DNA of 37,966 nucleotides, taken from NCBI GenBank assembly GCA_003576945.1, contig QEVC01000012.1, forward strand, positions 1 to 37,966, read 5' to 3'. Origin of the DNA: Candidatus Microgenomates bacterium. GTDB taxonomy: Bacteria > Patescibacteriota > Microgenomatia > UBA1400 > UBA12108. Under the pieces are notes generated by a model. It had not been told where the DNA came from. It saw only the letters and a program-made list of their open reading frames with translations, and did no database searches. The first letter of the stretch is position 1. Every line of letters starts with the position of its first letter. Both the position numbers and the translations under genes were made by a program. This document shows, piece by piece, positions 1-37,966 of the stretch.

Positions 1-678
1 TACTTAAATGGAGTCAGTTTAATTGACAAACCATTAAGTGAGAGGCGCAATATCCTCGAAAAAGTATTAAAGCCAAAAAGCATTCTCAGTCTTAATTCAC
101 AAATCGAAACTGATGATCCTAATGAGATTAGGCAGTATCATGCTGAGCAGTTATCAGCCGGACTAGAGGGGGTGTTGGTTAAGAAGGTGAGTGGGGTATA
201 TCAACCAGGAAGATCTGGTTTTAACTGGGTTAAGTTAAAAGAGGTAGAGAATAGTGAGGGTAAGCTCTCAGATACGATAGATTGTGTGGTCATGGGCTAC
301 TACTGGGGGAAGGGGAAGCGGAGTGGGTTTGGGATTGGAGCATTTTTGGTGGGCGTGGCGGGTGAAGATAAAATATTAACCATCGCTAAGATCGGGACCG
401 GGCTAACTGATGAGCAGTTTAAACTGCTGTACGGTCGCCTAGGCAAAATAGAATGTAGTAAGCAACCAGATATGTATGTGGTGGAAAAGAGCTTAACCCC
501 CGATGTTTGGGTCGAGCCGCGAATAGTGGTGGAGATCGCGGCGGATGAGATAACCACGTCGCCGAGCCATAGCGCTGGCTACTCCCTACGCTTTCCCCGA
601 TTGGTTAAGTTTAGAGATGACAAAAGTGTGACTGAGATTACGACATATACAGAAATAGAGCAAATGTATGGACAATAA
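1..678 (+). CDS. lig: ATP-dependent DNA ligase, C-terminal part (5' end outside window)
   Basis: The reading frame is open from base 1 and ends with TAA at 676-678, so about 225 C-terminal residues are present and the start lies upstream. The visible part holds ligase motif IV (EGVLVKK), the following Tyr-x-Pro-Gly-Arg-Ser stretch, and motif V (NWVKLK), then an OB-fold-like C-terminal domain. These are the nucleotidyltransferase motifs of ATP-dependent DNA ligases of the archaeal/bacterial LigB type, which seal nicks through a lysine-AMP intermediate. The motif I lysine is outside the window. The stop overlaps the start of the next gene by 11 nt, so the two are probably co-transcribed. Confidence 0.88.
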   Translation, partial: YLNGVSLIDKPLSERRNILEKVLKPKSILSLNSQIETDDPNEIRQYHAEQLSAGLEGVLVKKVSGVYQPGRSGFNWVKLKEVENSEGKLSDTIDCVVMGYYWGKGKRSGFGIGAFLVGVAGEDKILTIAKIGTGLTDEQFKLLYGRLGKIECSKQPDMYVVEKSLTPDVWVEPRIVVEIAADEITTSPSHSAGYSLRFPRLVKFRDDKSVTEITTYTEIEQMYGQ

Positions 679-964
679 CAAGATTCAACCTACTTTACTT
701 GGGGATATTTTGGCAAAATACAAACCAAAAGAAGATGGGAAGTATATCTCGCGAGAATTTCAGGACTATGCCTACCGACTTGCCATTGACCTCGACGACT
801 TAGCGCATAAATCATTGTATATGCGACTAGCGAAAAATACGCCGAGAGGACTCTTGGATGCGGCTCGGACTTTTGCCTTAGATGCGCCGAACGCACGGAG
901 TAAAGGGCGGATATTTATGTGGAAACTAAGAGAGCTGAAGTCTAAGCTAGGACAAGTGAAATAG
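668..964 (+). CDS. Small soluble protein of unknown function
   Basis: A 98-residue, basic, mostly helical protein that I do not recognise. The ATG lies inside the last codons of the ligase gene (11-nt overlap), which suggests translational coupling. It has no signal peptide, membrane segment or cysteine. The phrase LGDILAKYKP near the N-terminus and the Arg/Lys-rich C-terminus resemble small nucleic-acid-associated proteins, but that is only an impression. Its position directly after a DNA ligase makes a DNA-related role possible. Confidence 0.65.
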   Translation: MDNNKIQPTLLGDILAKYKPKEDGKYISREFQDYAYRLAIDLDDLAHKSLYMRLAKNTPRGLLDAARTFALDAPNARSKGRIFMWKLRELKSKLGQVK

Positions 965-978
965 TATATAGTTAAGAT

Positions 979-1539
979 ATGCAGAAGTATGTTTTAACTC
1001 ATTTACCGATGGCGGTCGGGTATGGACTTTTTATCTTTGTGATCAAGGGACTTTTTCCAATCGAAGGACTGGCACATTACCTTAATTGGATGGGATGGGT
1101 GCTCGGAGTAATAATCGGGGTATTATTGTTGTTTATCGATAGAATCGTTTATACGTATAGTTATCCTGGGACACAGATTGCCCAGCAATTTTCGTGGTAT
1201 TGGAAGCAAAAGCAATACATAACAGCCCTCACCTTGCTTTATGAGCGTCGCCTTGAGGCCGAGAGGCTAACTTTTCGATCGAGTCTATTTATGGTGGTGT
1301 GGGTGCCGCTCGCATTTTTTGCTGTAACTTCGACCCCACAACTCTTTGGGAAAGGGGTAGTAATGGGAGTAATGTTGCACATTTTGTATGATAGCTGGCG
1401 GTTGCAGAAAAAAGACCCTCGGAGGCTCCACCTGCGCTTATTTTGGTTGATTAAGCGGGTGGTGACGGATGAGGAGCAACTCGTGTTTTTGTGGGTTGTG
1501 ACGGGGATATTTGGAGTACTTAGTTTGTGGGTGGGATAA
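979..1539 (+). CDS. Integral membrane protein of unknown function
   Basis: A 186-residue protein with about four hydrophobic segments: near residues 8-26, 35-54, 102-135 (possibly two) and 170-185. A basic cytoplasmic-looking stretch (LQKKDPRRLHLR) precedes the last one. I do not recognise a family. TATAGT at 967-972 lies six bases before the ATG and there is no Shine-Dalgarno, so it may have a leaderless transcript. Its TAA shares one base with the ATG of lgt (TAATG), so it is probably coupled to lipoprotein modification or at least co-expressed. Confidence 0.65.
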   Translation: MQKYVLTHLPMAVGYGLFIFVIKGLFPIEGLAHYLNWMGWVLGVIIGVLLLFIDRIVYTYSYPGTQIAQQFSWYWKQKQYITALTLLYERRLEAERLTFRSSLFMVVWVPLAFFAVTSTPQLFGKGVVMGVMLHILYDSWRLQKKDPRRLHLRLFWLIKRVVTDEEQLVFLWVVTGIFGVLSLWVG

Positions 1540-2036
1540 TGTTTCATTGGTATGGACTGATTATTGGAATTGCGGTAGTAGTTTGGTGGAATATTGCAGA
1601 ATATTTAGAGCCGAGGCTCAAAAGAATAATTCCTATCACATTACTATTATCGCTAGTAGGTGCGAGGACTTATCACGTATTTGAATACTTTAATCACTAT
1701 CAAGCTAACATTTTTGGGATGTTGGCGGTATGGAATGGGGGTTTGTCTATTTGGGGAGCTTTACTACTGGGTGGAGGGTATGTCTGGTTTTATGGGAGGA
1801 ACTTGATATGGGCAGTGGTTACGCCATTACCACTCGCGCAAGCTATTGGAAGAGTGGCAAATGGCGTAAATGGAGAATTTACCAACTTGGTTATGGGAAT
1901 CCCGTGGTGGGGGATGGAGGCAATACTGGATTTAATTTTGTTTGGAGTGATATGGAGGATCAAAAAAGAGTGGAGAGTGGTGACATATCTAGTTGGCTAT
2001 GGTTTGATCAGGCTGGCGCTAAGTCCGTATAGGTAG
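1539..2036 (+). CDS. lgt: Prolipoprotein diacylglyceryl transferase-like protein, short and divergent
   Basis: Lgt transfers diacylglycerol from phosphatidylglycerol to the lipobox cysteine of prolipoproteins in the cytoplasmic membrane. This 165-residue protein keeps recognisable Lgt landmarks: GAR-x-x-HVFEYF near 41-51, WNGGLSIWGAL near 65-75 and GRVANGVNGE at 104-113. It is far shorter than usual Lgt (about 260-300 residues). The His of the HGG motif is Trp here (W72), and the C-terminal R-x-x-x-E motif reads RLALS. The start at 1539 is chosen because the ATG overlaps the upstream stop; an upstream GTG at 1527 is less likely. It may be a minimal or altered-activity homologue. Confidence 0.75.
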   Translation: MFHWYGLIIGIAVVVWWNIAEYLEPRLKRIIPITLLLSLVGARTYHVFEYFNHYQANIFGMLAVWNGGLSIWGALLLGGGYVWFYGRNLIWAVVTPLPLAQAIGRVANGVNGEFTNLVMGIPWWGMEAILDLILFGVIWRIKKEWRVVTYLVGYGLIRLALSPYR

Positions 2037-2051
2037 TAGTATTTAAGACAT

Positions 2052-2780
2052 ATGGCAGTTGAGTGTACTCGAATTGCGTGTTATTTGGCGGGGAAAGGGG
2101 AGTTGTTGTCTCTACCTCTTGTCACTGTTGCGGGAATCGTGGATGGGATTAATCCATGTGCAATAGGAATGATGGTAATGCTACTCGGTTACCTATTAGT
2201 TTTTGTAAAAAAACCAGAGAGAGTGATTAAGACTGGCCTTTTGTATATTGGGACAGTATTTTTAACCTATTTAATAGTTGGACTTGGACTTTATTCTTTT
2301 GTTTCTCAGTTTGATTTTACAGAGGAAGCAAGAATTCTTAATTATGTAGTCGGAGGAGCACTGCTTATTGCAGGAATGATCCAGTTTAAGGACTTTTTGG
2401 GAATAGAGAGTGGACCACATCTCAGGATCCCGACTGCGTCAAAAGCGAGACTGATGTCGCTAATAGAGCGAGCGAACTATCCTACAACAATTCTGCTAGG
2501 GGTGTTGGTAACACTACTTGAGACACCATGCTCACTCCCAATATATGTAGGAACGGCCACAATACTTTCCCAATCGGGGATGGCATTTCCACTAATTGTG
2601 GCTTATTTTCTTTACTACAATTTTCTTTTTGTGCTCCCTTTGATTGTTGTTCTAATTGTGATGTGGCGTGGACAGCGGCTAATTGAGATGAAAGAGTGGG
2701 AACATAAGGCAAAGAAGTGGATGCATTTGTCTTTGGCCTTGGTTTTGCTAGGAATGGGGGCTTGGCTAATACTGGGATAG
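2052..2780 (+). CDS. ccdA: CcdA/DsbD-type transmembrane thiol-disulfide electron carrier
   Basis: A 242-residue protein with about six membrane segments. Two cysteines sit in the conserved membrane contexts of the DsbD/CcdA family: GINPCAIG (C36) and ETPCSLPIYVG (C160). The family moves reducing equivalents from cytoplasmic thioredoxin across the membrane by a disulfide exchange between these two cysteines. Length fits CcdA rather than full DsbD, since no periplasmic domains are attached. Thioredoxin and thioredoxin reductase genes follow directly, giving the complete electron route. Two more cysteines (C5, C10) near the N-terminus are unexplained. Confidence 0.88.
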   Translation: MAVECTRIACYLAGKGELLSLPLVTVAGIVDGINPCAIGMMVMLLGYLLVFVKKPERVIKTGLLYIGTVFLTYLIVGLGLYSFVSQFDFTEEARILNYVVGGALLIAGMIQFKDFLGIESGPHLRIPTASKARLMSLIERANYPTTILLGVLVTLLETPCSLPIYVGTATILSQSGMAFPLIVAYFLYYNFLFVLPLIVVLIVMWRGQRLIEMKEWEHKAKKWMHLSLALVLLGMGAWLILG

Positions 2781-2831
2781 TGGGGTATAGTTAGAGTTCA
2801 ATTATAGCAATATAGTTAAGAGGAGGGATAT

Positions 2832-3161
2832 ATGGCAGGAGCCAATACAGTTACATTGACTGATCAAAATTTTAATGATCAAGTTCTAAAATCAGATAAA
2901 CCAGTGATGGTGGATTTTTGGGCTACTTGGTGTGGGCCATGCGTGATGGCTGGGCCAGTAGTTGACGAGCTAGCGGATGAATATATGGGCAAGGTGGTAG
3001 TGGGCAAGCTAGATGTAGATGCTAACCAAGCAACTGCGCAGCGATATGGAGTAATGAGTATTCCAACAGTCATTATGTTTAAGGATGGTAAAGAGGTAGC
3101 ACGCAAAGTAGGTTTTGCGGGTAAGCCCATGTATGAAGGGCTAATAAAACAGGTTATTTAA
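2832..3161 (+). CDS. trxA: Thioredoxin
   Basis: A 109-residue classical thioredoxin with the active site WCGPC (C34 and C37) and the cis-proline motif SIPTVIMF. It has no signal peptide, so it is cytoplasmic. A clear Shine-Dalgarno (GAGGAGG at about 2820-2827) precedes the ATG. It sits between a CcdA-like membrane protein and thioredoxin reductase. In this context it would be reduced by TrxB with NADPH and would pass electrons to CcdA as well as to cytoplasmic targets. Confidence 0.97.
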   Translation: MAGANTVTLTDQNFNDQVLKSDKPVMVDFWATWCGPCVMAGPVVDELADEYMGKVVVGKLDVDANQATAQRYGVMSIPTVIMFKDGKEVARKVGFAGKPMYEGLIKQVI

Positions 3162-3181
3162 TAGAGATATAGAATATAGTT

Positions 3182-4129
3182 ATGAACAAACGCAAGGTGG
3201 CGATAGTAGGAAGTGGGCCTGCGGGTCTCGCAGCAGCCATATATACCAGTCGCGCTGAGATAGACACTGTCGTATACGCAGGGGAAGAGCCTGGAGGTCA
3301 GTTAACTAAGACAACAGAAATTGAAAACTACCCTGGGGTAGTGAGGAAGACTGGGCCAGAATTGATGGTCACGATGACGCAGCAAGCAACCAAATTTGGG
3401 GCCAGAATCGAGTATGAGACAGTTACTGATCTAGACAAGCTAAGAAGTGAATATGATGCAGTGATCCTGGCAATGGGCGCTTCACCAAGACTACTCGGAA
3501 TAGGGGAAGAGAAGTATTGGGGGAAGGGATTTTCGACTTGCGCGGTATGTGACGCGGCATTTTATAAAGGAAAAAATGTGTATGTGGTTGGCGGAGGCGA
3601 CTCAGCAATTGAAGATGCGACTGCACTGACTAAATTTGCTTCACACGTTACGATTTTAGTTAGAGGTGATAAGTGGCGGGCGAGTGTGGCTATGCAAAAG
3701 AGATTGGAGAACTACCAAGAGCAAATTACTGTGATGTGGAAGACTAACCTCAAAGAAATCCAGGGTGAGCGAGTAGAGAAGCTCGTGCTAGATGTGGATG
3801 GAGTTGAAAAAACCGTTGAGGCAGAAGGATTATTTTTTGCGATTGGACATATCCCGGCGACGGGATTTTTGAAGGATTCGAATGTAGAGCTAGATCATGA
3901 AGGCTACATCCTCACGCAAGCTGCTAAGAGCCTACAGGGAGTAAAGCTTAAGGTGGAGTGGCCTACTATGACTAATGTTGCTGGCGTGTTTGCGGCAGGA
4001 GACTGTGTGGATCATCGTTACAGACAAGCAGGGACGGCGGTGGGAATGGGGATCGCGGCTGCACTGGATTGTGAGAGGTGGCTGAATTTTAGACAACCAG
4101 AAAACTCAGAGAACCGGATAGTCGGATAG
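3182..4129 (+). CDS. trxB: Thioredoxin reductase (NADPH, FAD)
   Basis: A 315-residue low-molecular-weight thioredoxin reductase. Visible landmarks are the N-terminal FAD-binding GSGPAG motif (10-15), the redox-active pair C120-A-V-C123 followed by DAAF, the NADPH-binding GGGDSAIEDA (137-146) and the C-terminal FAD motif GVFAAGDCVD. It starts 20 nt after trxA and is presumably in the same operon. The last dozen residues are hydrophilic, and their coding DNA resembles the palindrome that follows the stop, which may be a local duplication. Confidence 0.95.
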   Translation: MNKRKVAIVGSGPAGLAAAIYTSRAEIDTVVYAGEEPGGQLTKTTEIENYPGVVRKTGPELMVTMTQQATKFGARIEYETVTDLDKLRSEYDAVILAMGASPRLLGIGEEKYWGKGFSTCAVCDAAFYKGKNVYVVGGGDSAIEDATALTKFASHVTILVRGDKWRASVAMQKRLENYQEQITVMWKTNLKEIQGERVEKLVLDVDGVEKTVEAEGLFFAIGHIPATGFLKDSNVELDHEGYILTQAAKSLQGVKLKVEWPTMTNVAGVFAAGDCVDHRYRQAGTAVGMGIAAALDCERWLNFRQPENSENRIVG

Positions 4130-4130
4130 C

Positions 4131-4166
4131 CAGATAATCAGAATTTCTGGTTGTCTGATTTATTTG
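4131..4166 (+). terminator. Hairpin after trxB, probable terminator
   Basis: Thirteen bases at 4131-4143 pair with 4145-4157 with only two G-U wobbles, followed by ATTTATTTG. It lies just after the trxB stop and before the Shine-Dalgarno of the malic enzyme gene. The loop must use some central bases and the T-run is broken, so it may be a weak terminator or an mRNA-end stabiliser. Confidence 0.5.
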
Positions 4167-4176
4167 AAAGGAATAT

Positions 4177-5349
4177 ATGGACGTTTACCAACAAGCAGTC
4201 GAATTTCACCGAAAGCACCAGGGTAAGTTGGGAGTCACACCGACTGTTTCAGTCAAGACGAGAGAGGATCTCTCACTGGTGTATACCCCAGGGGTAGCGC
4301 AAGTATGTAGAGAGGTAGCGACTAACCCGGAGGAGTCATTTAACCTCACCATGCGAGGGCGGAGTGTGGCAGTGATCTCGGACGGGTCGGCAGTTTTGGG
4401 CCTTGGCAATATTGGGGCAGTGGCCGCGATGCCGGTAATGGAGGGGAAGGCACTCTTATTTAAGCAGTTTGGGGGAGTGGATGCGGTACCGATCTGTGTG
4501 GACTTGCATACGGCGGATGAGCTAGTTGCTTTTGTGACAGCCATTGCACCGTCTTTTGGTGGGATTAACCTTGAGGATATTGCGGCACCAATATGTTTTG
4601 AGGTGGAGGATAGGTTGCAGAGTCTAGGGATACCGGTCGTGCACGACGACCAGCATGGGACGGCGATGGTAGTGACCGCGGCTCTAACTAACGCGACAAA
4701 GGTGGTCGGGAAAAAATTCGAAGACTTAACTGTTGTGATTTCGGGGGCAGGGGCGGCGGGACTAGCCATTGCACAGATGTTACTATCCCTCGATCGAGAG
4801 AATGGCAAGCTGGTGAAAGTTGAAGGGAAGAGGGTAAAAGAGGTAATAATCCTAGATAGTAAGGGGGTTATAACGGCGGATGGAAAGGGATTAAAAGCGG
4901 AGTTTGCCAAGATAACTAATCAGAGTGGGAGGAGTGGAGGACTAGCCGAAGCGATAGTGGGAGCTGATGCGTTTATTGGGGTGTCAAAAGGCGGGATAAT
5001 GACGCCGGAGATGGTTAAGAATATGGCCCAAGATGCGATAGTCCTCGGGATGGCGAACCCGAATCCCGAAATATTGCCTGAGGTGGCCAAGGCGGCAGGA
5101 GCCGCAGTGGTGGGGACAGGGAGGTCGGATTACCCGAACCAGGTTAATAATTCTTTGATCTTCCCTGGACTATTTAAGGGGCTACTAAAAGCGAGGATTA
5201 CTAAAGTGACACCAGCAATTAGACAGGCGGCCTCGGCGGCCTTAGCAAGGCTAGTGGAGCCGACAGCGGACAAGATACTACCCAATATGTTTGATCCCGG
5301 GATGGCCGAGGCAATAGCTGAGGAGGTGGTTAAACATAAGGTAGTTTGA
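4177..5349 (+). CDS. NAD(P)-dependent malic enzyme (short bacterial form)
   Basis: Malic enzyme oxidatively decarboxylates malate to pyruvate and CO2, making NAD(P)H. The 390-residue length fits the short archaeal/bacterial type without a phosphotransacetylase domain. Motifs seen are VYTPGVAQVC (catalytic Tyr), SDGSAVLGLGNIG, the catalytic Lys region MEGKALLFKQFGG, metal and substrate ligands in DDQHGTA, and the Rossmann segment VISGAGAAGLAIA. The Shine-Dalgarno GAAAGGA precedes ATG. Its 3' end overlaps by 20 bp the convergent vapC gene. With NADP specificity it could feed the thioredoxin system upstream, but I cannot read cofactor choice from the sequence with certainty. Confidence 0.93.
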   Translation: MDVYQQAVEFHRKHQGKLGVTPTVSVKTREDLSLVYTPGVAQVCREVATNPEESFNLTMRGRSVAVISDGSAVLGLGNIGAVAAMPVMEGKALLFKQFGGVDAVPICVDLHTADELVAFVTAIAPSFGGINLEDIAAPICFEVEDRLQSLGIPVVHDDQHGTAMVVTAALTNATKVVGKKFEDLTVVISGAGAAGLAIAQMLLSLDRENGKLVKVEGKRVKEVIILDSKGVITADGKGLKAEFAKITNQSGRSGGLAEAIVGADAFIGVSKGGIMTPEMVKNMAQDAIVLGMANPNPEILPEVAKAAGAAVVGTGRSDYPNQVNNSLIFPGLFKGLLKARITKVTPAIRQAASAALARLVEPTADKILPNMFDPGMAEAIAEEVVKHKVV

Positions 5350-5719
5350 GGATTTTGAGATTAGGGATACCTACAAAATCTTTGGTGTTAAGTGTAGCTA
5401 GGTGTGCACCATAGTGGATGGCAGTTGCGGCAATCGCGGCGTCGGCAAAGGAGGGGTGATAATCTCTCATAATTTTCCCAGCAATTTCTGCGACTTTTTG
5501 TGAGTACATGAGAATGTCGAGCTCTGATAAAGTTTGATTGAGCAAGGATAGTGGGGATTTGCGTAGAGTGCTGGCTCCAGAATATAGTTCTTGGATTGTA
5601 ATTGGAGATATCGAGAATGAGTCATCCAAGTGACTATTGATCAGACTAAATTGAACTGAATCTTGTCCTTTGAGTCTCAGGTGATCTATGATGATATTGG
5701 TATCTAGGATGATTACCAT
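5330..5719 (-). CDS. vapC: VapC-type PIN-domain ribonuclease toxin
   Basis: A 129-residue PIN-domain protein. The acidic catalytic set is present: D6 in ILDTNIIID, E44 in ITIQELYSG and D93 in SFADAAIAATA, with a further TLNTKDF motif. VapC toxins cleave RNA, usually tRNA or rRNA, and are held inactive by a cognate antitoxin. The start overlaps the end of the upstream antitoxin gene by 7 nt, typical of co-translated TA pairs. The end overlaps the malic enzyme gene by 20 bp in convergent orientation. Confidence 0.9.
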   Translation of the reverse strand: MVIILDTNIIIDHLRLKGQDSVQFSLINSHLDDSFSISPITIQELYSGASTLRKSPLSLLNQTLSELDILMYSQKVAEIAGKIMRDYHPSFADAAIAATAIHYGAHLATLNTKDFVGIPNLKILKLPYV

Positions 5720-6012
5720 GCTTTGCGGAGCTCTTTAGCTGCTTTTTGTTCAATTCTTCTCTGTCTCGCTTCTCTCTCTGGCCAGTCGTCACCTGCCCAT
5801 GCTCCCTGGGTAGACTTGAGAATTTTGAGATAGGCGAGGTTTTTGGCTCTTTGAGAGGTCTGAATGTCAGTGAAGGGTTCAAAAGTGATTTTTTGATCAG
5901 GAGTGACTGTAACAAAATATTGGACTGGATCCGTGATTCCAAGCGCTTTCCTGGCAAATCTAGGGATGACAACTTGATGTTTGGCGTTGCTGGTGGCGAT
6001 TGAGTTGAGCAT
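5713..6012 (-). CDS. vapB: VapB-type antitoxin with SpoVT-AbrB DNA-binding fold
   Basis: A 99-residue protein. The N-terminal 50 residues fit a swapped-hairpin AbrB domain (KHQVVIPRFARKALGI near 11-26), which binds DNA as a dimer. The C-terminal half is charged and helical (REARQRRIEQKAAKEL), the usual toxin-wrapping region. It is translated just before the PIN toxin. The ATG at 6012 lies nine bases after a -10 element, so the transcript is probably leaderless. A perfect 9-bp inverted repeat overlaps that -10 and is a natural autorepression operator. Confidence 0.85.
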   Translation of the reverse strand: MLNSIATSNAKHQVVIPRFARKALGITDPVQYFVTVTPDQKITFEPFTDIQTSQRAKNLAYLKILKSTQGAWAGDDWPEREARQRRIEQKAAKELRKAW

Positions 6013-6014
6013 GT

Positions 6015-6050
6015 AAGTAATAATTTATTACTTTTACTACTTTTTGTCAA
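6015..6050 (-). promoter_or_regulatory. vapBC promoter with overlapping palindromic operator
   Basis: On the minus strand TTGACA (6050-6045), a 17-nt spacer and TAAATT (6027-6022) form a good promoter. AAGTAATAA at 6015-6023 and its exact reverse complement at 6025-6033 flank one base and cover the -10 box. Binding there by the AbrB-type antitoxin would block transcription; this is inferred from the usual TA autoregulation. Confidence 0.75.
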
Positions 6051-6192
6051 GAGTATGATTAACTAGCATATGGATTTGCCAGTGATGACGTGGAGCGAGC
6101 TGGAACCAGATTTGAGAGATCAGAGTATGCTCGGGGGAAGGATAAGTTTAAGGTTGCATACTAACAGGTTAGTTTGAGATAGTTTGGTAGGC

Positions 6193-6221
6193 TTGGCGTT
6201 AAATGTTAATTACTGTATAGT
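6193..6221 (+). promoter_or_regulatory. Promoter of the DsbA-like gene
   Basis: TTGGCG (6193-6198), a 17-nt spacer and TATAGT (6216-6221) precede the gene starting at 6262, leaving a leader of about 35 nt that carries a strong Shine-Dalgarno (GGGAGGAG, 6248-6255). Confidence 0.65.
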
Positions 6222-6261
6222 AGGAATAGTTTACTATCGATATATTTGGGAGGAGTTTATT

Positions 6262-7026
6262 ATGAAGCAGACGATCCAGCAATACGCAATGGTCATATTA
6301 CTAGTAGTTGGATCATATTTTCTCGGTGTCTATAAAACAAAAACAGAGATGCTAGAAAAAGGAATTGGAACAGGTACACAACAAGTAGCACAACAACCAA
6401 CTGCACCAACAACAATTGATTTGGGCGTGATTAAAGATAAGTTTGACGGCAAGCATATTACGTTTGGGAAAAAGGATGCGGACTTGATTATCACGGAAGT
6501 GTCGGATCCGTCTTGTCCATTCTGTCATATTGCAGCAGGACTACATCCTGAGCTTAATAACACTAGTGCTCAGTTTAAGTTGAAAGCAGATGGGGGGACT
6601 TATGTTCCACCAGTTCCAGAGATCAAGAAGTTGGTTGATGCGGGTAAGGCATCGTTCTTGTTCCTCTATTCGAATGGACATGGCAACGGCGAAGTCGGGA
6701 CACAAGCACTGTATTGTGCGTACGAACAGGGTAAGTTCTGGGAAGCGCACGATAAGCTAATGACAAAAGCAGGCTATGATCTCATTAATGATGTGGTGCG
6801 CAATGATCTAACCAAGGCCAACGAATTAGTTAAATTAATCGGTAACTCAGTTGATGGTAAGAAGTTGCAATCTTGTCTAGATAGTAAAAAATATGCCGGA
6901 AAGCCAGCTGAAGATATGGCAATCGTACAGTCTCTGACTGGAGGTTCAGGAACGCCAACCTTCTTTATAAACGAGAAAATCGTAGGAGGTGCGCAATCCT
7001 GGAGCGCATTTGAGCCACTACTTTAA
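6262..7026 (+). CDS. Membrane-anchored DsbA-like thiol-disulfide oxidoreductase
   Basis: The chosen ATG (6262) follows GGGAGGAG, giving 254 residues. An N-terminal membrane anchor (about 9-23) is followed by a linker rich in Gln, Thr and Pro, then a DsbA/thioredoxin-fold domain with active site C85-P-F-C88 in DPSCPFCHIA and the cis-proline segment GTPTFFINE near the end. Proteins of this type oxidise or isomerise disulfides outside the cytoplasmic membrane. A second cysteine pair (in ALYCAYEQ and QSCLDSK) probably forms a structural disulfide as in related DsbA-like proteins. The CcdA, TrxA and TrxB genes lie 2-3 kb upstream. It ends in a strong intrinsic terminator. Confidence 0.88.
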   Translation: MKQTIQQYAMVILLVVGSYFLGVYKTKTEMLEKGIGTGTQQVAQQPTAPTTIDLGVIKDKFDGKHITFGKKDADLIITEVSDPSCPFCHIAAGLHPELNNTSAQFKLKADGGTYVPPVPEIKKLVDAGKASFLFLYSNGHGNGEVGTQALYCAYEQGKFWEAHDKLMTKAGYDLINDVVRNDLTKANELVKLIGNSVDGKKLQSCLDSKKYAGKPAEDMAIVQSLTGGSGTPTFFINEKIVGGAQSWSAFEPLL

Positions 7027-7058
7027 AAATACAGACTAATAAGTCTCGCAAGCCAATC

Positions 7059-7084
7059 AAACTCCCGACATGTCGGGAGTTTTT
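7059..7084 (+). terminator. Intrinsic terminator after the DsbA-like gene
   Basis: A perfect 12-bp palindrome (7059-7070 with 7071-7082; AAACTCCCGACA and its complement) runs into five T residues. It also lies at the -35 position of the next promoter, so the two elements are interleaved. Confidence 0.85.
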
Positions 7085-7092
7085 GGTATAAT
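7064..7092 (+). promoter_or_regulatory. Promoter of the 7TM gene, leaderless
   Basis: TATAAT at 7087-7092 is seven bases before the ATG at 7100. CCGACA at 7064-7069, 17 nt upstream, is a partial -35 match inside the terminator stem. No Shine-Dalgarno is present. Confidence 0.65.
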
Positions 7093-7099
7093 GGCGAGA

Positions 7100-7993
7100 A
7101 TGAGAAAGATATTGTTTGTTCTACTTATTGCGTTAAACATTTTTTCGGGCAGAGTGTTGGCTCAGGATGCCACTGAGAGTGCGAATGCAACGGGCAGCGC
7201 GGTTGCCACAGAGAGTGCGATAGTAGCAACAGACCCAGAACCCAAGGCTGATCTTACGCAGCCGACACCTGAGGTTAAGGGTAAGTTGGCTCGTCTAATC
7301 GAGGAGCATCCAGTAGGAGCTTTGTCATGGAATAATTTTTTGCGATATTTTATGGAGCGGGCGGTTAAGCAGGGGGTGCCCGCTAACACATTGGTCTTGA
7401 TTATTTTGTTTCCCCTGGCCGTTACGTTGGTTGCGGCTTCGCGTCACCTGATCGGAATCAGGGGTACGGGGATTTTGACTCCAGCACTCTTGGCGGTCGC
7501 ATTCTTGGCAACGGGAGTTTGGGCAGGAGTAATCTTGTTTGGTCTCACTCTTGCGGTTACCATTGTATCTAGAAGCTTGCTTAAGAACTTTCGGTTGCAG
7601 TATCTACCGAGAGTGGCACTACTGCTTTGGTTTGTGTCGGCTGGTGTGTTGTCTGTCATGTTTGTGGCAGGGGAGTGGGGATATGACAACCTGACTAGTA
7701 TTGGTATTTTCCCGATTTTGATACTGATGCTATTAGCCGAGACTTTTATCGATTTGCAATCTGGACGAAGCGCAGGGGAGGCAAGAACCTTAATTGTACA
7801 GACTGTCGGGCTTGCGATTATTACCTCATTGATCTTGGGATGGGAAATGGTGCAGCGAGTGGTAATCCTAGCGCCTGAAATAATTTTCTTTGGACTCGCC
7901 GTAATTGACATTTTTATGGGTAAGTACACAGGACTTAGACTATCAGAATACCTATTGTTTGGACGAGTGGTTAAGGACGACGAAGAAGAGTAG
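7100..7993 (+). CDS. 7TM_transglut-type membrane protein lacking the transglutaminase-like domain
   Basis: Start 7100 gives 297 residues with a signal-like first helix (MRKILFVLLIALNIFSG). An extracytoplasmic Ala/Thr-rich stretch follows, then about seven membrane helices from residue 90 onward. The segment RHLIGIRGTGILTPALLAVAF is characteristic of the seven-helix bundle that elsewhere is fused to an inactive transglutaminase domain. Here the extracellular part is only about 70 residues, too short for that domain. The next gene encodes an ATP-grasp ligase-like protein, the usual neighbour of this family, so the two probably work together on a peptide or amino-acid ligation and processing pathway at the membrane. 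Substrate unknown. Confidence 0.8.
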   Translation: MRKILFVLLIALNIFSGRVLAQDATESANATGSAVATESAIVATDPEPKADLTQPTPEVKGKLARLIEEHPVGALSWNNFLRYFMERAVKQGVPANTLVLIILFPLAVTLVAASRHLIGIRGTGILTPALLAVAFLATGVWAGVILFGLTLAVTIVSRSLLKNFRLQYLPRVALLLWFVSAGVLSVMFVAGEWGYDNLTSIGIFPILILMLLAETFIDLQSGRSAGEARTLIVQTVGLAIITSLILGWEMVQRVVILAPEIIFFGLAVIDIFMGKYTGLRLSEYLLFGRVVKDDEEE

Positions 7994-8005
7994 CGGAGGG
8001 CACAC

Positions 8006-9337
8006 ATGAAACTCCATGACTTTTTAGGACTTAACTCACGTAACCACCTATATACTTCGAGGTATAACACTAGAACTGGCAAGCGTATTGCAAATAGCAA
8101 GCTACTAACAAAAGAAAACCTCCATAAGGCGCACGTAAGAGTGCCAAAAACTTTTGTTCGAATATCTACACAAGAACAGCTAGAAAATTTTGATTTCTTG
8201 TCACTGCCACCTGATTTTGTAGTGAAACCTAATAATGGCTTGGGAGGTGAAGGAATTGTTGTGATTGAACGCCAGGGTGAGTATGCAGGGGAGTGGATAG
8301 ACTCACAAGGAGCTACATATGCCACGGCTGACCTTAGACTACATATCGCAGATATTTTATCGGGGAGATATTCGATGGATGACCAGCCAGATATTGCATA
8401 TATTGAGGAGAGAGTTAGGGTACACCCGGTATTTGAGAAGTATAGCTATCACGGGACTCCAGATATCCGTGTGATCGTTTTTAACGACATTCCAATTATG
8501 AGTTACGTGAGACTCCCAACCGAAGAGTCGGGAGGGAGAGCTAACTTATTTCAAGGAGCAGCGGCAGCGGGGATAGATATCGCGACGGGGATTACTACTT
8601 ACGGGGTACACCACGGACGACCAATTGATGTTTTCCCGGGTACACGGCGAAAGTTATCAGGAATTCATATTCCGCAATGGGAGGAGATACTAGAGACAGC
8701 GGTTGCGGCATCTAAGGCGATTGGACTGGGCTATATGGCATCAGACATTGTGCTGCAGCCCGTTGATGTCAATCATAAATCACAAATTCTTAAATCTTCA
8801 CAAATTGAACCTAGTGGAGCTGTGCCGATGATATTGGAGGTAAATGCACAGCCAGGATTAAAAATCCAGATAGCCAATCGAGCCGGTTTGTGGGAGCGAC
8901 TAAATAGAGTACAAGGGCTAAAGGTAGTATCGCCGAGACATGGGATCCGGGTGGCACAAGCTTTGTTTGCAGACCCTAAATTGCAGGAAAAAGGATTAGG
9001 AAGAAAGACAGTGGGAGCATTTGAAGAAGTCGAGGTCCATGGGCTAAATGGAAAAAATGTGGTAGTGAAAGCCAAGATTGATACTGGAGCGGACGGGAGT
9101 AGTATTGATGAAACTTTGGCAGAGGATCTAGGACTTACTGAGAGTGATAACGTGCTTTATTACGACTATTTTCGGAATGCGTTAGGCCGCAAGCGACGGA
9201 AGATAGTAGGGGTAACTTTTAGGATGGCGGGAAGAAGAGTTAAAACGCAAATATCGATTGCGGATCGATCTAGGCTTAGGACAAAAATGTTAATTGGAAG
9301 AAGAGATCTAAAGCAGTTTGCGGTGGTGGTGGGTTAA
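8006..9337 (+). CDS. ATP-grasp alpha-L-glutamate-ligase-like enzyme fused to a retropepsin-like (RimK/LysX-associated) domain
   Basis: 443 residues in two parts. Residues 1 to about 320 form an ATP-grasp fold: nucleotide-binding PNNGLGGEGIVV near 75-86, DIRVIVFND, and the metal-binding end EVNAQPGLKIQIANRAGL. From about 340 to the end is the family often named ATP-dependent zinc protease but related to retropepsins: AKIDTGADGSSID with the aspartate D359, and LIGRRDLKQF near the end. ATP-grasp enzymes of this group ligate an amino acid to a carboxylate, typically glutamate. In other bacteria the two domains and the 7TM protein are commonly separate neighbouring genes; here two are fused. Starts 12 nt after the 7TM gene. 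Confidence 0.85.
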   Translation: MKLHDFLGLNSRNHLYTSRYNTRTGKRIANSKLLTKENLHKAHVRVPKTFVRISTQEQLENFDFLSLPPDFVVKPNNGLGGEGIVVIERQGEYAGEWIDSQGATYATADLRLHIADILSGRYSMDDQPDIAYIEERVRVHPVFEKYSYHGTPDIRVIVFNDIPIMSYVRLPTEESGGRANLFQGAAAAGIDIATGITTYGVHHGRPIDVFPGTRRKLSGIHIPQWEEILETAVAASKAIGLGYMASDIVLQPVDVNHKSQILKSSQIEPSGAVPMILEVNAQPGLKIQIANRAGLWERLNRVQGLKVVSPRHGIRVAQALFADPKLQEKGLGRKTVGAFEEVEVHGLNGKNVVVKAKIDTGADGSSIDETLAEDLGLTESDNVLYYDYFRNALGRKRRKIVGVTFRMAGRRVKTQISIADRSRLRTKMLIGRRDLKQFAVVVG

Positions 9338-9621
9338 GCTGGAATATAAGAAGTGACTTTGGGTGGGTGAGTTGTATGTTTTTCGAGATGATTTAATCTT
9401 TGATCGAACTGGCCAATAACAAGGTTGAGAGTTTTTTTAATATTGCTAATATCCCTTTTTATAGGTCTTAGTTCTTTTTTAAATTTCTCGTTTAACTTCT
9501 GCTCTAGCTTTTGCTCTAGCTTTTGCTCTAGCTTCTGCTCTAGCTTTTGCTCTAGTTTTTGTTCTAGTTTGTCGTCGATTAGCTGGCCGATGGCGTTTAG
9601 ATCTTGAGTAGTGAGCGTCAT
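9334..9621 (-). CDS. Small coiled-coil protein with tandem LEQK repeats
   Basis: A 95-residue protein. An N-terminal segment (TLTTQDLNAIGQLIDDKL) is followed by five and a half copies of Leu-Glu-Gln-Lys and then a charged coiled coil through residue 82. This N-terminal pattern (DLxAIxxLID, then coiled coil) occurs in many small proteins of unknown function. The tetrad repeat is encoded by a 12-bp DNA tandem repeat, so copy number probably varies between strains. It overlaps the last 4 bp of the convergent ATP-grasp gene. No signal or membrane segment. Confidence 0.75.
   Translation of the reverse strand: MTLTTQDLNAIGQLIDDKLEQKLEQKLEQKLEQKLEQKLEQKLNEKFKKELRPIKRDISNIKKTLNLVIGQFDQRLNHLEKHTTHPPKVTSYIPA
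9494..9565. repeat. 12-bp tandem repeat, six units
   Basis: Six head-to-tail 12-mers with consensus AGCTTTTGCTCT on the plus strand, with few substitutions. They encode Leu-Glu-Gln-Lys units on the minus strand. The repeat stays in frame, so unit gain or loss would only change coiled-coil length. Confidence 0.95.
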
Positions 9622-9660
9622 GAGCTCATATTAACAGTTGTGGGAGTAGTGGTCAACGGA

Positions 9661-9666
9661 TACAAT
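9661..9666 (+). promoter_or_regulatory. -10 box of mnmA, leaderless start
   Basis: TACAAT lies eight bases before the mnmA ATG at 9675, with no Shine-Dalgarno. A weak -35 candidate, TTGTGG, is at 9638-9643 with a 17-nt spacer. Confidence 0.55.
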
Positions 9667-9674
9667 AACGCGAT

Positions 9675-10724
9675 ATGATAAGTAAAAAAGTACTAGTTGG
9701 AATGAGTGGGGGGGTGGATAGTAGTGTTGTGGCGGCGATGCTCGTGGAGCAGGGATATGAGGTGCATGGAGTATTTGTCGAGGCATATAACGAGCCAGGA
9801 TGTCGCACTGATCAGGATAAAAAGGATGCCCTCCAAGTAGCCTTAAAACTGGGGATTTCATTTGAGGTGATGGACGTAAGACATGAGTACAAAGAACAGG
9901 TAGTAAAGTACTTTTTGGATGAGTATAGGGGCAGCCGAACACCTAATCCAGACATTATTTGTAACCGTGATATCAAGTTTGGACTCTTATACGAATATAT
10001 GGTGAAAAAGGGTTATGACTACTTGGCGACAGGACACTATGCGCGAATAGGTAACGTTGATCCGTATAGTCGTAAATCCGTGAATCCGTTTTTGCAAATG
10101 GCGCAAGACAAGACTAAAGATCAGAGTTATTTTCTCTGGCAAGTAGGACAAGAAAAACTTGGCAAGATCCTCTGGCCGTTGGGGGATGTCGAGAAGAGTT
10201 GGGTAAGGGAAAAAGCGCATGAGCTAGGGCTACCAAATGCAGATAAACCAGATTCGATGGGAGTTTGCATGATAGGGGAGTTGAATGTGAGAGATTTTTT
10301 AAAGGAAAAGTTGGGGACAAATCCGGGGAGTGTAATGTGGGGGGGTGAGTTGGTCGGGAGTCATGAAGGATTGTGGTTTTATACCATTGGCAGTAGGGGT
10401 GGATGGAAGGTTAATCCTAAAAGTCAGAGCGCGTTGATGCCACCACTATATGTGGTAAGGAAAGACCCAAAATTAAATATTCTGGAGGTAGGAGAGCGTG
10501 AGGAGTGTTATGCGAACAGTTTGTTGGTACATGGTACATGGTACATGGATTCAGTGCCTAATGAGTTGTGGGTGAGAGTGAGAAATTTGGGGGAGCTAAC
10601 CGCAGTGTCACAGCTGAACGGTGATACAGTAACACTAAAACAACCCGTTTTTGCGCTCGCACCAGGGCAGAGTGCAGTGTTTTATGATAAAGCGGGGCGT
10701 GTAGTCGGTGGCGGGATTATATGA
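9675..10724 (+). CDS. mnmA: tRNA-specific 2-thiouridylase MnmA
   Basis: MnmA adenylates and thiolates U34 of tRNA-Lys, -Glu and -Gln. The 349-residue protein has the PP-loop SGGVDSS (11-17), the motif TPNPDIICNRDIKF carrying one catalytic cysteine (C96), TGHYARI, the tRNA-contact segment KDQSYFLW, and the second catalytic cysteine C198 in DSMGVCMIGE. The C-terminal beta-barrel is complete. Near residues 287-292 the DNA contains three consecutive GTACATG units read as part of the barrel domain. The family normally draws sulfur from a desulfurase relay; no such gene is in this window. Confidence 0.96.
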   Translation: MISKKVLVGMSGGVDSSVVAAMLVEQGYEVHGVFVEAYNEPGCRTDQDKKDALQVALKLGISFEVMDVRHEYKEQVVKYFLDEYRGSRTPNPDIICNRDIKFGLLYEYMVKKGYDYLATGHYARIGNVDPYSRKSVNPFLQMAQDKTKDQSYFLWQVGQEKLGKILWPLGDVEKSWVREKAHELGLPNADKPDSMGVCMIGELNVRDFLKEKLGTNPGSVMWGGELVGSHEGLWFYTIGSRGGWKVNPKSQSALMPPLYVVRKDPKLNILEVGEREECYANSLLVHGTWYMDSVPNELWVRVRNLGELTAVSQLNGDTVTLKQPVFALAPGQSAVFYDKAGRVVGGGII

Positions 10725-10774
10725 ATTAACCATACATCTCCTACACTGTTGATACGATCAAATAAAGGAGGTTT

Positions 10775-11134
10775 ATGACAAACGATTTTCCCTATTCTCT
10801 AGAACCCAAGGTGCGCGTTCGGTTACGTTGGATCCAATACCATGAAGATGTTGTTGGAAAAATTGCGCCAACTTGCAGACACTTCGGGATTGCCCGTTCT
10901 ACTTTCTATTACTGGTACAGAAGATATAAACAAATGGGCGTTGAAGGTCTGCACGACATGAGCCGAAGACCACACCATCTTAATTTCCAAATACCCCAGG
11001 AGATAATTAACCTAATATTAAAGATTCGACCAGAAAGACATTATGGAGCACGACTCATGTCTCTATATCTTCGCAAGAACTATCAGATCTTTATGGGCAA
11101 AAAGGTACAACAAATGAAACAAACAAAAGTGTAG
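10775..11134 (+). CDS. Transposase N-terminal remnant (IS481-like helix-turn-helix part)
   Basis: 119 residues with a strong Shine-Dalgarno (AAAGGAGG). The N-terminal HTH (CRHFGIARSTFYYWYRRYKQMGVEGL) followed by SRRPHH and RHYGARLMSLYLRKNY matches the DNA-binding half of IS481/IS3-type transposases. The DDE catalytic domain is absent; the last 14 residues are a low-complexity Lys/Gln tail. A 10-bp imperfect inverted repeat follows the stop. It is probably the stub of a decayed insertion sequence, although the intact ribosome-binding site leaves open that the HTH part was kept as a DNA-binding protein. Confidence 0.65.
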   Translation: MTNDFPYSLEPKVRVRLRWIQYHEDVVGKIAPTCRHFGIARSTFYYWYRRYKQMGVEGLHDMSRRPHHLNFQIPQEIINLILKIRPERHYGARLMSLYLRKNYQIFMGKKVQQMKQTKV

Positions 11135-11136
11135 CT

Positions 11137-11157
11137 AATGTGGGTTTAACTCACATT
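11137..11157 (+). repeat. Short inverted repeat after the transposase remnant
   Basis: AATGTGGGTT (11137-11146) and AACTCACATT (11148-11157) are complementary with one G-T mismatch. It has no T-run. It may be a leftover element end or a weak terminator. Confidence 0.4.
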
Positions 11158-11176
11158 GGACTAGCCTGTTATAGCT

Positions 11177-11182
11177 TATACT
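11177..11182 (+). promoter_or_regulatory. -10 box of the transglutaminase-like gene
   Basis: TATACT lies eight bases before the ATG at 11191. No Shine-Dalgarno is present, so the transcript is probably leaderless. Confidence 0.5.
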
Positions 11183-11190
11183 GATTGTGT

Positions 11191-12936
11191 ATGGCATGGG
11201 AAGGACAAGACAGTAGATTAAATCCTCTATTGGTGGCGGAGAAACTGCGGCAGAGCGCGGCGGTTAGTCCGACGACGAGCAAGGGCAAGTCAATTGGAAT
11301 GGCGAGGGAGGTTGCCAAACTACTTGGGCCACTTGAGCAAAAATGGGGTGGGAGAGCAGAGCCTAGGGAAAGTGATCCAGAGTATGACGAATGGAATTTT
11401 TTTGAAGAGATGAAGTTGTGGTTGCAGGGGGATGAAGAGGGGATATTGCCAATCGAGTTTGAGATGGGAGAGAAGAGCTTGACGCTGGGAGAACTCGCCA
11501 AGATGAGGATGGTTGTGCGAGAGAGAGTAAGCGCGCTCTTTGACCCAGAAAATAACAAAAAGCCATATATGTTGGCAAACAAGAGTAAGTTGGAGCGATT
11601 GGGAGGGAAGGCACTAGCTAAATTAGGAGTGTTTCAAGCTTCACTGGATAATCTAAAGAATAGTGATTTGATTGTGCTTGCGTTAGAGCGAGAGCGAGTG
11701 AGTGAGTTGACTAATGCTTGTGAGGATACGCGCAGATTTTTGCACAAATCGCTTGCACTCGATGCGGGAGAGACGGAAGCGGAGTGGAGCGCAAAGTGGG
11801 AGAGGGTGGTTGAAGGGAGCGGGCAAGATTTAGATGGAGATAAACGAGCCAAACGTAAGTTGCGAGCACTGGAGTTGTACCGCATGGTGAGCACCCCAAA
11901 AGCAGAGGAGATGGCGAGGGCGATAGAAGATGATACTTTGCGCCTGGCTAGCGCGCATAATTTTTACCTACTAGTTGAGAAGATGAAAAATGATAGTGAG
12001 CAACCGGTTGACCTAGAGGCAATAAAGAGTGAGGTAGAGCGCGTGCGCGAGAAGGAGAATCCTAGATTAAATGATGTCTTATCACTTACGCGTAGCGTGG
12101 GGAAGGTGAGTCGCTATATTGCCTCGCATTTCCCGCATGACCACGCCTCGCTATTGGGACAAGCAATTATTAAGGGGCAGGCGGTATGTGCAGGCAAAAC
12201 GCTCATGATGGCGATGATTTTGCGGGAGCTTGGGGTTGAGGCAGAGATAGAAAATGTAGCCGTATTGAATAACAATGATTTTGAAGGTGGACATGTTTGT
12301 GTAGGGTATAGGGTGGGGGAGTACCGCGTGGAGATGGAACTTAATTGTAGAACAGAAAACAAGACTCAAGAGGAGATGTCGGGATGCTGGGTGAATGTGC
12401 TACAAAAGTCAAGTGAGCGGATGCAATATCCAGATAAAGAGACAATAAGCAGGACAAGTGGCAAACAATATCTACTACAAGAAGATGGGGAGGTGAGTGA
12501 GTGGAAATGCGTGTGGGGCAAGGCGCCACACAAGGTGGTGAGTCTAGGCGAGGTGGGGGAGAACTTAATTGATCATAACAACCTCGCCATACTTTTGCGT
12601 GATCCGCGCTTCTTGGAGATGTATGAGGGAGACCCCGAAAAGCAAAACGCGCTCCTGCTTGAGGCAGAGAGGTTGTATCGCAAGGCAATAGAGCAGAATC
12701 CTAATTCTATATTATTTAAGAAAAATTTTTACGTATTATTTTACGAACATTTGGATGACCTGATTGAACATAGGAGAGATATTGAAGGAAAGAGAGCGTT
12801 GTATCAGGAGGCGATAGAGCTAGGTAATTGGAGTATTGTAGAGAACTTTTGGCCAGATTATACGAATAATATTAAGAAGCTTATCGCTAGTTGGGAAGCC
12901 AAGCTGGCGGAGATAGAGGTTGCGCAAGTACGCTAA
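11191..12936 (+). CDS. Large helical protein with a transglutaminase-like cysteine domain
   Basis: 581 residues from the ATG at 11191; a TTG two codons earlier is possible. Residues 1-300 are charged, mostly helical and unrecognised. Residues 320-390 look like a transglutaminase-like papain-fold core: KGQAVCAGKTLMMAMILRELG with Cys 333, and GGHVCVGY with His 368. The usual third residue Asp would fall in VEMELN, where Glu is found. Residues 475-581 are TPR-like helices (EAERLYRKAIEQNPNSILFK, ALYQEAIELG). There is no signal peptide, so it is probably cytoplasmic. Function unknown; peptidase or deamidase activity is possible from the fold only. The stop overlaps the convergent gene by 4 bp. Confidence 0.6.
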   Translation: MAWEGQDSRLNPLLVAEKLRQSAAVSPTTSKGKSIGMAREVAKLLGPLEQKWGGRAEPRESDPEYDEWNFFEEMKLWLQGDEEGILPIEFEMGEKSLTLGELAKMRMVVRERVSALFDPENNKKPYMLANKSKLERLGGKALAKLGVFQASLDNLKNSDLIVLALERERVSELTNACEDTRRFLHKSLALDAGETEAEWSAKWERVVEGSGQDLDGDKRAKRKLRALELYRMVSTPKAEEMARAIEDDTLRLASAHNFYLLVEKMKNDSEQPVDLEAIKSEVERVREKENPRLNDVLSLTRSVGKVSRYIASHFPHDHASLLGQAIIKGQAVCAGKTLMMAMILRELGVEAEIENVAVLNNNDFEGGHVCVGYRVGEYRVEMELNCRTENKTQEEMSGCWVNVLQKSSERMQYPDKETISRTSGKQYLLQEDGEVSEWKCVWGKAPHKVVSLGEVGENLIDHNNLAILLRDPRFLEMYEGDPEKQNALLLEAERLYRKAIEQNPNSILFKKNFYVLFYEHLDDLIEHRRDIEGKRALYQEAIELGNWSIVENFWPDYTNNIKKLIASWEAKLAEIEVAQVR

Positions 12937-13469
12937 TTGGGAACGGTGACTCCGTCTGTGGGAAAGTCTTTTTCGGCAGTATTGCCTGTTTCGAAATAAA
13001 CACCCTTTTTGGGGAAGGAATCGGCGACAAATTGAGGCAGATAGCCTGCGGGGCATGCGCTGGGACCAGAAACGGCACCACCTACATCACCTGTGAGGTG
13101 CCAAGTTGCAGGGTTAGCAACATCGGTTAGGTGTTCGTCGACTGTGTAGTAGGTACGGGCGCCGCAAATGGTCACCGAAACGTCCCAGGACCAGAGTCCA
13201 GCGTGCTTGTACCACTGTTCGCAGCGTAAGAAGTTTTTCCAGTCAACAAGATCTGGTCCAGAGACGATAAACTGGCTACGACCTGGCCATGTGACCCCGT
13301 TGAATACATCGTATCCTGGTTGCTCATTGCGCCGAGTCATGCGCTGGGTGCGGTGTTCGGGATAACCGACAAACTCCCAACCTTGCCAGAACGAGACATT
13401 GCCACTGCTGTCTTTGGCGTAGATCTCGTAGCTGTGAAACGCGCCTGAGCGGTCGTGAGGGTTGCTCAT
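12933..13469 (-). CDS. Fragment of an extracellular-type protein, probably 5'-truncated
   Basis: The first in-frame ATG gives 178 residues, but the frame stays open upstream to 13559. The upstream residues (NNPVDLYIRYHN) look like part of the same domain, so the original start seems lost. It is rich in Trp, Tyr and Gly with paired cysteines (LRCEQWYKH, SVTICGART, SACPAG), typical of a secreted beta-rich protein, yet there is no signal peptide. It is visibly more GC-rich than its neighbours. The upstream end now carries the promoter of the next gene in the opposite direction. I do not recognise the family. Probably a decaying, transferred gene. Confidence 0.45.
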   Translation of the reverse strand: MSNPHDRSGAFHSYEIYAKDSSGNVSFWQGWEFVGYPEHRTQRMTRRNEQPGYDVFNGVTWPGRSQFIVSGPDLVDWKNFLRCEQWYKHAGLWSWDVSVTICGARTYYTVDEHLTDVANPATWHLTGDVGGAVSGPSACPAGYLPQFVADSFPKKGVYFETGNTAEKDFPTDGVTVPN

Positions 13470-13561
13470 GTTGTGGTAGCGGATGTAGAGGTCTACAGGA
13501 TTATTGCAGAATCCTAAAATAGTGTATATTGGATTGTAGATACACAGAAATAAGGAGTTCT

Positions 13562-13786
13562 ATGCCCAAGAAAAAAGTAACTAAAAAAGCAGCAGTCAAA
13601 AAAGTAGTTAAATCTTCGATGAGTCCGATGGGAATTAGGAATAATCAGTTTTTTGGACTGCTTTTGATTGCCGTTGGTTTGGGCGCGCTAGTGGTGGTAG
13701 TGAGATATTTTGTGATTTCCCTACAAGTGCCCACTAGTGTTTACGAGATTTCTCCATCAGAGTTAATCCCAGGTGCAACGAAGTAA
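13562..13786 (+). CDS. Small single-pass membrane protein
   Basis: 74 residues. The ATG at 13562 follows AAGGAG (13552-13557), so an earlier in-frame start is not needed. A very basic N-terminus (KKKVTKKAAVKKVVK) is followed by one membrane helix (about 29-50) and a short outside tail. It resembles small CPR membrane proteins of unknown role. TATATT at 13525-13530 may be the -10 of its promoter. The ribosomal protein S1-like gene starts 71 nt downstream. Confidence 0.65.
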   Translation: MPKKKVTKKAAVKKVVKSSMSPMGIRNNQFFGLLLIAVGLGALVVVVRYFVISLQVPTSVYEISPSELIPGATK

Positions 13787-13857
13787 CGAGAACTTGGTTG
13801 AAGTAATTTTCATCTTGAGGTAGAATAAAGCTTCTAAAAGAAAGGGGATTATTTACT

Positions 13858-15081
13858 ATGCCAACAAAAGTTAAAAGTAAAAAGTTAAAAGTTAAAAGTG
13901 AGGAGGCCGTGGAGAAGAAAACAACTGCCAAAGAAGTAAAGAAAGCAACTAAGAAAGTCGAGATTGTAGAGAAAGAAAAAGAAGTAGGAGAAGTTAAAGC
14001 CGAGAAAAAGGGATCATCTATTACCATGGAGGATCTACTTTCTAGCTCTGGATACACTTTAACCGTTCCCAAAAAAGGTGAAACTATCACCGGACTAGTC
14101 ACCATGGTTAACCGCAAGATGGTACTCGTGGATGTGGGAGCCAAAACTGAGGGAGTGGTTGCTGATAAAGAATACGAAATTGCGAAAGAATTTATCGAGA
14201 CCATCAAAATCGGCGACGAGATCGACGTTTATGTGGCGTCTGATGAGAATGAGAGGGGTCAAATCCTCTTGTCACTACGCCGCGCCATGATGGGCAAGCT
14301 CTGGGACATGCTCGAAGACTACCTCAAGAATGAAACTGAAGTGCAGGTAAAATCGGTTGAGCTAAATCGAGGTGGCATGATCGTAAAATGGCAGGGACTA
14401 CGAGGATTTATCCCCAGCTCCCAGTTTGGGAGTGCCTTTGCGGGCAACCTCCAAGGACTAGTGGGCAAGGTAATTGCCGTTAAGCCAATCGAGGTAGATC
14501 GCGAAAAGAATAGACTCATCTTCTCGGAGAAACATGTCTCTGAGGCCGCGGTTATGGCAGAGCGCGAGACGGCACTCAAGGCAGTCAAAGTGGGGGATGT
14601 TCTAGAGGGCAAAGTAACTGGCGTGCTTAACTTTGGCGCTTTTGTGGCGATCCATGTAGGAAGCGTCACAGTTGAGGGACTAGTCCATATCTCTGAGATC
14701 TCTTGGGAGAAAGTAGACGATATTCACAAGTATCTTAAAGTCGGAGATAGTGTCCAGGTCAAAGTAATGGGAGTTGAGGAGGGGACAGGTAAACTAAACC
14801 TCTCTATTAAGCAACTTAAGAATGATCCATGGGCCAGTGCAGGTGACAAATATCCCGCCGGAACTACGGTTAAGGGGACTGTTTCACGTAGCGCGCCATT
14901 TGGCACATTTGTGAACTTTGAACCAGGCGTGGATGGACTAATCCACGTTTCACGCATGGGATCTTTCCCTGAGCTTAAGATGGGTGAGGAGATCGAGGTG
15001 CTCGTTGAGAACGTAGATCCAGCTAACCGAAGAATGTCACTCGGACCCGTACTCACCGAAGTGCCGGTCGGCTATAAATAG
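13858..15081 (+). CDS. rpsA: S1 RNA-binding domain protein (ribosomal protein S1 homologue)
   Basis: 407 residues. A Lys-rich, low-complexity N-terminus (about 1-55), encoded partly by GTTAAAA-type repeats, precedes four S1 domains at roughly 73-141, 156-222, 241-313 and 327-395. The domain endings IHVGSVTVEGLVHISEIS and FEPGVDGLIHVSRMG show the typical oligonucleotide-binding loop. S1 helps mRNA bind the 30S subunit, especially messages with weak Shine-Dalgarno sites. The gene itself has a good Shine-Dalgarno (AAAGGGG) upstream. Two small ORFs follow closely. A general S1-domain translation factor rather than true S1 cannot be excluded. Confidence 0.87.
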   Translation: MPTKVKSKKLKVKSEEAVEKKTTAKEVKKATKKVEIVEKEKEVGEVKAEKKGSSITMEDLLSSSGYTLTVPKKGETITGLVTMVNRKMVLVDVGAKTEGVVADKEYEIAKEFIETIKIGDEIDVYVASDENERGQILLSLRRAMMGKLWDMLEDYLKNETEVQVKSVELNRGGMIVKWQGLRGFIPSSQFGSAFAGNLQGLVGKVIAVKPIEVDREKNRLIFSEKHVSEAAVMAERETALKAVKVGDVLEGKVTGVLNFGAFVAIHVGSVTVEGLVHISEISWEKVDDIHKYLKVGDSVQVKVMGVEEGTGKLNLSIKQLKNDPWASAGDKYPAGTTVKGTVSRSAPFGTFVNFEPGVDGLIHVSRMGSFPELKMGEEIEVLVENVDPANRRMSLGPVLTEVPVGYK

Positions 15082-15132
15082 CCGACAGTACATGGTACGT
15101 TAGTACATAGTACATAGTTGAAAGGGGACAAA

Positions 15133-15276
15133 ATGAGTAAAACTAAAATGATAGTCAAGGATGACCAGATCCTGGTAGACCTACAGTGGATCTTTGAGGA
15201 GATCCGAGGTGCTAATGGCGACTGGAAGAGTGTAGAAGAGCAGCTCAAAGGGCTACTCTCGGCAGTCGAAGAGTAG
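15133..15276 (+). CDS. Small acidic protein of 47 residues
   Basis: ATG at 15133 after GAAAGGGG, reading 47 residues to TAG at 15274. The sequence begins MSKTKMIVKDDQILVDL and continues with an acidic amphipathic helix (WIFEEIRGANGDWKSVEEQL). The good ribosome-binding site and the tight 2-nt spacing to the next ORF support it as a real gene. Function unknown. Confidence 0.55.
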   Translation: MSKTKMIVKDDQILVDLQWIFEEIRGANGDWKSVEEQLKGLLSAVEE

Positions 15277-15278
15277 GT

Positions 15279-15449
15279 ATGAGCGGTGGTGAGCATGGAC
15301 CAAGCGGCGAAAAGGTGAGCGTAGCTTCAGCCCTAGGAATATTCTTCCTTACACTTTTGGAGCTATGTACTTTAAGTTTTGCTGACAAAGTCGGAAAGTA
15401 TTTTGAGAACAGTGGTAATTTACTTCCTAGTGGATCTTCTGCTCATTAG
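15279..15449 (+). CDS. Small membrane protein of 56 residues
   Basis: ATG at 15279, two bases after the preceding stop, reading 56 residues to TAG at 15447. It has a polar N-terminus, one hydrophobic helix (ALGIFFLTLLELCTLSFA) and a polar tail. It is probably co-translated with the preceding small ORF. The stop overlaps by 4 bp the end of the convergent broken amidohydrolase gene. Function unknown. Confidence 0.5.
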   Translation: MSGGEHGPSGEKVSVASALGIFFLTLLELCTLSFADKVGKYFENSGNLLPSGSSAH

Positions 15450-16183
15450 GCTATACCGACAGCAACGTTCTTTTCACTGTACCAGAGATATTTATTTGGG
15501 ATAGTACTAGTTCGCTTTTGATATTTTATAGTCTTGTAGGTTGGGATAAATGAGTTATTGGATTCCTTGTCTAAGTTTTTGAGAATAGTATTTACCCATG
15601 AAAGGTGATGAGCAGTGTATTTATTTGTTGGCCTTCCTAGTTCGCCCGACTCCAGGAGGATATAGCTAATATTATGTTGAGCGAGAGGGATTGATGGGCT
15701 GAGAGTAGGACGGGAGGTGCATAGTGTGGTAGCTTTTAAATGTGAAAGCAGTTTTGTCGTTTGCTGGTCGATTACCTTATTGCCAGTTTGTTGTGCCCAG
15801 ACAAAGGGATTGAGGTGCTCATCACTAGCCCCACCATGTAGATCAATCCATAACTCGACATTATTAGCATATTTTGAAATTTGATACATCAGGCGAGAAC
15901 TACTACTACCATAAGTACAACCTGGGAAGATGTGTTAGGGGTAGCGTTTATCTAGAGGATTGTAGCTAGTATGACTGAGATATCCTGGAATATTTACAAT
16001 GGGAATAATGGTGATTGGGATAGGTAGGTTATAAGACTGGATAAGTGCCTGGGCAGCACAAATACCGTCGTATTCGTCACCATCTACTCCGGCAGTAATT
16101 AGAACACGTGATTGTTGAGTTGAGTGAGAATGCCAGACATGCGGAGTGGGAGCTGAGCGAAAGTAGTTTAGCAAATCAAACAT
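15446..16183 (-). pseudogene. M14/AstE-type zinc amidohydrolase gene interrupted by an in-frame TAA
   Basis: One reading frame runs from ATG 16183 to TAG at 15446 but carries TAA at 15937-15935. Both parts belong to one protein of the succinylglutamate desuccinylase/M14 carboxypeptidase group. Upstream of the stop are RVLITAGVDGDEYDG (zinc-site region, with Asp where His is usual) and NPLDKRYP. Downstream come HIFPG, then DLHGGASDEHLNPF (third zinc ligand) and an ILLESGELG motif (catalytic Glu region). The stop falls between YP and HIFPG, where one residue is expected, so a single base change explains it. Start 16183 is chosen because TATAAT lies six bases before it; the frame itself is open to 16291. 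Confidence 0.75.
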
Positions 16184-16189
16184 AACGCT

Positions 16190-16197
16190 ATTATAAT
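16190..16197. promoter_or_regulatory. Bidirectional overlapping -10 boxes
   Basis: The segment reads TATAAT on the plus strand at 16192-16197 and TATAAT on the minus strand at 16195-16190. The minus-strand ATG at 16183 is six bases after its box. A plus-strand ATG at 16204 is six bases after the other. Divergent leaderless starts are implied, although the plus ATG opens only a 16-codon frame. Confidence 0.5.
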
Positions 16198-16246
16198 CAT
16201 CATATGGAAAAAGTAATGAATTATCTAAGGCGAGATTTGGGGAGAA

Positions 16247-16555
16247 ATGGTTAAGCTCCCGGCTAATCTTTACCAATTTAATGGGACTCAAATCGTGGCA
16301 AAAATCCCTGATAAGAGAGGATATTATTACTATCAGAGTTTAATAAAAAAGATTATCAAGCTCGCGAAGAAAGAGCAGATACAGTTGTCGGCAGGAACTA
16401 GTTTTGGGATGCCGACTACTCGGATATATTTAACCGCACGCAAAAGTGGTTATACCCCAAGATTTTTGAGAATTTCGGTAGGTTGGGAGAGTGAGGCTGA
16501 GATGATACAGATCGCAAGAATTATTAAGAAAGTGCTTTATTCAGATAAATATTAA
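16247..16555 (+). pseudogene. C-terminal fragment of a PLP-dependent transferase
   Basis: 102 residues with no identified start signal. From about residue 49, SAGTSFGMPTTRIYLTA followed by PRFLRISVGWES resembles the small C-terminal domain of Cys/Met-metabolism-type PLP enzymes, including the arginine that binds the substrate carboxylate. The large PLP-binding domain with its lysine is missing. A plus-strand -10 and ATG (16204) lie in another frame that ends just after this frame opens, so a frameshifted small gene starting MEKVMNYLRRD is an alternative. Lone functional domain or relic: undecided. Confidence 0.5.
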
Positions 16556-16561
16556 GTTGGG

Positions 16562-16567
16562 TATACT
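16562..16567 (+). promoter_or_regulatory. -10 box of radA, leaderless start
   Basis: TATACT lies eight bases before the ATG at 16576, with no Shine-Dalgarno. Confidence 0.55.
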
Positions 16568-16575
16568 ATTAATAT

Positions 16576-17919
16576 ATGGCTAAGTCTAGCGTAATATATG
16601 AATGTAGTGGCTGTGGGGCGCAGAGTCCCAAGTGGGCAGGGCAATGTGGCGAGTGTGGAAAGTGGAATACGCTATCAGAAACATTAGTTTCTGACAAAAT
16701 TTCAAATCGTAAATTCCCTGCCCGAAATGCTACGCAAAACGTTACAGGCGGGTCAAATTCTCAAATTAAGGGGAAGTTGTTGGGGTTGGATGAGGTAGAG
16801 GGAAAAGTGGGAGAGCGAGTTAGTACGAGGATTGGGGAGCTGGATCGGGTGCTGGGTGGAGGGTTGGTAGCTGGTGAGGTGGTTTTGATGGTGGGCGAGC
16901 CGGGAATTGGTAAGTCGACACTACTAACACAACTGTCGCTTAACATGTCGAATGTGGTATATGTGTGTGGGGAGGAATCGCCGGGACAAGTAAAAATACG
17001 CGTAAATCGGATGGGAGGAGATGGGAGTAAGACTAACCTCAAAATGCTTGCGGAAATGGATGTAGATACGATAGTAAGCACAGTTAATAAAGAGCCTATA
17101 TCGCTACTTATTATTGACTCTGTTCAAACTATATATACATCAGATTTGCCGGGTCTCGCAGGCTCTGTGTCGCAAATTAGAGAGTGTACGGGGCGGATTA
17201 TTGCCTATGCAAAATCTAAGAATGTGCCCGTGATACTGGTCGGTCATGTGACAAAGGACGGGGAGATGGCAGGACCCAAGGTGCTAGAGCATATGGTAGA
17301 CGCGGTACTCGAGCTAACAGGGGATAGATACTATGATCTGCGCCTGCTGCGGACGCAAAAAAATAGGTTTGGGGCAACGGATGAGGTGGGGGTATTTCGC
17401 ATGAACGAGAGTGGGATGGAGGAGATAACTAACCCATCTGAGCTCTTTCTCTCGGAGAGAGAAGAGGGTAGTGTGGGGAGCGCGATCGCGGTGGTGGTGG
17501 AGGGGACCCGGCCAGTACTGCTAGAAGTGCAAGCCCTCGTAGTTAATTCGGAGCTACCCGTGCCACGTAGAGTCTCGCAGGGGGTGGACGTTAGGAGAGT
17601 ACAAATACTACTCGGAGTTTTGCAAAAATACACGAAGCTCTCTATTGGTACAAAAGATGTGTTCGTTAAAGTAACTGGTGGGTTGACGGTTCGAGAACCG
17701 GCAATCGACCTTGCTGTAGTACTAGCTGTGGCTAGCTCAGCGAGTGGTAAGAGTTTGCCAAAAAAATCCGTAGCCATCGGCGAAGTTGGACTACTTGGTG
17801 AGATCCGCAACGTGAATATGTATGACAAAAGAGTTAAAGAAGCGAACAAACTGGGTTATACGACCATTTACTCGAAAAATAGTTATCGTAAAGTGGCAGA
17901 GTTGGTCAAGTCGATATAA
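16576..17919 (+). CDS. radA: DNA repair and recombination protein RadA (Sms)
   Basis: 447 residues. A four-cysteine zinc finger opens the protein (C10, C13, C24, C27). Then come a RecA-like ATPase with Walker A GEPGIGKST (107-115) and Walker B LLIIDSVQTI, the RadA-specific KNRFG motif (262-266), and a C-terminal Lon-protease-like domain (GGLTVREPAIDLAVVLAVAS) lacking protease function in the family. RadA acts as a hexameric helicase that drives branch migration of recombination intermediates. Length and all motifs are normal. Confidence 0.96.
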   Translation: MAKSSVIYECSGCGAQSPKWAGQCGECGKWNTLSETLVSDKISNRKFPARNATQNVTGGSNSQIKGKLLGLDEVEGKVGERVSTRIGELDRVLGGGLVAGEVVLMVGEPGIGKSTLLTQLSLNMSNVVYVCGEESPGQVKIRVNRMGGDGSKTNLKMLAEMDVDTIVSTVNKEPISLLIIDSVQTIYTSDLPGLAGSVSQIRECTGRIIAYAKSKNVPVILVGHVTKDGEMAGPKVLEHMVDAVLELTGDRYYDLRLLRTQKNRFGATDEVGVFRMNESGMEEITNPSELFLSEREEGSVGSAIAVVVEGTRPVLLEVQALVVNSELPVPRRVSQGVDVRRVQILLGVLQKYTKLSIGTKDVFVKVTGGLTVREPAIDLAVVLAVASSASGKSLPKKSVAIGEVGLLGEIRNVNMYDKRVKEANKLGYTTIYSKNSYRKVAELVKSI

Positions 17920-17988
17920 TCTGCAATGATTGTTTGTACTTACACTGCACAAACCACTTCATTCAGACCTAGGATTCTTTTCCATGAG

Positions 17989-17997
17989 TTATCCACA
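17989..17997 (+). other. Single perfect DnaA-box-like 9-mer
   Basis: TTATCCACA occurs once in the gene-free interval after radA. The rest of 17920-18074 holds nothing I can identify. One box without clustering or a DUE-like AT tract does not make an origin. Confidence 0.25.
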
Positions 17998-18074
17998 ATG
18001 CCTCATTCACTCTTTTTTCCAGATCTATTTATGTTATGGGGTATGTGTATTTGTTGGTAATAAATTATTATGGG

Positions 18075-18103
18075 TTGACTCCAGGCAAGAAACGCGCGAT
18101 AAT
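18075..18103 (+). promoter_or_regulatory. Strong promoter in front of the candidate structured RNA
   Basis: TTGACT (18075-18080), exactly 17 nt, then GATAAT (18098-18103). The predicted start near 18110 coincides with the first hairpin of the downstream structured region, and no coding sequence follows for 400 nt. Confidence 0.7.
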
Positions 18104-18109
18104 ACCTGC

Positions 18110-18480
18110 TAGATCAAGCTAATATCTTGATTGGTCTTTGAAAATGAGTTTATATACTGCCCTAGCAAGCCTTAAAACCTTGCTGCTGTAGAAACGAAAA
18201 GAGCATTCCTACCGCTGAATCACCTTAACCTGGGTTCACGTGTAGCAATGCTCTTATTCAAGGACGTTCCGCGCGTTTTGAGGATGCGGAAGCGTTACGT
18301 GCACTTTAACACCCTTGTTATATAGTCGTCAAGCTACATTTTGTGTGTAAGCACTAAGACTACACACTACAGGTAGGGTTACGACCTATAATCACTTGAT
18401 GTTGCTAAACAATAAGACGTGCTTAGCATTGGGGGATATGTGAGATAGGGCAGGCTCATAATCCCCCAATATTGGGCATG
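18110..18480 (+). ncRNA. Candidate structured non-coding RNA, about 370 nt
   Basis: No convincing ORF lies in this interval. A chain of perfect stems follows the promoter: 18113-18118 with 18126-18131; 18164-18169 with 18179-18184; 18199-18207 with 18247-18255 (9 bp); 18267-18272 with 18286-18291; 18343-18349 with 18361-18367 (7 bp); TGCTAA with TTAGCA around 18402-18427; and ATTGGGGGAT at 18428-18437 with 18461-18470 (10 bp), extended inward by a TGAG/CTCA pair. TGTAGC at 18241-18246 can also pair with 18333-18338. Length is in the range of RNase P RNA or tmRNA, but I find none of their conserved sequences (no tRNA-like T-arm, no RNase P P4 core). The 3' end is not defined; prs begins at 18513 from its own -10 box. 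The identity is unknown. Confidence 0.5.
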
Positions 18481-18498
18481 TTGGATTATTTTTCGTTG

Positions 18499-18504
18499 TA
18501 GAAT
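18499..18504 (+). promoter_or_regulatory. -10 box of prs, leaderless start
   Basis: TAGAAT lies eight bases before the prs ATG at 18513. AGGTAAAG in between is too close to the ATG to act as a Shine-Dalgarno. Confidence 0.5.
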
Positions 18505-18512
18505 AGGTAAAG

Positions 18513-19418
18513 ATGAAACTATTTGGTGGGGCAAGCAATCAGCGATTGGTTAAGAAGATGTGGGAGTTGGGAATTGATGTTGGCGAAGTTAAGATCTCGA
18601 AATTTGCAAATGATGAGAAAAGGGTGAGTGTGGGGAGGGGTAGTGGAGGTGCGGCAATATTACAATCTTTTTCTAAACCTGTAGATGAGCAGATTATCGA
18701 GTTTTGCCTCCTCGCCGACGCACTGTCGCGAGCCGGGTATAGTGAGTTGGTGGCGGTGGTTCCATGGCTTGGATACAGTAAACAAGACAAGGTGTTCTTG
18801 CCAGGTGAAGCATTGTCTGCCAAAGTGATCGCGCAGATTATCCAAACAACTAAAGTTAAAAAGTTAATTACCTTTGATTTGCACAATCGAGCGATTACGG
18901 GATTTTTTGACATCCCAGTGATTGAGCTGTCGGCCAAGCCACTGTTCAAGGATTACTTTGAGAAAAAAATTGGTGATAATAAAGCAGACTATGTGGTAGT
19001 AGCGCCAGATGAGGGCGCTGTAAAAGCCAGCTCGTACTTTGCCAGAGAACTGGGTCTAGCTATAGCCTACATGGATAAGCGGCGTGATCTAAAAACTGGA
19101 GAAGTCAGGGTGGTTGGGATGAGTGGAGAAGTAGCAGGGAAACATGTTGTCATCGTGGATGACATGATCGTAACAGGGTCTACCATGATGGAGAGTGCCG
19201 AGTATCTAAAGAAGATGGGGGCAAAAAAAGTGAGTGTGGCGGCGACGCACCACCTATATCTACAGGGAGTGCAGGAAAAATTGGAGATGAGCGAGATTGA
19301 TGAGGTTGTGGTAACTGATACAGTCGCGCAGAGTGCGACAAGTCATAAGTATCTAGTTGAAAGTAAAAAGTTAAGAGTGCTGAGTGTGGCGGGTTTGATA
19401 GTTGACGAACTGAGTTAG
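18513..19418 (+). CDS. prs: Ribose-phosphate pyrophosphokinase (PRPP synthetase)
   Basis: 301 residues. The enzyme makes PRPP from ribose 5-phosphate and ATP for nucleotide and NAD synthesis. Motifs: VPWLGYSKQDKVFLPGEALS (ATP/flexible-loop region), FDLHN (metal site), VVAPDEGAVK (ribose-phosphate region) and the PRPP-binding loop VVIVDDMIVTGSTM. It is slightly shorter than the usual 310-320 residues, and its N-terminal region is divergent. PRPP also links it to the NMN adenylyltransferase gene 5 kb downstream, a loose connection only. Confidence 0.93.
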   Translation: MKLFGGASNQRLVKKMWELGIDVGEVKISKFANDEKRVSVGRGSGGAAILQSFSKPVDEQIIEFCLLADALSRAGYSELVAVVPWLGYSKQDKVFLPGEALSAKVIAQIIQTTKVKKLITFDLHNRAITGFFDIPVIELSAKPLFKDYFEKKIGDNKADYVVVAPDEGAVKASSYFARELGLAIAYMDKRRDLKTGEVRVVGMSGEVAGKHVVIVDDMIVTGSTMMESAEYLKKMGAKKVSVAATHHLYLQGVQEKLEMSEIDEVVVTDTVAQSATSHKYLVESKKLRVLSVAGLIVDELS

Positions 19419-19515
19419 ATTTGCGATACTACCTATTGTTCCCAGGAAATTTAGTTTTAAGATTAGATTTTACATGTTTGTGAGTTTACAACAATATATT
19501 TCATAAGGAGAGTGT

Positions 19516-20859
19516 ATGCCAGTAAAGAAGGCGGCTAAGACCGAGTCAAAAGTAGAAGAAGGGGTTGCTACGTCAGTTGCCCCAGTTGCACAAGATGTGG
19601 CAACAAGTGTGGCGCCAAAAACGTATGTGAGACCACCCATGATGAATCGACCACCGATGAACAACCGACCAGTCGGAAACACTTATGTAAACAATAATCA
19701 CAATATGAGCGCGGCAGTTAACACCCAACCAATCGAAAATGTGGCGGGATTCCTTGATGATTCGGCTGATGGTCACGGCGTTTTACGCCCTCATTTTTCG
19801 CCCTCGGAGCGTGATGTTTATATCTCTAGCATGGTGGTACGCCGGATCGGGCTGCGCCCTGGAGACTATGTAGAGGGGACAGCGCGAAAGCCTAAGGATA
19901 ACGAAAAGTACTGGGGCCTCGTGACTGTGACCAAGGTTAATGGGAAGTCGCCGGCTGAGTTTAATAAGCGTGTCAAGTTCCACAACATGACGCCGATTTA
20001 TCCTAACCAGAAAATTACCCTCGAGATGGGGGCAGCTCCACTCTCTAACCGCGTAATAGATCTTGTCGCGCCAATCGGGCGTGGACAGCGGGGGATGGTG
20101 GTGGCACCGCCTAAGGCTGGCAAGACCACAATTATGAAGGACATGATGACGGGAATAGCTAAAAACTATCCTGAAATTCATTTAATGGCTGTACTTATTG
20201 GTGAGCGCCCCGAAGAAGTAACCGATATCCGTCGCCACTTAGAAAAAGTAACCGAGAAGTCGGTAATGATCGGGGAGTGTGCTGCCTCTAACTTTGACGA
20301 GCCAGCCGAAGACCAGACTCGAGTAGCGGAGATCGCGCTTGAGCGAGCGAAGCGACTAGTAGAAGAGGGGAAGGATGTGGTAATCCTTTTGGACTCAATT
20401 ACCCGTCTCGCTCGTGCTTACAACCTGGCAATCCCAACATCGGGTCGTACGTTGTCTGGTGGATTTGATCCGGCCGCCCTTTACCCACCTAAGCGCTTCT
20501 TTGGCGCGGCCCGCAAAATGGAGGATGGGGGATCACTTACCATCATTGGTACTGCCTTGGTAGATACTGGCTCTCGCATGGACGAACTAATCTACGAAGA
20601 GTTTAAGGGTACGGGCAATATGGAGCTGGTCCTAGACCGCAGACTCTCGGAGCGACGCATCTTCCCCGCGATTGATGTCTACAAATCAGGAACTCGCCGT
20701 GAAGATCTACTGTTCTCCGGAGCAGACTACCAAAACATCGTGGTGATGCGCCGCATGCTCGACATGCTAAACGATGATGAGCGCACCAGTGTGATGGTCG
20801 ACCGGATGGCGAGGTCCAAGAGCAACAAAGAGTTCCTGGCGATGCTGAAGGAGGGGTAA
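19516..20859 (+). CDS. rho: Transcription termination factor Rho
   Basis: 447 residues with Shine-Dalgarno AAGGAGAG. The first 75 residues are low complexity (two VATSVAP repeats, then an Asn/Pro/Met-rich stretch). The RNA-binding cold-shock domain follows (GFLDDSADGHGVLRP to about 155), then the RecA-like motor: Walker A PPKAGKTT, catalytic GERPEEVTDIRR, Walker B VVILLDSITRLARAYN, the Q-loop TLSGGFDP and the R-loop region EEFKGTGNMELVLDR. Rho is a hexameric RNA helicase that ends transcription of untranslated RNA. Complete and normal apart from the extended N-terminal linker. Confidence 0.97.
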   Translation: MPVKKAAKTESKVEEGVATSVAPVAQDVATSVAPKTYVRPPMMNRPPMNNRPVGNTYVNNNHNMSAAVNTQPIENVAGFLDDSADGHGVLRPHFSPSERDVYISSMVVRRIGLRPGDYVEGTARKPKDNEKYWGLVTVTKVNGKSPAEFNKRVKFHNMTPIYPNQKITLEMGAAPLSNRVIDLVAPIGRGQRGMVVAPPKAGKTTIMKDMMTGIAKNYPEIHLMAVLIGERPEEVTDIRRHLEKVTEKSVMIGECAASNFDEPAEDQTRVAEIALERAKRLVEEGKDVVILLDSITRLARAYNLAIPTSGRTLSGGFDPAALYPPKRFFGAARKMEDGGSLTIIGTALVDTGSRMDELIYEEFKGTGNMELVLDRRLSERRIFPAIDVYKSGTRREDLLFSGADYQNIVVMRRMLDMLNDDERTSVMVDRMARSKSNKEFLAMLKEG

Positions 20860-20916
20860 TTAGCTGATAGTATATAATTTGTGTAAATTGTAATTACGAT
20901 AGCGGAGGCGATATCT

Positions 20917-21297
20917 ATGACTCAGGTTGAATAAGTTGACAATAAACCCAATCGAGGAGCGAATGACACTAATGGCGAGGCAGCTGCGAAGCGATTGGCT
21001 GATGCGACAGCAGTTTTAAATGTTGAACTTCAAAAAGTAGGTAAGAACAACGAGGAAACTGGAATGAATGGGGATATGACGGCAGTAGTTGAGGCCTCGC
21101 AAGTAGCTGCAGCTGCGAATGCTGAAGTTCATCCTGAAATTGCGCAAGCTAATCAGGAACGTTCTCAACGTGAAAGAGTTGATGCTGCCCATAACGTTAT
21201 AGAAAGAAATCGTCAAGCTCATATGAATAGTGGTGCTTGGATTCCAGGGCAGCCAGTAATGAATGGTCTTTTGCCTGATTTTTCAAAGAAGAAATAA
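20917..21297 (+). pseudogene. Small gene of unknown function with a TAA at codon 6
   Basis: A strong Shine-Dalgarno (GCGGAGG) precedes ATG 20917, which reads MTQVE and then meets TAA at 20932-20934. The same frame then continues open for 120 codons to 21297 with a coherent hydrophilic Ala/Asn-rich sequence ending in a Lys tail. Without the stop it would be a 126-residue soluble protein. TATAAT at 20873-20878 could be its promoter. If it is still translated, the likeliest restart is TTG 20995, which lacks a ribosome-binding site. No family recognised. Confidence 0.5.
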
Positions 21298-21362
21298 GAA
21301 GTAGTTGATTTTACTCAAACACATAAGTTAGTCAGGTGAAGTAAAGGGGGATTTTGAGAAGC

Positions 21363-21420
21363 TTGACGTGGGGTTGAAAATGTGATTTTATGTAGGAAAG
21401 TATACAAAAAATGTATACTT
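21363..21420 (+). promoter_or_regulatory. Promoter and palindromic operator of the abiE-type pair
   Basis: TTGACG (21363-21368), 17 nt, then TTTTAT (21386-21391) is one promoter candidate. AAGTATAC (21398-21405) and its exact complement GTATACTT (21413-21420) are separated by 7 nt, just upstream of the ATG at 21434. This is a likely binding site for the AbiEi-type repressor. Confidence 0.6.
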
Positions 21421-21433
21421 AGGGACATGAAAT

Positions 21434-22063
21434 ATGGAAAAACTGTTTGACCTACCTTACTTTACGTTGACAATGGTAATGCAGATGAAGGGTGCTTCGG
21501 TGCATAATGCGCGAGTGTGGTTGTCTCGACAAAATAAAGCAAATAAAGTAGTTAGATTAACTAATGGTGTATACATGAGTCGAGCGAAATATGACAGATA
21601 TCGTGATAACCCGGACTTTGTAGGGATGGTCGCCAACATAATCCAGCCGCACAGCTATTTGAGTGGGGAGTGGGTGCTGCAAAAGTATGGAGTAATGACA
21701 GAAGCAATATTTAATGTTACTTGTGTGACGACCAAACATACCAGAGAAATAGAGAACCCAGTAGGAAGGTTTATTTATACAAATATTACTGACAAATTAT
21801 TTGATGGATATAGTGAGAAGTTGATGGATGGAATAATGGTGCGAGAAGCTAGTGTAGCTAAAGCCCTATATGACCTGTTATACCTACGCAAGACTCCGAG
21901 TAGAATCAAAGAGGATATGTATTTTTTGAGTGAAGATCTGCGGCTTAATTTGACTCACCTCGACAAGAGTGTAAAACTCGAATTTGAAGAGTGGGTTAAC
22001 AAATATCAGAGTCCAAAAATGAAGTTAATTAGGGATAATTTGAGGAGGTCTGGATGGGAGTAG
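21434..22063 (+). CDS. AbiEi-type antitoxin / transcriptional regulator
   Basis: 209 residues. The N-terminal winged-helix part (KGASVHNARVWLSRQNKANKVVRLTNGVYMS) and the following domain with HSYLSGEWVLQKYG, then VREASVAKALYDLLYL, match the AbiEi antitoxin family of type IV toxin-antitoxin systems. There it represses the operon and counteracts a nucleotidyltransferase toxin. The end overlaps the toxin gene by 10 nt. A perfect inverted repeat lies upstream, as expected for autoregulation. Confidence 0.82.
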   Translation: MEKLFDLPYFTLTMVMQMKGASVHNARVWLSRQNKANKVVRLTNGVYMSRAKYDRYRDNPDFVGMVANIIQPHSYLSGEWVLQKYGVMTEAIFNVTCVTTKHTREIENPVGRFIYTNITDKLFDGYSEKLMDGIMVREASVAKALYDLLYLRKTPSRIKEDMYFLSEDLRLNLTHLDKSVKLEFEEWVNKYQSPKMKLIRDNLRRSGWE

Positions 22064-22893
22064 TCACGAGACAGATATTAAATGCTTTGAATGATCCGGA
22101 GTATGCGAATGCAAACATTGATGTGCGCCGAGTGGTGGCAAAAGATGTTTTGATTTCTTATGTTTTGAGCTTTATATACAACCGCAAAAAGTATGCAAGC
22201 TTAGTGTTTTATGGTGGAACATGCGCCAAGGTGGTGTATGGGCTGGACCGGTTCTCGGAAGATATCGATCTAGACAATAGCATGGGAGTGGGTGTTGCTA
22301 GTTTTGGGGATGAACTCGCGCAGTACTGCAAAAATAAAATGCAAATAGAGGGGGCAGATGTTTATGAGCAGAGTGGGGAGGGTGGGATCAGGCGATTTGT
22401 CCTGCGTGTGCCGATAATGAACGAAATCGGACTCTCGCCGAGGATGAGTGAAAAACTTCATGTTAAGGTAGAGATGAGCAACATGACAAAACATGCAACA
22501 GTGCAAAAAACGCCGCTCGTGCGGCACGGGCAGGCCATGGTGATACAGCATTTTGACCTGCCTAGCTTGATGGCAGGCAAGATGGTGGCGTGTCTTGAGA
22601 GAAATTGGCGAAAAGGTGAAGTTGCTGGGACAGATATTAAAGGAAGAGATTTTTATGATCTGATTTGGTATATGAATAAGGGAGTGAGACCAAATCCAGA
22701 AGTTCTAAAACATGGGGGAGAGCAGTCGTATACCCTAGATTCTACCTGGAAGTTACTAGAAAAAAAAGTTTTGAAGATCAATAAGAATGAGCTCAAGTTT
22801 GACTTGAAGTCTTTTGTGCCTAACGGAGTTTATCTAGACAACTGGCTAGACAATTTTCAGGACTACTTCTCTCGTTTGAGAAAGAGCGCTTAA
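22054..22893 (+). CDS. AbiEii-type nucleotidyltransferase toxin
   Basis: 279 residues. The polymerase-beta-like nucleotidyltransferase signature is clear: FYGGTCAKVVYGLDRFSEDIDLD, with Gly-Gly-Thr (54-56) and the metal-binding D70-x-D72. A later GRDFYDLIWYM segment is typical of the AbiEii/MenT group, which blocks growth by adding nucleotides to tRNA ends or similar targets. It starts inside the last codons of the antitoxin gene. Confidence 0.85.
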   Translation: MGVVTRQILNALNDPEYANANIDVRRVVAKDVLISYVLSFIYNRKKYASLVFYGGTCAKVVYGLDRFSEDIDLDNSMGVGVASFGDELAQYCKNKMQIEGADVYEQSGEGGIRRFVLRVPIMNEIGLSPRMSEKLHVKVEMSNMTKHATVQKTPLVRHGQAMVIQHFDLPSLMAGKMVACLERNWRKGEVAGTDIKGRDFYDLIWYMNKGVRPNPEVLKHGGEQSYTLDSTWKLLEKKVLKINKNELKFDLKSFVPNGVYLDNWLDNFQDYFSRLRKSA

Positions 22894-22904
22894 TCTGCTA
22901 GGAT
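22876..22904 (+). promoter_or_regulatory. Promoter of the LysM/M23 gene
   Basis: TTGAGA (22876-22881), 17 nt, then TAGGAT (22899-22904), inside the 3' end of the toxin gene. The ATG at 22915 is ten bases after the -10, so the leader is very short or absent. Confidence 0.6.
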
Positions 22905-22914
22905 AGAGCCGCCT

Positions 22915-23865
22915 ATGACTGAGATGACCGCTCGAGAAGAGTTTGGTGAATTTTTGAAACAACTTGGTGCTTACCTTGCAGTGCATGGAAAGAGGATTTT
23001 TGGGCGTTTTGAAGCTGTTAAAGATGTGGTGACATCTAATGGGGTAGGGGGAGAGGTGCTAGGAACACTGGATTCGGCAGGAGTGGTGACACTGGTCTCG
23101 GACAAGCCACCATCTGAGGTGAGAGATTATACAGTCAAAGATGGCGATACACTCTCTGGGGTAGCCGAAAAATTTGATGTTTCGATAGATACCATTAAAT
23201 GGGCGAACGAGAGTGTTGATTTTAAGAAACTAAAACCAGGAACAGTAATTAAGGTCCCGCCTGTAACAGGACTTGTTTACAAAGTAAAACCTGGAGATAC
23301 GATTTATTCAATCGCTAAGAAGTTTGAATCATCGGAGCAGGCAATCGTCGATTTTCCTTTTAACACCTTTTCTGACGACGAAACCTTTGCGCTCGTTGCG
23401 GGACAGACTTTAATCGTCCCAGACGGGGTGATGCCGGATGCACCGAGCGTGACGACACCGAGATTTGCGAACGTTCTAACGCCTGATGCTGGAGCGGTTG
23501 CGGCAACGGGTAATTTTGTGTGGCCTGGATTTGGTCGCATTACGCAGGGTTACCGTTGGTATCACCCAGCCATTGATATTGCGAACCGCGATGGCGGTGC
23601 AATCCTGGCAGCTGATGCGGGAACAGTGTCGGTTGCAGGCTGGAGTAGTGTTGGGTACGGTAATCATGTGGTGATAGACCATGGTAATGGCTATACAACG
23701 CTCTATGCTCATTTATCTTCGCTCTCGGTAGTGTCGGGACAGAGAGTGGCAAGAGGAGCAAGTCTCGGACAAATGGGTAGCACGGGACGCTCTACGGGAA
23801 CACACCTTCACTTTGAAATCCATGGGCCAGCAGGTAAAGTAGATCCGCTCGGGTATTTGAAATAG
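22915..23865 (+). CDS. LysM-repeat M23 metallopeptidase (peptidoglycan endopeptidase)
   Basis: 316 residues. Two LysM domains (about 71-115 and 121-168; VKDGDTLSGVAEKF and VKPGDTIYSIAKKF) bind glycan. The C-terminal M23/LytM domain (about 203-312) carries the zinc and catalytic residues H217-x-x-x-D221, H266 (LYAHLSS) and H297-L-H299. The family cuts peptide cross-links of peptidoglycan during growth and division. I see no clear signal peptide: the N-terminus has only a weak hydrophobic stretch, so export is inferred from the domains. Confidence 0.9.
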   Translation: MTEMTAREEFGEFLKQLGAYLAVHGKRIFGRFEAVKDVVTSNGVGGEVLGTLDSAGVVTLVSDKPPSEVRDYTVKDGDTLSGVAEKFDVSIDTIKWANESVDFKKLKPGTVIKVPPVTGLVYKVKPGDTIYSIAKKFESSEQAIVDFPFNTFSDDETFALVAGQTLIVPDGVMPDAPSVTTPRFANVLTPDAGAVAATGNFVWPGFGRITQGYRWYHPAIDIANRDGGAILAADAGTVSVAGWSSVGYGNHVVIDHGNGYTTLYAHLSSLSVVSGQRVARGASLGQMGSTGRSTGTHLHFEIHGPAGKVDPLGYLK

Positions 23866-23912
23866 AATCATGCTCTCCTGATAATTTTTTCTTGAGTGTA
23901 CTACTTTTCTTC

Positions 23913-23990
23913 GTTTGCATGCTATTGCTCGTAGACAACCTGGTTTGTGATTAAACCAGGAATGAACTCGCATGATAAATGAATGCAAAC
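23913..23990 (+). promoter_or_regulatory. Nested hairpin between the M23 peptidase and nadM genes
   Basis: An outer 8-bp stem (GTTTGCAT 23913-23920 with 23983-23990) encloses a perfect inner 8-bp stem (CCTGGTTT 23939-23946 with 23953-23960, six-base loop). No T-run follows. It may be a folded leader element, a regulatory site for the NAD gene, or an mRNA 3' structure. I do not recognise a known riboswitch. Confidence 0.35.
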
Positions 23991-24048
23991 TCAGGCGCGA
24001 CGTAATACTCAAAAAAAATTGTCAGGAGAAGTGTATTATTATTTATTG

Positions 24049-24555
24049 ATGAAAAAATATAAGACAGCACTGTTTATTGGTCGTTTTCAGCCATTTCATA
24101 AGGGACATTTGTACAGTCTAAAAAAATGCTTAGATATTGCTGAGCGTGTTGTTGTTGCAGTTGGGAGCTCACAAGAGTCGGGGACGGAAAGTAATCCTTG
24201 GAAATATAAAATAAGAAAAAGAATGGTTTGTGAGGTGGTAAGGGGGATTGGAGTTGAGTCGAGAATTAAGAGAATTTGTAGTTGCCCAGACAACCCGAGT
24301 GATCAAGCGTGGCTGATGGATCTAAAGCGCCGTACTGGACATTTTGACGTAGTGGTTAGTAATAATGAGTGGGTACTGTCTATCTTTAGAGAAGCGGGGC
24401 ATATGGTATATGAAAGTGGACTACATAATAGGGATGAATTAGAGGGAATTAAGGTAAGAGCTTTGATGAGAGTTGATGATACAGAATGGAGGGGGAGGGT
24501 GCCTAGGGAGATAGTTGAATTATTTGATAATAATGATATAGAAATGATTAGATAG
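24049..24555 (+). CDS. nadM: Nicotinamide-nucleotide adenylyltransferase (NadM-like)
   Basis: 168 residues from ATG 24049, chosen because the family motif starts right after it: ALFIGRFQPFHKGHLYSL, containing the nucleotidyltransferase H-x-G-H site. Archaeal-type NMN adenylyltransferases join NMN and ATP to make NAD. DVVVSNNEWV and the C-terminal ELEGIKVRALM region correspond to the substrate and phosphate-binding segments. TATTAT at 24034-24039, nine bases before the ATG, may be its -10. Another nucleotidyltransferase of the same fold remains possible. Confidence 0.83.
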   Translation: MKKYKTALFIGRFQPFHKGHLYSLKKCLDIAERVVVAVGSSQESGTESNPWKYKIRKRMVCEVVRGIGVESRIKRICSCPDNPSDQAWLMDLKRRTGHFDVVVSNNEWVLSIFREAGHMVYESGLHNRDELEGIKVRALMRVDDTEWRGRVPREIVELFDNNDIEMIR

Positions 24556-24567
24556 ATTTACTAATTA

Positions 24568-24777
24568 CTATTTAGTATCAAAAATAAAATGGTGTTTAGA
24601 TAAGTCCACGTGCATGCGATCTAGGAAAGTGACACCCTCACTAATAAGTTTGGCGTATTGCTCAATTGATCCGCCAAACGCATAGGACTCCGAGACACGA
24701 CCATCTTTGGTGACTACACGATGACAAGGTGTCTCGTCACCACTGCAAGTATGTATTATTTTTTCTGAGTAAATCCC
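24568..24777 (-). pseudogene. C-terminal fragment of an O6-alkylguanine-DNA alkyltransferase-like gene
   Basis: An open frame of about 70 codons with no ATG at its 5' end. It holds the alkyltransferase active-site motif TPCHRVVTKDG (acceptor Cys present), followed by YAFGGSIEQYAKLISEGVTF, which is the C-terminal end of MGMT/ATL proteins. The N-terminal part of the DNA-binding domain (about 40 residues) is missing because the band-7 gene ends there; the two overlap at 24756-24777. It is probably a truncated relic, although it could still be translated from the upstream mRNA. Confidence 0.6.
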
Positions 24778-25496
24778 TCAATGGCCTTGAGTACCTCGAT
24801 CGGGACGGCAAAGACGATTGTGTTACTGGCGTCACTACTAATATCGTTAATTGAGTTGAGGGTGCGCAAGTGGAGGGCGCCGGGAGCTTTGGCGAGCTTG
24901 GTGGCGGCTTCGGCGAGGTTTTGGCTGGCTTGGAGTTCTCCCTCACTATTGATGATGGTGGCGCGCTTCTCACGCTCGGCCTCGGCTTGCTTGGCCATGG
25001 TGCGGATCATACTCTCGGGTAATTCAATATCTTTGAGCTCAACAGTTTGGACATCAATACCCCAATCGGTGGCGTGTTTGTCGACGATAGAGAGGATTTT
25101 GGTAGCGATCTTCTCACGCTGACTAAGGAGTTCGTCGAGCGTAGCTTCGCTCGCGACCCGGCGCATGGTGGTTTGAGCGAGCTGGAGCATGGCGTAGTAG
25201 ACATCCTCAACCTCATTAATAGTTTTGCCGGCGTCGGTTACTTTGTAGTAGATAACCGCATTCATTTTGCAGGTCACATTGTCTTTGGTGATGGTATCTT
25301 GCTTGGGGACATCGACAGCTTTGGTGCGGATATCAACTTTGCGGAAAGATTGAAAAATGGGGATTACTAACTTCCAACCTGGGCCAATGAGATAACTAAA
25401 TTTACCCATGGTGTAGACCACACCGCGCTCGTACTCGTTGACTTGTTTGAGAGAGATTAAGACGATGAAAATAATTAGAGGTAGTAAAAAATCCAT
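24756..25496 (-). CDS. SPFH/band-7 (stomatin-like) membrane protein
   Basis: 246 residues. An N-terminal membrane hairpin or anchor (2-16) is followed by the band-7 domain (NEYERGVVYTMGKFSYLIGPGW to IYYKVTDA), then a coiled, Ala/Glu-rich region (MAKQAEAEREKRATIINSEGE) and the C-terminal oligomerisation segment. Members form membrane-associated cages that organise microdomains and control proteases. The usual NfeD partner is not adjacent. TATACT on the minus strand at about 25532-25527 and GGAG before the ATG fit its promoter and ribosome-binding site. Divergent from obg. Confidence 0.9.
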   Translation of the reverse strand: MDFLLPLIIFIVLISLKQVNEYERGVVYTMGKFSYLIGPGWKLVIPIFQSFRKVDIRTKAVDVPKQDTITKDNVTCKMNAVIYYKVTDAGKTINEVEDVYYAMLQLAQTTMRRVASEATLDELLSQREKIATKILSIVDKHATDWGIDVQTVELKDIELPESMIRTMAKQAEAEREKRATIINSEGELQASQNLAEAATKLAKAPGALHLRTLNSINDISSDASNTIVFAVPIEVLKAIEGFTQKK

Positions 25497-25570
25497 ATAT
25501 TAACTCCAATAGATTATTGAATGTAGTATAGCAGAGTAAAAATATGATCTATTTTGAACTATTTGTCTGT

Positions 25571-25576
25571 TATAAT
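25571..25576 (+). promoter_or_regulatory. -10 box of obg, leaderless start
   Basis: A consensus TATAAT eight bases before the ATG at 25585, with no Shine-Dalgarno. Confidence 0.6.
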
Positions 25577-25584
25577 GGGCAAAT

Positions 25585-26631
25585 ATGAAAGATCTAGCAC
25601 GAATTTATATTAAGGCAGGGGATGGGGGGAGTGGCAAACTCTCGTTTCGCCATGAGAAATTTGCGGCCAAAGGGGGGCCAGACGGTGGGGACGGGGGAAA
25701 GGGCGGAGATGTCATAATCCAGGCTGATGAGAACATGGAGAACCTGGTTCCCTTTAACTTTAAAAAGAAATATCTAGCAGAAAACGGGGAAGGTGGGATG
25801 CCCAAGAAAATGCATGGAAAGGATCGGGAAGATATCGTGGTTAAGGTCCCAGTGGGAACCGTAATTTATGAAGTAGGGGAGGAATATTTTGAGAAGAATC
25901 TAAGAAACAGAGATGTTTTTGAAGAGTTAATAAGAGAGCGGAGAATGCTCGTAGATATGGACCGCCATGGCAAAGAGTTTGTGGGAGCCTGGGGTGGGCG
26001 AGGAGGGCGAGGGAACTGGCATTTCCGTAGCTCGACCAACCAGACGCCGCAGGAGTTTGAGCCGGGGACACCAGGAGAAGAGAAATACCTATTACTAGAG
26101 CTGAAGGTAGTGGCTGATGTTGGTATTGTAGGGCTACCTAATGTTGGTAAGAGTTCACTACTTAAGGCTTTGACTAATGCTAACCCTAAGATCGCTGGTT
26201 ACCCTTTTACAACCCTAGAGCCAAACCTGGGGGTGGCGACGGTGCATGATAAGCGGATTGTGCTCGTCGACGTGCCAGGAGTGATTGAGGATGCCTGGGA
26301 GGGGAAGGGGATCGGGCCCTGGTTTTTGCGCCATTTGGAGCGGGTTAATACACTACTACATGTGTTAGCGCCTGAGCCTACGGGGTTACACCTTGAAGGT
26401 TGGGAGGAGCAACTAATTGGAGACTATAAAATTGTGAGGAAGGAGCTAGAAAAGTATGGGAAAGGGTTAGCTGAAAAACCCGAAATCGTGGTGGTGAATA
26501 AGAGGGAGTTAGTTGATGAGAGTGAGAGAGAAATGATTGGTAGGGAATTTGAAAAAGAAACAGGAAAAAAACTGGCGTGGGTCTCTGCAGGGATGGGAGA
26601 GGTAGCTGATTTAGTTAGCTTGTTAAATTGA
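25585..26631 (+). CDS. obgE: GTPase Obg (CgtA)
   Basis: 348 residues. The glycine-rich Obg fold (about 1-160; GGPDGGDGGKGGDVI and WGGRGGRGNWHFRSS) is followed by the G domain: G1 GLPNVGKSSLL, switch region YPFTTLEPNLG, G3 DVPGVIE and G5 VSAG. The G4 motif reads NKRE instead of NKxD, a change of the guanine-specificity Asp to Glu. The C-terminal OCT domain of some Obg proteins is absent. Obg is a 50S-assembly GTPase. A tRNA gene on the other strand begins six bases after the stop. Confidence 0.94.
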   Translation: MKDLARIYIKAGDGGSGKLSFRHEKFAAKGGPDGGDGGKGGDVIIQADENMENLVPFNFKKKYLAENGEGGMPKKMHGKDREDIVVKVPVGTVIYEVGEEYFEKNLRNRDVFEELIRERRMLVDMDRHGKEFVGAWGGRGGRGNWHFRSSTNQTPQEFEPGTPGEEKYLLLELKVVADVGIVGLPNVGKSSLLKALTNANPKIAGYPFTTLEPNLGVATVHDKRIVLVDVPGVIEDAWEGKGIGPWFLRHLERVNTLLHVLAPEPTGLHLEGWEEQLIGDYKIVRKELEKYGKGLAEKPEIVVVNKRELVDESEREMIGREFEKETGKKLAWVSAGMGEVADLVSLLN

Positions 26632-26636
26632 GTGTG

Positions 26637-26709
26637 TGGACCCTAGCGGGATCGAACCGCTTACCTCTTCTATGCCATAGAAGCGCTCTACCAACTGAGC
26701 TAAGGGCCC
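26637..26709 (-). tRNA. tRNA-Ala (anticodon GGC)
   Basis: On the minus strand a 73-nt cloverleaf reads from GGGCCCT to AGGGTCC plus discriminator A. It has a D-arm (AGCTCAGTTGGTAGAGC), an anticodon stem CTTCT/AGAAG around the loop ATGGCAT (anticodon GGC), and a T-arm GCGGTTCGATCCCGC. The acceptor stem has one G-U pair. CCA is not encoded in the genome. Confidence 0.96.
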
Positions 26710-26738
26710 TCGCAGATTTGTATTTTACTACACCTGAC

Positions 26739-27206
26739 TTATTTAGTGTATTTACCCTTAACCTGGAAGAGGAAGTAGAAAGAGAATAATGCGGAGAATA
26801 GCATACTACCTAAGCCACCAGTAAAAAGGTTGTTAAATAGAGAAAGAAGGTTAGAGTAATAGACGAGCTTCCAGCTTCTTTTTTCGCGTTTGAACAACCC
26901 GGGTAGAGCCATGAGACTAAGGATCAGGCTGCCAAAAGCAAATACCATCCCGAGAATGAAGCTAAAACCACTCCCGATCCCGCCCAAGAAAGAGAAGGGA
27001 GTAATAATTGCTCCAAGGCCGAGACCTGCCACGATGACGGGGAGTAGAAGGAGCATCATAATGAGTGTTAAGTAGGGAGAGGCTTTGACGATAAACTCTT
27101 TAATATTATCTGGTAATGCTGGAAGGGAACCAACAAAGAACCCTTCCAATTTATTGCTTAAGTTATCAGCATGATCGGTTAATGTGGGTTGGGTTTGTTT
27201 AGTCAT
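26739..27206 (-). CDS. Four-helix membrane protein of unknown function
   Basis: 155 residues. A polar N-terminus with an amphipathic start is followed by four hydrophobic segments (about 44-70, 72-108 in two parts, 125-150), rich in Gly and Phe. The proportions resemble small conserved membrane proteins found in other bacteria and in CPR genomes, but I cannot name a family. It lies between tRNA-Ala and the surface-protein island on the same strand, so it may be the last gene of that cluster. Confidence 0.6.
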   Translation of the reverse strand: MTKQTQPTLTDHADNLSNKLEGFFVGSLPALPDNIKEFIVKASPYLTLIMMLLLLPVIVAGLGLGAIITPFSFLGGIGSGFSFILGMVFAFGSLILSLMALPGLFKREKRSWKLVYYSNLLSLFNNLFTGGLGSMLFSALFSFYFLFQVKGKYTK

Positions 27207-27258
27207 TTTTACTCCTGTTGTTTATATTAACTATGAGTTTAAGTATAGCGTAAGTTGC

Positions 27259-29208
27259 TTATTCTGTGGGAAGGTCTAGAGGACCACCATCTATTGGAGA
27301 GGGAAGTGGAGAAGGAGTAGAAAGTGAGTTATCTGGGAGTTGATTGTTTTCTGTCATGGGTATTGGAGTGGGTGATGGTAATGGTGTGGCGGGAGGATTT
27401 GAGTTGATAGGTTTAGCCTTAAGCGTTTCTAATTCGCTGACAACCTTTGAATAATCCGTACTTGTGACCTCTAGATATTTGAGGGTAGTTTCGAGGGCGA
27501 GGATGGCGCGAGGGTAGTCGCCTGTGTTCTCGTAGAGTTTGGCGAGGTTGTAGTAAGCGTTACCATAGTTGGGTCTAAGTTGGATGGCGGTTTGTATCTC
27601 AGTGATGGCGCGAGTACGTAGTGTCCCAGCGCTACTGGCATCTTTTTGGTTGTCGGCTAATTGTGAGAGCAGGGCGGCAAACTCTAAATGTAGGCTGGGG
27701 TTGGCACGATCTAAGGATAGAGCGCGACTAAAGGTCTCAAGAGCAAAATTTTCTGCCCCATCGGCCACGTTTACAAGATTTTGGTAAATCTTGGCAACAG
27801 TTAACCAAGTGCGACTATCATTGGGTCTTAGTTGGATAGCAGTTTTACCACTTTTAATGCTTTGTTGAATTAAGCGTGTGATTGTTGCGCGATCTGCGTC
27901 GGTTAAATCTGGTTTTTGAGAGAGTGAGCTAGCAAGGCGGAAGTTAACGTCAGCAAAACTGAGGTGGTAGTTGGTAATCTTGGGTGAGAATCTAAGAGTT
28001 TGCAAATGAAGATCGTAGACTTTTTGACTGTCTCCCGCATCGAGGGCGAGCTGTGCTTGTCGCATGATAATTTCACTGGCATAAGACCTAATAGGGCTTA
28101 TGCCAATTAAGAAAATGAGTCCAATAATCATCACGCTAACGGTTAGATGGTGGGGTGTGGGGAGAGTCAGTTCGGAATAGGTGTGTTTTAGACTAAGTGC
28201 GTAAAAGACAAAGAATAAAAGATAGAGAGGGAGTGAGCCGGGAAGGAAGAGGAGGGAGAGAGTGATGAGGATGGTAGCACTAAAGATGGGAGTTGAGTAA
28301 GTGCCAACGAGTGATTTTAACATGATAAAAAGTAGAGCGAGAGTGGTGGTAATACCAGCGGTGGGAAGGATGGTCAGGAGTTCACTGCTAGCAAATTGGG
28401 GGAGATAGTTCCAGAGGCTTGTAGTGTTAATAGCTAGTGGTTTGACGGAGGTGTAGAGGAGAGAATAATTACTTAAGCCAATGCCAAAGAGCAAGGAGCG
28501 CAGTGGCTTGAGCGCATCGAGTGCAATACTCCAGCTCGCAGCGTAGGGAAGGAGGCTGGGGGTTAAGGCGCCTCCAGGTAGCATAAGAGAAATGATGGCG
28601 ACGATTGAGATGGTACTAATAAATAGACTGCCGAAGTAGAAATATTTCTCTTTAACTGTTGCGTGTTTTAGGCGAGAGATCATTAAAGAGACAGAAGTAA
28701 GAATAAGAATCAGAGTAGTTAAGTAGTTCCCAGTTGGAGTAAAGTTAATGTTTTGCATATAGATGGGGAGGTAAGGGGACTTAGAAAGAATGGTAAGAGA
28801 GAGGAGGGAGTGGAGTGAAAGGATGACTCCTGAGGCAATTATTAAATTGATTAGCTTCTTGGAATATTCTGAAGTTAGCAAGGGAATTAGGATTGTCGTG
28901 AAAATACAAAGCGAAATCAAAATTGTGGCCTTACTACTTAGTGCCTCGGACCGTCCCTCTGGATTAAAAATGAGTGAGCCAATTAAGGTGAGGAAAAAAA
29001 GGATCAGGGGGAGTGATTGAGAGAAGCTGGGCAGATTTAACTGTTTGGTTTTAAAGGCCTTAATAGCAGTTAATAATAGGACCAAAAGCGTTGCCAGTGT
29101 TAATAAAAGCTCTTTGGGGGTAGAGAGAAAATTGGGGGTGAGGGTCCAGAATAGGAGTGGAGTAAGAAGGATAGTTAGGCTAGTAATAATACGCATGGAT
29201 TCGATCAT
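27259..29208 (-). CDS. O-antigen-ligase-like polytopic membrane protein with C-terminal TPR repeats
   Basis: 649 residues. About ten to twelve membrane helices (1-400) resemble the Wzy/WaaL/pilin-oligosaccharyltransferase family, including LFGIGLSNYSLLYTSVK and, 30 residues on, SSELLTILPTAGI, where the family usually has a conserved His followed by a similar Gly-containing pattern; here the His is Ser. TPR-like repeats follow (about 400-600; AIQLRPNYGNAYYNLAKLYENTGDYPRAI), then a Pro/Ser-rich tail. The family transfers glycans to lipid A, pilin or protein acceptors. The TPR tail and the neighbouring Thr/Pro-rich surface proteins hint at protein glycosylation. Leaderless: TATTAT (29220-29215) is six bases before the ATG. 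Confidence 0.7.
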   Translation of the reverse strand: MIESMRIITSLTILLTPLLFWTLTPNFLSTPKELLLTLATLLVLLLTAIKAFKTKQLNLPSFSQSLPLILFFLTLIGSLIFNPEGRSEALSSKATILISLCIFTTILIPLLTSEYSKKLINLIIASGVILSLHSLLSLTILSKSPYLPIYMQNINFTPTGNYLTTLILILTSVSLMISRLKHATVKEKYFYFGSLFISTISIVAIISLMLPGGALTPSLLPYAASWSIALDALKPLRSLLFGIGLSNYSLLYTSVKPLAINTTSLWNYLPQFASSELLTILPTAGITTTLALLFIMLKSLVGTYSTPIFSATILITLSLLFLPGSLPLYLLFFVFYALSLKHTYSELTLPTPHHLTVSVMIIGLIFLIGISPIRSYASEIIMRQAQLALDAGDSQKVYDLHLQTLRFSPKITNYHLSFADVNFRLASSLSQKPDLTDADRATITRLIQQSIKSGKTAIQLRPNDSRTWLTVAKIYQNLVNVADGAENFALETFSRALSLDRANPSLHLEFAALLSQLADNQKDASSAGTLRTRAITEIQTAIQLRPNYGNAYYNLAKLYENTGDYPRAILALETTLKYLEVTSTDYSKVVSELETLKAKPINSNPPATPLPSPTPIPMTENNQLPDNSLSTPSPLPSPIDGGPLDLPTE

Positions 29209-29214
29209 ACCCTA

Positions 29215-29220
29215 ATAATA
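29215..29220 (-). promoter_or_regulatory. -10 box of the O-antigen-ligase-like gene
   Basis: TATTAT on the minus strand, six bases before the ATG at 29208, with no Shine-Dalgarno. Confidence 0.5.
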
Positions 29221-29259
29221 GAGAGTATTAGTCTGAACGTAAAGAGTTGGATCCTATTG

Positions 29260-30632
29260 TTATCTAGTTATGGACTCAACGAGTTTGATAAATAACGCTC
29301 GCCAGCCTATAAAGATTTTGGCGATGAAGCTAGTGTTGTCTGAGACATCACTTGATTTGGGCTCAGTTGAGGGAGAGGCAAAGATGTCGGCGAGACTACC
29401 GGGACTACTGATTGGAGAGGAGGGGAGGAAAGAGGCGAGGGGAACGGGTGAGCTCTTGAGACTGGGGCTAGGGGTGGGACTGGGCGATTTTGGTTTAAAG
29501 ATATTGGAGACAGTCTGAGAGAAGGATTTTTTGGTTGGTGCTGGGGTGGGGGTAGGAGTAGGCGTAGAGGTGGGATGTTGTCGACACGACTAGTATCACT
29601 ACTAACCCCGTTGTCGAGGGCGGTGACGGTCCAGATATAGCTAGTGTTGGGAGTGATATCCAGATCGGTTTCGTTGCGGGTTGGAGAGCTAGATTGATCG
29701 CCGAGTTTGACTAGATAGCTATCGGCGCCGTTTACGCTATTCCAGCGCAAGGTGATGCGCCTGCCTTCGTTGTAGCAGTTGTATACGAGGTTGGTGGGAG
29801 CAGGGGGTTTGGAGACTGATGAAGTGCTTGAAGAAGGAGAGGGGGAGACATGGGAAGAACTGGGACTGGGAGAGACTGATGGCGAGGGAGACCGTTTACC
29901 TCCTGAATTACAATATCTGATAGGTGATTGACAGAGTTCAGATCTCTCGCACCCATTGGTGTAATGCACGCATGCGCCAGTAGCGTTATAGCAACTCCCG
30001 GCAGCTTGAGTACAGACTGATGGTGAGGGTGTGGAAGAAGGTGAAATGGAGGACGTGGGATTAGTAGTGTTAGCGATGTCAACAACTATGTTATTGATGG
30101 TTTTTAGCATATTTTGATTCTGATTGATTGTGGTTGCAATGCTGTTTGTGGTAAAAGCTAGGGAGGAAGTGCCAACACCAAGTGCCTTGAGAGTAAAACT
30201 AGCAACCTTGCCACTACCGATGAGTCCAGCGCTTCCCTGAAGTGGGATCCCTACCACAAAGTTAATTTTGCCGTTTTCGATGGTAGGTGCGATGATTGAG
30301 GTCGGAAAGGCAGGGTCAACGATAATGTCGGAGGGGAGTAAAAGTGCAGGGTCATAACTAAGTTCAACTTGAACGGCTGAAAGAGGATCGGTGGGAGAGT
30401 TGTAGTTGAGAGTGACAGTGGTTGTGGAGTTGGGGGTGAGATGAAGCGAGGCAGGGTCGAGCGAGAGGATGACGGAGCCACTACTATTTATTTCGGCGAT
30501 CTGAAGGGGCTGTGGGCGAAAGAGGTTGATTAGGGTGAGTGTGAGCGCAACGAGGATAACTGAGAGGAGGGCTAGGTAGATTTGCTTACTATGATTTTTT
30601 GGCTTTTTTGATCGAGAGATAGATTTACGCAT
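29260..30632 (-). CDS. Membrane-anchored cohesin-FN3 surface protein (frameshifted near 3' end)
   Basis: Start 30632 (MRKSISRSKK) follows TACAAT by six bases. Order: basic N-terminus, one membrane helix (about 18-38), a cohesin-like domain (about 50-190; VILSLDPASLHLTPNSTTTV, VQVELSYDPALLLP, GSGKVASFTLKALGVGTSSL), a Ser/Pro linker, a seven-Cys region (about 205-245), a second linker and an FN3 domain (APTNLVYNCYNEG to SYIWTVTALDNG). The frame then needs a one-base shift between about 29577 and 29589. The shifted frame continues TSTPTPTPTPAPTKK and ends in a hydrophobic segment IAKIFIGWRALFIKLVESITR with TAA at 29260. Without the shift, translation ends at 29307 in an unnatural tail. Cohesins bind dockerins; two dockerin proteins lie upstream in the same locus. 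Confidence 0.82.
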
Positions 30633-30638
30633 GATTTG

Positions 30639-30644
30639 ATTGTA
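30639..30644 (-). promoter_or_regulatory. -10 box of the cohesin gene
   Basis: TACAAT on the minus strand, six bases before the ATG at 30632, with no Shine-Dalgarno. Confidence 0.5.
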
Positions 30645-30676
30645 GCAAATATTAAATGTTGTGAATAGGACAATAG

Positions 30677-31285
30677 TTATAAGTGGATACAGGTTCCGAT
30701 TGACTGGCAAGGACTGGCGCCACCATCACAGTTGGGGTTGTCGGTATAGTATGGAGTACAGGTTTGAGTGAGGTGGTTAAAAGTGATACAATTGCTAATT
30801 GATGAGCAGTAGTAGTAGGTATGACCGGGTGGCAATGCTTTGGGGTTAGTCGAATTAGCTACGTTACTACTAGAGACAGAGTACTGGTAGGTGGTGTCTT
30901 CGATAGTAGTAGGGGGAATGGTGAAATTTGATGGGTCTTTGAGCACAGCGTAAAGGGTATACCACTCACAGCCAGTGTCGTCTGTAACGAGATGGTAGGG
31001 GAGACCGGTGTTGGGGTCGCAGGAGAGGGAATTAAGATATGGCTTGAGCTCGTCGCTCCCACAGTCCTCGGCATCGTCAAAATAAGTAGCTGGGGGGTAG
31101 CAGTTGTGGTCTGTATAGTAGTCTTCGAAGGCGATCTTGAGGCGATTGAGTTCGGATTTGATCCTGGCATCATCGGCTTTTTGACGATTACCTCTGACTG
31201 CGCCGAGGGCGATCATGACCAGGATGGCAAGGATCGCGACGGTGATTAAGAGCTCGGTGAGGGTAAAGCCACTCTTGTTTGCCAT
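30677..31285 (-). CDS. Type IV pilin-like (pseudopilin) protein with Cys-rich C-terminus
   Basis: 202 residues. It begins with a class III prepilin signal: short basic leader MANKSG cleaved before FTLTELL, Glu at mature position 5, then the long hydrophobic helix to about residue 29. The globular part resembles type II secretion G-type pseudopilins (KSELNRLKIAFEDYYTDHNCYPP, DPNTGLPYHLVTDDTGCEWYTLYAVL). The end is an added Cys-rich tail with nine cysteines (YYYCSSISNC to GTCIHL). Processing needs a prepilin peptidase, which is not in this window. It would assemble in a surface pilus or remain as a membrane-anchored protein. Confidence 0.88.
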   Translation of the reverse strand: MANKSGFTLTELLITVAILAILVMIALGAVRGNRQKADDARIKSELNRLKIAFEDYYTDHNCYPPATYFDDAEDCGSDELKPYLNSLSCDPNTGLPYHLVTDDTGCEWYTLYAVLKDPSNFTIPPTTIEDTTYQYSVSSSNVANSTNPKALPPGHTYYYCSSISNCITFNHLTQTCTPYYTDNPNCDGGASPCQSIGTCIHL

Positions 31286-31323
31286 AATTATCAGGACACG
31301 TCTAATCGAGTGATTGTATCTGA

Positions 31324-32007
31324 TTAACGGCTACGTAACTGGAGACAACTTCGGACACAACTAAAGAATTTATTGTTGCGGAGGCGGCACTCGCGATAGC
31401 AGGAGATAAAGCTACCACGATTCTGGTTGGGTGCCTCAAAGTTGGTAGTGGAGGTTGTGGGGCTGGGGACGATTGTGGTGGTTGTATCAGTGGTGGACTG
31501 ATCCTCGTTTTGGATATAGATAGGGGGCTTTGGAGTGCGGGTGGGTGAGGTGGGAGCTGGAGTGACCGTCGGGAGGGGGGAACGAGTCGTAGGTGGAGTA
31601 GGCGTGACAGTAGGAAGAAGGGAGCGAGTGGGGAAACTTGGCATAGGGGTGGGAGAAGTGGGACAGGTTTTGCCGCAGACGCTTTGAGCGTAAGCTAGGA
31701 GCTCTCTGTATGGAGTACACTGAGTATTATCTTTTGCCTTGGCCGCAACGTCATTATTACACGTAAAGACAACGTTTTTGAATGATCCTGGTTGACACTC
31801 GCCACTGAGTTCGAGTGACTGAATATTGGTGACACAACCAGAACCAGAGAAAACTGGCTGGGAAACTTCGGCAATGTGTGGTTGAGTACCCCGTACAAAT
31901 AAGGAGATAACAAGGAGTAATAGAATGACGATGATCGCGTAGGTAATGGGGTGAGAAAAGCGAGTATATTGGTTGTTTTTGCTTGACTTGAGTTTTGTTT
32001 TTGGCAT
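31324..32007 (-). CDS. Membrane-anchored Cys-rich surface protein with Thr/Pro linker
   Basis: 227 residues. A basic N-terminus and a membrane helix (about 22-43) precede a Cys-containing outside domain (GSGCVTNIQ to VCGKTCP). A Pro/Thr linker with two RS-LPTVTP units follows, then a C-terminal Cys-rich Arg-rich motif (CYRECRLRNNKFFSCVRSC). No known family. The linker unit RSPLPTVTP is shared with the protein encoded just upstream (32021-32692), so the two genes are related by duplication or exchange. GGAG lies about 14 nt before the ATG. Surface role inferred from topology and neighbours. Confidence 0.68.
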   Translation of the reverse strand: MPKTKLKSSKNNQYTRFSHPITYAIIVILLLLVISLFVRGTQPHIAEVSQPVFSGSGCVTNIQSLELSGECQPGSFKNVVFTCNNDVAAKAKDNTQCTPYRELLAYAQSVCGKTCPTSPTPMPSFPTRSLLPTVTPTPPTTRSPLPTVTPAPTSPTRTPKPPIYIQNEDQSTTDTTTTIVPSPTTSTTNFEAPNQNRGSFISCYRECRLRNNKFFSCVRSCLQLRSR

Positions 32008-32020
32008 AAGTCAATATCTC

Positions 32021-32692
32021 CTATTTTGCAAGACAGGCTTGAGTAGCTACGTCATAGGCGGTAGTATACTCAGTACAATTAGAGAGTTTAAGTCTAGGAG
32101 AAGAGTTGTTGTCACATAACACAGTGTAGTTTGAAAAAGCTAGGTCTCCTGCGCAGGGACCGGTAGCTGTTAGAGAACGGAGCATACCGCGATCGGGTGA
32201 GGGAATAAGGCTTGGCTTGGGGGTAGGGGTTGGATTTTGAGTGGGTAAGACGGCGTCATCGGTCGGACAGATGAGTCTAGCTGGCTGAGCACACATCCGA
32301 CCGGGTGCACAAGAGGGTTCAAGAGTATAGCAGCCGGATGGAGGAGATGTGGGTGTTGGGGTCACGGTTGGGAGAGGGGAGCGTGTAACGGTGGTTTGTG
32401 AAGTGGTGGTGACTGTCACGGGTGTGGCGACACAGACTTTGTATGGAGTGCATGCAGCTCCCTGTGGACAACGCACTGGGGTTATGATCTGGCAGCCGTT
32501 TACATCGGTACTCACGTTCCCTTGATTGGCGCTGATAGCGTAGGGAGTATCGTTGATGTAGTAGACCTCGGCTGGATATTGGATAAAGCGGAAGTAGCTC
32601 CAGACTCCAAGTCCAGCTATGACTATGGAGGCAAGTATTGAGTAGCGATAGCGAGTCAGAAAGCTAGGTTTAACAACTTTAAGTTTTGACAT
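32021..32692 (-). CDS. Membrane-anchored Cys-rich surface protein with Thr/Pro linker
   Basis: 223 residues. One membrane helix (about 18-36) is followed by a small domain with paired cysteines (GCQIITPVRCPQGAACTPYKVC), a linker TVTRSPLPTVTPTPTSP, a second Cys-rich block (GCYTLEPSCAPGRMCAQPARLIC), another Pro-rich linker and a C-terminal block with three cysteines. Spacing of Cys-Pro-x-Gly-x-x-Cys in two blocks suggests repeated small disulfide knots. I do not recognise a family. It lies 13 nt upstream of its relative. Confidence 0.68.
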   Translation of the reverse strand: MSKLKVVKPSFLTRYRYSILASIVIAGLGVWSYFRFIQYPAEVYYINDTPYAISANQGNVSTDVNGCQIITPVRCPQGAACTPYKVCVATPVTVTTTSQTTVTRSPLPTVTPTPTSPPSGCYTLEPSCAPGRMCAQPARLICPTDDAVLPTQNPTPTPKPSLIPSPDRGMLRSLTATGPCAGDLAFSNYTVLCDNNSSPRLKLSNCTEYTTAYDVATQACLAK

Positions 32693-32753
32693 ATGTTAAG
32701 CCAAATATATAGCTGTTTAATAATCCCTGTCAAGCTAATTGGGCTCGGCTGGA

Positions 32754-34949
32754 TCACAGACCAAAGGCATTACGTGTGAAGATGGCTGCCTCACTCCTAG
32801 TTATGGGTTTGTTGGGGCAGTACTCGGTGGTACTACAGCCAGATGTAATACCTTGATTTTTGAGAGCTTCGATCCAGGCTGCTTGAGGGTGAGAGGCAGG
32901 TATGTCGCTAAAGAGAGTACCGGTGGCAGTAGGAGGAATATACGAACCTCCATGTTTGGCTCTGAGGAGCATGATAGCAAACTGGGAGCGGGTAAGAGTG
33001 ATGGACGGACAGTAGCGGTCTTTGTCACATCCGCTAGTGATACCTGTAGTTTTGAGATATTCAACCCATGGGTAATAAGCAGAGGATGGATTAACGTCCG
33101 TAAAACTAGGACTTGTGGGACTGGGGGGGTTAAAATCACCCCCATACTTGCCACGTAAGAGAAAGTAGGCTACTTGGGCGCGAGTGACAGTGTCATTAGG
33201 ACAGAAACGATTGGGGTTGGTAGTGCAGCCGTTAATAATATTTTTTTGACGGAGGGCTTCGATGGCTGTATAGGCAGGGTGAGTGGTTGGGGTGTCTACA
33301 AAAAATGAAGCGGGAGCATTTGTAGTTCTACCTACTATCTCAATCTCGCTGAGGAGCGAGAGGTTGTTATTGTTATTAAAAGTTAGACGAAGATACTTAC
33401 AAGTTAAGTCTAGTTTTGATTTGGAGTTGCCGATTACCAGTTCACTATCCTCTTGTTTTGAGGGATGAGTGAGAACAACGGGACTCGACCAGTTAAAGTT
33501 GTTAGTTGAGCAAGTAACACTAATGGAGGAGGGGAAATGGGCGTTGACTGCGTTTTGGTGCAAGAAGTGGATTCCAATATCACTGATAAGGTGCTCGTCC
33601 GCGAGCGTTATTTCGAGACTACCGCTATTATTTAAGCCGACATACGCGGGGTCAGTGTGGTTGGTGGAGCTATCTCTTTTGGCGAGGCCGATACGTCGAT
33701 CAAACAGCTCGTTACCACTATCGGGATAGTTCTGGTGCAGAGAACCTAGCCATTTGTATGAAAGTGGGGTGATGAGTACGTCTTGAGATAAAGAAGGCAA
33801 GAAGAGTGCGCGATAGCTGCGGAGGGTTCGGTCTGTACCGTAGTAGCCGCGGGGATTGACTTCGGTGAGATGGTATTGGGCGATCCAGGCAATGCGTTTG
33901 CCCGCCACTGACGAGGGAGCGTTGTCGAGCTGGGCTTTGATTTTGGCGGCGGTTACTCCAGTATATCCACCACCTGCGAGGCCGCCTTTGGTAGCGATAC
34001 AACAGCTGCTTATCTCGATGTCGGCCCAGAGACTGTCTTTGCCGAGAGCAGTAGAGATAGCGTCGTAGTAATCTTTGGTTGAGTATTGTGACAAAGCGGA
34101 TTTGTAGACAGGGAAGCCAGTAGCGTTGACGGAGTCTTGCCAGAGCTGGATATTGACCCCTGTTTGCTGCTGAAAACTTAGAGCTCGCTGGGCTATTTGG
34201 GCTGGGGTGTAGTTTTGGTCTGAGAGATAGAAAGGTGGGGCAACGAGGATAGGTTTGGAGGATTTGGCGCGAATTGCCTCAACATATTGTTTCCAGTAGG
34301 AGTTGCCAACTGAGGGGTCTGGCCAACTGCCAAGATATGGTTCGTCGGGGATATACCACCCCGCAAACTTAGGGTGGTTGCCGTAAGTGTTCTGGATATA
34401 GGTGATGGGATTGTCGGGGTGTGAATAGTTTTTGAGGTAGGGGATGGTACTGTTGATATTTTCGGTGGAGTAAGTAGTGTTACAGACACTCCAAGTGCTG
34501 AGGAGGCCGGTATAGATAGTGATGTCATTTTTTTCGGCGTAGTCAAAGATAAGTTTTAGCTTCTCTTTGTATTGATTAACCCATTTAAAGTCGGTATCTT
34601 CGCAGGCAGATCCTGGCTTCTTGCGAGCGAGATCCATGATGATAAGAGTGTTAAAGTCGAGATTGTTAATTTCGTCGAGATAACGAGGGAGATTGGCAAG
34701 AGTGATACCCGAGTATGCGTCATTGTAAAGATCAACAAATGTGCCATCGAGTTTGTCTTGTGATTGAGACTGACCAATCCGGTTAATACTAGGGGTTTGA
34801 AGACTGAGATATTGGCGGGCAAGCAGGGCGACGAGGCCAAATACGAGGGCAAAGACTAAAGTAGTGAGAACGTATGCTTTGAGTGAACGCTGCGGTTTTG
34901 AAGCTACAACTCGTTTGGAACGCATGGATTTTTTTGGCATGTTGAGCAT
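32754..34949 (-). CDS. Membrane-anchored glycosidase-like TIM-barrel protein with three SLH domains
   Basis: 731 residues. A basic N-terminus and a membrane helix (about 24-44) are followed by a TIM-barrel-like domain (70-400) resembling the DUF4434/DUF5109 glycoside-hydrolase-related group: GWYIPDEPYLG places a putative acid/base Glu at 203, and LWADIEISS a putative nucleophile Glu at 312. A discoidin/F5-8C-like beta domain (about 400-540) ends in LSEIEIVGR. Three SLH repeats (about 550-731; FCPNDTVTRAQVAYFLLRG, YCPSITLTRSQFAIMLLRA, YCPNKPITRSEAAIFTRNA) close the protein; SLH domains usually bind pyruvylated cell-wall polymers or S-layer. Activity is inferred from the fold. An alternative start is ATG 34940. 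Confidence 0.82.
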   Translation of the reverse strand: MLNMPKKSMRSKRVVASKPQRSLKAYVLTTLVFALVFGLVALLARQYLSLQTPSINRIGQSQSQDKLDGTFVDLYNDAYSGITLANLPRYLDEINNLDFNTLIIMDLARKKPGSACEDTDFKWVNQYKEKLKLIFDYAEKNDITIYTGLLSTWSVCNTTYSTENINSTIPYLKNYSHPDNPITYIQNTYGNHPKFAGWYIPDEPYLGSWPDPSVGNSYWKQYVEAIRAKSSKPILVAPPFYLSDQNYTPAQIAQRALSFQQQTGVNIQLWQDSVNATGFPVYKSALSQYSTKDYYDAISTALGKDSLWADIEISSCCIATKGGLAGGGYTGVTAAKIKAQLDNAPSSVAGKRIAWIAQYHLTEVNPRGYYGTDRTLRSYRALFLPSLSQDVLITPLSYKWLGSLHQNYPDSGNELFDRRIGLAKRDSSTNHTDPAYVGLNNSGSLEITLADEHLISDIGIHFLHQNAVNAHFPSSISVTCSTNNFNWSSPVVLTHPSKQEDSELVIGNSKSKLDLTCKYLRLTFNNNNNLSLLSEIEIVGRTTNAPASFFVDTPTTHPAYTAIEALRQKNIINGCTTNPNRFCPNDTVTRAQVAYFLLRGKYGGDFNPPSPTSPSFTDVNPSSAYYPWVEYLKTTGITSGCDKDRYCPSITLTRSQFAIMLLRAKHGGSYIPPTATGTLFSDIPASHPQAAWIEALKNQGITSGCSTTEYCPNKPITRSEAAIFTRNAFGL

Positions 34950-35022
34950 CTACTTTAGTAGTGTACCAATGTTGCCTGTTTGTGTCAAAATTAGATATCA
35001 GAGCTATGAGGAGCTATGAGGA

Positions 35023-36381
35023 TTAGCGGTTGGTTTCGCCGAAATTTTGGAGGATCTCGTTAAAATCGAGGATGGTGTAGGGGTTGCCAAAGAATTGGAT
35101 GAGTCGGTTGAAGTCCAGCAGATTGATGACACCATTACCGTCTAAGTCGCCGGGGATCGGAGAAGGGCTGGGAAGTGTGCTAGGACTTGTTGAAGTGGGA
35201 GTTTGGGAAGATATGGTGTCTGTCATCACGTTTGAGCTATCTTGAATAGGTCCTTGGCGAAGGAGAGTGGAGAAGCCACTAAAGTGGTTACCTTCGATGC
35301 GATTGTTTTTACTCCGACAGTCGTGGGGGTAGTAGTAAGCGTGATCGGGGTTTGAGGTATCGTTGGCTTGAGGCATGAAATGACTGAAATTGCAAGGATA
35401 GGCCGTGACTGAATCAGGATGCGAGGTGATATTGACCCCTACGTCGGTACCTGAGATATTGTTGTTGCGGATGATGTTGTTGTCACCACCAAAGAATGAG
35501 ATCCCGACTGGGACTTCGGAGATATTGTTATTTTCGACGAGGTTATTGTCGGCTAGATCCCACTCAAAAAAGATGCCGATACAACGATAAGTGCTGCCAC
35601 GACGAGAGATAGTGTTGTTGCGGACCACGTTGTTGTTGCCCAATAAGTTGAGATGTTGGCAACCGTAGGTAGAGTTAAATTGGGTACTAACTTTGTAGAT
35701 TTCGTTGTCTGTAATTGTGTTTCCGTTGCCGTTAAACTGCATTCCTGATTCACGATAGAAGTTGTAGACTCGGTTATGGTGAACATTCCAGCGGTCGGCA
35801 CTGGTAGCGCCGTAGTCAACTTTGCGCTGAAAAATGGCATAGGCAACATTGATAAAATCTACCCCAGTTACTTCCCAATTGTCGCAGCGGTAGGCGACGA
35901 TTGCGGGAGAAATAGCGTCATTAACGCCGGTTAGAACTATGCCTTTGTTGCTAGTGGGACCATTGGGGATACTCTGGGCGGTAGTGAGACTTGTGCCCTT
36001 GATTGTGACGTAGTTAACGGAAGGATCACTTGCCAGACAGCGGATGGTGTAGTTGCCGCTAGTGCCCATACTGGGGTTGTGGAGGATAACCTGTTCGCCA
36101 GGATAGTTGGTTATAGTAATTGGTTGATTTTGAAGTCCAGAGTTGGTGAATCTCCACCCGGTGCGCGGGGCAGTGTAAGTACCACCCCTAACTATGACAG
36201 TGTCGCCAGCGCGTGCAGTAGAGAAGGCTTTGCTGAGATTCTGCCAGGGTTGGCCTTCGCTGCCTGAATTATTGTCGTTGCCTGATTGAGAGACATAATA
36301 GCTGGTAGCAGAAACAGGGAGGGTGAAATAAAGAGTTGCGACTATTAGAACCACTAGCCTTAGAATATGTTTAGTTATCAT
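35023..36381 (-). CDS. Secreted right-handed beta-helix protein with C-terminal dockerin
   Basis: 452 residues. A signal peptide (1-25, ending PVSA) precedes a parallel beta-helix: YYVSQSGNDNNSGSEGQPWQ, AGDTVIVRGGTY, then Asn-rich coils such as NNTISR, ENNNISEVPVGISFFGG and RNNNISGTDVG. This fold is shared by polysaccharide lyases, epimerases and DUF1565-type proteins; the catalytic residues are not certain. A Ser/Pro linker leads to a dockerin (411-452) starting GDLDGNGVINLLDFN with one complete calcium loop and a shortened second half (NPYTILDFNEIL). The start overlaps by 11 nt the end of the upstream dockerin gene, so the two are co-translated. Confidence 0.87.
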   Translation of the reverse strand: MITKHILRLVVLIVATLYFTLPVSATSYYVSQSGNDNNSGSEGQPWQNLSKAFSTARAGDTVIVRGGTYTAPRTGWRFTNSGLQNQPITITNYPGEQVILHNPSMGTSGNYTIRCLASDPSVNYVTIKGTSLTTAQSIPNGPTSNKGIVLTGVNDAISPAIVAYRCDNWEVTGVDFINVAYAIFQRKVDYGATSADRWNVHHNRVYNFYRESGMQFNGNGNTITDNEIYKVSTQFNSTYGCQHLNLLGNNNVVRNNTISRRGSTYRCIGIFFEWDLADNNLVENNNISEVPVGISFFGGDNNIIRNNNISGTDVGVNITSHPDSVTAYPCNFSHFMPQANDTSNPDHAYYYPHDCRSKNNRIEGNHFSGFSTLLRQGPIQDSSNVMTDTISSQTPTSTSPSTLPSPSPIPGDLDGNGVINLLDFNRLIQFFGNPYTILDFNEILQNFGETNR

Positions 36382-37849
36382 AGTTTTTTATTATGGCGTT
36401 AAAATCGAAGATTGTATAGGGATTGCCATACTTGGATACCAACAGGTTGAAATCAAAAATGTCCACCCGGCCATCGACATTCAGATCGCCGGGCTTTACT
36501 GATAGCGGACAGCTGAATTGCTCTACAGCTGGGTCGCTTATTGCACCTGAGCTTTCCCGCGTATGTATCCACCAGTTGTATGGTTGACCAGGCAGAATAG
36601 TGGCCTGATATGATGTGGCTGTTAGTGCTTCGATTGCTAGATCGGTCGATTCCGGACAGAGCCAGCCGTACTGGCAGCTTGTCAGGTTGTTATTCAGCTC
36701 ATCGAGACGGAATGCGTAGGAAGATGCAGAGGCGCTGCTATTCCACGAGAGAATTGCTTGCGTGCCGTTATTGACACAGGTAAATTGTAGATTGGTCGGT
36801 GGGGGGACAGGATTATAGTCATCTCCGTAATAGATATAATCGGGAGCGATAGTGGAAAAATGCCGAAAAGTTACCCCGTCTGCCCTGAATGTATCCCGTC
36901 TTGTCATTTGCCATTGCATTACTGAGCGGATATTGAGACCAGTGTTTCGTATTGTATGGATTTCGTTCCATGCTTGTTGGTCGGAAAAGTACGTTTCCTG
37001 AATAAGAATTGGCGTGTTTCCTTCGCCGCTTGCTTTCATTTCGTTATAGAGCTTCTCCAGTTGCGAGACAAGATTGGTATTGAATATATCGTATATATCA
37101 ATAGCATGCTGAGTTGGTCGTTTACCGACTGAATCATAAACTTCAATGAGTTTGGTAAACCTTCCTGGTGCCCAGGCTATGGAAAACCCGTAGGTGTCGA
37201 CAACACCAAAGGCGTCGGTATAGTCTTTCCACAATCGCTTGAGGTAATTCGAGTTCATGCCGTTGGTTTGCCCTGCTTGTTCAGCGGCAAGGTCAAACAC
37301 GACCGCGACATGAGATCCAGAAAGAGTGGATTTGACGAGGTTTCTTGTAAACCAGATAAACTCTTTGTTCTCGAGGTACTGCGCTTCGTCCCAGGCTGTC
37401 CATCCAAGTGGATGCGCTGGCCCCATCGGCGCGAAGCGGAACTGAACTTCGTTAAAACATGGCTGGTTTGCGCTATTTTTTTGGTTTTTTATGAACGTTA
37501 AGACAGTGGTGATATTGTTTTGCACCTTCGGGGTGGGTTTGCCGGTTGAGGAATCTGCCCAGTCGGAATCATATGTTTGAGGAATAAACCAAAGCATAAG
37601 GCCGATCTTTTTTTGACCACTCTCACATAGCGCCGCGATTTGTTGGGATACTAGGATTGGGTTTTGGTCAGACTGCGTCAATACGTATTTGAGACTGTTC
37701 CAGTTGTCCTCTGTGGGGTTGGTGCCGTATGCACCCAAATCAAAGACTGAATAATTCGTGCCACCGGTTTCGAGCGTCACCGCATATACAGGATGAGTCA
37801 GACATGAAAGTATCAGTCCAAGAAGCATGACCACTATTATGCGTATCAT
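36371..37849 (-). CDS. Secreted TIM-barrel-like glycosidase candidate with FN3 and dockerin domains
   Basis: 492 residues. Signal peptide (1-23, ending PVYA). Residues 30-345 look like a beta/alpha-barrel of glycoside-hydrolase type (KKIGLMLWFIPQTY, VQFRFAPMGPAHPLGW, GFSIAWAPGRF), with ILIQETYF placing a putative nucleophile Glu at 285; no family is assigned with certainty. An FN3-like domain follows (about 350-445; PPTNLQFTCVNNG), with the same Cys context as the FN3 of the cohesin protein. The C-terminal dockerin (454-492) reads GDLNVDGRVDIFDFN and then the short half NPYTIFDFNAII. First gene of the island; its own -10 lies six bases before the ATG. Confidence 0.82.
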   Translation of the reverse strand: MIRIIVVMLLGLILSCLTHPVYAVTLETGGTNYSVFDLGAYGTNPTEDNWNSLKYVLTQSDQNPILVSQQIAALCESGQKKIGLMLWFIPQTYDSDWADSSTGKPTPKVQNNITTVLTFIKNQKNSANQPCFNEVQFRFAPMGPAHPLGWTAWDEAQYLENKEFIWFTRNLVKSTLSGSHVAVVFDLAAEQAGQTNGMNSNYLKRLWKDYTDAFGVVDTYGFSIAWAPGRFTKLIEVYDSVGKRPTQHAIDIYDIFNTNLVSQLEKLYNEMKASGEGNTPILIQETYFSDQQAWNEIHTIRNTGLNIRSVMQWQMTRRDTFRADGVTFRHFSTIAPDYIYYGDDYNPVPPPTNLQFTCVNNGTQAILSWNSSASASSYAFRLDELNNNLTSCQYGWLCPESTDLAIEALTATSYQATILPGQPYNWWIHTRESSGAISDPAVEQFSCPLSVKPGDLNVDGRVDIFDFNLLVSKYGNPYTIFDFNAIIKNYDN

Positions 37850-37855
37850 AATTTT

Positions 37856-37861
37856 ATTGTA
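37856..37861 (-). promoter_or_regulatory. Promoter -10 of the surface island's first dockerin gene
   Basis: TACAAT on the minus strand, six bases before the ATG at 37849. TTGCTT lies 17 nt upstream of it as a possible -35. The remaining bases to 37966 show no further gene. Confidence 0.5.
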
Positions 37862-37966
37862 GTACTTTGGCTAAAGTAAAGCAAACAGGTTGCTGAAATT
37901 GAGGCTTTTGTGCTTGTTATCCAGCTATTTGTGTGATATTTTCCCTAGAATGCATTAAATCGGGCT

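Follow-up and report, generated by a model that had tools for sequence, protein, structure and literature searches.

One of the closest described counterparts of the locus reported here is the clostridial and ruminococcal cellulosome (type I and II). The two are alike in their cohesin fold, according to both profile and fold searches, in the C-terminal position of dockerins on secreted, apparently carbohydrate-active proteins and in the presence of SLH proteins nearby. They differ in that cellulosomes carry cohesin arrays while the present genome has one cohesin, borne on a scaffold with an N-terminal transmembrane (TM) anchor, and in that the dockerin lacks its second calcium loop. Two hallmarks of a cellulosome are absent, namely a multi-cohesin scaffoldin and a carbohydrate-binding module on the scaffold, none being found in family searches of that protein. 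Single cohesins linking surface or secreted proteins are also described from non-cellulosomal settings, including Archaeoglobus (2xdh), Clostridium perfringens (2jh2/2vo8) and ANME archaea (PMC9012536). The present system is similar in this respect, but is set apart by a conserved locus, by its variety of cargo and by the distinct form of its mini-dockerin.

Shortened dockerins have a precedent in the group 2 dockerins of Ruminococcus flavefaciens FD-1, for which a single-binding mode has been proposed (PMC2930009). These are likewise C-terminal, and the first calcium repeat is the only one recognised in them, whereas the modules described here conserve a loop-less second helix and have the gene of a putative partner cohesin adjacent. 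Among CPR bacteria, SEML1_0315 of a Saccharibacteria epibiont is an essential dockerin-domain protein with a proposed role involving host glycans (PMC10633639), although it belongs to a different lineage and a cohesin is not mentioned there. In Candidatus Shapirobacterales (Microgenomates), which fall in the same broad CPR group by ribosomal-protein losses, cohesins and dockerins were annotated as a possible cellulosome; the accessible part of that report offers annotation without locus anatomy, a mini-dockerin or linkage analysis (PMC9123182). Cohesins and dockerins in Microgenomates are therefore previously reported, and the mini-dockerin version is a new variation.

Anatomy of the locus

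The window, a stretch of 37,966 nucleotides (contig QEVC01000012.1, assembly GCA_003576945.1), derives from a genome of ca. 825 kb (0.83 Mb) that is 98% complete and in which neither ribosomal protein L30 nor L9 was found, in agreement with the label "CPR-like" given by an initial sequence-only reading. The features of the locus are collected in Table 1.

Table 1. Genes and segments of the cohesin–dockerin locus, in order of position within the window.
Feature	Position	Strand	Basis
Small membrane protein	26739..27206	-	54% identity at syntenic position in G081
TPR-repeat polytopic membrane protein (resembling an O-antigen ligase by eye)	27259..29208	-	TPR matches
Conserved C-terminal tail of scaffold, PT-rich linker and hydrophobic/amphipathic segment, in the other frame	29260 to about 29574	-	tblastn, translations
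Scaffold with membrane anchor and single cohesin (open portion of the frame)	29307..30632	-	PF00963, family profile, hydropathy
Type IV pilin-like protein	30677..31285	-	N_methyl, E 2.8e-7
TM-anchored Cys-rich protein 1	31324..32007	-	Hydropathy; no accepted family match
TM-anchored Cys-containing protein 2	32021..32692	-	Hydropathy; no family match
TM-anchored DUF4434 protein, discoidin-like segment (by eye), three C-terminal SLH, without dockerin	32754..34949	-	DUF4434, SLH
Secreted cargo 1, right-handed beta-helix/pectate-lyase-like; mini-dockerin 35035-35157	35023..36381	-	TIGR03804, profile
Secreted cargo 2, signal-peptide-like N-terminus; mini-dockerin about 36374-36496	36371..37849	-	Mini-dockerin profile

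The scaffold had been read as a membrane protein with a cohesin-like domain, and this description stands on both counts. PF00963 covers residues 67-181 in a Pfam search (E 6.1e-7, 30.2 bits against a curated cut-off of 24.1 bits; profile positions 12-134 of 139), within the region of residues 50-190 originally singled out, and hydropathy places a TM helix at residues 20-38, after a basic N-terminus. The cohesin domain itself occupies residues ca. 40-190 and scores 184 bits with a cohesin family profile, which in turn matches the PDB entries 6kgc (E 8e-6, profile positions 20-149), 1zv9 (2.6e-4) and 2xdh (4e-4). A Foldseek search also ranks cohesins first (6kgd, 2vn5, 1g1k, 2jh2 and 2xdh, probability 0.93-0.99, best E 0.013), serving as corroboration only, since the single-sequence AlphaFold model on which it is based is of low confidence (pLDDT 54). 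Beyond the cohesin lie a Ser/Pro linker with Cys and a fibronectin-like segment, recognised by eye and without a Pfam match. Across the whole genome the scaffold is the sole PF00963 match, and a search of the genome contigs with the cohesin protein returned only two loci, matched through the linker and fibronectin-like part, with a cohesin in neither.

The extent of this gene required correction. It had been taken as a single open frame from 29260 to 30632, but the scaffold frame ends at 29307 and the tail, which the scaffold of G079 matches by tblastn with 50% identity over 108 aa (E 1e-33), lies in another frame. Because of this stop and the displaced conserved tail, a one-base frameshift relative to the relatives is indicated, and the C-terminus is therefore altered in the present strain or assembly. 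The break falls downstream of the cohesin domain.

The surrounding genes include the SLH-bearing protein and the pilin noted from the sequence alone. The former combines DUF4434 (E 4e-19) with three SLH repeats (E 1.7e-18), while the latter carries a type IV pilin N-methylation signal. The pilin-like gene adjoins cohesin/dockerin genes in five family members, with homologues in G079-G082 being 43-47% identical, and G079, G081 and G082 each have a homologue of the TPR-containing membrane protein (38-50% identical) next to their cohesin/dockerin loci.

Mini-dockerins and their cargo

Two proteins of the window had been described as ending in dockerins. Dockerin-like modules are indeed present at both C-termini, although not in the standard form, and the count rises to three in the genome, the third such protein being encoded on another contig. 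The anticipated match to Dockerin_1 (PF00404) falls short, as the model aligns only through the first 21-23 of its 57 positions in both proteins (E 0.029 and 0.2) and the window modules reach 12-15 bits against a cut-off of 22.9 bits. This is because they are mini-dockerins of ca. 41 residues, consisting of one calcium loop and, after it, a second helix that has lost the loop belonging to it. The two calcium-binding F-hand repeats of a type I dockerin are thus not found, the second being reduced to a short link and a helix. A family-specific profile nonetheless gives 71-87 bits with conservation over 41 positions (78 bits in cargo 1, 86.7 bits in cargo 2) and matches dockerins in the PDB through the first loop (2y3n). 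In a broader sense the modules are dockerin-like by their position at the end of secreted proteins, the kinship of loop 1, their conservation and their linkage to cohesins. A single-sequence AlphaFold model is weak (pLDDT 57) and offers corroboration only.

The recognition-like residues of the first half recur in the second, and in 19 of 20 modules the F/Y switch is in step. With the recognition helix nearly repeated in this way, the cohesin might be contacted by either half of the mini-dockerin. Binding may be weakened by the missing second calcium loop. A two-loop relative (GKTGTAGFIAADIDKNGKVDIFDYNILVEEFGK) and the mini form occur within 4 kb of each other in G094, and searching the viral sequence collection with the mini-dockerin profile turned up no confirmed relative.

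Cargo 1 contains the parallel beta-helix repeat TIGR03804 above cut-off, together with weak matches to PelN, NosD and Pel9A, and resembles a rhamnogalacturonan lyase in the PDB (E 2.9e-4). Cargo 2 has no useful PDB match and shares 39% identity over 340 aa with a mini-dockerin cargo of G036 whose gene adjoins a cohesin gene. The cargo types in this genome are a lyase-like beta-helix, DUF4832/4874 and one protein without a family, with GH5, GHL15 and GH39 in relatives, and most of this cargo looks like carbohydrate-active enzymes.

Distribution among relatives

Strong full-length mini-dockerin matches are present in 6 of the 88 order members (G000, G079, G080, G081, G082 and G036) and in one genome of another order (G094). 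All seven have a membrane-anchored cohesin gene beside the mini-dockerin genes or within about 5 kb of them, and the expectation that relatives with dockerins should also keep a cohesin is therefore borne out without exception, usually with the two next door. Synteny with G081 is nearly complete. In G079 and G080 the TM-cohesin and mini-dockerin are fused in one protein and a second cohesin–dockerin pair is also present, while one relative has a mini-dockerin protein that additionally bears SLH repeats. G078, the sole family member without mini-dockerins, likewise lacks the cohesin. By PF00963 alone G081 appeared to have dockerins without a cohesin, a candidate exception rejected on reading the locus, where two TM-cohesins missed by Pfam were found. 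PF00963 detects a cohesin in 5 of 6 mini-dockerin genomes and 22 of 82 others (Fisher p 0.0096, phylogeny ignored), a test independent of the cohesin profile, which was built partly from genes picked for adjoining mini-dockerins.

On a wider scale, dockerins are found in 250 of 374 genomes of the class and the cohesin type of the scaffold in 270 of 374. Among the matches listed, 13 of the 35 top dockerin matches are no more than 3 kb from a cohesin match on the list, with 0.31 expected, where these clustering tests use top-hit lists and ignore phylogeny.

Proposed function and alternatives

The side-by-side placement of cohesin and mini-dockerin genes in relatives argues that this is probably a stripped-down, one-to-one form of cellulosome assembly. 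The best supported reading of the sequences is that a single membrane cohesin captures secreted glycan-active cargo one-to-one, its most likely role being one-cohesin, one-cargo retention of such proteins, and we consider the locus quite probably a minimal, non-cellulosomal cohesin–dockerin display system. The TM-anchored protein exposes its single cohesin domain. This domain would bind the mini-dockerins in a contact that probably requires one calcium ion. Each scaffold would then hold one cargo molecule, beta-helix/lyase-like or glycosidase-like, kept outside the membrane and under or within the S-layer. There the cargo would most likely cut or bind glycans, be they environmental, on a host cell or part of the coat of the bacterium itself; action on a host surface is something we only infer.

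Alternatively, the cohesin–dockerin contact may join surface proteins together, as in S-layer or pilus architecture or chains of fusions, rather than display enzymes. Linkage with SLH, pilin and Cys-rich TM proteins is compatible with this, as are the SLH repeats on one relative's mini-dockerin protein and the fusions of G079 and G080. We nevertheless regard it as unlikely, given that most cargo is carbohydrate-active-enzyme-like and that the window genome could form no chain because it has only one cohesin. More doubtful still is that the mini-dockerins are remnants, or stabilising EF-hand-like C-terminal caps that bind no cohesin, with the cohesin-like domain as an Ig-like stalk. The missing second calcium loop and sub-threshold PF00404 scores would fit such decay, and the single-loop group 2 dockerins of R. 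flavefaciens were called possibly partial and non-functional (PMC2930009). However, the 41-residue form is conserved, as regards both length and sequence, in all seven genomes and on unrelated cargo, its second half keeps the recognition-like residues with their coordinated F/Y switch, and its linkage with cohesin genes is consistent. That the secreted proteins instead dock on a cohesin of a host or neighbour, their own cohesin binding something else, is very improbable, for while the cargo is signal-peptide-like and the genome CPR-type, and therefore possibly episymbiotic, the same-locus linkage and the TM-cohesin/mini-dockerin fusions in relatives oppose it and a private partner is simpler.

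Beyond one-to-one capture at this locus, we tentatively propose, at somewhat less than even confidence, that mini-dockerins constitute a new class of dockerin (41-residue, one-calcium and two-faced, with the second calcium loop deleted) serving a class-wide CPR cohesin–dockerin surface code, in which separate pairs per genome would keep interchangeable glycan-active proteins attached to cells of very small size, perhaps for host attachment or feeding.

Implications

The class-wide spread and gene clustering make such a partner code directly testable with recombinant modules, and short natural dockerins are potentially useful as protein tags. In strongly genome-reduced bacteria, whose handling of host and environmental glycans is largely uncharted, the assembly principle of the cellulosome would, if the display reading is true, work in its smallest form, with a lone membrane cohesin and a one-calcium dockerin of half the usual size.

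Gene Run and Genome Context

The right part of the window, from 26.7 to 37.9 kb, is filled by a run of minus-strand genes, the same-strand grouping of an SLH protein, a pilin and Cys-containing proteins recognised in the sequence-only reading among them. The window is an entire contig, C8, so the run may extend beyond position 37966; the draft genome to which it belongs has 33 contigs totalling 825 kb and is 98% complete. Ribosomal proteins L30 and L9 were not detected in this genome while being found in 13/14 and 10/14 control genomes, respectively; the Microgenomates branch of the CPR typically lacks both.

Genes of the minus-strand run, ordered 5' to 3'
Feature	Position	Strand	Remarks
Cargo 2	36371-37849	-	First gene of run
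Cargo 1	35023-36381	-	Second in run
DUF4434-SLH protein	32754-34949	-	Pfam DUF4434 4e-19; three SLH domains 1.7e-18
TM-anchored Cys-containing proteins (two)	32021-32692, 31324-32007	-	Between SLH gene and pilin gene
Type IV pilin-like protein	30677-31285	-	Pfam pilin methylation signal 2.8e-7
Cohesin protein (scaffold)	29307-30632	-	Pfam cohesin 6.1e-7
Polytopic TPR protein	27259-29208	-	Pfam TPR repeats
Small membrane protein	26739-27206	-	Last of run

The Cys-containing proteins (31324-32692, minus strand) have proline-threonine linkers, and by eye their Cys-rich end is like that of a cohesin protein in the relative G081 (L071:3362-4243). Elsewhere in the window, an AbiEi/AbiEii-like pair of regulator and nucleotidyltransferase (21434-22893, plus strand) and a PIN-domain toxin with an AbrB-like antitoxin (5330-6012, minus strand) were also noted by eye.

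The Scaffold Cohesin

The proposed cohesin-like domain in a membrane-anchored protein is confirmed, occupying residues 67-181 of the scaffold; no other cohesin match was obtained in the genome. A basic stretch followed by a single N-terminal TM helix (residues 20-38) implies that this domain should face outwards. A profile of nine domains from relatives matches solved cohesins of cellulosomal scaffoldins and Archaeoglobus (organisms taken partly from entry titles). The single-sequence model of the scaffold domain is all-beta and of poor confidence (pLDDT 54), its best Foldseek matches being cohesins with probabilities of 0.93-0.99 and E-values no better than 0.013.

Of the extent first assigned to this protein, 29260-30632, the start holds, but the reading frame stops at 29307 and a conserved tail continues in another frame to 29260. 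This tail is 50% identical over 108 residues to the scaffold end of relatives, a proline-threonine linker with a hydrophobic end (FIAKIFIGWRALFIKLVESITR in the window, FFSKILLGWQALFIRFIETLTN in G079, LFQKIYLGWQAIFTQIAKLIFH in G080), which points to a one-base frameshift near 29575 relative to them. Located downstream of the cohesin domain, in the linker (29260-29600, minus strand), the frameshift is either an assembly error or real.

The Mini-Dockerin Module

Both cargo proteins had been described as ending in dockerins; a conserved dockerin-like module is indeed present, but Dockerin_1 matches its first 21-23 positions only, below cut-off, and the second calcium loop is missing. The shared C-terminal motif of this mini-dockerin of ca. 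41 residues is PGDL(N/D)xxGxxxxxDFNxLxxxxGNPYTIxDFNxIxxN. Twenty aligned copies share a single complete calcium loop (DxNxDGxVN) and a helix (IFDxNxLIxxFG), then a brief connecting stretch (NPYT, TTYN and the like) and a repeat of the helix (IFDxNxLIxNYG) that lacks a loop of its own. A two-sequence model gives, at low confidence, a loop then two helices.

In G094, a genome of another order, a two-loop form (...RDVDIYDYNLLVTDFGKTGTAGFIAADIDKNGKVDIFDYNILVEEFGK) lies on a cohesin protein, with a mini form (GDLNSDGKVDIFDYNILVENFGNPYTIFDYNTLVERFGT) ca. 2.3 kb away, which suggests that the mini-dockerin arose through deletion of the second calcium loop. The residue preceding the conserved Asn (F or Y) is the same in both halves of 19/20 modules while varying between lineages, and half-to-half likeness is 7.4/14 within the same protein or genome vs. 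5.3/14 between different genomes. This would fit recognition of one partner by both halves, on the basis of few independent changes. G145 (L110:3-9148), G090 (L107 and L108) and G114 (L109:6264-7382), other comparison genomes, also have shortened dockerin ends, with different linkers (e.g., GDLNGDGQVNIADLQALLSSFTNIFNYNLVVANFGK) and several in an operon; these suggest that second-loop loss is wider in the class than the strict profile reveals.

Cargo Proteins

Cargo 1 is a right-handed beta-helix related to pectate or rhamnogalacturonan lyases, cargo 2 has no family match, and a third mini-dockerin (G000:C4 25129-25251) forms the C-terminus of a DUF4832/DUF4874 protein encoded on another contig. 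Cargo of relatives includes GH5 cellulase-like, GHL15, GH39, beta-helix and F5/8C lectin-like proteins (the last just under cut-off). Predicted work on glycans fits most cargo, not all. Unusually for cohesin cargo, a secreted FAD-dependent oxidoreductase of G079 (L068:1349-3715) combines a mini-dockerin with SLH-like repeats in a single polypeptide.

Conservation and Spread

The suggested association of cohesin and dockerin genes in one locus is borne out in relatives, with cohesin genes clustered with mini-dockerin genes in G079, G080, G081, G082, G036 and G094. Within the order (88 genomes searched), six have mini-dockerins scoring 46 bits or more: the window genome, G079 of the same genus, G080, G081 and G082 of the same family, and G036 of another; in G078, the remaining family member, neither mini-dockerin nor cohesin was found. 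G079 encodes a TM-cohesin-mini-dockerin fusion then a TM-cohesin scaffold; G080, two mini-dockerin proteins, one fusion and one scaffold; G082, a mini-dockerin protein then a TM-cohesin. The gene order of G081 is nearly that of the window (two mini-dockerin proteins, two TM-cohesins, pilin, TPR protein and small membrane protein), its cohesins being missed by Pfam yet aligning lengthwise with the others. G036 has two mini-dockerin proteins then a TM-cohesin, this cluster including a cargo 2 homologue (39% over 340 residues, same mini-dockerin); another cluster in this genome includes a TM cohesin-like protein. In G094 a GH39-like mini-dockerin protein precedes three cohesin genes. Pilin genes are shared neighbours of the loci in G079-G082, and TPR genes of those in G079, G081 and G082. 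Independently of the custom cohesin profile, PF00963 is matched in 5/6 mini-dockerin genomes vs. 22/82 others (Fisher p 0.0096, relatedness ignored).

Across the class, 250/374 genomes have Dockerin_1 over cut-off and 270/374 a cohesin profile match at 1e-3; the mini-dockerin profile at 1e-9 finds only 7/374, some via the first loop alone or divergent short forms, and a phylum sample of 287 genomes yielded no additional mini-dockerin genome. Among the matches listed, 13/35 dockerins, counted in genomes present in both lists of best matches, have a cohesin match no more than 3 kb away vs. 0.31 expected by random placement in 1.05 Mb, the p value being a guide only, as the lists are cut to the best matches and the genomes are related.

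G079 (L066:3127-4995) and G080 (L070:3501-5120) harbor an additional pair of another kind, in which a polytopic membrane cohesin adjoins a protein with a different, Cys-containing dockerin-like end (CDLNRDTRCDLIDLSILLYYFER, CDINGDKSCDIIDLSLLLYYIER); this suggests separate specificities within one cell. PF00963 detected no second cohesin of this kind in the window genome.

Relation to Known Systems and Proposed Working

Cohesins and dockerins are already known in Microgenomates: PMC9123182 describes a Shapirobacterales member with expressed cohesins and a dockerin, read as a cellulosome, and cites an earlier Roizmanbacterium report. A Saccharibacteria epibiont has an essential dockerin protein (PMC10633639), Ruminococcus flavefaciens has dockerins in which the first repeat alone is recognised (PMC2930009), and archaea have non-cellulosomal cohesin-dockerin pairs (PMC9012536). 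The literature searched contains no account of the mini-dockerin or of a locus of this type.

Anchors, modules and gene linkage are evident from the sequences. Each cohesin would bind one mini-dockerin, whose single calcium site should make folding calcium-dependent; one cohesin in the genome makes a large complex impossible. Secreted cargo would thereby be retained on the external side of the membrane, where its target may be a host coat, an environmental polymer or the cell's own coat.
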